Positions 1-64,000 of a stretch of DNA of 64,000 nucleotides are shown here, piece by piece. The stretch is from Agelas oroides (lineage: Eukaryota > Porifera > Demospongiae > Agelasida > Agelasidae), in the NCBI GenBank assembly GCA_949130485.1, contig OX422183.1, positions 16,698,420 to 16,762,419 of the forward strand, written 5' to 3'. The position numbers and the translations under genes are program-made. The notes under the pieces were generated by a model. It had not been told where the DNA came from. It did not search any database and saw only the letters and a list, made by a program, of their open reading frames with translations. Every line of letters starts with the position of its first letter. The first letter of the stretch is position 1.

Positions 1-98
<98 letters not shown>
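1..98. repeat. (CA)n microsatellite
   Basis: A pure CA dinucleotide run of 49 units starts at the window edge, so its true length is unknown. It decays into CAAA-type units just after position 98. Confidence 0.98.
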
Positions 99-99
<1 letters not shown>

Positions 100-352
100 C
101 CAAACAAACCGACACACACCACCATTCCCCAAAATTTAGGAATTTAGACTTCAAAGTCACTCAGGCTCCTACTCCTTGTTAGTGCTACTATGGACAGACC
201 AAACATCACCAATATCAGGGTAATTTGTGGTCCCCAGGGAGTGTTGCTTGCAGTACTAAATTCCCAGAAGTGCCAGGGACTATTGTTCATACTTGCTTTG
301 ATAAGAACATGTCTGGGTGCAACTACAACGCCTCTGCAGTGACTTCACAAGT

Positions 353-440
353 GTTGTTAACCATCGGCGCGCATGCGCAGCGAGGGTTACAGTACTTTGT
401 TTATCTGTCTGTCTGTCTGTATGTATGTATGTATGTCTGT
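353..440. repeat. GC-rich hairpin repeat plus TCTG/TATG microsatellite
   Basis: A GC-rich core (CGCGCATGCGCAGCGAGGG) lies at about 365-388 and is followed by TCTG and TATG tetranucleotides at 403-440. The same core recurs at 60,104-60,137, where it forms a clear stem with GTAACCC/GGGTTAC arms. It is therefore a dispersed repeat. Confidence 0.7.
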
Positions 441-495
441 TACAACTAGCTTGGCTCACCTGGTGGCTAAATCTCTGAAGTTTGGACACAGATAG

Positions 496-747
496 GCTTC
501 AAACCGAACGAGGATGTGTTTAAATTGAGCCGATTTCGCCAACAACGTTTCGTTCAAGAGTTATGCTGCGATTCGTTTGCTACGGCGAGCGCTAGTCGGC
601 CATATTCTAGTCTGAGAACGAGTTCACACGCCCTGGTCTGGGATCCTGCCCCGGGATTACAGCGCAACGAATCGCAGCATAACTCTTGAACGAAACGTTC
701 TTGGCGAAATCGGCTCAATTTAAACACATCCTCGTTCGGTTTGAAGC
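496..747. mobile_element. MITE with 82-bp terminal inverted repeats
   Basis: The left arm 496-577 is the reverse complement of 666-747 with a single visible mismatch. The arms begin GCTTCAAACCGAACGAGG. The 88-bp interior has no coding content. No transposase is present, so this is a non-autonomous element. I could not define its target duplication. Confidence 0.9.
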
Positions 748-751
748 ATAT

Positions 752-819
752 ATGGTCAATACTGCTACAACATGTATGTACATGCATGGTCAATACTGCT
801 ACAATATGTATGTACAGGC
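752..819. repeat. Tandem duplication of a 34-bp unit
   Basis: Two near-identical copies of a unit beginning ATGGTCAATACTGCTACAA lie at 752 and 786, immediately outside the preceding MITE. Confidence 0.85.
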
Positions 820-1164
820 ATGGTACATATCCAGGATTACCAGGGAATGTCCCACAGATTCCCTACTCACTACACATGCTCACTACATTAGGGAGGGGTT
901 TGTTGGGGCAAGGTAAGGACAACTTGGGACACTGTTATCCTGTACGACTTTGTGTAGTCTCAGCTAGCTATCTAGTGTACCATCATACCACATGAATTTC
1001 CTTTGCGTACTTAGCTATGTCTTGTGACTCTGCATTAATACTATGCGCCGAGGGTTAAGCACTTCAGTGCTCTTCATTTGATAAGAAGTCATTTGTTAGG
1101 CAAATACACTCTAGTATTAGTCCGTTTCCAAGACCTCTACCCAACTACAGGAGTTGGGCACATT

Positions 1165-1506
1165 CTCCATGTACCGTTCCTTACAATACATCATCGTTAC
1201 GTCACGTACAGTTGTTGTTCTTAGGCCATGAACGTCGCAGCTACCGTTAACATGCAAGATGAAGGTGTTTGTCACTTTTAACACGGCCAAAAAAAAAAAA
1301 AGAAGTGAAAAATTCCATTCCCTGGCCCTAGCCCTAACCTTAACCCTAACTGTAACACTAAGCCCTAACCATTCGGCTACGAGGGACTGCTGACGACGGT
1401 GGTGCACTGCACTGCTTTAACACACCAACCAACATTACAATATAATATTACACGACATAAAGTACATGATGTAAAGATGACGTATTCTAAGGAACGGTAC
1501 ATGAAG
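1165..1506. mobile_element. Possible degenerate inverted-repeat element
   Basis: Positions 1165-1206 and 1465-1506 are inverted copies with about 36 of 42 matching bases, sharing CATGTACCGTTCCTTA. The interior holds a poly-A stretch and a telomere-like tract. There is no target duplication or coding sequence to confirm that it is a transposon. Confidence 0.45.
1324..1370. repeat. Interstitial telomere-like CCCTAA tract
   Basis: This is a degenerate series of CCCTAA/CCTTAA/CCCTAAC units, about seven in all, matching the metazoan telomere hexamer on the complementary strand. The units are imperfect and the tract lies far from any visible chromosome end. Confidence 0.7.
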
Positions 1507-2155
1507 AATAACCCCTGTTACGTGCATACGCACATGCGTAGCAATAAATTAAGATATTGTAATTCCTAATTGAACGTATATATGCGCATGTGCTATTCAT
1601 TTTGAACTTTGAACTCGGCTGATATGGTACTAGTTATCGAACATTTTTGTAACCAAAAAATGTGGAGACTGATTTACAACTAGCTAAGACAGTGAAACTA
1701 CGCAAAAATACCGTACGAAGAGCAACTCGAAGCAGTTTTTGCAATATCGCCTTCTGTTGCAACGTTACAGCCCGTTGTTTCAAGGATACTTGGTAAGATG
1801 GTAGGTTTTTCTCATTCTATTTCGAGTACCATTTACCATATATAGCTGCAAAAACTTTTCGAGCCACCCTAGAGTTCATTAATGCGCATCTTCAACAGTG
1901 AGATTAAGTCGCTAGCATACTTCGTACTGTAGATTTTTGGTTAATAGTCCGCAGGGACACCTGTGTGCTTACTATGGCTACAAAGTGAGCTACTTCAACA
2001 GATTTTCCCGTACACATTCACTACCCTCCCTGCTTCATATTCAGTAGGTTTTGTTGTGCTGGGATGAATTCTGTACGAGAAATTTTATGTTGATATATTT
2101 CATAAACCACGCCCATGGGGACTATCCCGCCACCTTAACTGGGCTGTCTACTTAC
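1507..2155. other. No recognisable gene
   Basis: AT-rich sequence without a long open frame, splice-bounded exon or clear repeat arms. I see nothing functional here. Confidence 0.6.
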
Positions 2156-2159
2156 TTCC

Positions 2160-2345
2160 AGCCAAGTTGTGGACAAATTCAGACAAAGTATCTTCACAAG
2201 ATATAAGGAGTGTATAATAAATTGCTGCATGAGGGAATGTGGCTGTCTACGCATCTGGTTCATTAATACAACCTTGTGTGGGGAGATCAAAGGTTCTGTC
2301 CACTCACTTAATAACGTACTAGGTATATGCATGCGCATGATGTGC
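2160..2345. repeat. Dispersed repeat, related to 9,115-9,235
   Basis: The stretch TTGCTGCATGAGGGAATGTG followed by GGATCAAAGGTTCTGTC-like sequence is shared, with divergence, with positions 9,115-9,235. That second copy abuts the 78-bp minisatellite and supplies sequence resembling its unit. Confidence 0.65.
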
Positions 2346-2639
2346 GCAGAGCACGTAGGAAGTTGGTGGTGGACGTCTGGACAGAAATTATGGCAAAGCG
2401 TGGTCTTGACGAAGTCGACGATTTTGAGGACGTGAGTGGAGTTACTTGTGCATCACCCAACGCAAAGCTGTGAGGTGTCGTGCGAAGCATTTCTCCAATG
2501 AAAAAGAGTAAGATGTGCACGTATTTCAATGGGGAAATTAGTGATGGAAAGTCAACGATGTGACTATTCGGATTTGATAGTAGCATGTGAAGGAAGCTCG
2601 TTGAGGGAGGCAGTGGCACTACACTTGCGCTGTCGAATT

Positions 2640-4111
2640 GTGAAGTGAGAAATTCTCGTCATACCTCTGCTCTGGGGTCTCCTGCGCACGACGATCCGCT
2701 GCCCTTCTAGACAATCTGCTCTGTCCGTGGAAGACAGTTAACTGTTAATATAATTTGCAATAAGTATATTCTAGTTAAGCCGTGTTTTTAATGGCCAAAA
2801 TTACCTCTAGCTGCTATATGGTTCTCATTGCCCTCGGCATCATTCCAACCTGTTTATGCAAGCTCACCTCTGTTGTGTAGTCTCCCTACTACGATGCCGT
2901 GCTGTTCTCTGTCTATCCTGTTCACGGGCCGTCAGCGAGCGAAGTGAATCGCTTTGTTGCTGGCGCGCAAGTCTTCTCCTTTCACAGTCGTACTGTCGTC
3001 TTTCATCACTTAACTCTTTGTATGCGATGGGCACTTAGTGCCCACGTAATGCTTCCGCGCTACGCAACGGGCACATTTATGTGCCCTCTGACATCGTATA
3101 ATCTTACGGGGTAAATAGCGAAGCCAAGCGAGCTTTTGGGGTAAATCCCTGCCTGTTGAGTAGTAATAAGTGTAGACCACACCTTTCCACTTACATCACC
3201 CCGCGGGGAAGGCAGGAAGGGGCGGTGCTAGTTCGTGATCATTCGTGAATTACAAGAAGGCGGTCAAACGCGAAGCTTTTTCTTGGACACAGGGAACAAG
3301 CGGCTTCTAGGTTTCACATAAGGCAGGAGTACTAACTTCAAATAACTTGGAAATAGACTTGGGGTGTCAGAGCTGTACACAGAAAATGAGAAAATTGGCA
3401 CCGTTTCAAATTGCTGGTAAGCTACGAGGTACACCTACAGATAATGGCTTCAAACAGGTACAAATCGCTTACCTAGCTGTGATCAGCAACTTAGAAAGAC
3501 TAGTCCCGCTTAGTTACACGCTATCTATGCAAATCAGACCGCTGGCAAACCCTAGTGCTTGCTTGGCAACGCTTGGCACTTTGACCTCAGACTAATTTCC
3601 GTGTTAATAAACGGTGATGTGTGAATGATTTCTGCGTGCAAAGAGTTAAACGTCTTCTGTACCTCTGGACGCGTTCTCTGGCCTGGCGTCATCGTCTCTC
3701 CTCTATGTCTTCCATTGTATCATGGGCTCAATCGCACCAAGAGGGGCATGTGCCGGAGGGTACGTAAACTATACATAAACTCGTATACTTCAGTCGTAAA
3801 CCCGTTACGGACAAACATACATACAAACATACATACAAGCGCAACCTCAGACCAAGGCCCCATAAGCACCCGCCGCACCTGCATGATTATGTGTTTCAGG
3901 CTAAGGCGTTCGGAAACTAGCTGGGACCAGGCAACAGCGCTTGGATTTGTACTATTCATGACATGTACTAGCTGGAACCAGGCAAAACCGGTTGGATAAT
4001 CAAGGTTGTTTTACTATTTGTGCCATATGCAAAATATGAAAACAGCAGTGAGCTGCTCACCCCAGGATGACTAAGCACCTCCCTAGTGATACATTGTCCC
4101 ACCTCTAAACA
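2640..4111. other. No gene; two short perfect palindromes
   Basis: There is no convincing exon. Two close palindromes, TGGGCACTTAGTGCCCA (3028-3044) and a GGGCACAT...ATGTGCCC hairpin (about 3070-3087), lie 25 bp apart. A stretch at about 3912-4000 (ACTAGCTGGGACCAGGCAA) is repeated in diverged form near 33,178. Confidence 0.55.
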
Positions 4112-4417
4112 TAGTCTCGTGCCCAGCCCACACGCACTCCCAGTGAGAATCGGTCTGGTAAACAAAGTCGATTTTCTTGGGCTTATTCCCCAAAAGTGGT
4201 AAGGACCAATGAGATTGCGAGATCAGTAATTATTACGTAGCACTTCCCTTACAACAGTAAAATGTTTTATCTCTACTCGGGTATCCATACCTTTTTTTGA
4301 GTGGGTTTGGCGTTAAATGTTGCTAGGTGACACTGTCACAAAAGTGTGCGCTAGCCCAAGAAATTTGACTTGGTTCACCAGACCGTTTCCCCTCGGGAGA
4401 GGGTGGGGACGAGATTA
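4112..4417. mobile_element. TAGTCTCGT-family MITE, 306 bp
   Basis: The termini are TAGTCTCGTGCCCAG and, inverted, TAATCTCGTCCCCA. Subterminal inverted similarity reaches about 70 bp and includes CTTGGGCT. A 9-bp flanking direct repeat (CTCTAAACA / TTCTAAACA, 8 of 9 identical) marks the insertion. There is no coding content. Confidence 0.8.
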
Positions 4418-4619
4418 TTCTAAACACAGGCTACCGCACTGGCTTAAGTACGCCTATGTACCTGGCAAACACCATTAGTAACACCAATAATGTGTTACAA
4501 TGTCAACACAAAATTTGCTCCAAAACCCCAACTGTTCATGAATATGAAACACTATGCTAGTGCCATCATGCACCTAAACAATGTGTATCAGACTCTCTGT
4601 CCTTCTCCTCCCCCGAGAG

Positions 4620-4880
4620 CCTGGGATTGAGGCTATCCATGTTTAAGTTTGGACAGAACATGTGGCACATAAATTCTGTTATGTATTTCAACTACATTAC
4701 CATGTTACAAGTGCTGAACTTCTGTTCAGAGCAGGGCTCATATTTGCTGTGTCGGTGCGTCAGTATCTGGTTTGGCTACAAAGTACATATGAGCCACACC
4801 CTTAACAAAAAAAAATATCCAACCATGTATTGAACATGTAAACAGCACAATCATGTTTGATCTCTACCTGGGATGCCAGA
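4620..4880. mobile_element. Diverged copy of the 5.9-kb MITE
   Basis: It shares ACTACATTACCATGTTACAAGTGCTG, GCAGGGCTCAT..., an inverted ATGAGCC...CCTTAAC arm, and the end TCTCTACCTGGGATGCCA with the element at 5904-6170. Divergence is clearly greater, so this is an older insertion. Confidence 0.6.
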
Positions 4881-5903
4881 TACACATCAAAGGAATCCAC
4901 CCATAGTGCTGAATAAATGGGTACTCACCCAACCAGACCCCCAAGTCATGTGACTTCCAGGGACTTCCCCAGGGACTTCCCCACAATGTCCTTTAGCAAA
5001 GCTTTCCCCAGAGGGAACAGAGGTGCAAAGGACAAATAGTTCCTGTCCTGGTATTTTTGAAACCCCTAGGAACCCACTGCCATATATACTCCACACCCAT
5101 TCCCTTCATGTTATTAAAGTTCAAAGAATTGGTTGCTAAGCAACATCCAACCAATATGAATACTCTCAAAACATAGCAAATCTTTGAGCTTACAGTGGAA
5201 TGAGTAGAAGTGAAAATAGGTGTGGCAGTGGCTTGGTAGGGGTAACGTCAAACAAATAAGTTGCATTCCCCAGATGGAACCTACTTGTTCACCCACACAC
5301 CTTATCCAAATGTACTGGCTTTTCCCAAAACTATATAGACTTTAGTAACCACATGCAGATTGATTACAAGAAGCCACTCAGAAAGAGTTATTAACTAGAT
5401 GGCTACTAGGTGAATGCAGGACAAGTGTGATCTTGGGATCACCACATGTGTATATTGTAAATAATTCCACAAACCCACCATGACATGCATGTAAATTTTG
5501 CATGCATACTGTCCACACATGCACACAAATTGTACAATTCAAGAACCTAGCTCCTAGAACCTAGAAATGTCTCCTATCTGAGCTTGTATTTCATGCAGAG
5601 TCAAAGGTACTCCAATTGTGCATCAATGACTGAAGCAGATAATGACATCAATCAGCACAATAGCTGTTCCTGCCTGCTATCTATAACTGTGCTCAGCATA
5701 AAACACACAACAATAAAGTGTTTCTCTGACTTCATTCCTTCCGTGCCCACCCCTTTCTTCTATGGCTATGTCATGGAGGTTACTAATGGAATGGCAAACA
5801 AATTCCAGGTTTGGGAACAAGTACTAAACTAGTATCTTGGAACACATACATACATACATGGCAATTTATGAGCTTGAGTTGGAGTACTAACACAAGGGCA
5901 TAT

Positions 5904-6170
5904 ATATGTGGCAGTCCCGGGTAGAAATCGAACATTATTCCCTTGCGTATTTTGAGTGCGTTACCATGTTTGAAGTGCTATAGCGCAAAACTTCCATTAA
6001 GGGTGGGGCTCATACGCGCAGCAAAGATGCATGGATACCTGATAAGTCTACGTAGCATGTATGAGCCCCGCTCTTAATGGAAGTTCTGTGCTACAGTGCT
6101 TTGAACGCAGTAACATGGTCGAAATACGCAACGGAATAATGTTCGATATCTACCCGGGACTGCCACATAT
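5904..6170. mobile_element. MITE with about 100-bp terminal inverted repeats
   Basis: The ends ATATGTGGCAGTCCCGGGTA and its inverse at 6151-6170 continue inward for about 100 bp, sharing TTCCATTAAG(G/A)G and the GGGGCTCAT/ATGAGCCCC arms. It is inserted in block copy 1; the equivalent site in copy 2 lacks it. It is non-coding. Confidence 0.88.
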
Positions 6171-7390
6171 ACTGTAGTCTCACAAAACAACACCCACACC
6201 CTCTTTCTGGCCCAATTTCCCGCATATAGGGTCAATTTTTACTATAATGAGTGCCCACCCTGTGGTGAGATTCACATAACCAAAGAGAAGCATAACTTCA
6301 AGCACTGCACATATTTGTGGTAAAAAGACTTTACCAACGGTTATTACAAGGTGGCTTTGTCATCGATAATGCGGTCTGTCGCACTTGCTGTCTACACCAT
6401 GATTACAATTGCATGTTGCCATTTAGAGTGCTGCATGGTTACAGGACTTGACCTTCAAATCCTGGTGGCTCCGTACTATGTTGTTTTTCGTCCAATAATT
6501 TTGCTGTCAACCCCAGGAGGATGATAGAATCGAGAGGTCAAGTCGTATGGGCACTCTTTCATGATTCAATACAGGAACACTTGAAAGAGCACCCGCCCCC
6601 TCTTTGGCAGATGTGTAAGGTGCTCTGCCCTATGGATACTCTTTTTTGTGAGACTGCGGTACATGTATCTACCTCCCACCCCCATGTCTCAAAATGTGCA
6701 TAACCAGTTTTACTCCCAGAGAGATTATTGTCAGAATACAACACTACAAATAATTAGTGAACAAAAATGCTTAAAACGCACTAAAAAAGCCACTTCAGCT
6801 ACTTTCGGGTACCTGTATAATCTAAACACAGGCCACTAGATAAACATGGAGCACATTAAACCTCCTGACAATGCACAAAAAGCCTGTTTTACCTGCTATA
6901 ACAAACCAGCCGCCAAACTAGTACACAAATACCGTCACTTTGTGGTTGAATTACATGCTGTGATCAGTTTGTTGACTTTTGCAACTTGTTTGACTACAGA
7001 AATAGGTGAATACAGTAGGAAATAGGCAATAGTGAAATGGGCAGTGGCTCTTATACAAAGGTATGCACTCAGGAAACTATGATCATATATAGTATTTTCA
7101 ACTTGCAAAGGTCTGTAGTCACCCAAGCACAAAACAGGAAGACCTAATAAGCATATGTGCCTCTCACACAGAGCATACTGAAATGGATTAGTCAGTCTTT
7201 GGTGACATCCAGGCTTCTAACTTCTGAATGGTGCATGATGCAACAGCATCTTGGTGCAGGTATGCATTATCCTGTTTACATACTGCATCAAACTGAAAGT
7301 GGCCAACCAGGTCAGTAATATTGCTGAAGGCAAATGTGGCCACATCCTGTGAAAACCATCCCCTGAAGGCCTAGCCAGAATCCTGTTCAC

Positions 7391-7446
7391 AGCATGTGAC
7401 AGTGTGAAGCATGTGACAGTGTGAAGCATGTGACAGTGTGAAGCAC
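7391..7446. repeat. 17-bp tandem repeat, about 3 copies
   Basis: Units of AGCATGTGACAGTGTGA occur back to back three times within block copy 1. Confidence 0.9.
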
Positions 7447-7544
7447 AGTACCGAAAACGAGCTAGCACTTTGTGTCTCACGCTCATGGAATATAGTTATG
7501 AGAAGTGTGTCACTCTGTTGCTAGTGAGCAAGTCTTCACTGTCC

Positions 7545-9060
7545 TAGACAGCTACATATACATAGAATTAGACTCTCAATTGTAGCATCAGCAAGACCAA
7601 GAGACATGGTGGCTGCCAATACAAATACTCAAATTTGTAGAAAGTTCAGGAACTCCTGAGAGCTTACATGGTCATGTGGTCTCCATGTGGTATTTTGTTG
7701 ACTCAATTAACTACAGAAGTAGACCCACTATTATGGAAACCCTTTCACATGTTCGTATTCAAATTCACTTAACTGATGAATGTAACCTGTTACCTAGGCA
7801 ACATATAAAAATGTTGCTCATATCATGATGTTGGTGTCAGGCTATATACACCCAACACAAATGTATAAAACAACCACCCTCCAAGGGAGGCGTATAACTA
7901 TTAATCATACAATAGCAAAATAAAGTGTGGGGCTCGCTCCAGCTCACCCGAGTAAGCCTCTTTCCAACACATATACTCAACTACAATTTGCAGTTACTTT
8001 TCAGTATGAAAAGCTTACAACTGCAGGTGACAACGACTCTATTGAAGTATGGGGGTTGAGGCAGGGTTCATACTGTCTACTGTACCTGACTGAGTGGGCG
8101 AGGGAGATACAATACAGGTGGTGGATCAGTTCATGTAACATACAATTTGTAAACATAACAGCAAAACAACACATACAACACAATAACCATTCGACATGAC
8201 TGCGATCACAAGCACACCTGCAGGCAGGGATCTTGCAAGAAATCAATTTTCCATAATGCAACAGGCAAGTATGTCCTGTTTACATCCCGTAATGGAAATC
8301 TTAACCGATTATACGCGAGATTAAATGGAATGCAATTAACCTCAAACGCGGAAATAGATTAACTTCACGTGATGTCAATTTTTACAAAGCTTTTTTCCAA
8401 GGATTAAAGCATCAGGGAAGCCAAACGAACCTCTACAGAGTGAAACAAGGGACAGAAAAAGGATTATTCTGAACCTAGATATGTTTTCTGAAGTTGTATG
8501 TAACCGGTTTACGGAGAACATTTAATCACCTTCCGTGTGTTGTGTGTACTGTCTTTGGTTTTGCTCGTTGATTAACAAGGCACAACTCGAGATCTGTCTT
8601 GATATTTATGAAGCCCAAGAGACGTTGTACCTCCGTAGTTAGTGCTGTGCCTCTGCTTATTGCTGTTGAGAAGTAAACGTGGCTAATGAGTCGTTTTCTC
8701 AATCGAGGAGATTGACAACCACCCAGGCTGTTATCGCTCACTATGCTCCGCCCCTTGAGGGCTTCTGGACTAACCCACTTGTAGTAGTAGGGGAAGCCCC
8801 AAGCTTATCACAGAGCCGCCAATTGGCATCTATCACGTTTCGTGACGTGTGTGTATGACGCCAAATGGCGTCTACCACATATAATCGGTTAAGTGGGAAG
8901 ACTGCAGGTCAGTGGTGGGCAGGATTTGGGCCAAATGGTGCTCTTACCTAATTTATCACATCCAAATAGCACTGAAATTAATGCAAAACTAAAGGTCTAG
9001 CGAGAACCCTCCCAGCAAGGCACACCCAACTAGTCTAAATTTTCACTGCATGGATATATA
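7545..9060. other. No recognisable gene
   Basis: A motif near 7,927 (GGGGCTCGCTCCAGCTC) recalls the repeat ends at 17.6 and 18.2 kb. Positions 8,800-8,880 contain two CCAAATGGCGTCTA-like stretches in opposite contexts. No exon is supported. Confidence 0.5.
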
Positions 9061-9114
9061 CATTGGGTCATGCACATGGCGGTATATCAGGCTGTTCCAT
9101 GTGCTACGTATTTC

Positions 9115-9235
9115 TACACAAGTCAACAAGTAAAAGAATTAGTAATTTGCTGCATGAGTGAATGTGGGCATCTACAAATTATTGTGATGTGTGGGTGGAT
9201 CAAAGGTTCTGTCAATTCACTTACGTTCACTGTAC
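9115..9235. repeat. Dispersed repeat flanking the 78-bp minisatellite
   Basis: A diverged copy of 2,160-2,345. Its last part, AAAGGTTCTGTCAATTCACTTACG, runs directly into the first minisatellite unit, which suggests that the tandem array grew out of this element's end. Confidence 0.6.
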
Positions 9236-10929
9236 AAGCTATGCAGTACAATAAAGAATGAACAATACTGAGCACACAGTACAGTTCTGTCCATTCACTT
9301 ACGTTCACTGTACAAGCTATGCAGTACGATAAAGAATGAACAATACTGAGCACACAGTACAGTTCTGTCCATTCACTTACGTTCACTGTACAAGCTATGC
9401 AGTACAATAAAGAATGAACAATACTGAGCACACAGTACAGTTCTGACCATTCACTTACGTTCACTGTACAAGCTATGCAGTACGATAAAGAATGAACAAT
9501 ACTGAGCACACAGTACAGTTCTGTCCATTCACTTACGTTCACTGTACAAGCTATGCAGTACGATAAAGAATGAACAATACTGAGCACACAGTACAGTTCT
9601 GTCCATTCACTTACGTTCACTGTACAAGCTATGCAGTACGATAAAGAATGAACAATACTGAGCACACAGTACAGTTCTGACAATTCACTTACGTTTACTG
9701 TACAAGCTATGCAGTACGATAAAGAATGAACAATACTGAGCACACAGTACAGTTCTGTCCATTCACTTACGTTTACTGTACAAGCTATGCAGTACGATAA
9801 AGAATGAACAATACTGAGCACACAGTACAGTTCTGTCCATTCACTTACGTTTACTGTACAAGCTATGCAGTACGATAAAGAATGAACAATACTGAGCACA
9901 CAGTACAGTTCTGACCATTCACTTACGTTTACTGTACAAGCTATGCAGTACGATAAAGAATGAACAATACTGAGCACACAGTACAGTTCTGACCATTCAC
10001 TTACGTTCACTGTACAAGCTATGCAGTACGATAAAGAATGAACAATACTGAGCACACAGTACAGTTCTGTCCATTCACTTACGTTCACTGTACAAGCTAT
10101 GCAGTACAATAAAGAATGAACAATACTGAGCACACAGTACAGTTCTGTCCATTCACTTACGTTCACTGTACAAGCTATGCAGTACGATAAAGAATGAACA
10201 ATACTGAGCACACAGTACAGTTCTGTCCATTCACTTACGTTCACTGTACAAGCTATGCAGTACGATAAAGAATGAACAATACTGAGCACACAGTACAGTT
10301 CTGTCCATTCACTTACGTTCACTGTACAAGCTATGCAGTACGATAAAGAATGAACAATACTGAGCACACAGTACAGTTCTGACCATTCACTTACGTTTAC
10401 TGTACAAGCTATGCAGTACGATAAAGAATGAACAATACTGAGCACACAGTACAGTTCTGTCCATTCACTTACGTTTACTGTACAAGCTATGCAGTACGAT
10501 AAAGAATGAACAATACTGAGCACACAGTACAGTTCTGTCCATTCACTTACGTTTACTGTACAAGCTATGCAGTACGATAAAGAATGAACAATACTGAGCA
10601 CACAGTACAGTTCTGACCATTCACTTACGTTTACTGTACAAGCTATGCAGTACGATAAAGAATGAACAATACTGAGCACACAGTACAGTTCTGACCATTC
10701 ACTTACGTTTACTGTACAAGCTATGCAGTACGATAAAGAATGAACAATACTGAGCACACAGTACAGTTCTGTCCATTCACTTACGTTCACTGTACAAGCT
10801 ATGCAGTACGATAAAGAATGAACAATACTGAGCACACAGTACAGTTCTGTCCATTCACTTACGTTCACTGTACAAGCAGTACAATAAAGAATGAACAATA
10901 CTGAGCACACAGTACAGTTCAACATGACA
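9205..10929. repeat. 78-bp minisatellite, about 22 units, with 702-bp higher-order repeat
   Basis: Unit starts (AGTTCTG) fall at 9283, 9361, 9439 and so on every 78 bp to 10,843. The last unit lacks 5 bases. Variant sites (CTGTCC/CTGACC, ACGTTC/ACGTTT, ACGAT/ACAAT) repeat with a nine-unit rhythm: the units from 9361 and those from 10,063 largely match in order. Because 78 is divisible by 3, the minus strand stays open for about 600 codons as a 26-residue periodic frame. I regard that as a by-product of the period, since codon choice shows no constraint and no start, splice or poly(A) context supports a gene. Confidence 0.97.
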
Positions 10930-11067
10930 GGCAACTACCCTCGAGTAGAGTCTCAAGATTGACAAGTTAGTGTGAGGCAAATCATGGACATGGCAATAAG
11001 TGAAAGAACCGGCAAATAGACGTTGCATCATACAACAAAAATATAACAGTACAAACTTGCTAAACAC

Positions 11068-11378
11068 TAGTCTCGTGCCCAGCCCCCCCCCCCCCCCCCC
11101 AACAAGGAGAGACTCTGGTGACATTCGGCTGCTTCCTCGGGCTTTGTTGTATGCATTGCTGCGAACTGATAACAAATTTACGTGCCAAAAAAGTGTTGTG
11201 CCATTGTGCTGAAGTAGCCAAGGAAGTCAGGTGTTACACTACAGATTGTGTTTTCTGCAATGTGATTGGCAGAGGGATATTTCTCTCCAGAAAGCAATCA
11301 ACGTTAATGAAGCCCAAGGGATTGGCCAAACGTCACCAGACCCTCTTCTCTCATGGGTGGGGTCTGGGCAGGAGACTA
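11068..11378. mobile_element. TAGTCTCGT-family MITE, 311 bp, 8-bp target duplication
   Basis: Starts TAGTCTCGTGCCCAGCC and ends with the inverse (GGTCTGGGCAGGAGACTA). It is flanked on both sides by CTAAACAC (11060-11067 and 11379-11386). It contains a run of about 18 C and a GACTCTGGTGACATTCGGC segment shared with the copy at 20,483. The sequence CACCAGACCCTCTTCTC near the right end mirrors the left. Confidence 0.9.
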
Positions 11379-11499
11379 CTAAACACATTGGCTTATATAG
11401 ACCCACCCAGGATACTGGCAGTGGTATAGTACCTGTATGTGTGAGTACCACTACCAGCATCCATGTAGGTGTGAGTTTGTCAGGTGGTACATTACTACA

Positions 11500-12835
11500 T
11501 TATTTATTCATTACCGTGTTCTAAGTGCTGTACTTATGTTAAGAGTGGGCTCATATTTGCTGTGAATCTAGCTTCGTTCCCAGGCCCAAGAGGAGGAAAA
11601 AGGGCCTGGTTTCAGCCGTTAGCGCATGCGCTTAATCGCCGTGGAATTCCACGGCCTCCGCATACTATTGACATACCTCTGCACATTAATTTTGATACTA
11701 AACATTATACCGTCCCTAGATAGCATATTATGCAAAGAACTCACTTCCATGCTTGTGCGCATCCAGCGGCCAATTTGAAGCGGAACTGCGAACTCCCATG
11801 GAGTCGGTTGACAATAAAAAGGGACTACCTACCGATAAAGCAATCGCAAGAGGGGTTCTATTGTACTTCCGTCTGCCCTTTCTGCTGACGTTCTTCACCG
11901 ATAAACAGCGCAAGCCAAAGGCACCAAGGTAAGAACTACTCAGGTAGGCTAGTTTACTGATGAACAGCGACGTCATACATTTGAAGGCGTCATTAGATCC
12001 TACTGATACACACATGCTTAAATCAGTTATAATTAAGGTTACGATGAACAAGCTGTGTGCGCGCGCTTATTTATAATTATATTCATGACGTATACCCGCA
12101 AGTCCGAATGCATTCCTACCGTCACTAACTTTGCGTCAATTTTAGCGAACTACTTTTATTTTCTGCGGAAGATAACAGCTCAATGGCCTTCCGTACTAAA
12201 TTTTCGAGGTCGACTCGTCAAGTTTTGCCAAAAAAGTTCTGGACAAACCGTCAGAAAATGGCTTTTTCGGTCGTGGTTTACGAAGAATGCTACTCAAAAT
12301 TTTATGTAGCACCCACATTTCGAGCGCTGCTTGAAAATTGCCATCGAGTCGACCTAGATACTTGTGCTAGGAGACTAGTAACTGAAAACGGTGAGTTTGA
12401 GGGCTGTCAGTAAGCAGATATTTGACGCAAGAGAGTTTATGTGAAGGCTTTGTTCTGGATGGTGTGGATTATAAGCTGCTAGAGCTGTTATGACCAAAAG
12501 AGCATTGTGTATAGCCTGGTCTTTGGTATCTCCATAGGCTTTTGAAGCGCTAAAATACCTCCAAGCACTCTAGAGTTATAACGCTGACATTCAAGCGCAT
12601 TTATTGAATTCTGAGATAGGACAGGTTGTTCATCGTAACCTTAAGCACATGGCTGAAACCAGGCCCTTTCTTCTCCTCCTTTCGGGCCTGGGAACCGGGC
12701 TAAGATGCATCATGATCTGATTTGTCCCCATCCTTAACAAAAGTCCAGACATATATAGTGTATTGAACACATGACTGCATGAAATAAGCAGCAGAATAAT
12801 GTTTGGTTTCTACCTGGCATGCCAGATACCAAATG
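11500..12835. mobile_element. Older MITE copy split by a nested insertion
   Basis: The left piece (about 11,505-11,568: ATTACCGTGTTCTAAGTGCTG ... GGGCTCATATTTGCTG) and right piece (about 12,703-12,835: CCATCCTTAACAAAAGTCC ... TCTACCTGGCATGCCA) are the two halves of the same family as 5904-6170. They are separated by the 1.13-kb element at 11,569-12,702. Confidence 0.7.
11569..12702. mobile_element. TAGCCTCGT-family TIR element, 1,134 bp
   Basis: Left end TAGCTTCGTTCCCAGGCCC, right end GGGCCTGGGAACCGGGCTA. Each end folds back on itself through an inverted GGCCTGG. The right flank AGATGCATC is matched on the left only by the tail ATC, compatible with a 9-bp duplication damaged by a small deletion. 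The interior has a frame at 12,183-12,390 ending at a donor-like GTGAGT, but no transposase is recognisable. Confidence 0.75.
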
Positions 12836-12914
12836 CAACCCACCCACAATGCTGAATGAAAGTTTTCAAGAGTGACCCTCGCCAGGGACTCTCCCAGGGA
12901 CTCTCCCCCTCCCC

Positions 12915-13549
12915 TAGCCTCGTACCCAGGCCGTTAATTAGGAAAAACGGCCTGGCAACTTCTCTGAGTTCAAACTGTTGACTTCCGCTGCACTGGAGTT
13001 GTCAGTACCAATCAGATTTCAGAACGCTTCACGTGACAGTTGTACAGAATTTTAATTGCGTCATAAATGCATCACAGTATTAATATACCCGTCCCGTGGT
13101 ACCGCTAGCGCTTGGAATGACGCTTTTGTTCGAACTCCTTCCGTTGACTTGTGTGCAACAACTACAGTGCCTGCGGACAAAACGGATTCTTTATAAAAAA
13201 GGACCAGTTCGAGAGTAGCAGTGTCAGGTACTAGTTTAGTACTTACTGTCAGTCGGACACATCGACATCGGTGAGCGAGAGCGAGTCTACTGCAAGCAGT
13301 TCGTCTACAGATGACAAGTAAGACAGTAACCATCCAATATAAGCCTGTAACGAGTCTACTGGCAACAACAACGCGCTTGCACAATTACGAACAGTCACGT
13401 GGCTACGATTAAATATCACATGCATTATCCAATATTCATGGCTTGTATGGGTGCAGCTGTAATCTTTTTGACGTCACATCCGTATACAGTTTGAACCCGG
13501 GTAGGTTGCCAGGCCGTTTTTCCTAATTAACGGCCTGGGTACGAGGCTA
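12915..13549. mobile_element. TAGCCTCGT-family TIR element, 635 bp, 9-bp target duplication
   Basis: The ends TAGCCTCGTACCCAGGCC and their inverse extend for about 35 bp (through GTTAATTAGGAAAAACGGCC). A perfect 9-bp duplication CCCCTCCCC flanks it at 12906-12914 and 13550-13558. The interior contains a Ser/Thr-rich open stretch at about 13,255-13,320 ending near a GTAAGA donor-like site, too short to name. Confidence 0.93.
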
Positions 13550-15944
13550 CCCCTCCCCAGGATATTAGGGGCCACTTTACAAAGCATTCCCTATATGGAG
13601 TATCCCAAAGACCAAATACTGTTTTGTCTTGGGAATGCAACATCCAACAAATATGAATACTCTCAAAATCATACATAGAACTGCACTGTTCCATTCAAAT
13701 CCGGATTACTTACGTATTTCCGTTTTGGTGAGGCGCAATGCGCGTCATGCGGTCTATCATTTACTTGAGGTCGTGCGGCTACGTGAGAAATAAACGATGG
13801 CAGAATTGTAAGTACAAGAAATAGTGACTCTAGACTCCACAAGACAACGAACAAGAATACTTTTTGAACTTTGAATATCAGGCAGAAACACACTGAAAGA
13901 CACGGAAGCCGCTGTTAGCGGCGTTTTAAAAAGTCAATCGAGCCATCGGAGATACCTGCTGCAACCGTAGACTCCGCTTCGCAAACGAAGCCGCCTCAGA
14001 ACGGTGAGGGGTCCCGGCATCTTCGAATCTTACGCGTTTCTGAGGCAGATCGCTTTCGCCGTCACCTGTTCGCTTGCCCATTCCTCCGCGGCTAGGTCAA
14101 AGGGCGTTCTGAGTGAGTGTAAAATTTCTCTCACATCGCTATTATGGAACACATGGGTTTTTATGTCGTCACTATGACGCTTGATTTGAAGCATGGTTTC
14201 CTTATTTGGAAGTTCGATAATTTGGATTTGGATGGCACTCGGGTGTATGCGGTAGTTACACGTTCCTTCGCGGCTTCGCCGCTCATAAGCTCCTGGTTGG
14301 AACAACCAAATTTTAGAACTTGAATAACACAAAGTGGAATAGGTGGAAGTGAAAATAGGTGTGGCAGTGGGTTGCTAGTGTAACATTTGACAAACCGGTT
14401 GAGATGAAACCTTCTGTGGATTATGTTACCCCACACATCTTACAAGCTAGTGGGCTTCTTCCAAAAGCAGCACTTCAGTACGTAACCACACTTACAAGAA
14501 GCCACTCAGAATGCATGAACAACCAACAAACCACATCTCCCTAAAAAATAGGCTTAGATGTTATGTAAACTCATTCACTGTGCATGACTTTGTGGGCAAG
14601 CATGATTTGGGGATAACCACGTGCACATTGAGAAAATAATTCTACAAACTCATCGCGACAGGCATGTAAATTTTTGTATGCATGCGGACAGTAGGCTATC
14701 CACACATGCACACAAACTGTACATACCATGATCCTAACAGTGAAATGTCTCCTACCTTAGCTTGTATTTTATGCATAGCCAAGGTAATAGAGGCCCAAAT
14801 TTTTCTTTAAGATTTGCCTTGCCTCCCCTTAAAATAACCCCTCCTGCTACAAAGTGAAATCTTTGTTACACTTCCGACAGAACCAAGAGTTCTGCGCTGG
14901 TAAGGGTTGCTGGTATGCATCTAACATCCCACTCAATTTCAGTGTTGTCCCACCCCCGAGTGCTCAAACCACACAGTGATAGATAGTTAAAAAGAGACTC
15001 TACTCCATGGATAGGCTCATGGTCTACTTGTTTGAAGTTGAAATGCCACATGTAAAAAAAAAAAGATGCTTCTCCACCTTCATTCATTCCAGGCCCACCC
15101 TTTCTTCTTGGCTAGATCTGCCCTAGGACATTTTAGGTGTCTCATGGAGGTGAGAATGGAATGGTAAACAAATTCCATATTTGGAAACAATAAACTAGTA
15201 TATCGTGGAACACATATATACCCACACAGGAATCTCTGAGATGAGAGTGTTGAGCTGGAGTACATAGCACATGAGTATATACTACAGTCTCGCAAGAGTG
15301 ACCACCCCCTCCTTTTGGCCCAATTTCCAGCATAGGGTCAAAGTTTACTATGATGAGTGGCATGCTTAGTTTTGGGAAGCACAGCCTCAGATATCTTATA
15401 TTCTACCAACAGTTGTTACAACTTGGCTTTGTCATGGCTAATGCGGTCCGTCGCACTTATTATCTACACCATGATTACAGTTGCTTGCTGCCATTTAGAG
15501 CGCTGCATGCTTACAGGATTTGACCTTTGAAGGTGCTTCCATATTCTGTTGTTTTCTGTCCATTAATTTTGCTGTCAACTCCAGCAGGATGACAGATTCT
15601 AGAGACTGAGTCACATGGTACTCTTTCGTGGCTAAATGTAGGAAGAAAGTGCCCACCCCCTTCTTTGGGAGACTTGTAAGGTGCTCCGCCTATCAAAAGA
15701 AAAAGTGCTGAAAATGCATCAAGAAAAGCCGCTTCAGCTACTTTCAGCTACCTGTATAATCTAAACACAGGCCACTAGATAAACATGGAGCACATTAAAC
15801 CTCCTGACAATGCATGTAAAACTAGTTACACCTGCTATAACAAACCAGCCTTAAAATCCCCCCAAACTATTACACAACTGATTTACACTACTTCATAAAC
15901 TTTGTTGATAGTCATCCAACCACAAGACAGGAACAAGTACCTAC

Positions 15945-16394
15945 TAGGCCTGAGCCTATTATGCTCAAGATTGGACCTATTTTTCTTTCTGGAAATTCCT
16001 AACAAATTATTCCCACAACATCACCCTATTATTCTCATTATAGCCATGCATCATGCATAGAAAAACACTAGACACTTTACAATGACACACGAATGACATC
16101 ACACATACAGTCCAGAGGGAATTAACGGTTTAAATATTGTACGCGACTGCTCCGACGACTTTGGGGAACGCAAACGGTTCAGAAGGCTGCTTGCGGTAGC
16201 AGAACTGCTTGAACTCTGCGCTCCAGACTCTTCATCTGACTCCACGAGTTCAACAGGTGACGGCTGCCCCCTGCTGAGTTCACCAGTTTCCGCCATGTCT
16301 ACGTGAACTATTCCCGATTATTCCCGTATTATGCTCGGTGACAGGAAGTCCCTATTATTCTTAAAATTATGCCCGCATAATAAGCGCAGGCCTA
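15945..16394. mobile_element. hAT-like MITE, 450 bp
   Basis: Imperfect terminal inverted repeats (TAGGCCTGAGCCTATTATGC and, inverted from the right, TAGGCCTGCGCTTATTATGC) start with TAG, as many hAT ends do. An 8-bp duplication GTACCTAC / ATACCTAC (7 of 8) flanks it, the size expected for hAT elements. It sits inside block copy 2 and carries a short minus-strand ORF. Confidence 0.75.
16099..16296 (-). CDS. Short acidic/Ser-rich ORF inside the hAT-like element
   Basis: This is a 65-codon frame starting with ATG and opening MAETGELSRGQPSPVELVE, followed by an acidic cluster and a poly-serine stretch, then RLRSPKSSEQSRTIFKP. It lies wholly inside the hAT-like MITE, on the strand opposite to its left end. 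The amino-acid make-up is that of a disordered N-terminus, as is common in the first coding exon of transposases, so it may be what remains of the parent element's 5' exon. No catalytic or zinc-finger domain is present. Alternatively it is a chance frame in GC-rich sequence. Confidence 0.35.
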   Translation of the reverse strand: MAETGELSRGQPSPVELVESDEESGAQSSSSSATASSLLNRLRSPKSSEQSRTIFKPLIPSGLYV

Positions 16395-16744
16395 ATACCT
16401 ACTAGGTGTGTATAAGCACATGAATGGTGCCTCAAGCAGAGCATGTGGAAATGGCTTAGTCAGTGTTTGGTGACAGACAGGGTTCTTACTAGAAATTGAC
16501 TTCCAAATCTAAACACAGTGCAATAGTGCCTAAACACAGGTATGAAACATCAGGTTTACAATATTGAGTGAGAAGCCAGGTAGGTAAACAGCATGCAGTG
16601 GGCAGGTTTTTTAGTAAAATGTGGTTTTACCAAATGGTGCAGAAACTAACCAAATGGACATTTGGTGAAGGCCTAGCAAGAACCCTGGTACAGTTGCTAG
16701 CGAGCAAGTTTTCCGCTGTCCTGCCAGCTACAGTAAGTCAGTGT

Positions 16745-17630
16745 TCATGAACTGCTATGCTGTGACCTGTTAATTGATGACATCACAGCAAGCAAAAGCA
16801 ATAATAAACCACCCTCCTGGGTGCAATAACTATATTCATGGTTGCAGTCTAAACATATTCATGAACTACTCCTACACTCCTTTCCCAGGCTCTCAAGGAG
16901 ATCAAAAAAAAAAAAAGGGGGGGCACATACACACTGTTCACATGCACATGCATCAAGTTCCCTTGGTAACCTGAAAATAGTTCCCACAGCAACCTGAACG
17001 AAGTTCTCTTAATAAACTGCCTAAAGTTCCCATAATAATTAACTGGCATAAGGTTCCCATGGTAACCTGCATGCTTAGGACCCAATAAGTGTAGGAAACT
17101 TTGAACTTGAAGAGGAGCCAAAATAGGACATGGTAACAATGGGTCTATACATAAGGCCAGCTGTTACGGGTAGTCTTTCAATTATTGTCTATACCAGAAA
17201 AACAGCAGTTATTATTTCTGTGAGATACACAGTGATAAGTAACAAAGAGAAAATAAGTTTCCCTGGGGCTACAAGGTTGTTATTTTAATATTACAAACAG
17301 TTGCTGTCCTATAACACCATATGAGGTCAAATTCCAAGATAGCATTTTGTAGTTTCAACACAGGGAAACACAAACACTGCACATTCTTAAGTCCATGGTA
17401 CACTGGTTAGTGTGTAAACTCAACATGCAATGTAAGCCATTCCTGGTATACTGCAGATAAAATTACTTTATGCTATTAAGATTTTAAAAATATATTTTTC
17501 ATTCATTAGGGTTATTGGTGTTTACATGCTCTTAATTATTCGTGTTTCACTGACGCCATACAAATCAAAGGCACTCTAGTAGTGTAAAACCCCTACACAA
17601 CTCACTCATACCCTGGTACTAGGGGAACGT
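16745..17630. other. No recognisable gene
   Basis: Contains one TIR-type end near 16,884 (TTTCCCAGGCTCTCAAGG, then poly-A and poly-G) and the companion AAGTTCCCTTGGTAACCTG that also follows other family ends (for example 19,945). A further inverted GGTTCCCATGGTAACCTGCATG lies near 17,052. No exon is supported. Confidence 0.5.
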
Positions 17631-18245
17631 AGAACATTGTGGGGCGAGCGTGAGCAAGCAATGCAGTGAGTTGGCAAGTTAACGCTTCACAAGTGCATTA
17701 GGCCAGATCACACCCCATAGATCTGTTCACAAGCTTCATGATTTAGAGAAATGTATAGAGGGGTCTATACCACACAATGGAGCCATTTGTCTGCCTATGC
17801 AGCTACAGTCGCTAGGTTCCGGTGTTTACATACGGCAGAGACTGTCTCCTGCTGACCTGTTCTCTGTGAACACAGCCTGGTTTTCCTTTCGCATACAGCA
17901 GAGGAAAGTCGCCACACATGCTAAATACACAGATAAACAATCTTGAAACACGGTAAAGTAACCAGAAGGATATTACCGCCTTCTGCTGTAAGTAGCCTGG
18001 CAGTAGAAGCTTATGCTCCAGCTTTCCCTCCTTAGACGTTTCTGTCTTCACTCGGCACACTGAAACTTGCTGAGTTGAAACTGTACTTTTGTCCGTACGC
18101 GGCGCGTGGTCGTTGCGTTAAATTACAGTATCTTAGACATATGGAATATGTACAACAGATATATACATGTATACACATATATATATATATGAAAATTCCG
18201 CAAATTCAACTCACAAGTGTGGGGCTCTCTCATGCTCGCCCCAAT
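17630..18245. repeat. Dispersed repeat family B, copy 1
   Basis: Begins AACATTGTGGGGCGAGCGTGAGC and ends near an inverted CATGCTCGCCCCAATA. The internal segments CTGCTGACCTGTTCTCTGTGAACAC and CTGTAAGTAGCCTGG recur in the copies at 22,868-23,890 and 53,555-53,765. It is non-coding. Confidence 0.65.
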
Positions 18246-18342
18246 AAATATAGGTTACAGTACAAACACAAGTGGGTTTAGTGCTTACACCACTCATGTT
18301 CATACTATATTTATATCACACCAACAAAATAAACAAACTTTG

Positions 18343-18744
18343 ATGGAGGCAAAAATTTATTTTCAGACTGATATATTTTCAGACCCCAAACTTCAAAGGT
18401 CTAAGCACAGCAGCAACTGCGCCAGATCATCAGAACAGCAAGACATCCTATCCTGGTGCTATGAATCTTTTTCCAAGGACAAGTGTTTGAACAGATGTAA
18501 TATTTTGTTTGCTAAATCCCAGGTAGAAGACTGTTTGGAGTTGAATTTGAAGCATGTTGATTATCAAACATTAGCCCACCTATCCTACAGTTCTTGTGTC
18601 TGCTGGACCTCTGTGCACGCAACAAGAGCGCAATGTTTCCTAAGTGTCGGAGTATCAATTAGTGGCTCTATTTATGTAAACATATTTATTGGGGACTCCT
18701 TAGCCTCATTCTCAGCTTTGAGTCTGGCATTTGAGAATAAATGA
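18343..18744 (+). CDS. Orphan ORF, 133 codons, uncertain
   Basis: From the ATG at 18,343 the frame encodes 133 residues beginning MEAKIYFQTDIFSDPKLQ, with ten cysteines and no recognisable domain or signal peptide. The flanks are repeat sequence on both sides and no splice site or poly(A) signal is obviously attached. It is one of the longer frames in the AT-rich part, so it is listed, but chance is the likelier explanation. Confidence 0.15.
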   Translation: MEAKIYFQTDIFSDPKLQRSKHSSNCARSSEQQDILSWCYESFSKDKCLNRCNILFAKSQVEDCLELNLKHVDYQTLAHLSYSSCVCWTSVHATRAQCFLSVGVSISGSIYVNIFIGDSLASFSALSLAFENK

Positions 18745-18789
18745 CACTCATGCAGATATGAACGCTCATCGCACTCAAATTATCAATTG

Positions 18790-19130
18790 TTTGAGAATGA
18801 GAAGCAGCCATTTCTCTAACTGAAATGGAAACTTCCTTCTGTTAAAACTGTACCTTCTTCAGAGTAATCTAGCCAGTTACCACTCACTCGTTTCATTAAA
18901 CTTCTCGTAGCTCAGTGCATACATGCTTGGACATGAGTCCCCCCCCCCCCCCCCCCCCCCCCAATCTTTACCCAATCATTATATCGACTCACTTGATAAA
19001 TGAGACTTTCACCCACCTTCCACTGTTAACACAAACAGAAGAGTAAAAACAAGGATGCCTGAGAACATTAAGTTTTCTTGCGAATGGGGAGCAGTCATTT
19101 CTCTAACTGAAACGGAAACTGTTTGTTTCC
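18790..19130. repeat. Short duplicated segment flanking a poly-C run
   Basis: The stretch CATTTCTCTAACTGAAA(C/T)GGAAACT occurs at about 18,809 and again at about 19,097. Between them a 24-base C run spans 18,939-18,962. Confidence 0.7.
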
Positions 19131-19873
19131 TTGTGTTTTCATAGATATATTAATCTCCCTCCCTGAGGGCAACAAGGGGAAATAAACAGGGCTCATAATT
19201 CCCTCTCCATGTATCTTCAGTTTACACCACACTATATACATTACTATATAATAATATAGCTTTGATATACATGTACAGTTGTGTGTAAATAACAATGCAG
19301 TTACTGTAAACACTTGCACGTGCATAGATGTGTTTACAGTAATAACAACAAAGGCCCAATCAGGTGGGATATAGTTATAGCATACATGTAGGTAGCCAAT
19401 CGTTACTAATTAAACCTCATCCTTGGGCTATGCCCTCAGACTCAGTCTGTTTACAGCAACAGTCACTGTGCTATTAACACTTACATTGTACTTAGTCCCA
19501 ATACACATCCAGTATTGGAACTACTTCAATATGAATATGATCTAAGCAGATAGGTTGTCACAAGGCCAATACCAGGCCTGTTCTGGAGATGGGGACTGCT
19601 ATCTCGTGCACAGAATGCAGTCAGGTGGCTGGCCTTATCCAATTAAAGTATGTTGAAGCTTCATGCAGTTGTATGACATTTAGCCCTATAGTTTACTTAA
19701 CTTCAGTTATGATCTACTAACTAATCATCCATAGAATCACTGCTGACAAAGCAACAGGCGTGTTCTAATTCCAGCAGTGGGAACGTCACAAGATTATAAT
19801 ATTCATGGTTAGGAATGTAAATATAGCACAATTATGCTAGTGGGGGTAACTAAAAATACAAAACTAGTTTCTA
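19131..19873. other. No recognisable gene
   Basis: AT-rich sequence with no supported exon, repeat array or hairpin. Confidence 0.55.
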
Positions 19874-19925
19874 GCCTCGTTCCCAGGCTCTTGTGCGGGG
19901 GAGGAGGAAAGAGAGCCTGGTACAC
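19874..19925. mobile_element. Solo end of the TAGCCTCGT family
   Basis: TAGCCTCGTTCCCAGGCTCT is followed within 30 bp by its subterminal inverse AGAGCCTGG, then by TACACTCTGTTTGCACATGCGCC, the sequence that also follows the ends at 31,054 and 58,237. The opposite end was not found. Confidence 0.7.
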
Positions 19926-20482
19926 TCTGTTTGCACATGCGCCAAGTTCCCTTGGTAACCTGCATACTATTCCGCTACACTAAAATTATGGTCAATTTCT
20001 GTTTATAACTGAAAACACTGTAGTACATAGCAACCACATAGTAACCAGCTAGAATCAATTAATTGGAGAGCTAGTTTAAGTAACACTGTAGGTCACAAGG
20101 CTGTTTACTCATTAGCAACCACATAGCAACTAGCTATTGATTTTGGACAGCTAAGTAGGCCTCCTGGAACAAGGCCTGTTTACTCATTAGCTAGCAGTCA
20201 TAGAGTTGCTATGTCAGCATTCAGTTGTAGGTAACTTCCCCACAAGTTATCATGTGGGCATAGATGAGGATGACAGTGAGCACATTCGGATGTTGCTTAG
20301 CAACCAGGTCTTGAACAACACAAACTGGAATGGGTGGAGGTGATAATGGCTATTGCAGTGGGTTGCTAGGGGCAACATCAAACATACCAGTAGTATTCCC
20401 CAGACAGAACATACAACCTTTAGGGTTGCATGAGTAAGAGTTATAGGCTCATCTTCACAATGTCCTTCATCTAGTAGTATTC

Positions 20483-20783
20483 TAGTCTCGTGCCCTGAGA
20501 GGAGAGGGTCTGGTGATGTTCGGCCGATCTCTCAGAATTCATTATCATTCACTACTTTCTGGGCAGAATCGTCTGTCCGCCAATCATATTGCAGAAAACA
20601 TAATCTGCAGTGCAACACCGGAAATTCTCAGCTACTTCAGCACGATGACACAGCACTTTTTTGGTGAGTAAATTAGTTATCAGTTCTCAACTACAACAAG
20701 CTATGAATTTTTAATAAAGCCAAAGGAACCAGCCAAATGTCACAAGACCCTCTTCTCGTGGGTGGGACCTGGGCATGAGACTA
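20483..20783. mobile_element. TAGTCTCGT-family MITE, about 301 bp
   Basis: Left end TAGTCTCGTGCCCTGAGAGG, right end CCTGGGCATGAGACTA. The interior (GGGTCTGGTGATGTTCGGC; AGCACTTTTTTGG; CCAAATGTCACAAGACCCTC) matches the element at 11,068-11,378, partly inverted. No target duplication is evident. Confidence 0.75.
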
Positions 20784-21195
20784 GTGCAGAATGTTAAGTT
20801 TGTGCTGAATGTACAAGTTTAATGTAAACATCAGTTGATAATATCTGAGATTGAAACTAAGGGTACAAAGTGCAGTCACTCCCCCAGAGTAGGTCAACAA
20901 ATTAACCATCTACATACCAACTGGTTTCATGCCAAATGCATACCACTACATTTCATAGCACACCAATATCTACAAGTCTAGCATTTAATAAAACATCAGA
21001 ATGTAGCCGAATGTAAGTGCTTGGTACACTCCCACAGAACTGCTGGTAATTTAACCTAGGGAAGATGTCTTGTAGCATCACAATAGGCCTAGCATATCCC
21101 AATACAGTCCTGCGTGGAGGCTTGACGCTTAGAACTCCCGCCTCATGTTGTAATAAAGATGTTTGAGGCAAAAATAGAGGAAAGTGAAAAGGCCA

Positions 21196-21266
21196 GTAGT
21201 AGCCAGGAATTGGACCCAGGACACCTGGCTTGAGCCACAAGCGTTCTGCCACTGAGCTACGACAAC
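21196..21266 (-). tRNA. tRNA-derived pseudogene or SINE head
   Basis: On the minus strand the stretch reads like a 71-nt tRNA. It has an A-box TAGCTCAGTGGCAGAACG, a T-loop region GGGTCCAATTCC close to the B-box consensus, and 7-bp acceptor arms of which five positions pair. The anticodon loop lacks the invariant T33, and two acceptor pairs are mismatched, so a working tRNA is unlikely. A tRNA-derived SINE is the better reading. It lies about 130 bp from the 50-bp satellite. Confidence 0.5.
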
Positions 21267-21396
21267 CAGACAACCACCAACCTTCACAATCCTCTATATG
21301 CACTGCACAGGTGGGACTGAAATGCCTCAGTCGCACACTTGGCAGCCACTTCGTCTGTACCGTTGACAACACATACTGAGTGGATATCATAATGAG

Positions 21397-21975
21397 CATG
21401 TGACTAAAGCCGAGAAGAGCCTGGGAGTGAGACCAGCCGTCTCGAGCATGTGACAAAAGTCGAGAAGAGCCTGGGAGTGAGACCAGCCGTCTCGAGCATG
21501 TGACTAAAGCCGAGAAGAGCCTGGGAGTGAGACCAGCCGTCTCGAGCATGTGACTAAAGCCGAGAAGAGCCTGGGAGTGAGACCAGCCGTCTCGAGCATG
21601 TGACTAAAGCCGAGAAGAGCCTGGGAGTGAGACCAGCCGTCTCGAGCATGTGACTAAAGCCGAGAAGAGCCTGGGAGTGAGACCAGCCGTCTCGAGCATG
21701 TGACTAAAGCCGAGAAGAGCCTGGGAGTGAGACCAGCCGTCTCGAGCATGTGACTAAAGCCGAGAAGAGCCTGGGAGTGAGACCAGCCGTCTCGAGCATG
21801 TGACTAAAGCCGAGAAGAGCCTGGGAGTGAGACCAGCCGTCTCGAGCATGTGACTAAAGCCGAGAAGAGCCTGGGAGTGAGACCAGCCGTCTCGAGCTTG
21901 TGACTAAAGCCGAGAAGAGCCTGGGAGTGAGACCAGCCGTCTCGAGCATGTGACTAAAGCCGAGAAGAGCCTGGA
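21397..21975. repeat. 50-bp minisatellite, about 11.6 units
   Basis: CTGGGAGTGA recurs exactly every 50 bases from 21,421 to 21,921. The unit reads GACTAAAGCCGAGAAGAGCC then TGGGAGTGAGACCAGCCGTC then TCGAGCATGT. Units are nearly identical; two carry single changes (ACAAAAGT at about 21,453 and GCTTGTG at about 21,896), indicating recent expansion. Part of the unit, inverted, reads GTCTCACTCCCAGGCTCTTC, which resembles the end of the TAGTCTCGT family. Confidence 0.97.
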
Positions 21976-22082
21976 AGTGTATATCCCCACCCCTCACCCA
22001 CACACACAATGGAAATGAGTCTACATTTTATTATCCCACACTAAACTAAACTTGCTGAACATGTAAACCTCAGTCGTATTAC

Positions 22083-22713
22083 TATCCTCGTTCCCAGGCT
22101 CTCCCCGCGCGCGAACGAAAAATCGAAAGGAAAGGGGAGAGCCTGGTAAAATTTATCACGTGAGGAATGTCATAGGTAGAGAGAACTTAATTATAAGTGG
22201 GCGAACGAATGAACTCGCCCACGCTTTATGGATACTCGTTCCGTTGCGAAAGCTTTATGGCAGACAGAACGGGACTAGGCAGCACTATGCTACATTAACT
22301 GGCAGTATGGCAAGCTATGGTAAGCGTTTTCAGAGCGTACATTCGAAAATCAGGCTAACTTACTCGCTTACCTAGGCAAACTGACCGCTGTATACCCCGG
22401 AGAATGGCTTTCAAGGCGCTATTAAACACCAAGGCGGCCCCTTCCTAGGCTTTGCTCAAGTCTTCTCCGCCCTTATTGTTCGAAAAAAAAAAAAACAACT
22501 GCCAGACGGGCTCCTACTAAAACACGGCTAGTGTACCGTCGATTATCGATCAATCCGCAATTACATGCGTGGGCACATCGACGATCCACCTGTGCTCAAT
22601 TAAGTCCTCTCTATCCTTCTCCCTACCCTTACGTCACTCACATGATAAATTATCCCAGGCCCTCTCCGTACTGCAAGCGACGGAAAGCTAGGCGGGGCCT
22701 GGGAACGAGGCTA
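22083..22713. mobile_element. TAGCCTCGT-family TIR element, 631 bp, 9-bp target duplication
   Basis: Left end TATCCTCGTTCCCAGGCTCT, right end GGGGCCTGGGAACGAGGCTA. Each end contains an internal fold-back (GGCTCTCCCC / GGGGAGAGCC on the left). The perfect 9-bp duplication TCGTATTAC lies at 22074-22082 and 22714-22722. A 71-codon frame at 22,160-22,375 starts MRNVIGRENLIISGRTNE but matches nothing I know. Confidence 0.95.
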
Positions 22714-22867
22714 TCGTATTACCACAACTCATGACCAATAGTGCCCTTGCAGAGATTCATTGATCAGACAATGATAACATGAAAGCAAGCTATCAGCCTT
22801 GTTGCTGTATAAGATTTACTTTCACTACATGTACAGTTAAGACAGGTTGTGATTAGTTTACTAGTGC

Positions 22868-23890
22868 AAATGCAGAACATTGTGGGGTGAACCTGAGTGA
22901 GCAGCATTGTTTGGCTAGCTAAGACTTTACCAGTGCATTACCAGATGTCAGCATACACACGGATCTGCTCACATTGGTCGGTGATGATCGGGTGCGACCA
23001 GCATTTAATACTAACTGACCACAATTCGCATCGTTGTGACCACTACTACAGACCGTATATTCTTGTGCATTATGCATTACTTAGAATAACTACCTGTTTC
23101 ATTCCCAAACCACACTCTGGCACTTAGTCTGGGAATAACATCGACAACCACGTAGCAAGATTGCGGCGACATCATGTTTGAGCCTCAGCAGTCACCATGT
23201 GCTACTGTGAGCAGTTCAGACTGGCAGTGAATCAGTGGTGGTTTACAGACAGTGGGTGAAGTATGACTGTGAGTGGGGGCCAAAAGATCTAGTAGTCTCT
23301 CATGTGTCTAGTATGTCTCACAGGGGTTCAAGACCTCCCCCTAGATGTTGCATGATCTCACACCTGTTTTTACCACCACTCAAATGTTTTGGGCAGGACC
23401 CTGATACAGATCAAGCACATCTGTTAGCTAACAGGGATTAAGTCTGGCCTCCTGCTGACCACTGTTGACTCTGAACACACCACCATGCACAGTTCTTACA
23501 CAAATAGAAGAGGCATCAAAAGTCACTATGCATGCTAAATATAACTTGGACAGTCGGCCACCTTGTGCTTCTGGGCTGGTTGTATCTAATAACTGAACTG
23601 GTTTGACATGATTGCTAAACTGGGGTTATGACTGGACAGCTGTACAGTAAGTAGCCAGGTTTGTCAACCAGCCCTCATAAAGTGAACATTCAATACAACT
23701 TGGACAGTCAAAGAATCTCTACCACCTTGTGCACTCTGTAAGTAGCCAGGTTTGTCAACATAACTTCCAGCCCTCGTAAAGTAAACATTCACGCTCCAGC
23801 TACTCCTCGCAAGCGTCTCTCATAGCACTGCTTGTGTGGGAAAGTAGCTTGCAGAGTGAAAATGTTACTTAGTGTCTATACACAACACAC
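22868..23890. repeat. Dispersed repeat family B, copy 2
   Basis: Starts AACATTGTGGGGTGAACCTGAG. The internal CCTCCTGCTGACCACTGTTGACTCTGAACAC, TAAGTAGCCAGGTTTGTCAAC (twice, about 23,650 and 23,741) and ACGCTCCAGCTACTCC parallel the copy at 17,630. An internal duplication accounts for the extra length. No coding frame is visible. Confidence 0.65.
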
Positions 23891-24587
23891 GTAAATTACA
23901 GCCTAAAAACACATATGGAATATGTACGTGCTTGTACACATAAAGCCATCACTTCCAGGGATCACATGGTTGTGTGTTCTCTTGTGTTGATAAGCTGGTG
24001 TGACTGTGTGTGAACAATCAACCACACCTCCCTGAAAATTGCAGGCCTACACAGATTCTATACAAAGTTAGGTTCGCTCCCACGCCTACTCCACTTTTTG
24101 TTTGTATTCAGTATAATACACAGAAGAGGAAGAGCGGCAAAAAATGGGGAAGGTATGGGAAGACATATCACATGATGTATACACAAGGTGGACATGTGGG
24201 AGGGAGGGGCAGTGCCCAATTACCATGTGCAATAAACCTGAGAGCGAGTCAAGCAGAGTACTCTTGATCTTGTGAACATAAGTTGAATACAAATGTGGAC
24301 CCCTCTTCCCCTACATCCACCTCGCATCCACTTGATGTCATTCACATTATAAGTGTTCCCAGGCCTTCCCCGTTTTTCATCCCGCTTCCACGTTTGTGTA
24401 TTACCAAACTAAAAAATTGGCTCACCTACTCCACAGAAGAGTTCCAGCCAACACCTAGCATTCATTACAGACAAGTCAGACCATGAAGATGATAGGTATG
24501 TAGTCACTGCAGTGCTTCATATCAGTCATCACCGAGGTCAAGCAAAGTACCATAGTAATATGCATCCATACACCCAACATAGCCACC
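23891..24587. other. No recognisable gene
   Basis: Short frames only. A CCCAGGCCTTCCCCGTTTTTC piece near 24,358 looks like another fragment of the TAGCCTCGT family. Confidence 0.5.
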
Positions 24588-24984
24588 CTTGTTCCCAGGT
24601 CTTCCCACTGTCCATCGCCTCCAGTATGCAAAACCGGAGGGGGAAGGTCTGGAAGTGTTTATCACATACGTATGTGACATCAATGTATACTTAGGTAAAC
24701 AGGGAAGTGGGGAAAGGAGGGGGGGGGGGGGGGGGGTTAGTCCCCAAAAATTTTGAAGCGTTTCCTTGCAGTGTGATACAAGCAAACATTCACAAAGCAA
24801 CAAAAGTGGCTGCTTGTTGAAGAACACATGCACGAAATCTATTCTTTCCCCTTCACCCCTCTGTCTACCTAGGTAGACATTGAAGTCACTCACATGATAA
24901 TTTATGCTCCCAGGCCTTTCCCCTGTTGTTGCATACTGGAAGCGATCAAAAACTGGACGGTGGGAAGGCCTGGGAACAAGACTA
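24588..24984. mobile_element. Diverged TAGCCTCGT-family element, about 400 bp
   Basis: The left end (CTTGTTCCCAGGTCTTCCC with fold-back GGGAAGGTCTGG) and right end (CCCAGGCCTTTCCCC ... GGCCTGGGAACAAGACTA) are inverted. The subterminal GTCACTCACATGATAA also precedes the right end of the element at 22,083-22,713, so the two belong to one subfamily. A G run spans 24,719-24,736. Confidence 0.6.
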
Positions 24985-25240
24985 CATAAACTTTTGGTAC
25001 ACTTCCAAGTGTGTAGAAACCTTCATATTTTCTACTTCAGTATCTCTAACCTCATATTTATCTATCACTCAATAATGACATCAGTGAAATTCTTGGAGCA
25101 GAAATGTGGATATACCAAATGTACCATAGTCGTGCAAAACAGTGCCCACGGGCAGAGCACCTTTGCACATTTGCCAAAGAGGAGGGTGGGTGCTCATTCA
25201 TGAATTAGAAGACACAATTGACAGGTCATTAACTAATCCG

Positions 25241-25660
25241 AGGATGCATTCAGCCATCATTATACGCAAATTCTGACCCCCCCACTCTATATCTTGGTAT
25301 ACAACTGAACTGCCAAATGAAGAAACGCAACAGTCCCGTACAGAAACAAAGATTATTCTTGATCACATCGCTGTGTCTGAAGTACTGCTTTGATTAAGGG
25401 AGTAACCCATGTGCACTTCATGGATGTATGGTGCTTCTACATAGCACGTATGAGGATGCATTCAGTCATCAAGACAGAAGGTGTAAAGCCAAATGAGCAA
25501 ATGCAACAGTCCAGTATAGAAACAAAGATTATTCTGTCGTGTTTTGATCACATTGCTGTGTCTGAAGTACTGTATCACTGAACTTTCATTAAGGGAGTAA
25601 CCCATGTACACTTCATGGATGTATGGTGCTTCTACATAGCACGTATGAGCCTTGCTCTTA
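25241..25660. repeat. Tandem duplication of about 205 bp
   Basis: GAGGATGCATTCAG(C/T)CATCA begins both copies (about 25,241 and 25,452). GAAACAAAGATTATTCT, GAAGTACTG and TTCATGGATGTATGGTGCTT follow in both. The outer part ATGAGCCTTGCTCTTAAAG resembles the inner arm of the MITE at 5904-6170. Confidence 0.8.
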
Positions 25661-26024
25661 AAGTCCAGTGATACAGTGCGTGCTTTAAACACAATAGCCT
25701 GTGATTCCTACACAGGACTGTTCTTCAAAGGAGCAAGGTTGTCCACAAGAACAGAATGATGTGACAAGGGTGAGACTAACCTTCAATGTCTCACAGCAGC
25801 TTGGCGGCTTCATTCTGCCATGTTCCTTCCGCTTCATAGCTTCAAGAGGCAAGGTGTATGAAGAACTTCACATTACATAACTACATAGCTGCAAGGAGGA
25901 AGAAGAGGAAAGGGGGTATGATCAGACGTACTGTCCACCCAGTAAGCACAGAAGATGTTGGGGGAAATAAAATACAGCTTAGCAACCAAAACTCAAACTG
26001 AAATGGATGGTGATCATAATGCAG

Positions 26025-26091
26025 CCTTGTTCCCAGGCTCTCTTCTCAAAAAAAACAAGGGGGGGGGGGGGGGGGGGGAGAGCCTGGTAAC
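26025..26091. mobile_element. Solo fold-back end of the TAGCCTCGT family
   Basis: GCCTTGTTCCCAGGCTCTC and its inverse GAGAGCCTGG surround an A run and about 20 G. The second end was not located. Confidence 0.6.
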
Positions 26092-26239
26092 ATTCCGGTG
26101 CCTGGATCTGGCAATACAAATCAGACTGCAGAACAAAATCACGTGTGAATGTGGCAATTTTTCTACTCAGCAAAAACTGTCAACTTAAAAATGAACTTGT
26201 AAATATATGTACAGACTGTGACTCAAAGATGCAGTTTTC

Positions 26240-26620
26240 AGATAGCATATTTCTTCAAATAGATGCCACACTTGAATAGTGGCCGCCCTCAAATAGTAGC
26301 CACACAATCCGAAGCTCTTGAACGAAATAAACGTCACCCTCAAATAGTAGCCGCAGCTAGTAAACGCAGCACGCGCACACGTGTGCGAATGATTCTGACA
26401 ATGGTCACCATGCTAGCGCTAGGACTGTTTGTGTTGTATGAGTCATTCCCACGGCTGACAACAGGACTGAGAGGCTGCGCGTACTACTGACAGCATCTAG
26501 CAACCATCACCGTCTCACTCGTTCATACCCTATCTGTCTCCAGGCTTTCCAAAGAAATAAACGCCATCCTTGAATAGTAGCCGCACAAAACGAGCAGCGA
26601 AATAAATATGAAGCTGAGGC
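26240..26620. repeat. AATAAACG...TAGTAGCCGC repeat cluster
   Basis: The phrases GAAATAAACG(T/C)CA(C/T)CCT and AATAGT(A/G)GCCGC recur at about 26,275, 26,297, 26,325 and 26,551. The 75-codon frame starting at 26,263 is made of this repeat and is not annotated as a gene. Confidence 0.6.
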
Positions 26621-26790
26621 GTCTGATCAAAGAAATACGGTATGTAGGAGTCCAGGTTCAAAGAGTTCAAGATTGAAATTTACTGCAAGTTGGTTTGCAG
26701 GACTGCCCGCTCACCATACCGTAAACTCGGGAGTATAAGTAACCATCAACTACAAGTACCCTATGAACAAACTGTTGCTATCAATGACCT

Positions 26791-26886
26791 GAACAGTAGT
26801 ACCCATACGCACAGTAGTACCCATACGAACAGTAGTACCCATACGAACAGTAGTACCCATATGAACAGTAGTACCCATACGAACAA
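26791..26886. repeat. 18-bp tandem repeat, about 5 copies
   Basis: Units of GAACAGTAGTACCCATAC occur in tandem with single-base variation. The period is divisible by 3, so both strands show short periodic frames that need no coding explanation. Confidence 0.95.
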
Positions 26887-26899
26887 TAAGCACCTTAGT

Positions 26900-27345
26900 A
26901 CCGATCAGCCCGTAACCTGTCTGTGGGTGAAGTTTCATCGAAGACTAAACGTAGGTAGCAGTAGCTACATAGCTGTCCCAGGAGCTCTAATATATGAGCT
27001 CGGGTAACAATGGCAAAATACTACTTCACGGCACAATTGGGACAAGTGCCTGACGTTGTGCTGCAAACGAGCTGCGTTTAGCACTTAGAGTGGTCATCAC
27101 ACAGCCGTTTTCAGGCAACAGTGATGCCAAAGATTGACAGCAGATGGTAGTAGGTCCGTTCGTAACTGCAGACTAGTCAAGCAGTCTGCTCTAGTGGTAG
27201 CTCCACTGATACTTCGGTACCACGACAGCTGCCTTTCCACTGCTGTGTATTCAGTCCGTGGCATGGTATCCCACAATTATATACGTAAGTAACCTACGTG
27301 ACCAGCACAGCAAAAAAATGCGCAATTTTGAAATAAAAGTACCGG
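26900..27345. repeat. Dispersed repeat family C, copy 1
   Basis: Collinear with 51,040-51,500. Both share CTGTGGGT(G/A)(A)AG.TTCA, AAGATTGACAGCAGATGG, GCAGACTAGTCAAGCAGT and ATGACAGCTGCCTTT-like sequence. Promoter-like or MITE origin is unknown. Confidence 0.75.
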
Positions 27346-28001
27346 TACTTCGCTCCCGAGTTTACCATACTTTACAGCTCGGAGTTTCCTTGTAAAAAGT
27401 GTACGTCTCATACAAAGTTGCTGATGCCTTCAGAATGTAGTGGCTAATAGTTGGTGCAGATACTATGATATTGGCAGTTTGTTAAATCTACAATGCAAGA
27501 GAGCAAAAGAACGGGCGGCCAGAGTAAGAGCATGTAACTCCGTAAAATGGGAAACCTGTCAGAATTTACCATGTGTACTATAAAATTAATAGTAACACAT
27601 ATGCGCAGCTGCACGTGGACATAAGGCATTGTTGTTAAGCACGTGACTGGGTGTTATATTTTAGTACGGTTCAATAATTTTGACCGGACTGTGGGTTTCT
27701 ATTTGAGTTACACACTCTTAATCTAGCCACCCGTTCTTATGCGCTGTTGACAATGTACTAGGAAGATGTTTGATCATTACAGGGCGAGCCTGAGTGAGTC
27801 AATTGCTCCCGGATTTGCGAACATCCAGCACATGAATTTTAGTGAACGTTTTTTTTTGCTATAAACTTCTTTAACCCCTTCTCAGCTGAATTTTGGTAGA
27901 AGTGTGAAGTGCAGCTAGTGAGGACGTAGCCTACGTACTTTCGAATTAGTTCAAGTACAACTTCCAAGGTGGCATTTCAGTTGCAAATTCTAGCAGGCAC
28001 T
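27346..28001. other. No recognisable gene
   Basis: A phrase at about 27,780 (GGGCGAGCCTGAGTGAG) resembles a family B end. Otherwise nothing is supported. It could hold the promoter of the small gene that follows. Confidence 0.45.
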
Positions 28002-28406
28002 ATGGCAGTAAAGAAGCGTAGGCTCATGCCAGATTTGGATGAACTAGATTGTAAGAGAAAGCAGACAAAAAGCACGATGACAGGAGTTGAAGCAGCAGTT
28101 AACAGCTGAAATAAATAAATCAGATAAGTACCATGTCCAACTTCCTATCGGAAGAGTATTCACTGTTATGGCTAATATTGCTGTATGGCCTTCGACTTAT
28201 ATTCATGGTCGTGTCCTGCTTTAACGCTTTGCCTAAAGCACTGACCGAGAATCAGATGCTACACTATCTTAGCAGATACTGTGACTGCCCAGTTGAAGAA
28301 ATGAAGGCAATGTTGTCTTTTGCACAAACATCTTGTCCCTCCTTGCTGGAGATGTTGAGGCCACAGGATGATCTTCCAGTGGTGTTACCCTGTGCTGTGT
28401 TGACTG
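28002..28406 (+). CDS. Possible small two-exon gene or transposon-derived fragment
   Basis: The ATG at 28,002 opens MAVKKRRLMPDLDELD and reaches a donor-like T|GTAAGAG at about 28,050. An acceptor-like TTTGCCTAAAG lies at 28,217-28,227. Joining these in phase 1 continues SLTENQMLHYLSRYCDCPVE and EMKAMLSFAQTSCPSLLEML up to a second donor-like CT|GTAAGC near 28,406. A +1 frame beyond reads CKLFYNLTQYGNKSDLGFRYYP, so the original frame may have shifted. The composition looks protein-like, with a basic N-terminus and a helical cysteine-containing body. I recognise no family. It may be a degraded transposon gene. Confidence 0.3.
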
Positions 28407-28554
28407 TAAGCTGTTCTACAACCTCACTCAGTATGGCAACAAGTCAGATCTAGGATTCAGGTACTATCCTTAAGAAGGATTGTGGAAGCAACTACTCAGT
28501 CTGTGCAACAAAATCCCTTGGAGAATTTCAGTGTTTAGTGGTGTAAGTAGTTAC

Positions 28555-28925
28555 TGTACATACTACCATTTGTACTGAGAATTAAGGAACCATTCCCAGG
28601 CCTATGTCAGGTCTTCGTCTTCATCAGCCAGTCTTGTGACTCCCGGTGTTACTGTTCGTCGGGTTTTCTCCCTACTTTCTTCAACTGGCCTCTAGCTTTC
28701 TTTTGTCGGTGTTATTCACTTTCTTCTTCATTCTTTGTACTAGCAGTTCGCACACATACACTTGCGCGGGGCGAGTGCGAGGGCGGATCCTCACGGGGGT
28801 GGAGTGAGCACTTGCATGTGTGCGCCCACAAACTCGTGAGTCACACACTCGTGTGTGTTACCCGTACTGTGACCCGTACTGTACATACTACTCTTCGTAC
28901 TGAGAGTTAAGGAATCATTCCCAGG
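28555..28925. repeat. 50-bp direct repeats flanking a GC-richer segment
   Basis: TACTGTACATACTAC...GTACTGAGA(A/G)TTAAGGAA(C/T)CATTCCCAGG occurs at about 28,555 and again at about 28,880. The 270-bp segment between is rich in CGCGGGGCGAGTGCGAGG and CACTCGTGTG motifs. Duplication by insertion or recombination is likely. Confidence 0.65.
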
Positions 28926-29547
28926 TCTACCTCTCATTCTCCACGTTGACAGTATTATACTGTTGTGGGATGTCCCCCCCTTAAATTGTCCCCCCCCCCT
29001 GAATCAGGAGTGAGTAGCACTTTCGTGGCACACAGTCCATGCATGCAGTGTTAGCAACAGGGTTTGTCAGCAAGGGCAGCTACACAGGCCTGGGCTAACC
29101 TTCATACTTAAATTATGAGCTGAATATCTCACAAAAAGGTGTCATTTATGCATGGCCCCTACCCGAAGCAATCTCAACCACTGTGTATCATTTCTGCTGT
29201 CTGTGGCTAAGCAGCAGCCTGCCTTCGCTGTCTGATTTTAAGTTAACATGCGTGCTTCAATTTGAGTTGTCTTCACTCCCAGTCCTTTCATGTCAAATGT
29301 TACAGTTTTAGCAGTATCAGAGAGTCGGTAGACTCTCTATGTAGGGATGGCGCCGACGCGCAATATATGCAATACTTAAGCAAAAGCCGTATAACTTCAC
29401 CACAAACACGCTAAAAGCTTATTTAAGAGCCCAGACATCCTCTTTGAGTGCCTTTCTGATCAGCAAGACTCATATAAGTGGCCAAAAGCCACGCGGAAGG
29501 CAGCTAAACGCAAAAGTGCGCGGTAGCAAAAGTACCATTTTTCGTAT

Positions 29548-29579
<32 letters not shown>

Positions 29580-30312
29580 TGTTCAGACCACTTGTGAAAC
29601 GACGATAACTCGAAAACGGCTCAAGTACTCACCTTGATTTTAGCACGAAACGGATGCTCATCACAGCGCTCAGCTTCCCAACCACTCAGCGTCTTCATAG
29701 CTTCAAATTCACCCTGGTCAACAATAGCCATTCACAACACTCTGAGGCTGCTGTCCGTTGCGAAGGACGCCATTTTCTAATTTTGTACGCATGCGCACAC
29801 GAAGTCTCGTTCCCAGACCGAAGACCACGGTCATTGGTCTGGAAGCGAGAGTACACAAGCGAGCGGACGCAGAGTGGAGCGGGCGGGCACGGTTTTTTTC
29901 CCCCCGCGGCATTGGGAAAGGCTTATGAACACCACGTAGGTAAGGCGCTGCATTCAGCTGCCTACTTGTAGCTACACTAAAACTAACCTACTCGCAGCTT
30001 CAGTGAACTGTAAAGCTAAGATGGTCTGTTGTCAGTATCGGATAGTTTTCAGTCGTCATGTGATTTGACAACTGAATCATGAAATTGGTTTCACAAAGTT
30101 TGGTACGGAGAGTGGTTGGCCCTTCATCAGGTTCTAGCTGGCTATATAGCACATAATTATTACACTTTTCTCCAGGGAGGGCAGATATGACACTGGAATC
30201 ACTACTAAACTGTCAACGCCACTTCAAGTTCTGGTGTTGTGGTTACACTTGAAATATTCTTCTTAGGCTTAGGTCTAACTGTAACTGAGATTAACAACAA
30301 AAAAAGTACAGA
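28926..30312. other. No gene; TTCT microsatellite and small hairpins
   Basis: Contains a (TTCT)n tract at 29,546-29,580 and a 46-bp hairpin at about 29,806-29,853 (TCTCGTTCCCAGACC ... GGTCTGGAAGCGAGA) that is a minimal member of the TAGTCTCGT family. No exon is supported. Confidence 0.55.
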
Positions 30313-30944
30313 AACAAGACTTAAAAAACATTAAAAATGTATAAAGATGTAGGGATGGCATGCCAAAAAGTATGCAAACAAGGTAGAGATGATGCATGAA
30401 AGCAAAGGTCTACATATTGGCAAAGCCCCATCCCTACATCTTTTTCACACTGCAGTTAGACAGTGCATGGGTAGTCTTTACTAGCAGTTCATGGCTGTAG
30501 CCTCATTCTCAGGCCATGCACTTTCTAGCTCCTCCCACATGGCATGGGAACGAGGTTAATATGAACATATAGATATGTGTGCCTTGTAGGTGGCTACCAA
30601 GGTTAGTAGTTTTATTGCCAACATACTACTTGTAGTGACAGTGGTACCCTTGTTATATGCCTCTGGTATAACCTAGACAGTGAGCTCGAGTGGGCTGCAG
30701 ACTGGTCATATAGTAATCAGTGTGTAAAACTCAAGCACTCATGCACAGCATTAATAACTGCATGGATGGGTGCAGATTCAGCTCTTGAGCACACTGTCTA
30801 ACTGCAGTGTGAAAAAGATGTAGGGATGGGGCTTTGCCAATATGTAGACCTTTGCTTTCATGCATCATCTCTACCTTGTTTGCATACTTTTTGGCATGCC
30901 ATCCCTACATCTTTATACATTTTTAATGTTTTTTAAGTCTTGTT
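30313..30944. repeat. Long inverted repeat (foldback), 153-bp arms
   Basis: Positions 30,313-30,465 and 30,792-30,944 are reverse complements with no mismatch that I noticed, separated by 326 bp. Each arm itself contains a smaller hairpin element bounded by AAAGATGTAGGGATGG and its inverse (about 30,345-30,444 and 30,813-30,915). Diverged relatives of the small element appear at about 38,745-38,830 and 39,012-39,065. A transcript crossing this locus would form a long double-stranded stem. Confidence 0.9.
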
Positions 30945-31053
30945 ATAAACTGGAGTGTCGCTAAGCTGGCACATGGCCATGGACATTCAACCTTTGCTGA
31001 TTTGGCTCATTTGAAATATACAGTAAGTGGTGAGTCCAAACAAGCAAGCAAGC

Positions 31054-31101
31054 TAGTCTCATTCCCAGGCGTGGAGGAGGGGGAGGAGAAAGAGTGCCTG
31101 G
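31054..31101. mobile_element. Solo fold-back end of the TAGCCTCGT family
   Basis: TAGTCTCATTCCCAGGC is followed by GTGCCTGGTATACACTGTTTG and TGCATGCGCC, as at 19,874 and 58,237. Confidence 0.6.
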
Positions 31102-31525
31102 TATACACTGTTTGTGCATGCGCCGGAATTCCGTGGTGATCGTGTTCATACGTGTACGTACGTATACTGGTGACATCATAAACTCGCCGCGTTGTGTGCC
31201 AGTTGGTGTTCTGTTTGATTGAGTTTATATCGAGCTATTCTAGGTTTAATGGTAGCTAGGTACCTCGAGATAATAAAGCTCAAGAAAAACATACCATTCT
31301 GCTGTATCCACCATTTTCAGTAAGTCGATTCCTACCACTGCGTACCAGACATTTCTCTTTGTATCCAACAGTATAAAACTAGACAGAGCATGTAGGAGCG
31401 ATGTTTATACCAACCTCTTTGTCCGTGAATATTGTCCAAGGGGACAGGTCTCAGAAAATCAGGTGGATGCTACCTTTTCAGCTAGCTCCTGAGTGCCAAC
31501 AGTTAACAATTCCTGCTAAATTTGT

Positions 31526-31637
<112 letters not shown>

Positions 31638-31904
31638 GGGCATATTCACTGAGGGGGGACAGTAGACTGAGTAGTGAACATCGGAGGGCATAATTTTCAG
31701 GCGAAGACACGCACACTGTCACTGACACAGTACGACACGGTAGATTTTTGTACACATAATTTTGTAAGATAAGCTTATGCTACTCTCACCATGAACCACT
31801 CCCAAGGTAGACGTCTGCAGCTCGGTATGCAGGACTGACAGTCCGTCTGATCATAGGTCTGATCTAGCGGCCATAATTTTCTTTCCCATCACACGTGTTC
31901 ACTA

Positions 31905-32291
31905 TAGTCTCGTCCCGTCTCAAGACCCCACCCATGAGGTCTGGGGACGAGACTTAGTCTCGTGACCAGCCGGAAACAACCTACGGAAAATCCGTCTGGT
32001 AACGTTGGGCTCGATTCTGGGGCTTTTCTACTTACGACGGAGTTATTTGAACGTACCAATCAAATTGTAGCATTTCCAATTACTCGGGCGGCCCACTAGC
32101 GCCCTGGCGCTTGTGCGGATGCTAATTGGTGATAATTGAAGCCATGTAGTGGTGAGAACGTCCATATATGGTCAGCGCCGGCCGTGTTCAAACCCTGCTG
32201 ACGTGTGCAAAAGCCCCAGAAAGGCGCGCAATGTTACCAGACGGATTTTCCGTAGGTTGTTTCCGGCTGGTCACGAGACTAGACGAGACTA
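31905..32291. mobile_element. Minimal TAGTCTCGT element split by a nested copy
   Basis: TAGTCTCGTCCC ... GGGACGAGACTA would form a hairpin of about 51 bp if positions 31,905-31,954 were joined to the single base at 32,291. The interruption is the 327-bp element at 31,955-32,281 plus its target duplication, which shows the family inserting into itself. Confidence 0.7.
31955..32281. mobile_element. TAGTCTCGT-family MITE, 327 bp, 9-bp target duplication
   Basis: The terminal inverted repeats of about 50 bp (TAGTCTCGTGACCAGCCGG through CCGTCTGGTAAC) are nearly perfect. GACGAGACT flanks both sides (31946-31954 and 32282-32290). The high arm identity suggests a young insertion. Confidence 0.95.
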
Positions 32292-32735
32292 TGCTTTTCC
32301 ACGCATGCGTATTAAGAACACACATAGAAGGCTTCTCTTTCTTCCTTCCTTCGCGGCTTGCTCGAGGCTATAAAGCTGCTGAAGACACTAACTTGGAAAC
32401 TACGGCAATAGTCTAAAATTACTGGTATGTTATAGTTGATCTTAAACATTGGATACTGTAAAGGGAATCAATTGACCCAAGGAAAATTTTTTTTGGAGAT
32501 GATCAAGTCTAGCTAGCAGTCTAAAGTTGCAAGACATGTAGCTAAGTATATACCTGTGGTTGCAAGACTTCATTTGCAATCATTTGCACAAAATGAATTG
32601 AATTTGAAGAAGTATGCGAATTCAGTATTGCCAAGAAATGCAAGACCTAATAAGAACACCACCTTACCTGGTCCAAAACATGTAGCAGGTTTGTTCAATC
32701 TAGTCTAGCATCCATTCAAACTGTACATACTAGAC
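32292..32735. other. No recognisable gene
   Basis: Probable upstream region of the receptor gene. I could not identify a TATA or initiator element with confidence. Confidence 0.4.
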
Positions 32736-32796
32736 ACAGTCTTGTGGCCAGACCCCCCTTTTTTTGTTTCAAACAGGGTCTGGGCACAAGACTACA
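32736..32796. mobile_element. Minimal TAGTCTCGT-family hairpin, about 61 bp
   Basis: CAGTCTTGTGGCCAGACCC and GGGTCTGGGCACAAGACTA are inverted around a T-rich loop. It lies about 40 bp upstream of the first likely exon of the receptor gene. Confidence 0.6.
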
Positions 32797-32838
32797 CTAC
32801 ACATTAATGTACTTCAGTCACTTGTTCTACTCTTGCAG

Positions 32839-33011
32839 ATCTGTTCCACAGACACATGGCATTCAGTTGTGGTGCATGTGTTGTATAATGTGGTAAGTGG
32901 TATTCCTACATATCGGTTATAAAGTTTGCAGCAACTTATTTTTTTGTTTTCTTCTGAAGGTCTTGCAGCTGTGCTGGTAGCTCTGGCATGTCACTCATCA
33001 AGGCAGTAAAG
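32839..33011 (+). other. Likely 5' UTR exons of the receptor gene
   Basis: A TCTTGCAG acceptor precedes 32,839 and a GTAAGTGG donor follows 32,892. The next segment has acceptor TTCTGAAG before 32,960 and donor GTACAT after 33,011. The first segment holds a complete short upstream ORF (ATGGCATTC to TAA). The second contains the start codon at 32,988. Splice strength is good, but a promoter was not located. Confidence 0.5.
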
Positions 33012-34077
33012 GTACATACATAGTTTATATTTTTATTGCATAGATCCCCTTGGACTCAGCGTCAAACTATATTATGTAGAGTGTAGCAACTGCTTCTACA
33101 CAGATATGCAGCAGAAACTGAGACTTGTAGTTGACCAATCATGTTCATGAAAGTAAGAATACTACCTTTCAACCAAACTAGCTGGGACCAAGGCAAAATA
33201 TTTGGATAATCGAGGGTTTGGTTCACTATTGTATTATTATGCATGGGAATAGGATGAAGTGATGAGTATGATTATCGATGTTGGACTGTATTCTATTAGT
33301 AGCCATCATGTTTAGCCTCGTACCCAGGCTCTTACCCAGAAAAGCAGGGGAGGAGCCTGGGTACAAGGCTAATCATGTTGGTAACAGGTTTTTCATCCCA
33401 CACTATTGGGACACATGGAGGATCTAGGAGCACGTTACTCACTTAGCAATGCAACTTTATACTAGTATGGCCTCATTCCCAGGCAGGGAACAAGGTTAGA
33501 TACACAAGGCATATACACAGCACATATGTACGTACTTGTTATGTAGGTTAGTGGTCAATATGGTGAGATATTGTGTTGTGTAGAATTATCATCACATACA
33601 AGTATATCATGCACTACAAAAACATTGTTTTATGTCATATGTACTCAATGCATGGACAACAAACTTAGTAATATGTAACCTTGTTTTCAGGCCCCTCAGA
33701 TTTTGTCTCACAGCCGTGGTACATGCAATCTGGGTGTGGCCTAAGAATGTGATCCAGGGAATACGTTTGTATTTACATTGACAATGCTAATGTGTTGATT
33801 ACTATGTGTTTACATACTGCAGTTTACACAGTAAATTGTTTTTGAAACCACTTCAGTAGAGTCATTTCAAATGGCATTTGTTTACACAGCTGTTCAAACT
33901 TTGAAAGTTGTAGTAAGTGATAAGCTAGGCTATGGGTTTTACTTTCAAACAGGTCATTTGCACCATGTTTTAGCCTAGGTATACAGTTTCCATGATAGCT
34001 ACAACTTCAGTAATATTTCATATTATGGGTAAGCATGAAAACTGAAAAGCTTATGTCACTTACAAATCTCACACACA

Positions 34078-34111
<34 letters not shown>

Positions 34112-37100
34112 ATGATTTTCTTCTCATGGTGGTTTGCAGATTCTGGCATTGTTGTTGATCTTCATCAGTTGCCAATGTAGTACAGGTACGTATGATGATG
34201 ACACACTGATCCTCAATCACAATCCCATGAAACTAGACACAAAACCGGAAAAAGTTCTCTGGATACCAACTTATGACTTTTGCCAACTTAGCAGTTTGGT
34301 CATCACCGGGTGTAAGTGATGTCAACAACACACACCCCACCAAGAGAAGTTGTAAAACTCCATCCTTTGCACTGAGAGCTCAAATGCAGATCACTGATGC
34401 GGCAGCCACTCACTACACTCAAAGTACTCACTATCACACATTGTAGTTGATAACATCACAAAGGGATGTCTCTACACCTTAATAAGATGGCTTACACTTT
34501 CAATACTGTAGAGAGTAATTATTGTCTGCTCTGAGACAAAAGTCCGTGGCTCACTACAACTGGTCTCTTGACTTCAAGTACCACAGCCCAATAGCAAAAT
34601 ATAGGTTGCATGGTTTGTGAGTAAGAAATTGCACTCGAGCATGTCACTGATTCGGTTAGCTATTACTGTGTAAGTTTGAATGTGTTTCTGTGCTGAGTGC
34701 ATTCCTTCAGCCAACTTGTAACAATCTGCTTCACTTTTTTTTGGCATGTGATTGACTGTTGACAGCATATAGTTGAAGAGATACGCATCTCTTGGGGAAA
34801 TCATAACAAGCATTGAGTTTTGTAAACATTTGATATGTTTATCAAGCAGTACAGTTCAAATAATAGTTTTGTTGCTTGGAGCATTGTACTTACCCAGGAT
34901 TACAATTGCCAACTATTGGATTATATACCAGAGGCCATATATTCTTATTCAGGATTGGATGATATTTGTATAGTAGTTGCCATTCATATACTCCAATGCG
35001 TTTGCTGTGACATAACTAAATGACTAGTTATGAGTAGTATGAACAGAGAAGGTTGGTTATGACGTCAGGCTACTTGACACATGCCAATCTCCATAGTATA
35101 GCATTAAATCTTTCAGTGGCTTCTCAGTTGGCTTCTGCATGAATAAAGAGAAAGGTATAGCATTATGTCTGTTTGCAGGTGAATCTGCACGTTTGCTGTC
35201 AGAATCTGTTAGTGATGTGCATTGATCTGGTGAGAGGTTCTCTTATAACATGGTGAAGCTTAATCAGGAAAACACTGACAGCATAACAAACAGTCTGTAA
35301 TATCTGACGTGTGACACAATTAGTCAATTTTTAGTCTGGCTTGATAGCATCTCTTTACTCCTTTCTATTCACAACAATGACTTTACCATTGCCATGGCAA
35401 TAATCATTCAAGGTACAATGTACATACTACAATTTCACTATATAATAATGCTGACTGTGATGATGCCTTGCAGGTAGATCTGTCATGACCCTGACCTCTA
35501 CTCTGGATGGCAGACAGGCTGCTTGTCCTGGGGAGGTGGTGACCTACACCTGCACAGTACTTCGTACAGCCGTCATCAGTGTGTATGCTCTGCCAGACAT
35601 TGATGGTGTTCATTATTTTCCCAGGAGTCCAATTGGGCAGCAGTTTATTAGAGACTTCCAGCTTGCTCTCACTAACAAGGTTCCTGATCCCAACAATGCA
35701 GCACTGGCAGACCTCACAACAACCCTCTCAGTCACTGCTACAGCTAGACGTAATGGGACAGAGGTGCAGTGTCGTGGTGATGAACCCAGTGAAAGAATGA
35801 GCCAAGTTCTCTACATTGCAAGTGAGCGATAGCTATGTAGCATGCAGCTTTTATGTCTCTATGTATGAATGTATGTATGTATGTTGTAGGTATGTATATA
35901 TTTTAACTTTGTACGAACAATCAATGAACCACATCTTTCTGAATAAAAGAGGTGGGCCTAGATGTTATGCAAAGTCACCAACTGCACGGGACATATTTGT
36001 ATGTATGTATATAGGTATGTACATAGATGTATACATCAAGTTATTTTACCAAGACGAAACAGCATCTGCCCAAAGAGCAAATGCTGTTCTGTCTGGGGAA
36101 AGTAACCATTTTTGTTGGATGTTACCCCAAGCAATTTAATGCCATATATACCCATTATCACCTCCACCCATTCAAAGTTCAAAAGATATGGTTGCTAAGC
36201 AACAAGTATATATGTATGTATGTGTGTATGTATGCCATTTTATTTTTTTGTAATCTCCAGATGAAAGAGCACAAGCTGCATGGACGAATGCTCCTCCTCT
36301 GGGGAGTATATGCAACTGATTTGTTGTTGTGTTGAAATCCTTTGCCTTAGCCCCCTCCCCCCTCCCATTATCAGATCCATGAAGATTCTAACACTTGTTC
36401 CGAGTTCTGGTCACTTAGCAACAAAAAAGCAAACATGTTTTCTGCGTGTAGTGCAAACAGTTTAAACAGATAACTCTCACTGCTTTTCTACACATGATTC
36501 ATCTGACAGTTTCTGACAGTTATATTCTTTTTCTCCGAAATTTCTTTTAACCCCCCCAGCTATGCCACCATCACCTCCTCAGAACCCAGGCTACCATGTC
36601 CAGCACTATGGTCCTCACAATGTCACTGTTACTGTACAGTGGGGGTACCCAGAGTTTGATGGAGGAGTCCCAGTGGACAACTATACCATCAGTGGTGCCA
36701 ACATTATGACAACCACCTCACGAATCAATGAAACCACACTTTCTTTGCCATACAATGCAAGACAAACTATAGAGGTTGCTGCCACTAACTGCATTAGAAC
36801 CAGCAGAACTGCCACATTTACCTACTTTAAAGGTAGGGCTGGTGGGATAATTATGATTACATTTACACTTGTTAACTACAAAGCATTAAACACTGGTGTA
36901 GGCAAGATAAATTTTCTCACACTCAACCTCAGTGTTGTCACTGCCAAGATAGTCTACAATCCTCTGTTTCCGTTTCAGCTACTGTATAGTGCACTACACT
37001 CTTCATGAATGGCTTTCCGCAGACTGACACTTTCTAATAAGGCCTGTCAAAGGAGTGTGCGCAATGCAGCTAGTGTGTCAGTATACCTCACATATTTCAG

Positions 37101-38661
37101 GAAAGACCCTGATGTACGTTTGTATTTGGATGACTATATAGGTTAGGAAGCCAAATTCCCTAACAGCAGAAATTTCAAGGTAGACGGGGCCAGTGTCAGT
37201 TAGACTACAGAACAAATCTGTATGATCATCATGTGTGAATGTATGTATATTTAGGGTGGGAAGGAATGGGTCCAGAAATGAGTTTTTCAACTGCAAATGT
37301 TCAGTGTCTACCGTAATGTCATTGTTTCACCTCAGCTGGCTGCAGGGAGCCCACTCCTCCCAGCAGAGGGTCCATTGATAACTTCCAAAATGCAGCAGAA
37401 GGGGCCAGCATAACCTACAGCTGCAGTCCAGGGTTGGTTCCAAGGACACAGATGAGTGCAGTGTGTACCAACATGACCTGGAGACCTGACCCTGCCACTC
37501 TACAGTGTAGGGAACCACTTCCAGGGGAACTAGGTTAGGTGCATAATTATGATCTAATGCAACTGTGTGTTTCAAGAGGCCATGATAGAGCAAGGAATTT
37601 CCTTTCAAAGTTTCATGGTGACTGCCTTGCTAAACTTAGGGGTGAATTAAGCTGGAAGGATAATACCCAATGATCAGATGCATTTGTTTGCAAGCAAATG
37701 TGTTTGATCATTGGGATTATCGTAGACTGAACTATGTTTATGTGACAATTCTACATGCAGCTGACTGTGGAGCCCCACCCCCTCCAGTCAGTGGATCTCT
37801 GCTGCAGCCTTACACTAACACAACAGAAGGCTCAGTGGTGGTGTTCCAGTGTGACCCAGGGTTTGTCCCAGAGGGAGAGATGACAGCAGTGTGTGGGAGT
37901 GATGGTCAGTGGAGCCCCAACCCAGGAGATGTCACCTGCAGCCCCAGGCCCACACAGACATTCACACAGACAATTACACCGACATCAACACAGGCACCTA
38001 CACAGGCACCTACACGGGGGGCATCAACGCCCACTAAGACTTCTACTCCTACTGGACATGGTGAGAATGAACTATTAGAAATATGTACGTAGGTGTTATA
38101 GCATGTTTATGGTGTTATCTGGCTAAAGTGTGTAAGAGTTGAAGCAAACTTAGAGCACTTACACAGACATTCACACAGACAAACATTCACACAGACATTC
38201 GTACAGACATTCGTACAGACTGACATCCATACAGATAAACCCACACAGACAGACATCCACACAGACAGATATTCACACGGACAAGTATTCACACAGATAT
38301 CCACACAGATATCCACACAGATAGACATCCATGCAGACAGACATCAACACCAATATCTGGGCCTCATGCTTCACCTGTTCTCTCTTATCCAGATGACTGT
38401 GTGCAAGGCTCAGATTCAACCATCACCATTATTACAGCAGTTGTCTCCTGTGCTGTGTCATTCATCCTTGGAGCACTGGTTGGTGCTCTAGTACACTACT
38501 GTACTGTGAAGAAGAAATCCAAATGCCACAAGATCTACTCCATGGCAATATCTCACAAGCAGAAGAAGCAACAGTCAGCACCAGTGTATGAAGATGTTAT
38601 TGTCCCGTCTCAGAACATTCAACTGAAGGAAAATGTTGCATATGGCCCTGTTCTGCAATAG
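32988..38661 (+). CDS. Ig-FN3-Sushi-Sushi transmembrane receptor, 485 aa
   Basis: Coding exons are 32988-33011, 34140-34185, 35474-35821, 36560-36832, 37336-37533, 37761-38060 and 38393-38661, all with GT-AG borders. The first intron is phase 0 and the rest are phase 1. The product starts MSLIKAVKILALLLIFISCQC (signal peptide). It continues with an Ig-like domain (about 25-139, CPGEVVTYTC ... VQCRGDE), FN3 (141-230), two Sushi/CCP domains (about 233-285 and 299-357, each with four cysteines and a late Trp), a Thr/Pro stalk (360-395), one membrane span (about 407-431) and a basic tail of about 50 residues. Tail tyrosines Y445, Y462 (VYEDV) and Y480 (VAYGPV) could recruit SH2 proteins; the last fits an inhibitory ITIM pattern. 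One-exon-per-domain phase-1 design is typical of shuffled animal receptors. Ligand unknown. Confidence 0.85.
33313..33371. mobile_element. 59-bp minimal TAGCCTCGT element with 8-bp target duplication
   Basis: The element lies in receptor intron 1 and consists almost only of its ends (TAGCCTCGTACCCAGGCTC and inverse). ATCATGTT flanks both sides (33305-33312 and 33372-33379). A further fragment (GGCCTCATTCCCAGGCAGGG) lies at 33,470-33,498. Confidence 0.9.
34070..34110. repeat. (AC)n microsatellite in receptor intron 1
   Basis: About 18 AC units ending 30 bp before the exon-2 acceptor, so length changes could affect the polypyrimidine/branch region. Confidence 0.95.
36040..36215 (-). repeat. 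Inverted fragment of the long dispersed block in receptor intron 3
   Basis: GGTTGCTAAGCAAC, ACCTCCACCCATT and CTGTCTGGGGAA correspond, inverted, to the 5,120-5,290, 14,310-14,440 and 20,280-20,440 segments. Confidence 0.65.
38140..38350. repeat. CACACAGACATT tandem repeat in receptor intron 6
   Basis: Roughly 12-bp and 16-bp units of CACACAGACATT(C) type fill most of the intron after exon 6. A 22-bp stretch is identical to the part of exon 6 that codes for the Thr/Gln-rich stalk (about 37,954-37,976), so the intron repeat and the coding repeat share an origin. Confidence 0.85.
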
Positions 38662-38722
38662 CTACTTTAACTAGAACATGTATCATGACACAGTTTTCAA
38701 AGGATGGATAATTATATGTTAC

Positions 38723-38728
38723 ATTAAA
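38723..38728 (+). terminator. Putative poly(A) signal of the receptor gene
   Basis: ATTAAA, the common variant, lies 62 bp after the TAG stop. No canonical AATAAA occurs closer. Confidence 0.45.
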
Positions 38729-38739
38729 AAGGGACAGGA

Positions 38740-39539
38740 ATTGTACGCCCAAAAGTATGAAAACAAGGTACCAGTACATAGGGATGATAGCATGACACAA
38801 AGTCAACATAACGTCCCATCATTACATCAGTTATTGTAGAATGCCCACTCTGCCTTTGCTTCAGTTTAGTTCAGGGATCCGTGAAAAAATGTAGAATTAT
38901 ATACACAAAATTGATTTTCATAGAATACAACCATACATATATTGGATAGGAACTATACCCTCAAAATAGAAGTCAGCCAGTTGGTTATGGAAATTGCATA
39001 AGTTATTGCGGAAAAGATGTAGATGTTAATACGTTGCATGATACCCTAATACCCACATCTTCTCCTCTATATGGAGGTACTTGACTACATAGTGTCTTAC
39101 TTGTCGAAAATTGATATACTCAACGAAGTTCATCAAGTTGTGAAATGGGAACTAGTCGTCTTGCAGTTTTGTTCATATGATTTACAGATGAAAAGAATTT
39201 TTTGTGGAACACTTCATATAATTTGTATTGCAATGTATACCAGGTAGCATGATGAATACCCAAGCCACACGCGGTTTGGGTACAAGGGTATAGCTGAGCC
39301 AGTTTAGAGTATGCGACATTATATACAACATGGATATGATCACATTCTAATGGTCAATGCATAAATTATGGAATCTCTAACAACGTCTTGCAACTAACGT
39401 GTGTAGGGAAAGTATTATATAGCCATCTTTCTTTAAAAAAAACAACAACAACAACAACAACAACAACGCATTAACGCGTTATGTAAACTTTTAATATTAT
39501 CTTCACACAATCAATGGTAAAGAATAGGTAGGTTAGTGA
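38740..39539. other. Convergent intergenic stretch, no gene
   Basis: Holds diverged AAGATGTAG...CTACATCTT-type hairpins (38,745-38,830; 39,012-39,065) and an ACA trinucleotide run at 39,441-39,468. Confidence 0.6.
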
Positions 39540-40210
39540 TATTCATCTGAATTTGTCCATCACAGACCAGTCATTCTTGCCTATATATCCAAGAGGAGCA
39601 CAAAATGACCCTCTCCTCCTCCTCCACTGCCTAATGACATGATAATTCCTGTCACTTACATACACAGCATCACAGCTGTCAACAGTGATTCCAAAACCTC
39701 TTCCCAACTTTTCTTCCTGACCTCTGTTTTCATTACTTACAAGAACTCTCTTTCTGGTGTGAAAATTTCAAGACTCTGGAGTGAAGATTTGTAAGTACAT
39801 GACTGTTATGGGGGTCAGCTACATAGATATCACCATGGCAACCAACAGCAATATCATTAGGATGAGAAAATTGGCTATTTCCCCTTATTTCAGTACCAAA
39901 GCTGCTATGAGACACCAGATCTGGGTTGATAACCTGTATCTAGTGATTACATTGTTCACACTCATAGCTAATATATCATTCCAAAATGACCATCAAACTG
40001 CATGCCGCTCCTGATGCACTGCCATATTCACCATGAACCTTCAATCCATCAGAGGTACACTTATGAATTTAATTGTAGCCTTGATCGGTTACAAAGATAT
40101 CATTGTCCAAAGCTATACACCACAGCTATACACCTATAGGAATATCAAACTAGTTCTCCATCAGCTATGGGAACCATGTAGCTGTTGTGAATGTTCGCTT
40201 CCAAATGAGC
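39540..40210 (-). pseudogene. Decayed NHL-repeat gene
   Basis: Minus-strand frames spell successive NHL (beta-propeller) repeats: DNDIFVTDQGYN ... SDGLKVHGEYGSASG at about 40,090-40,010, then FSHPNDIAVGCHGDIYVADP with HNSHV at about 39,870-39,780, then GFGITVDSCDAVYVSDRNYH with VIRQW at about 39,700-39,625, ending in a stop near 39,550. The pieces lie in different frames and are broken by stops, so the locus is disabled. NHL propellers occur in TRIM-type and related proteins, usually as protein or RNA binding modules. The source gene and its N-terminal part are not in view. Confidence 0.6.
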
Positions 40211-40686
40211 AGATCTTCTCCCCCTCTGGAGTAAAGACTGAGACACAGCAACCAGTCTGTTTGTTGCATATTAGTTATGTAATGATCAAAAGCCTGGAAA
40301 TTTATCTTCAGAACTCACAGTTGATTGCTGTCATAGTGAGCTGTAATTGTTGCATTGGGGTGTTAATTATTAAACACTACTTGACAGCTCCTGTAGACAC
40401 CTAGAGGACTAACTACTTATGTGTACTTGAAAATACTCAAATTTGAAAGTTACTTTGTAGCTTGTGTATTTCTCAAAACCTGCAAGCAATACAAATATTT
40501 GAGGAATAAGAACTACAGTACAAATGCCTAGTACACATGAAAACTTTACAACTTGAATGACATCCTAGGTGACTTAATGTTCTGTTCTAGTGTAAAACTT
40601 GTCTTTGACTTAGCTGGAATCACAAAAATTACTTTTGTTTTAGTGTAAACCAACAAAAAAAAAACAAAAAAAAACTTTGTGTACTG

Positions 40687-40692
40687 TTTATT
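40687..40692 (-). terminator. Poly(A) signal overlapping the megasynthase stop codon
   Basis: On the minus strand the last codon and stop read CAATAAA, so AATAAA starts inside the final Gln codon. Downstream is strongly T-rich (ACACAAAG then long T runs). A canonical animal poly(A) signal here implies a very short 3' UTR unless a later signal is used. Confidence 0.6.
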
Positions 40693-43600
40693 GATCATCA
40701 GGGTATAAAAGTGACAGCAAGGTGCTGACAACTTTTGCAAAAACTTTGCTTCCAGACTTTTGAATGAAAAAGTGGTCACCTTGAAACAGGGTCACATGTG
40801 CAGTTTTGTTGGTACATTTGGACCACTCTTGAAGATCATTTGGTGTAACAACATGGTCTGCCACACCTCCCAGTATTTCTATTGGGCAGTCGACCTTCAT
40901 GTCAGGTGGGCACTTGTACTGTTCATAGAGTCTACACAAGTAGCGGAGCTGTTCAATTGTGGGTTTTAGTTCTGGTGCCATCATGAGCTTCTTTGGTTCA
41001 ATGTCAAACCCTTTCTCTCTGAGCTTCATCAGAAAGACATGATCATCAGCAATATTAGAGAGGCATTGGGTTCCTACAGCAAGCTGACTTCCTTCAGATA
41101 CTTTCAGTGGGGAATACATGCTGCATACTACAAGCAAGAAAGGCAGGGGCATCTTCTGGTTGCACAAGTACTGGTAAATATCAATAGCTAGTAAAGAGCC
41201 AAAGCTGTGCCCCAAGATCACAAATGGGACATTTTGCTCCTGGACTATTGTAGACACACCACTTGCAAGTGTGGAAACTAGATCTTCCATGGTGCATGGC
41301 ACCACAGGGTAGAAAGTACTCCATACCGTCATTCCAGGAAAAGACCAGTTCTTGAAAAGATGTGTTGGCATTCCTATGTACGGTAAGCAGAACAGATGAA
41401 CATCAGTTGATTGACTTTGCTGGCTTCCATGTGTCAAGTGCCACATGTTATGTGAAGTGATCACTGCTTGGCTATAGGTTGGCTTCACTGGTGTCTTCTC
41501 TACCGATGTCAAACCTGATACCACCAAAGCAAGGTCAGAGACTGTGGGATGCTCCATAATATCTAGAGGTGAGAGGTAAACTTTGAAAGCTTTATTCAAA
41601 TTGGACACTAGCTGTGCAATCTGAAGAGAATCTCCTCCCACTTCATAGAAGTTTTCTGTGGAGAGATGTTTTTCTTCTGAAATGCTCAAGATTTGTTTCC
41701 ACTGTGTTAGTATGTAGGAGTGCACCTCAGCATCAATGTGGTCATTCTGCTGGACATCAGCACTGGATAAGTGGATTTGTATTTTGGTAGTGTCAAGGCT
41801 GTTGCCAAATGTGTCTTTGATGCCTTCCATTTGAAGTGCAGTGACCAAGCCTTCTGGGATAAATTGTTCATCAATGGTACTTTTATCAATTGTTATCAGT
41901 AATTCATCTTGTGGTAACCCAAATTTCTTAGCTGTTTCATGACTGATAGGTATAGGACCATCGCCCAAAAGGCCCACATATATTGGGCCTTCTTGTTGAA
42001 GGAGTGGATCTAGAAGTTGTAGTGCAGTGTCTGGTTCGAGGGTGTTCATGCCCAGCACTTCTCCAACATCACTAATGGTGTGCCCCTTGCTTAGGCCTGT
42101 GTTCTTCCAAACTGGCCAGCTAATGCAAAGTGTTCTTATGTTGTGATCACCTTTAGTAGCACTGCAGTGATGGTGGAACATTTCAAGGAACTTGTTAGCT
42201 GCTGAATATGTGGTTAGACCTTTTGCTGGTAGGACACTGTAAACCGAAGAGAACAGAACCAGTACTGCATTCTTTGAATTCTGATACAAGAATTCATACA
42301 GCTTGAGAGCTCCTTTCACTTTGGCTATCATAGCAGTCTTCAAATCTTCAACTGTCAAATCTTTGATGCTTTTCTCTTCATATGCAGTTGCAAGGTGGAA
42401 CGCACCACAGATCTGTTGACCCTTGCTCACTCTGAGTATGTTTTCAGTAGTCTCCTCCCTACTGATGTCCCCTTCAATGTAAGTGTATTGTACACCATGT
42501 CCATCGAGGAATGTGAGGCAGTCCTGGACGTTTGTGCTTGTCTTAGAGTGACGACCAATTAGGACCAACTTTGCATTGAAATATTTGTGCAAATAGACAG
42601 AAAGGAAACGTCCCACACCTCCAGCACCACCTGACAAAATGTACACTCCTCCCTCAGGTAAGACTTTCTGCTCTTTTGAAGCAATCTCAAACAAATCAAT
42701 TTCTTTCAATCGAGGTACATGACGTTGCAGATTTCTATAAGCTACTTGGGTTTCCTTGTGAGTGGAAAGTGCTTCCTGGATAATAGCACAAGATAAAGTG
42801 TTGAGGTCTGTATCGCTGGTACATTGACATTCTGGCAAATCAACCTCTAGCAAGCAACACTGGTCTGCCAATTCTTTTGTAGCTACACTAATTAATGAGG
42901 ACATTAAACTCCTTGTGGGCTGCAGGAAATCAGATGTTGTGACACAAGCAGACTGCGATGTGACATTAAGAAGCTTGATCTGCAAGTGTTTTGGCAAAAC
43001 TTCTAAACTCTGCAGAAGGTACAACAGCTGTTGATTATGCTCATCTGACCAAGGAGAGGAGAGGTTCATTTCACTTCTGTCTCTGTGATTATCGTATGGT
43101 ACAATGTTCACAATTATGTCGATGAAGCCACACAAACTTAACAGCTTATACCATGCCTCAATGTAAGACAGTTTGCTGGCCTTTTGAGTTATAAGTGTTC
43201 CAGAAGTTGGCTCTGAAAGAATCAACTGATTTCTGTGGTGGGAAATGGACACTGGTATGCATTGTTTGTTCTTTAGTTTTTCTTCAATAAGGCTGAAGAG
43301 CTCACTACCCTCCAGGTGAAGGATTACAAACACTCTCTTGCTTTGGCTTTCTGCAGTCTGCAGGGTGAATGGCTCCCATGTAAGAGTATGGACTGGTATG
43401 TGCAAATTTGATGGCGGTTGCAACCAAGATGACACAGTGCTGCTAATGTAGTGCCCTTCAACGTAATTCTTCTTCATGGCAACTCTCTGAATCTTTCCAC
43501 TTGTCGTTTTCTGAAATTGGGTTTGTGTAAGAACCACATACTGGGATGGCACAATTCCAAAGTACTTGTTGATCGTCAGGTGAATTTTCTTAATGATTCT

Positions 43601-46600
43601 GTGGAGTTCATGTTTGGGTAATGAGTCTGGATCACTAGGACAGAAGATAACCACCAATTCTTCAGTACCCTTTTCCACATTCTCCACACCAAATGCTGCA
43701 GAATATGTTGGGGTCACACCTTCCACTTGATTTACCTTTTCTTCAATCTCATGACAAAAGTACTTGACACCTCTAAGTACTATTTGTTCCTTAATTCGAC
43801 CTGTAATAAAGAGATTTCCATTCACAATAAAGGCATGGTCTCCTGAACGCATCCATCCATCTCTGAATAGTTCATTTGAGGCCTTTTCATTGAAGAGATA
43901 TCCAGGAGTGACGACATCACCACAGATCTCTAACTCTCCTATTTCTCCATCAGGAAGTTCACATCCCATCTCATCTGTGACACGAATAGCAACTCCTTGC
44001 ATTGGTGGACCAAGGTTCACAAATTCATAGTCGCCATACTGGTGGGTCCATGACTTACTCTTTAGCCCTACAGTGTTGTGGTATGTGAAACATGTTGCTG
44101 TCTCAGCCATACCAAAGGATGGCTGAACTGTGGATTCTTTGAGGCCCATTGGAACAGTTGCTTGTAGAAAACTTCGAATTGTGCCAGGGGTGACCATTTC
44201 ACCTGCATTAATCAAACTCTTAAGTGTAGACAACTCAATAGTCTGCTTCTCTTCTTCACTAGCCTCAGTTACTGATTTTGCCACCAAAGCATAGCCAAAG
44301 TTTGGTGCCCAGGTGTGAGTGATACTGTATTCTGTTATAAGTCTCAACCAGTTCAGGGGGTTTGATAGTACAATTGATACATCAACCATATGTTGACTGC
44401 ATCCAAGGAAGGTGTCCTTAAGGTGGAATGTCAGTATTGGTACCACGTGATCCATAGGAATCCAGCTCAGAGTCCGATCAGTGTGAGAGTAGTTGTTGGC
44501 ACGTGTTGATGAGATAATGTGGCATATAACCCTGTTGTTGAGTTCTTGAATGCATTTTGGTGCCCCTGTGCTGCCAGATGATAACTGAAGGAACAACAAA
44601 TCATTAGGAGATGAGTTGTCAAGCATGACATCACACACTCCTCGAATTTTGTTAGCTTCCACAGCAGATAGTGAAACCACTTTTGCATTTTGAAATTCTG
44701 GATAGAATTGCTGCAAATTCTTGATGTCCTCGGGAAAATCATCAGTAAATATGGTGGCTTGATTGAGTGTCTTCCAAACATGGTGAAGCTTTTCAGTCTT
44801 TCCAGATATTTCCTTGTAAGTCAAAGCTTTGGCAACTATTGTGGGAACAATTCCATGTAGGACACATCCCCACCATAAAGGGATAAGCTTTCTGGGCTTG
44901 CTGATGAGAAGAATGACAAAACTTCCCTTTGTTAGGCCAAATAACTCAAAAGCTGATTTGTACTGAAGAGCTGATTGGTATAGCTCAGCATATGACATGA
45001 AATGTGTACACTCCTCCTCTATGAATGTGATGCCCTTTGTAGGATAATTTGATGCTGTTCTTTGTAATGCTGCTACCATTGTTGTAGATGGTTCTGTCTT
45101 GTGTGCAATCGTTGACTGTTTTGGTGTGATACCTTCCATTACTTGCAACAGTGAGGGTATAGGCTTCTTGTCATTTGATTTCTCCTCCTCCAGTTTGCTT
45201 GGTTGTGTCCTTTTGTTTACTGAAGGTAAAGCTGCTACGGATTTGCTATTGCGCTTTGACTTGTGTCTTTTCCTCACAGAAACCTTGGCACAAGGGATGT
45301 ACTTTGTTACTGCAGACAAGACTTGATTCTGGAGTATTGGATCTAGTACAAGGATCTTCTGTAGTTCATCTTCGCTAATCTGTCCTTGCTCATTCCTTGG
45401 TAAGCTAGACACTTGGGTAATAACCACATTGGGTGGTAATGTTCCTGCAAGCCTCATTATTTGGTCATCATTAATCCTTCTGTTTCTGTTTGCCTGAACA
45501 TATATGTAGACTTTGGGATTGTTGCCCTCTTTGACAACAGCTATGTGGCAGTCTCGAACAGAAACATCTCTAAGGATTTCATCTTCAATCCTTCCAATAT
45601 TGAGCAACTTTCTGTTATAAAACAGCCTCCTGAAAGGTGCACTACATATGCTGGAGCCTGGTCCATGTAGTGCAGGGGGGATGGGGTTAGGCATTTGACC
45701 ATCAGATTCACTTTTTGAGATAAAGGTAATGGACTCTTCAAGGATTTGTAGAAATCCAAGCATGTAGCTTTGCTGAATATACCCTTGATCATAATGCAGA
45801 AAGCCTTTGATTTCATTGCTTGTAGCTTTGATGTCCATAAATATCAGCTGGTCCTCTGGAATATTTGAGTAGGGGATCCACAGAGGTTCTCCTCTATCTG
45901 GGAGGACTTCAGATGAGAGAGTGGTAAAACTGAACCCCACTAGTGGATACTGTGCCTTTACTGGTACATGCTGGTACTGTAATGTCTCTGCTAATTCCTT
46001 TCTTATCATTTGCAGAAATGACTTTGGTGTGCACTTTTCCGGCAGTTTTAAGTGGAGTACAACCCTGTTTGCTGTAGGACCAATGAGTCTTGAGGTCGTT
46101 TTGTCATTTCTGTTTGAAAATGGTGATGTAATATAGACATGATTAGACCCTGTCAAGGTATGGATACTGAGGTAGAAGGCAGCTAACACAACCTCCACAG
46201 GAGATGCATTGTATTGAGAGCAGGCCTGTTTGACAGAAAGAAACTGAATGTTGACTGGAAAGCTAGCCCTACTGCCTAAAGGTATTCCATCTTGATATAT
46301 CTCAAAATTAGGCAACACTGAAGCCTTTGCAAGTTTGTCCTCCCAGTAGCAAAGGTCTGTACTGTGTTTTGGTGTGCCTTGTTTTGCTTTTTGCTGCAAC
46401 ACATACAGTTGATATGCATCTTTCTTCTCTTGAGCAGCAATACTGGAGTGAGAAATTGCTTCTTGCATGACTAGCCAGGCTGTGATGTCATCTGCAATGA
46501 TGTGGTGAAGCACAAAGACAACCACTGTCATCTTTTCTATCTCATACAACTGACATCTCATCAGAGGTCCACGCTCATAGTCAAACATTTCTGAGATGTA

Positions 46601-49600
46601 TTCATTGATTGATGGGTACATGTCTTCAATAGTGGTTCCATTCTTCAGGGTGGTGGTGGTAACATGCACTGTACAAAGCAAAGGTGATCTGATAGTCTCT
46701 GTTGTTCCTTCTGTATCATGAAATAGAGAATGAAGAATCTGGTGGTTCTGGACCACTTTGTTCAATGTTGTCTCAAAGGTGTCTTTATCCAATTCTTCGT
46801 GCAGCAAAAGTGCAGCAAATACATTATTTACAGTTGAGTATTTTCCAATCCTCTCCAGCAGAGCAAATTCTTCTTGTTGGAAGGAAAGAGCTGACAGATT
46901 TTCCATGTTCAGAGTACACTCCTCTTTGGTATAGCATTGTGATGGTGTAACCGCTTTAACAAATTCTTCAAAGACTGGATGACAGTAGACAGTAGTGATA
47001 CTGACATTTACATCCAGTATATCAGATAGTCTTGATACCATTCTTTGAGCTACCAAAGAGTGACCTCCATTTTCAAAAAAGTCAAACCGCATTGTGATTA
47101 CTTCTTCTGAAACATGCAACTCACTGGCCCAAACTTGTGCAATGCACTTCTCATTTGCTGTTTCTGGTTTTCTGTGGCTAGATGAAAGCAAAATTTGAAA
47201 TTTTGATGATCCTTCCAGTGTCTGCAACTGTTTTTGGTGTACCTTGTCATTGGTGTTGAGTGGGATCTGATCAATAGCAAAGAATTTAGTAGGAACCATA
47301 TATGCAGGTAAGTGCTGCTTCATGTGACTCTGTAAGTCACTTGCTTTCACATCCCGGTCCAATACAACATAGGCTACCAAGTGCTTTTCATCTGCTTTAT
47401 CATTCTTTGCGATCACCGATGCATGCTGTATAGCGAGATATTGTAGGAGGGTGTTCTCAACTTCAGTAAGGTCCACTCGGATTCCACTTACTTTGACTTG
47501 CTGGTCACATCGTCCAAGAAAGTGTACAACAGGTGCATCATTCTTTAGAGGATCTGGTAGGACCCTCACTATGTCTCCACTGTTGTATAACTTTCCTTCT
47601 TCTGGGAAAACAGCTAGTATGTGAGGGGGTGGGATGATGAATGCCTTGTCGTTCAGTGTTTCATTTCTGTAACCTTTGGCAATTCCATCACCTCCAATAT
47701 AAAGTTTACCACTCATGCCAGTTGGTACAGGCATTAGATTGTCATCAAGGATATAGATTATTGTGTTGGAGACAGGGATACCAATTGGTACTTGAGCCAC
47801 TGAAGCTCTTGAGAAATTGTCTGGTACAATGTAGTAGGTTGTGAATGTTGTACCCTCTGTTGGCCCATACATGTTGTAGAAAGAGCATGAAGGAAGCTTT
47901 GTTTGTGCCAACTGGACTTTGTCAGTAGAGACAACATCCCCACCAGTAAGAATGTGATGTACCTTACAAAACATGTTAATGTGAAGGTCCATCATTACAT
48001 TAAACAATCCAGAAGTGAGCCACACCATAGTAACATCATGACTGTACACTTGTTTAGCAAGTTCAGCTGGTGACAATCTTTCTTGTGTTGAAATTACAAG
48101 TGTTCCACCATTCAGAAGAACACTCCATAACTCAAAGGTGCTGGCATCAAAATTTAATGGAGAATGTAGCAAAGACACATCTGTACCCCCAAATTCAATA
48201 TAGTTGCTGCCACGGACAATACGAACAACAGCCATGTGTGGAACATCCACAGCTTTAGGTTTGCCCGTTGTCCCTGATGTGACCATTGTGTATGCAACTT
48301 CTTGTGAGGAAAGGGAAACAACTGTTTCCTTTTCTGGTGCTGGTTCAGATAAAATCTCTTTGTCTATGACTTGCACTGCAACAGTAGACCCTAGTTCAAG
48401 GGTTGGTATCATGGCTTCACATTTTCTGCTGCAAAAGATATATTTAATACTGCACTCTGAAATGCAAAGTTTGATTCGCTGTGATGTAGACTGTGTGTCT
48501 ATAGGAATATAGGAACAACCGCTCTTCAGAATCCCTAGGATTGAAACAACTGCGATTGCACTCCTCTCCATTAGTAGTCCAACACTCTCTCTGGGTTTAA
48601 CATCCTTTAGGAGCTTCAAGGCTATGTTGTCAGAAACCACATTGAGCTCATGGTATGTCAGGATCATTCCTTCATTGACCTCACTAACTGCCACTGATTG
48701 AGGGTACATTTTGGCACATTCTCTAAATATCTCATGAATGCACATTTCCTTTGGATAATTGCTATAAGCCGTCTCTAAGTTGAGAGCCTTGATTTCCTGT
48801 GGTACTTCATCACCACACAGCATTGGAATGGAAGTGGTACAACAGGTTGGGTCATGAGGGACTGACTTACAAAGGGAAACAAAGCACTTTAAGAAACTAG
48901 CCATGACCTTTCCGTGCAATATCTCTGAATTGTATTGCAGAGAGCACAATAAACTGTTGTCAGAGCTGTGCCTAACAGTTAGAATAATGTCATATGGTAC
49001 AAGACCCAGATCAATTTGTGTTTGCTTGATTTGAATGTCACCTGCCAAGATGACTTCTGGTACCATTCCAAATACAAAAAGGGTATTGAAAAGAGGAGTG
49101 CGTGCATTCTTGTGCCACTCTGGATCAACAGCCCCCACAACATCCTGAAATGGACAGTTGTTCTGAAATGCCATATTCAGATTTTCACTTACCTTTGCAA
49201 ATAATTGAGAGAAACTCTGAGGTGTTCTGAAGTCTGTTCGTACAACAACAGGATTACCAAAATAACCAATGGTATCAAAGTTTTTGTTTCCTTCACTTCT
49301 GTTGTAAGTTGGATAGCCAACAGATATATCTGTTTGGCCGCTGTACTTATGGAGTAGGAGCTGAAAGATAGAAAGCAGTAGAGCTTCAATCTCTTGGTAT
49401 GCACTTGTTAACTTTGTCAGTTCTTCTGTTACTTGTGCTGGGACAGAAGTGGTTACTGTCTCAGCCTGGAAGGTCAACTTCTTCAAGGGATTGTGTTGCC
49501 ATGGAAGATTTACAACATTGGCAATTCCCTTAAGTTTTTGGGTCCAGAAATACAATTGTTCTTGCTTTGGAGCTGGGACAAATCCAAGGAATGGATTGAT

Positions 49601-50115
49601 GGGTGCTGCTAGAGTAGGAGTCTTGTTTCCAAGAATTGCTTCATAGCATGCACCAACCTCCTTTGCAAATATAGTGAAGCTTGGATCGCCATCAGAGATG
49701 ATGTGATGCATGACCATGACCAGAAGCCATTTTCGTGCTTGAATTTGGAACAGCTGCAAACGAAACAGGGGAGGTTCTTCAATGTTGAAAGGAAGCTGGG
49801 CCATTTCTCTTACTTTCTTTTCCAAACTTTCCTCCGTTGCTGTACACATGTCATACACTGGCACTTGGATATTAACATGCGGCACAACCTCCATCACGGC
49901 ATTTCTAGATGTCAATACAACACGTGAACGCAAAGCTACGTGGCGTGAACATACTATCAGCACACTCTGGTGAAGAATAGGAATATTCAGTTCACCTTCA
50001 ATTTCAAAGCCGCAGTGTTCATTAAAGGCTCCAGTGTTTGGATACCTCTGAGCTAGAATCATGAATCTTTCTTCTGATGGTGTTAGAGGTCTTGTGTGGG
50101 GTTCACACGGAAGAT
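40688..50115 (-). CDS. Hybrid NRPS / acyl ligase-ketoreductase megasynthase, about 3,140 aa
   Basis: This is one uninterrupted 9,428-nt exon. Numbering residues from a non-ATG codon at 50,146, the order is: condensation C1 (20-430, HHIISDG at 147), adenylation A1 (470-985), carrier T1 (Ser1030), condensation C2 (1085-1478, HHIIADD at 1214), an A-subdomain-like segment (1515-1600), a second adenylating ligase (1665-2235), ketoreductase (2250-2700), carrier T2 (Ser2840) and thioesterase (2915-3150). There is no KS, AT, MT or reductase domain. The enzyme would build, on two phosphopantetheine arms, a chain joining an N-terminal donor, an amino acid and a (hydroxy) acid, then release it. The frame has an in-frame stop at 50,159 and no ATG before residue 29, which lies within the first C motif. 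With the acceptor at 50,116 this points to a separate 5' exon. Codon use and base composition resemble the surroundings, arguing for a resident gene even if the ancestor was bacterial. Confidence 0.93.
40697..41404 (-). other. Thioesterase domain of the megasynthase
   Basis: Residues about 2915-3150 open with LFCLPYIG, as in NRPS/PKS thioesterases. The nucleophile motif is GHSFG (Ser2981), the acid is probably Asp3097 in GGVADHV, and the base is His3125 in FQGDHFF. The triad is complete, so hydrolytic or cyclising release is plausible. Confidence 0.9.
41513..41734 (-). other. Carrier domain T2
   Basis: Residues about 2805-2878; FYEVGGDSLQIAQLV gives the phosphopantetheine serine at 2840. Confidence 0.93.
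42047..43399 (-). other. Ketoreductase (KR) with structural half
   Basis: Residues about 2250-2490 look like the catalytically silent half (starting HTLTWEPF). Residues 2498-2700 are the catalytic Rossmann half with GGAGGVG (2506-2512), Lys2609, Ser2633/2634, Tyr2647 and Asn2651. The tetrad is intact, so NADPH-dependent reduction of a carrier-bound ketone is expected. There is no ketosynthase to create that ketone. Confidence 0.9.
43442..45154 (-). other. Second adenylating domain (acyl / keto-acid ligase type)
   Basis: Residues about 1665-2235. P-loop-like LSSGSTGAPK (1855-1864), GMAET (2012-2016), SGD (2101-2103) and the catalytic lysine 2218 in TSGKIQR are all present. At the place where amino-acid-activating domains have FDxS it reads IPMDHVVPILTFHL, so the aspartate that holds an alpha-amino group is not evident. 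The MDHV...FHL and WAPNFGYALV phrases recall the loading ligases of bacterial hybrid synthases such as the bacillaene type (from memory). A carboxylic or keto acid substrate is more likely than an amino acid. Confidence 0.85.
45347..45604 (-). other. A-subdomain-like segment (possible split pseudo-Asub)
   Basis: Residues about 1515-1600 follow the pattern of an adenylation C-terminal subdomain (DEILRDVSVRDCHIAVVKEG ... SLPRNEQGQISEDEL), but the catalytic lysine position is glutamine and no A core precedes it. A basic, low-complexity linker (1620-1660) follows. Confidence 0.7.
45713..46894 (-). other. Condensation domain C2
   Basis: Residues about 1085-1478. The active-site motif HHIIADD (1214-1220) keeps both histidines and the first aspartate, but the usual final glycine is aspartate. 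It joins T1 to T2 cargo. Whether it makes amide or ester bonds cannot be read from sequence alone. Confidence 0.85.
46943..47164 (-). other. Carrier domain T1
   Basis: Residues about 995-1068; FFENGGHSLVAQRMV gives the phosphopantetheine serine at 1030. Confidence 0.92.
47192..48739 (-). other. Adenylation domain A1, valine-like pocket code
   Basis: Residues about 470-985 with TSGTTGKPK (623-631), NFDASTFELW, YGPTEG, YNSGD, GRCDQQVKVSGIRV and Lys968 in NTNDKV. Aligning by eye to the GrsA Phe domain gives specificity residues D667, A668, F671, W709, L733, G735, M759, T767, F768, K968. As I remember it, the bacterial valine code is DAFWIGGTFK; eight of ten agree. Confidence 0.88.
48857..50089 (-). 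other. Condensation domain C1 (N-terminal)
   Basis: Residues about 20-430; opens RPLTPSEERFMI and carries HHIISDG at 147-153 with the expected spacing. A C domain at the very start must take its donor from outside: a free acyl-CoA, a trans-acting carrier, or a partner synthase. Confidence 0.9.
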
Positions 50116-50131
50116 CTAGAGAAGGATAAGA
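50116..50131 (-). other. Splice acceptor of the megasynthase main exon
   Basis: The minus strand reads TTATCCTTCTCTAG followed by ATCTTCCG, a textbook polypyrimidine-AG. The exon begins in phase 1 (first two bases complete a split codon). A TTAAC branch-like sequence lies about 45 bp upstream. Confidence 0.7.
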
Positions 50132-50624
50132 TGAATACTTTATCAAGATTTTAAGATGTTAAGTGTCTAGGTGGCCAAATCTTGAGCTAAGGTTTTGCCG
50201 TTTGTCACCTAACTATTTTTGGGGTATCAAAGACTGATCAGTCTAGCTACTGCAAGACCTGCAATCAAGTGTCAAATTTGATGGACACATGCACGTTCAA
50301 AGTTGTCACTAGCTTTAGCTGACTGGAATGCACATACTGGTGTTATGTACAGACCACGACCTATAAGTTATGAATACCAATAGCATAGCCAAGGTTATAT
50401 TTTTAACAAATCAAAGGTAATGGAGTAGGTAATTAAAATATATGTGTGATGATGACTGAGAGGGGCTTCAAAATGTATTGGTAGCATGTTAATGGTCTAT
50501 ATATTTAAGCATTAGCCCGTCCTCTTGAACAAATCCCAAGATCTTTCTCAGGTAGCAACAAATATCCTGTTTGTTAATTGAAATTCCTATCTTTGAGCTT
50601 TTTCCAAAACATTATACAAGTTAC

Positions 50625-50640
50625 TGTGGAAAGCAGCCAT
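50625..50640 (-). other. Candidate 5' coding exon of the megasynthase
   Basis: The minus strand gives ATGGCTGCTTTCCACA followed by GTAACT. It has an in-frame TAA just upstream and the phase needed to join the acceptor at 50,116 across a 509-bp intron, giving MAAFHNLPCEPHTRPLTPSE. At only 16 nt the match could be accidental. Confidence 0.35.
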
Positions 50641-51039
50641 CAAATATTAGAGTGTTTATCATACGTCTAACTCATGTGAATGCATAGGACTCAATGGGGA
50701 AGCCTTGCAGCTGCATGTAGTTATAAAAAGCCATATTTTTTACTACAAGTCGATCACGCGGGAATCCATATCAGTACTACAAGTCACGCAAGAATCCATA
50801 TCAGGTACTACAAGTCATGTGCGCTGCATCTGAACGTGCAATGAAATCGAACGTGCATATGATAAAACCATTATCACCATAGTATCAAGCTGTACCGGAA
50901 TAAATATCACTCATTTGTTGCTGTCGGCATTGTTACTCGTGCTGCACACTCGTAGCAAACTCTGTTTGGCAAATTCAATGCTCATCAAATTTTCCAATTA
51001 TACAGGTGTATTATCCACAGAACATAGGTACTCGATGAA

Positions 51040-51500
51040 TATTAGTACCCTTCCGCCCGGCCGGTCTGTGGGTAGAGTTTCACTGAAGACTAAACATAGA
51101 TAGCAGTAGCTAGCTAGCTGTTCCAGGAGTAGCAGCAGCAGCAGCAATACTGGAGCCCTGGTACCAGTGGGAAGATACAACTTCACAGTACCTGGCTACA
51201 ATCGGGATGATTGCCCTGATGCTAACAATGTTACATAAAGCAAACTGTGTGTAGCAGTTTGGGCGGTTGGTCGTGCAGCCGTTAACAGTGATGCCGAAGA
51301 TTGACAGCAGATGGCAGTAGGTCCGTTTGTAAGTGCAGACTAGTCAAGCAGTTCACTCTAGCGGTAGCTTCGTTAGTACCACAGCATCATGACAGCTGCC
51401 TTTGCACTACTGTATAATTTAACCCTGTGGTATAATACACCATAATTATAAGTACCCTACACATAATCAGTACCACAAAAATGTGTGATTTTGAAATACG
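51040..51500. repeat. Dispersed repeat family C, copy 2
   Basis: Collinear with 26,900-27,345; contains a (CAG)n-like GTAGCAGCAGCAGCAGCA insertion at about 51,128 that the other copy lacks. Confidence 0.75.
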
Positions 51501-52045
51501 TATAGCGGGAAATTTTTGCTGGTGCAAAATTTCGTGAAATTGCCCCCAGACTCTTCAGAAGAAATTTTCGAGGTTTTTATTTTCACGGAGCGAATGCGTG
51601 ATGCTCTGACCACACCCCTACCAGTTGATGGCCATGCCCAACATGCAAAGCGAAGAAATGACACTGAACGACGAAGCGAAGAAGCTTGTGCAGCAACAGC
51701 CTAGTCTTCCTTTTGTGTGGAGGCCTTCACAATTATGAAAGTATCAGGACTGCTGCTGTGGGCGAGAAACTGGCTTGTTGGATTCAGCACTGCTGATCTC
51801 GACTTCGACAACTTCGGAGCATCTCTTACAGGTTTGTTGGCATTTTGTACAGTTACTACAGTATCAGGCTGATTCTTCTCTACAGCGACCATTTAAAGGG
51901 CAGACAGACAGTAGAGAACCATCTCGTTCACATGGGCACTAGTTCGTATCGACGTATATGCACATAATGACATCATCAATTTCCATCTAGCTTAGTTCAT
52001 TTTTTTGTGGTTTCGATTCTTGCGGAAGCATGTCCCGCTATACGG
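51500..52045. mobile_element. TATAGCGGGA-type inverted-repeat element, about 545 bp
   Basis: The left end TATAGCGGGAAATTTTTGC and the right end GTCCCGCTATACGG are inverted, with nearby GTTTTTATTTTCACGG and TTTTTGTGGTTTCGATTC arms. It carries a 63-codon minus-strand frame with an ATG start (51,701-51,892, MVAVEKNQPDTVVTVQNANK), polar and without a known domain. Confidence 0.55.
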
Positions 52046-52074
52046 TAGAAGTAAACGGCACTTATATTTTGTAA

Positions 52075-54315
52075 GCACTAGATTCTTTAAAATTAGCATG
52101 GGAGGGATGGCCTAGCAACTATTGTAATCAGCATAATTTGCTAAAACAACAATGTTGTTTTCACATTGATTAAATAATTAACTATGGCAGGCTGTTTTGT
52201 ACATATACAGAATTCTGGATTCAGACTCTAAGCAGTAACAGCCCACAAGCAGCTACTGCGGTGATGAATGTAGTCCAATATTGAGCTTGTAAACTTAAAA
52301 GCTTCGTTGAAACATAGTAGGCTTATTTATGCTCCCATGCCTTCCCTGGTTCCAGTTTTGATCACTTGCAGTATGCAAAGAACAGATGGGAAAAGCATGG
52401 TAACTCTCACAGGTTCTAGACAGAGAGACTTATTCGCTTTTTATCTGCAACTACAGAGAAGCTAGAGAAATGGGACTAGTTCCAGCAAGGTAGCAGGTTC
52501 TACCTCTAAAACATACCTAGGTTCAAAGTGTAACCACTTGAAAAAGTGGCTGTGATATGGGTGTTCCAACTACAAAAGTGCCACCAAAATATTTCCTGTA
52601 CGTAGTTCGATAAGCCCTTGGACAGTGGCACACTGCAAAAAAAAAAACCCAGTTATTTTAGCTAAGTAATTGGATGCTACAGTTGCGAGGCTATCTTACT
52701 ATGCAAATTTTTATGAATACAGTGCTGAAAAAGATTCATACAGTGGGAGTTGATGCTTGAGTAAACTTTACTAGCCTCCCACAGAATGTATTCTTTGAAT
52801 TAGCGTAGGAAGGCAATTGTAGCAACCAAATAATTTGCTAAAACCACAGTTTTGTTTTTACAGTGATATGTGCAGAGTAAAAATCTTATTTTCTGCACAT
52901 GGTCTGGTTGTCATGTTATAATGTAGAGAAATCTACAATATAACCCACCTCATGCATGTTAAGGATTGGATCCAACTGTTTTGCATGTGCTGCATAAATC
53001 ACACCTGTGGCAGCCATTATTGTACCATAAACCGGAAGCCAGTTGTATCTATGTAAACATTGCAGGACCTTGGAATGCAATTACCAAAGCGTGATGTGAT
53101 ATGCATGGTCTGTAACACTAGAACTTGTTCTGCCAAGCATTCTGAACATTTTTCAAATGCACTTCAGTAGAGTCACATGCACTGTGTAGATCGAGTAGTA
53201 TGTGCCAGATAGCTACCTCCGAGAAAGCCACATAATAGCCACTTAGGAGCTCTGTTCCCAGAAGTAACCCATGTGGAATTTGCCAGAAGGGTGCTGGAGT
53301 GCATTGTTGGGTTTGAGTGAGAAAAAATCCCATTGTCTTTGATTTCATCATGGGAAAAGTTTGTAGGTGACCGCTAAAGGTACAAAGTGGAAGTTTAAAT
53401 GATTGGTTGGTCTGGCATATTTGCCAGTTCCAGTGTGCTTTGGAAAGAGATATCGACTATTCCCACAAATAAAACATTGGGCCAGATAAAATACAACATA
53501 ATGGTGGAGAAATCGTAAAATTCTGCTTGCACAAATTCCACATATTGACTGTACACACAGGCTAAGTTGACCCCTGCTGACCTCTATTCTCTGTGAACAC
53601 ACAACCTGGTTTGTCATACATATTGTGCTGGCTTACGCATGTCACAAGTAGCTACTCAAGGGAAGATACCATGCATGCTGAATACACAGCTGAAGTAGCA
53701 TAAGAATCTCTGTCACCTTTGAATTCAGCTGCATTCTGTAAGTAGCCTGGTTTTACCGCAAACTCACAAAAAAAAAATTGCACTATATAGAGTACTATTA
53801 ATAGTTGAAATTTTGGCAGTGGAAAAACTTGTGGTATTTTGTTGAGTTGGTCTGTACTCGCGAAAGTAACGTTACGCACGTTAGTATGTGGTGTGGTCAC
53901 CACGCTATCCTGAATCACGAATATTATAAAAGCACAAAAAGTTAGGCTTCTGTGAAATATAATGAATGTATGTATGTGAATTTTACTGTAAATAGCTACA
54001 CTCTTTCGTGAATACGTAACAAACTCTGTATCAGGACTTTCACATTCACTTGTCCACACTACAGGATATTTTAGCAAAGTATTTGGTTAGCTACTACAAT
54101 TGCGTGACTATCTTTACTATGCAAATTTTATGAATGCGGTGCTAGAAAAGGATTCATGCAGTGGGAGCTGATACGTACTTGAATAAACTTTACTAGCCTC
54201 CCACAAATGTTTCACAAGCACTACATCTTTGAATTAGCATAGGAAGGATAGTCGCGCAATTAGAGTACCAAAGAATTTGCTGAAACAATTTTGTTTTACA
54301 GTAATATATATGCAA
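52075..54315. repeat. Three related segments around a gene-free region
   Basis: A unit with ACTAGCCTCCCACA, CTTTGAATTAGC(G/A)TAGGAAGG and AATTTGCT(A/G)AAAC...TTTTGTTTT(T)ACAGT occurs at 52,650-52,880 and 54,080-54,315, with a partial copy at 52,075-52,175. A family B fragment sits between at 53,555-53,765 (CTGACCTCTATTCTCTGTGAACAC; CTGTAAGTAGCCTGG). No gene is supported here. Confidence 0.65.
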
Positions 54316-55456
54316 TGAACAAGTACAGCATGGGTGAAGAGGAGTATGTGAGACAATCAATAGCATGAAGCTAACAAGTGAGGGTTCTCAGAGGTAGCAT
54401 GCAAATATTACAGCTGCCTATATGTATGGCAACTCACCATGTTTTCCCTAAGCTACTTCAAGTAAAGATTGTGCATTACAGGCCAGGCTGTGTGCTGAGA
54501 CCACCCATGTGTAGAATGCCCTATAGGCCATAGTTATAGAGCTGTCTGGGGCCCAGCAAGACAAATGGCTGTATTGCAAAGCTATTCGCTGCAAATCTTT
54601 CAAACAAACCCTTTCAGAAGCTTTGGTAGCTTAAGGTTACGGGTACATGTTCATGAATAAAATTAGTATGTCACAAACTTGCCTGTATGCAATCAAGACG
54701 GTTTGAGAAGGTCATTAGCCCTGCTTAATTTAGCACTTAAACTGTTTCAAATCGATTTAAACTGGTTTGGCCAACCCACGCCATTATGCGGTTTACAGAA
54801 AGTGGCCTCCAAAGTGCATTGGGGTGTTTAAACCCGATAGCGCCCGTATGCGCCCGGAATTTTTTTACAACCGATAGCGCCCGTAAGCGCCCAAGTTAGC
54901 TTCCGGCTATTTATCGCCACAGCTGCGCGTTTTTGACTTAGTACATAGTTATTATAAGCCACAGGAAGTCGATCGAAGCATAATTAGCCGGGGTGTCCTT
55001 TCCCTGGAAATCGCGTTCGAAGTTTGGCTGCCGACCGTGTTGAACCTAGCATCGTCACAGAACTGCTTGTATCCTACGCGCGCGCAACTAGTTCTACAGA
55101 ATTGTTTCTAGCTAATCATCTAAACAACAATGAAAACGTACCTTCGCTGGGAGTTTGGCCACGGATTTCCCGTCATTTCCAATGGATAGCGAGTACCCGC
55201 CCTTCATCCGTTCTCAGTGGCTTAGTCGAACTTCACCATCAACTCGTATGACTACTTCCTGAGTAAAGCAGGTTTGTTTTTGATCAAACTAAGCCTAACA
55301 ATCAACCTGTGAACTCAGCTAGTTTACAAGTTATAACGCTATGAATCATGATGATACAAAATCGCCATTTTTTCAATATCTTGTCTCGTGGCTACGAGAT
55401 TGATTTCTGCGCATGCGCGTCGGGGGTAAAAGAGTTAACACAGCTGCCCTGAACTA
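54316..55456. other. No gene; short repeated GATAGCGCCCGTA motifs
   Basis: CCGATAGCGCCCGTA(T/A)GCGCCC occurs twice within 50 bp at about 54,835-54,892. A GC-rich open stretch (55,024-55,251) lacks an ATG start. A TCTCGTGGCTACGAGA hairpin lies at about 55,384-55,399. Confidence 0.5.
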
Positions 55457-55856
55457 ATTTCAAACTGACTCATTTTGAAACTGGTCTAACCGTGCTAGTG
55501 TAAACAGGGCTATTTCAAACTGACTCATTTTGAAACTGGTCTAACCGTGCTAGTGTAAACAGGGCTATTTCAAACTGACTCATCATGTTTGTAACTGGTC
55601 TAACCGTGCTAGTGTAAACAGGGCTATTTCAAACTGACTCATTTTGAAACTGGTCTAACCGTGCTAGTGTAAACAGGGCTATTTCAAACTGACTCATCAT
55701 GTTTGAAACTGGTCTAACCGTGCTAGTGTAAACAGGGCTATTTCAAACTGACTCATCATGTTTGAAACTGGTCTAACCGTGCTAGTGTAAACAGGGCTAT
55801 TTCAAACTGACTTATTTTGAAACTGGTTTAAAAGTGCTAGTGTAAACAGGGCTATT
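55457..55856. repeat. 55/58-bp minisatellite, about 7 units
   Basis: The unit GTGCTAGTGTAAACAGGGCT then ATTTCAAACTGACTCATTTT then GAAACTGGTCTAACC is 55 bp. Three units carry CATCATGTTTG in place of CATTTTG, giving 58 bp. The last unit is diverged. Confidence 0.95.
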
Positions 55857-56533
55857 CAGTGTGTTGTTCTGGTATTGTGCATGATCAATGGACGAGGTTT
55901 GACAGACTTTCACCAGACAAGTTTATTATTGCAATGTTTCAACATTCTCTTCATCAGGCTCAAAAAAATGCTGATGAAGATACGGCCACTGACAACATCC
56001 TTGAACGACTTCACTTTTGACAGAGTCGGGGACAGAAATATTACATGCAGGACTGCATATGTCCTCCCTCCGGTTGCGCTCAGCATCACGTACACCCGCT
56101 TTTCTCTGCGATCTCATCGGCTTCAAAGAACAGCTGCGAATTCATGTGTGCCAACACCGCGCGAAGCCGAGTCGTTGTGGCCGAATTTTACACACCGCAC
56201 GTAGTATCTCCAGGGGGGGGTCTGGGGGCATACTACCCCAGGAAGACTTTGTTAAATTAGACGCTAGGGGAGTGCTTCCGAGGCCATTTTTAGCCCCAAA
56301 TCTCATACGTTCTGCAATTCTGCAATTCTTAGCAAACAGAATTTCAATAGTTGCTACACGTACTCTCCATGAGGTAGTGATCGCAGGTTGCGCGCGCAAC
56401 TTAGTGCGCACAGTAACCACAAGGTTACATATGAAAGGCATGCCCCCGCAGCAAAAAATAATTGCTCGGAGATCTCTTCTTAGCTGTGATCATCAGCAAG
56501 CAGGATTCTGATTCACATTGAGTGCTGAATGAG

Positions 56534-56629
56534 TAGTCTTGTTCCCAGGCTCCCGCCCAGCTTTCTGTCGCTGGCAGTACGTATACTGCAAATGATGGAA
56601 AGCTGGACGGAGCCTGAGGAACAAGGCCA
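56534..56629. mobile_element. TAGTCTCGT-family hairpin, 96 bp
   Basis: TAGTCTTGTTCCCAGGCTCC and GGAGCCTGAGGAACAAGGCCA are inverted, with an inner CCAGCTTTC / GAAAGCTGG arm as in the right end of the element at 22,083-22,713. Confidence 0.8.
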
Positions 56630-57400
56630 GTGATTTCAGATTCTGCGTATGAAGTTAGCTGCGCGAACGTGCCGCAGGTATATAGCACGGGCTTCATCGC
56701 AGTAAACCATCGAGTAAACCGAAATGGCTGAAAATCCTAACGCAACGTTGCCTTTTTGTCGGTGAAATTTGTAGAGTCTAAGATGATGGGCAGCCGTTTA
56801 GACGTGTATTCAAAGTGCACATGCATGTGCGCGTTTAGTCTGAGAAAAAGTGGTCGGGCCAAAACCCGACCAGCCCGACGTCTTTCTATATACGGCCACG
56901 AACCATCTGGCAACAGCAGTCACTGCAGATACAACAACACGGACTGAACCATGAACTCAAGTTGTTAATGTTACCGTGAAGGACGTGTTTGCACAGTGAT
57001 TCTAAACTGCTCAAGTGCTTATCCTAACTGTAAACGTATTGGTTACTTGACGGCTTATAAAGATTCAAGTTAGCTACTCACAAACAGAAGATTTCACGGT
57101 AGCTAGCGATAGCCAGCTAGCTAGCTATAAATACCTTTGACAAATGGCAAGTTAGTTTTACTAACGGCAGAAAACCAACTTACGGCACGACCATGATGAT
57201 TTATCCACCATCTTGTACCGTTTCCCCTCTCGCTGCAAGTATTGCCACTTCGCACTTTCAGTCACTAGAACAGCGCTTTCGGCGAGCCAATTTATATTAC
57301 GGCGGCTGTGTGCGCCTGCTCATTGACAGTGTCTGCATACTCCCGTAACCTATCGTATACGTAGGGATACCGGAAAATGCGGACTCTGATAACGGAATCT
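56630..57400. other. No recognisable gene
   Basis: Short frames only. Includes a CTAGCTAGC-rich stretch at 57,105-57,125. The upstream part (55,857-56,530) is comparatively GC-rich with overlapping frames on both strands but no domain I can name. Confidence 0.45.
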
Positions 57401-58236
57401 TGGGCCGTCCCTATTTTCCGGAACGGAGCGGACCGGAACGGACCGAAACGCAACCATAAAACGGACCAAGAGATCCGACGCATGCGCAAGACATTTCACC
57501 GCTACCTCAAAGTAAGTTTAGTTATGTAGCGAAGATTTGAACTTGTCCAGTGGCAGCTGGCATTATATACTGTGCATGGTGAGACGTTTAAAAGGATATG
57601 CACGTATAATTATACCGACTTAGCTAGTAAGTATATGGCATCAGTCAACAAAAGCTATATATATAGCTAGTTTCTGAATTTGCTGGGTTTTTGTTTTCGC
57701 ACATGATGATACTGCCTAGAAGTAATGCACATACAAATACGATGCTGGGTTGTTCATCTGCACTCTAGTTTATCACTGTACATGCCTTTGAGGCATGTTC
57801 TGTTTGCATCTTTTTGTAATTTGCATGCAAACATTGCTACACAATACTGTGTACTTTACTTTTGGCATGTGACAGCACCAAACTTTGCTTAGAATACCTA
57901 CCAAAATTTATCTGTTTGTTGAGCCTGTGCATTTGTCAAAAGTCTATACATCTGCCTGCATGCATGATAAAGCAAGAGACTTGCTACCCACGACAAGGAA
58001 GTGTGCAAATGTATACCTTGCAACACCATCCCACAAAGCTTGTCTAATAGTGTTCACGGTTGTGGTGGAGCTGAAGAAAGTGCGTTAGGCATTTCCAAGT
58101 TACTCTATGCACCTTATACCTTACTTCAGTACAACTATGATGGTTATATCTCCATATCCAGAAACTGAAAATTGTACTGTTGTGGAGTATACATATAAGT
58201 CTGTCCTAAGCATCAACACATGCACAGCTACAACTG

Positions 58237-58687
58237 TAGCCTCGTCCCCGGCGCGCGCGAAAAACGGAGAAGCGCCTGGTACACACTGTTTGCGCATGCG
58301 TTTAATCTCCCCAAGATGTGGGGACTCCGGACTATTTTCTGATTCTTCCGTGTCATGTGACGTCAGAGTTCGGACTCGATATAGTAAACTTGTCAGGATA
58401 ATATAATGGCGTGTAATGAAAGTTCGGATTTTCAGCAAGCGATTTCTCAAGCCCTTCAGCGACTTGCGATCCCAAGTATGGTTCTCTAAACTTTCAACTC
58501 TCCGCTTGCACTTCGCACACATGAGATTCGGTAAGCCGTCGTCATCGTTCAACGTTATATCCAACACAGCGCTTATCCTTGATGCTAGTCTTTCCTGGCT
58601 AGCCTTTTTACCAAACAATGCTACTCTATGGTGGCCGTAGGATCCGCAAAGGCGGCACAACGATGCCATTTTCGCTAAATGGGCCAT
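58237..58687 (-). CDS. ZAD-like zinc-finger ORF inside the TIR element
   Basis: The ATG at 58,687 starts MAHLAKMASLCRLCGSYGHH. Cysteines 11/14 (CRLC) and 57/60 (CAKC) lie 43 residues apart with a hydrophobic, basic middle (ERLASRISAVLDI, GLPNLMC). That is the layout of the zinc-finger-associated domain (ZAD), a dimerisation module best known from insect C2H2 transcription factors. After residue 75 (HTWDRKSLKG) the frame loses domain character and runs past the element border at 58,237, so the real coding part is probably the first exon of a longer parental gene. It lies between the element's ends on the minus strand. A transposon-encoded DNA-binding protein or a captured host exon are both possible. 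Confidence 0.6.
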
Positions 58688-58841
58688 GCAGGATCTTTAC
58701 TACTTACATTTCGTCAGAGCACACGCCCCTATAGCGCCTAAACAGTGTGAACGTCATAAACGTGAGCAACGCCATTTTTAATTAACCGGAAGCGCATCAG
58801 TGTGTACCAGGCGCTCTTCCTCTGCGCCGGGTACCAGGCTA
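58237..58841. mobile_element. TAGCCTCGT-family element carrying a zinc-finger ORF, 9-bp target duplication
   Basis: Left end TAGCCTCGTCCCCGGCGCG, right end inverted TAGCCTGGTACCCGGCGCA. Both have the subterminal GGCGC...GCGCC fold and the following TACACAC(T)GTTTGCGCATGCG / GCGCATCAGTGTGTA arms. CTACAACTG is duplicated exactly at 58228-58236 and 58842-58850. Confidence 0.95.
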
Positions 58842-58921
58842 CTACAACTGCTCCTCCAGGGACATTTTTAATACACAGGGATGAATTCCTGCAACAATAA
58901 ACAACACTGAACACTTTACTA

Positions 58922-59340
58922 CACTCTAAAAAACTTTGGGTTGTTTCAACCATTTTAAAGGGTGTCTGAGTTGCACACATGTTTAACAAATTGAACGTAA
59001 TTAGCCTGCTTTGATATGACATACTAAATTGAGCAATTTGTTCATGAAATCGAGCTATGCTTTGATGTGACATTACATAGTAAGGAACAAATTTGTAATG
59101 TCACATCCCAAATTCTTGAACAAATTACTCAATTTAGTTATGGTATGTCACATCACAGCAGGCTACTTTCTTACATTTTGTTGAACAAATTGCTTATTTG
59201 TTTGAAATGTGATATTTTATAGGATTATCATTACTCCTCTGTACAATTTATATATATATATATATATATAATGCATGCATGCATGTGTGCAACTCAGACA
59301 ACCCTTAACAGGTCGAAACAACCCCAAAATTTTTACAGTG
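58922..59340. mobile_element. Tc1/mariner-like MITE, 419 bp, TA target
   Basis: The ends CACTCTAAAAAACTTTGGG and inverted CACTGTAAAAATTTTGGGG continue through GTTGTTTC(A/G)ACC and GAGTTGCACACATG. TA dinucleotides flank both sides (58920-58921, 59341-59342). The inner part has a second set of inverted arms (GACATACTAAATTGAGCAATTTG and its inverse). A (TA)n run at 59,250-59,270 and (GCAT)n follow. It is non-coding. Confidence 0.85.
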
Positions 59341-60103
59341 TATATATATATGTTCTTTTCAATTGGGTAGAGAGATACATGTACATGTGGAGAACACACA
59401 GATGTTGGAAAAAGTGAAAAAGTCAACAAGATAGTTGCAGCACACTAGTTTGTACATACACAATCATACTTATTCCGCTGTAATCCAGTTTGAAGTGGAC
59501 ACTTAAATGTATACAAGTAGAGTTATTTCCTATACTCTATACTGCAAGTTCAGACACTGTGGATTGAACTTTAATAAGGCAAATATGCAACCTATACTAC
59601 TTGCTGAATCAGACTGTATAACATTGTATAATTTTACATGCGTGTATACCCTTAGATCGTCTCACTATGCACAGTACATAATGGCAGCAGCCAGTGAACA
59701 AGCTGAGACCTTCGCTACATATCTAACTAACGTAGAAGTAGCGGTGAGATGTCTTGCGCATGCATCAATGACGCTTGGACCAGGTCCGTTCTGTGTTTTA
59801 GGGTAGAGTTCCGGTCCGTTCCGTTCTGGGAAATAGGGACGGCCCACTAAAACCTTGTAGTAATTACAGAGGTTTTCGGGTTGGTTGTCCGCAAAAATTT
59901 GAAATCAGCTGACGCATGCGCACAAATACCCTCTGTTTTTCGTGCGTTGTGGTGTCAAGAGCACCATCAAAACCAAACTTCAGTTCGAATTTGCTCGATT
60001 AGTGCCTTACGGACACTTTACCTCGTACGATGTGGACCTTGGAGTTCATAGCGCATGCAAAAGAACCGGGAAAGGTCGCGCATGCGCAAACCTGAAAACC
60101 TCT

Positions 60104-60137
60104 GTAACCCTTGGCGCGCATGCGCAGCGAGGGTTAC
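60104..60137. repeat. GC-rich hairpin, second copy
   Basis: GTAACCC ... GGGTTAC arms enclose GCGCGCATGCGC, matching 353-391. Confidence 0.75.
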
Positions 60138-62080
60138 GGCAGAACACATTATGGAGGAGCACCAAGAGAGACTGAACTTGGAAATGACTTTTGAAATCAT
60201 GATGGAGAGACTGAAACTGGTTGACTTGAACTTTGTTTGTGTATTTCATGGCTTGTGTGCACATTTGTGAAACTTTTGTACCGTATCTCACTTATGCTCC
60301 CTGTTGGGCGAACTTTTGACTTTTTTTTTACGGTACTTAGTCTGTGCGTCTGCGTGTATGTGTGTCTGTGTGTGTGTCTGTTACTCAACATCTCACTTTT
60401 CACGTGATTATTCGTGCCACAATCAGGCGATACTAACTTTCTCAGCGGCGGATGAAGGTCGAAAATTTTAAGCGATTTTCTCTGAAAATGCTTCGTTGCG
60501 AAGCTAGAGCGTTTCCTGTTGGTACGGCTACATGATACATGTAAGTCTGCCATTTTTTACTCCGCGGAAAACGTGCATGCGTATGAATCTGGACCGTGTG
60601 GCTAGCGGCCATTTTGTTCTTGGGAGAGAGTTCTTCGATTATTAGCCATTGGCAGTAAGTACGCCTCCAACAAAGGTATGCCCGCAGTGTAAAGCTGCTG
60701 TACCTGTAATTATCGTTACGGTTTTGCATGCTATGAATGAATTGATATCGAAAGGCATGCCATATCAACTCGAGAGCAAATTTCATGATACTGTTGTTCA
60801 TGAGACAGTGATCGATTCTAGTTAACACACAAGTACAATCACATGCACTGCTGCACCGAGAGTTTGGCACTTCAGTGCCTTTCATTGTAAGTAGGTGTAC
60901 ATTTGGTTGTAGATTGGTTTTGGTTTTCCTAGAGCTTGTACCTAACACCTATGTATTATGCTCTGTATTCAGCTATTTCCTCCTGTCCTGCTGAGTGTGT
61001 GTCATGTGTTCTTTTGGCTGAATGGCCTAGGTCCCTCATGTTGTTCCTGTCACCTGTGAAGAACAACACCCTAACCCAACCCTAGCCCAACCAATCAGAT
61101 TAGAGCTTTGAAACGCACTTCGGTACTATAGGAGCCACGGGCACTCACAACTCAAGTGTCAAAAATTGGGGGTGGGCATGGAGGAGGGTTCAACTTCCCC
61201 GTGCAAGCGCCCACCTCAGTTCCAAAGTTAGCTGCCTGGGGTTACTGAGTGAACTTGCATCATCACTTTGCCGTTGCTTTGTTTTTTTAGCCAAACAAGG
61301 CTGACCCGGCAGTGGAGAAAGCTGTATTGTGTTAAAAAAAACCCGGACCGACTAGTAGCATTGTTGCTAAGCATCCGCAGCATTTATCGCAAGCTATACG
61401 CGCAAATTAGCTACGTACTGCAAGCGATGGGTTATGCTGTTTTGCTTTGAACTTGTGGCTTGGCCTTTTTCGTTTGCTGAATGGTTGATTGACTGCATCT
61501 CAAAATACTCACTGAAATATAGTGTGTTCATGCACACAGAGTATATAGTTATTGGTGCATGCATACAGCAACCACTAGGTGAATGCACTACAACAATAGC
61601 ATATTAATATAGATATGGTTGATAACCACCCGATCCTGAGGGTGCAGTCCAATAGGAGAAGGGCTGGTTATTCAATCATAAATCCCATGGCTAGTGTGCT
61701 AAGAGTTGTTCATATTAAATTACTTTGCACTACATATAAAACTGCAGAAACTACTCAGTTCAAAAAACCTTGGGGTGGTTACCCCAGTTTCAGAGCTCAT
61801 TGAACTGCATGGTGGGTTCCATGAAGAGAATTCACAAACATAGTTACTCCTATGCTTCTTCATTAGGAAGCGAAGAGCACAGACACTTGTCTGCTAGCTA
61901 AACAAAAGCATATACATGCTATCACACACATCCTTCACCATCTTTGTTGATTCACTTTCAACATGCAGAATAGGGGACGAAATTGATGTATTACCTTCAA
62001 TGAGTCAAAGTAACCCACTTATTTTACAGTGATAAACAAAATAGTAAATGGCTTCCTCTGTTTCTACAAATTCTGTGAGT
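60138..62080. other. No recognisable gene
   Basis: A GTGTGTCTGTGTG tract occurs at about 60,355-60,383, a CACCGAGAGTTTGGCACTTCAGTGC phrase at about 60,853 (also near 1,046 as GCCGAGGGTTAAGCACTTCAGTGC), and CCCTAACCC units at about 61,068-61,088. Frames on both strands are short or lack context. Confidence 0.5.
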
Positions 62081-62210
62081 ACAGCAGATTACAAAAGTCT
62101 TGCAACAAGCAAGTATAACAGTGGAAAACAATTTACCATATATGAATCTGATTATTTTTCTGTTTTCCACTGTTCAGCTTGTTTGTTGCAAGACTTTTGT
62201 GATCTGCTGT
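62081..62210. repeat. 50-bp-arm hairpin with 30-bp loop
   Basis: ACAGCAGATTACAAAAGTCT... (62,081-62,130) is the inverse of 62,161-62,210 with about five mismatches or shifts. Arm length, loop size and single-copy appearance in this window fit either a tiny MITE or a small-RNA hairpin precursor. Confidence 0.85.
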
Positions 62211-62340
62211 TACCGTGGTCTATGTAACAGATAATGCATGGTAGCCAGGGATTCATGGTCAATAAATGTATTTTCTTTCGTTTGAATGTAATGAATTAGA
62301 CAGAAAATAAGCGCCTATTGTTGATATTGTGCATGCATTA

Positions 62341-62670
62341 GGGGGTGGGGCTGGTAGTGCAGACAAGGACTGCTAGTGATTGAGGTACGTATGCAAGACA
62401 AGTGAGGGGGGTGGGGCTGGTAGTGCAGACAAGGACTGCTAGAGATTGAGGTACGTATGCAAGACAAATGAGGGGGGTGGGGCTGGTAGTGCAGACAAGG
62501 ACTGCTAGAGATTGAGGTACGTATGCAAGACAAGTGAGGGGGGTGGGGCTGGTAGTGCAGACAAGGACTGCTAGAGATTGAGGTACGTATGCAAGACAAG
62601 TGAGGGGGGTGGGGCTGGTAGTGCAGACAAGGACTGCTAGAGATTGAGGTACGTATGCAAGACAAGTGAG
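62341..62670. repeat. 66-bp minisatellite, 5 units
   Basis: Units start GGGGGTGGGGCTGGTAGTGC every 66 bp from 62,341. The period is divisible by 3, which explains open minus-strand frames of about 120 codons. Confidence 0.96.
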
Positions 62671-62684
62671 ATTGTAGATGTAAT

Positions 62685-63060
62685 ATAGTTTACTGGAGAC
62701 AGGGGAATGCATGATAGTTTACTGGAGACAGGGGAATGCATGATAGTTTACTGGAGACAGGGGAATGCATGATAGTTTACTGGAGACGGGGGAATGCATG
62801 ATAGTTTATTGAAGACGGGGGAATGCATGATAGTTTACTGGAGACAGGGGAATGCATGATAGTTTACTGGAGACAGGGGAATGCATGATAGTTTACTGGA
62901 GACAGGGGAATGCATGATAGTTTACTGGAGACGGGGGAATGCATGATAGTTTATTGAAGACGGGGGAATGCATGATAGTTTATTGAAGACGGGGGAATGC
63001 ATGATAGTTTATTGAAGACGGGGGAATGCATGATAGTTTATTGGAGATGGTGGAATGCAA
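62685..63060. repeat. 29-bp minisatellite, 13 units with 145-bp higher-order pattern
   Basis: Units of ATAGTTTACTGGAGACAGGG then GAATGCATG. Calling the four variants A-D, the order is AAABC AAABC CCD, so a five-unit block was duplicated. Confidence 0.96.
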
Positions 63061-63131
63061 GATTGCTGAGATACTGTAGAATGCTGGATTTAGGTGTATT
63101 TAAAGCATTGAGTGGGAGGTAGCATTCTCTC

Positions 63132-63321
63132 AGCAACGACTCCTGCTGCCACTGAAGCAAAACATATTTTTCTGAAGTATCTTGCTACAGGAAGCAGAGA
63201 AGAGGGGTTGAGCCCTGAAGCTCCAGTTTGCATTGTACCAATCCCTTATCATGAGGTGTCTATAGTCTTTCTTAGTGCAGGAAAGAAGAGCCTGGAAGAT
63301 GGGAGATCTAACAGTCACTGA
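63132..63321 (+). CDS. Possible terminal exon of an unidentified gene
   Basis: GTAGCATTCTCTCAG is a good acceptor ending at 63,131. The frame then runs ATTPAATEAKHIFLKYLATG, SREEGLSPEAPVCIVPIPYH, EVSIVFLSAGKKSLEDGRSN, SH and stops at 63,321. The in-frame stop just before the acceptor means it must be spliced to something upstream, and only minisatellites lie in the previous 800 bp. The residue mix is protein-like, but I recognise no family and see no AATAAA close by. Confidence 0.25.
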
Positions 63322-64000
63322 TTGGCTTATGAGGAAATCTGTGTAGCCTCTGGGGTGTTATTTTCATTTTGGTTTTTTCCCCTCACAATTTTTCCACACA
63401 GAGGCTTTTTAGAGGGATTTTTTCCCATGGGTGTGCTGGCCACATGCCCAAAATAATTATTTTTCAGCTGGCTGAAATTGTTAGACCCCATGCATGCTAG
63501 CTGTAAAGGTCTGGTGCATATTGTATGTACTCTGTGTACATTATCTTTAGTGGCAGCGCTCACACAGTTGCTGCTGACACTGCTGCGCAAGTGTCTAAGT
63601 GTTCTGCATGATGCATGCCTAGCTTAAATAGGAGCCACCCGACTCCAAGGGCAGAGTCCAAAGAAAAGGGCAGTTATTGTAAACCCTAAATCCTGTAGCT
63701 ACCTTGCATTATGTAATATACTCTCCAACCTGATTGGTCCTTGTTGTTATTAGTATACATGCAAGGTAGTTAACACCATTGTTTATCATTTACAAATTTC
63801 TGTGGGTTTATAGGTAGGTAATACCCATCACTTGTTACCATAGAAACAGAGGTGAAGTGGAGATTATTCTACTGACACAACACCTTGCATGCACACTGAA
63901 ACTGAAATTTAATTGTGGTGAATTTGTACAGATGATTTAGTGTAATGATTACCATGGCAACAAGACAGCTGAACATGGGATGCTTACAAGCAGTACCAGG
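63322..64000. other. No recognisable gene
   Basis: AT-rich sequence with no supported exon, array or strong hairpin. Confidence 0.5.

Follow-up and report, generated by a model that had tools for sequence, protein, structure and literature searches.

A nuclear gene of the sponge Agelas oroides predicted to encode a two-module NRPS of the bacterial depsipeptide type

Bacterial depsipeptide synthetases that select keto acids use a module in which an adenylation (A) domain and a ketoreductase (KR) are combined with a pseudo-Asub, whose split form was reportedly described by Alonzo et al. in 2020. StsA (PDB 6ulw, titled 'Adenylation, ketoreductase, and pseudo Asub') carries such a module, and its residues I306 and M415 are named in the accessible text of PMC11253843 as those for keto-acid choice. 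NRPSs are also scattered across animals (PMC10531068; Suring et al., 2023), where 199 clusters were accepted from 1059 animal genomes, and the premise of the original prediction, that such genes are very scarce in animals, is outdated. Neither sponges nor Porifera were found in the main text of that article. The accessible part of a second paper reports antiSMASH clusters in sponge genomes, with one NRPS and five NRPS-like clusters in Geodia barretti, and leaves contamination versus transfer undecided for the sponge NRPS clusters (PMC10542158). Beyond those antiSMASH counts, no sponge-encoded depsipeptide-type NRPS was found in the literature searched, preprints and most subscription papers lying outside the search. 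We consider it probable that the locus described here is a single-copy nuclear sponge gene for a two-module NRPS of the bacterial depsipeptide type, working by the mechanism proposed below and derived from an ancient bacterial-type gain.

Gene structure and genomic setting

The window, meaning the whole 64,000-nucleotide stretch of DNA analysed, corresponds to C1:16698420-16762419 in an A. oroides genome of 259,295,671 bases and 141 contigs; it has a GC content of about 43% and no tRNA or Rfam elements were found within its 64 kb. An open frame of 3156 codons runs along the minus strand (40688-50158, stop TAA at 40690-40688), with the coding exon most likely at 40688-50115. The nine domains first seen in one unbroken frame were confirmed by Pfam matches and motifs, with AMP-binding (3.6e-100) and Condensation (4e-92) each present in two stretches, PP-binding (4.9e-22) in two, and KR (8e-32), AMP-binding_C (1.6e-13) and Thioesterase (4.1e-11) in one each. 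Judged on the translated exon, these scores are far beyond chance. The domain order is C-A-T-C-A-KR-T-TE, two modules in one chain. A piece covering A2 and KR had six matches in its own genome and the runner-up to the self-match scored 92 bits, which points to a single-copy synthetase gene in A. oroides.

The original description of a single 9.4-kb exon holds for the open frame but not for the whole gene. The earliest in-frame ATG is residue 33, within the first condensation domain, the residues N-terminal to it are common to the relative P0002 and partly to P0003 and P0005, and an acceptor-like site, cttatccttctctag|at, lies at 50116/50115, so that a short 5' exon upstream of 50115 is probable. 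A candidate intron (50116-50624, minus strand) has GT at 50624-50623, a polypyrimidine tract, AG at 50117-50116 and a fitting phase, and would be preceded by a candidate first exon (50625-50640, minus strand; ATGGCTGCTTTCCACA) encoding MAAFH plus one base. This start at ATG 50640, with GT 50624 in the right phase, is our own reading of the sequence and is unproven.

The gene lies 16.7 Mb into contig 1 and its neighbours are of animal type. Receptor-like animal exons occupy 35464-38661 on the plus strand, including a Sushi match at 37664-38092, and a zf-AD domain lies at 58124-58696; C, A and T domains are thus found together on a contig bearing animal genes. Silicatein is a marker of siliceous demosponges, and silicatein exons were found on C4 of the same genome (QGQCGASYAFSAMGALEG; QGQCGASYAFS, with Ser for the catalytic Cys), with matching downstream exons also on C4. 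Because the genome encodes silicateins, its sequence identifies the host as a siliceous sponge. Silicatein and silicatein-like exons form clusters at C4:287500-304500 and C11:396000-436000, with Cys at the active site in some and Ser in others and with repeated near-copies on C11. Elsewhere in the window, a 603-aa frame at 9123-10934 (minus strand) is a tandem repeat with a unit like CTVNVSEWTELYCVLSIVHSLSYCIA and is probably satellite DNA, not a gene.

CpG loss is the long-term outcome of cytosine methylation. The observed/expected CpG ratio of the exon was 0.18, identical to that of the adjacent Sushi region (0.18), compared to 0.44 to 1.36 (median 0.92) in 77 bacterial loci with module 2 relatives, these being the loci longer than 4 kb among the 80 kept from the profile scan described below. 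The 37 loci with a GC content below 45% had a median of 0.74 and a minimum of 0.44. The frame contains 75 CpG against 229.3 +/- 9.0 across 500 synonymous-codon shuffles. Two observations count against residence: the TpG+CpA value of the exon (1.47) does not exceed those of the bacterial loci (up to 1.62), and the CpG ratio of neighbouring stretches varies, with 1.08 (zf-AD), 0.60 (upstream) and 0.29 (downstream). Exon CpG loss, if it comes from gene-body methylation, would fit germline transcription. CpG depletion of varying degree is described for sponge genomes in the accessible text of PMC7385117.

The exon could alternatively be symbiont sequence, brought in by contamination or a chimeric join, given that the same domain order occurs in bacteria and that microbial sequence is known in sponge assemblies (PMC10542158, in the text accessible). 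This is barely conceivable. The exon lies within a contig of at least 16.76 Mb, its CpG loss equals that of the adjacent animal gene and is outside the range of the 77 bacterial loci, its relatives, among them one on a 6.48-Mb contig, lie elsewhere than on this contig and form a single clade apart from the other tree rows, and an acceptor-like splice site stands at its end. Neither bacterial base composition nor bacterial neighbours were found for the exon when window genes and CpG were considered. Near-identity to a bacterium, named at the outset as the result that would overturn an animal origin, was not found either, with identity outside the family reaching at most 43% over about half of the A2-KR query among the best 120 of 324 matches. 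Contig position and CpG loss make bacterial contamination or a chimeric join very unlikely, and residence in the animal genome, as originally proposed, is upheld by them together with the silicatein-coding genome.

Domain organization and the second module

Domain boundaries were chosen by us from family-built profiles that include the window protein itself, and all features below lie on the minus strand. The first condensation domain, C1 (residues 22-450; 48809-50095), carries HHIISDG and has a Pfam match of 4.4e-60. It is followed by the adenylation domain A1 (residues 465-985; 47204-48766), one of two domains with an A3 loop, whose pocket we read from motif anchors as DAFWLGMTFK, presumably similar to valine codes. 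The carrier domain T1 (residues 1000-1072; 46943-47161) has its serine in GGHSL.

The second condensation domain, C2 (residues 1083-1490; 45689-46912), is divergent. Its motif reads HHIIADD (G to D) in 5/5 family members, and its Pfam match (1.6e-32) spans profile positions 5-331 of 456 only. In a C-domain tree that took in 69 of 596 C domains and in which long branches meet, its branch was 4.94 changes per column. The predicted model of C2 had a mean pLDDT of 71.4 and its top structure matches were C domain-containing structures. Because of the change from G to D in the motif and the branch of 4.94, this very divergent domain could be altered or inactive.

The remaining domains are an Asub-like stretch (residues 1505-1640; 45239-45646), the A2 domain of keto-acid type (residues 1690-2240; 43439-45091), a ketoreductase with structural and catalytic halves identified by Pfam, fold search and motifs (residues 2255-2690; 42089-43396), a further stretch without a Pfam family of its own (residues 2691-2810; 41729-42088), the carrier T2 with its serine in GGDSL (residues 2811-2885; 41504-41728) and a thioesterase with GHSFG (TE; residues 2915-3150; 40709-41416). 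The domain list of the original prediction was kept, with two additions: the Asub-like stretch is placed at the N-half position of a pseudo-Asub, and the piece at 2691-2810 is recognised between KR and T2. What had been called an Asub-like ligase-KR does contain those domains, and as a module it corresponds to the pseudo-Asub/A/KR arrangement of bacterial keto-acid-selecting depsipeptide synthetases.

Module 2 is collinear with StsA, with 1188 query residues aligned. An AlphaFold2 model of KR, the following stretch and T2 (mean pLDDT 80.4) was compared to the PDB by Foldseek and the four 6ulw chains ranked first (8.3e-28 to 7.4e-26), with PKS ketoreductases closely behind (1.5e-25 vs 8.3e-28). 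The KR lies between A2 and T2 and has both a cofactor loop (SGGAGGVG) and the catalytic Tyr and Asn (YSAAN). In A2 the amino-binding Asp is replaced by an aliphatic residue, V1905, opposite I306 of StsA, and Gly-Met takes the place of Gly-Pro at the site of StsA 414/415 (FGMAE at 2015-2019, GM at 2016-2017, M2017 opposite M415); both changes are shared by 5/5 family members. The two putative halves of the split pseudo-Asub that flank A-KR were assessed separately. For the N half, a profile of 18 sequences of the pre-A2 stretch matched the true Asub of LgrA (1.6e-28), and the position of the catalytic Lys of true Asub is Q or F. StsA was absent among the best 60 of the 141 matches of this profile, and was not found when the pre-A2 stretch was the lone query, for which phmmer gave one irrelevant match. 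The C half was assigned from the collinear alignment together with the Foldseek result. In sequence and fold, module 2 thus matches a bacterial depsipeptide-type keto-acid module, with its substrate predicted.

A resident and working enzyme might nevertheless not be an ester maker. A2 could take an aryl or phenylpropanoid acid in the manner of McyG, or C2 could form an amide or merely pass the chain on, and no depsipeptide would result. Among solved structures matching module 2, McyG (4r0m) ranks second (2.9e-104), the A2 pocket, which we read as VVLWIASTCK, is unlike that of StsA, and C2 is strongly divergent. We consider this unlikely, as the KR and the flanking pseudo-Asub-like stretches suit a keto-acid module and StsA comes first among the fold matches.

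Relatives and origin

Of 3551 matches from the first protein search, in which 7985 candidates were scored, the best 120 were listed. Near-full-length relatives (54-90% identity) of the window protein (P0001) lie on three other public contigs. P0001 itself is recorded on a contig of 1.85 Mb, so a second and more fragmented assembly may exist. P0002 has a 90% identity and is found on a contig of 6.48 Mb, P0004 is partial (69%, 12-kb contig), and P0003 and P0005 have a 54% identity each to the window protein and 84% to each other (15- and 30-kb contigs). The other 115 of the 120 listed matches aligned to 32-47% of the query at 24-32% identity, and those named by organism were bacterial. No relatives were found among the viral contigs searched. 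The ten A1 pocket letters are identical in 5/5 family members. Exceptions in other motifs were HHIVSDG in P0004, one changed A2 pocket letter in P0002, a KR loop ending in GGIA in P0003 and P0005, and GYSFG, with the Ser kept, in the TE of the same two proteins; P0004 is cut before the KR Tyr.

The A2-KR query also matched P0236 and P0237, which are about 90% identical with shorter frames and may be broken or split copies. Such shorter frames elsewhere would suit a functionless, decaying relic. That the synthetase gene is itself such a relic is very unlikely, since its 3156 codons are open and most catalytic motifs, as well as the A1 pocket, are kept at a 54% identity to P0003 and P0005.

P0127, from a bacterial MAG ('Agarilytica sp.'), and P0128 are each a single protein of about 3250 aa with the same C-A-T-C-A-KR-T-TE order. 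These differ from the sponge protein in an added N-terminal TubC_N docking domain and in a second C domain that scored as ordinary; P0127 shares 40% identity with the sponge protein across 574 A2 columns, and P0128 shares 28% across 2359 columns. Because both have the whole order, the architecture is, as far as these sequences go, not unique to animals. The order had been thought to be without described precedent in sponges or other basal animals; its second module is of a known bacterial depsipeptide type and its full order recurs in these two proteins.

A profile scan of genome contigs for module 2 relatives kept 80 of 92 loci, from many phyla. From 241 rows, after removal of P0001 and of P0237, which is short, 162 were non-redundant, and the A2 tree was built from 110 of these. 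Six animal rows formed one clade (SH-aLRT 100, branch 1.41) that joins two long bacterial rows with a support of 91, a placement that carries a long-branch warning on a poorly supported backbone. The dinoflagellate-labelled P0344 ('symbB' name) and P0346 (Effrenium) have A2-like domains with 37-38% identity, and P0344 falls outside the sponge clade in this tree. A recent transfer from a searched bacterium is ruled out by a best segment of at most 41% identity in the 80 loci and by the single clade of the six animal rows. The bacterial ancestry suggested originally is plausible, although the A2 tree does not pick out a donor, and these comparisons indicate that the gene was likely gained long ago from bacteria.

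Predicted product and comparison with known systems

In the mechanism that we propose, A1 would load a valine-like amino acid onto T1 and A2 an alpha-keto acid onto T2, where KR would reduce the keto acid to the alpha-hydroxy acid. C2 would couple the T1 aminoacyl group to the T2 hydroxyl, most likely as an ester, and TE would release a dimer or oligomer. C1 may acylate the amino acid from some donor, or may be spare. The ancestor would have been a bacterial-type synthetase acquired long ago. A more speculative extension, which we hold to be rather doubtful, is that the sponge itself makes a depsipeptide under animal gene control. The chain could be iterative, with TE closing a ring of several amino-acid/hydroxy-acid dimers of the valinomycin kind, or C1 could acyl-cap the dimer, and the product would then be a lipid-like compound serving in signalling or defence. 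The iterative one-chain reading assumes that C1 has no upstream partner.

Other megasynthases were found in the same genome. A hybrid PKS-NRPS at C12:2551375-2569159 (CpG observed/expected 0.17) is made up of a 935-aa frame (KS, T and the start of C) and a 5023-aa frame (C, A, methyltransferase, T, more C and A-T units, KS, methyltransferase, T, AT), which overlap within a C domain; under strict motif patterns the long frame has one C and one KS motif, and A3 and carrier motifs were not found. An animal FAS-like type I enzyme is encoded at C21:6943358-6949123 by one 1922-aa frame (KS-AT-FAS_pseudo-KR-KR-ACP) that adjoins an adenosine-deaminase (editase) gene. At C18:2077316-2083521, a frame with AMP-binding and carrier domains (599 aa) is followed by an odd combination of KS, two carriers and a Nup98-type autopeptidase domain (1210 aa). 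A one-module C-A-T-TE NRPS (C11:9154872-9158882, 1337-aa frame, CpG observed/expected 0.32) lies beside a TMTC-type gene. The accessible text of PMC10764717 reports that no sponge-encoded ketosynthase enzymes were found beyond the mitochondrial kind. The FAS-like gene conflicts with that report, which found no such sponge genes in the text consulted, and the further megasynthases, ketosynthase ones included, matter against its negative result.

Microbes usually receive the credit for the natural products of sponges. With a complete depsipeptide-type module encoded on a chromosome, one sponge lineage would have its own route to such compounds, some microbe-credited sponge molecules could be animal-made, and the question of host or symbiont becomes testable gene by gene.

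Compared to described systems, the mechanism is known, its place on an animal chromosome is new and its form has diverged. The nematode PKS-1/NRPS-1 hybrid, which we take to be defined by ketosynthase domains, differs from the synthetase gene, in which Pfam detected no ketosynthase domain. Ebony and ACSF4-U26 are likewise animal proteins with NRPS-like adenylation, but use no condensation domains according to the accessible text of PMC10531068, whereas the sponge gene has two. The animal NRPSs in that text share with it the presence of C domains in an animal genome and differ in having no described keto-acid module. StsA and the cereulide- and valinomycin-type modules likewise lack the amino-binding Asp in the A core, which KR and then T follow as in the sponge gene. 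StsA differs in sequence, with 19-21% identity in the fold alignment, and in comparison to it the sponge module stands downstream of C-A-T-C, is closed by a TE and is part of one chain encoded in an animal host.
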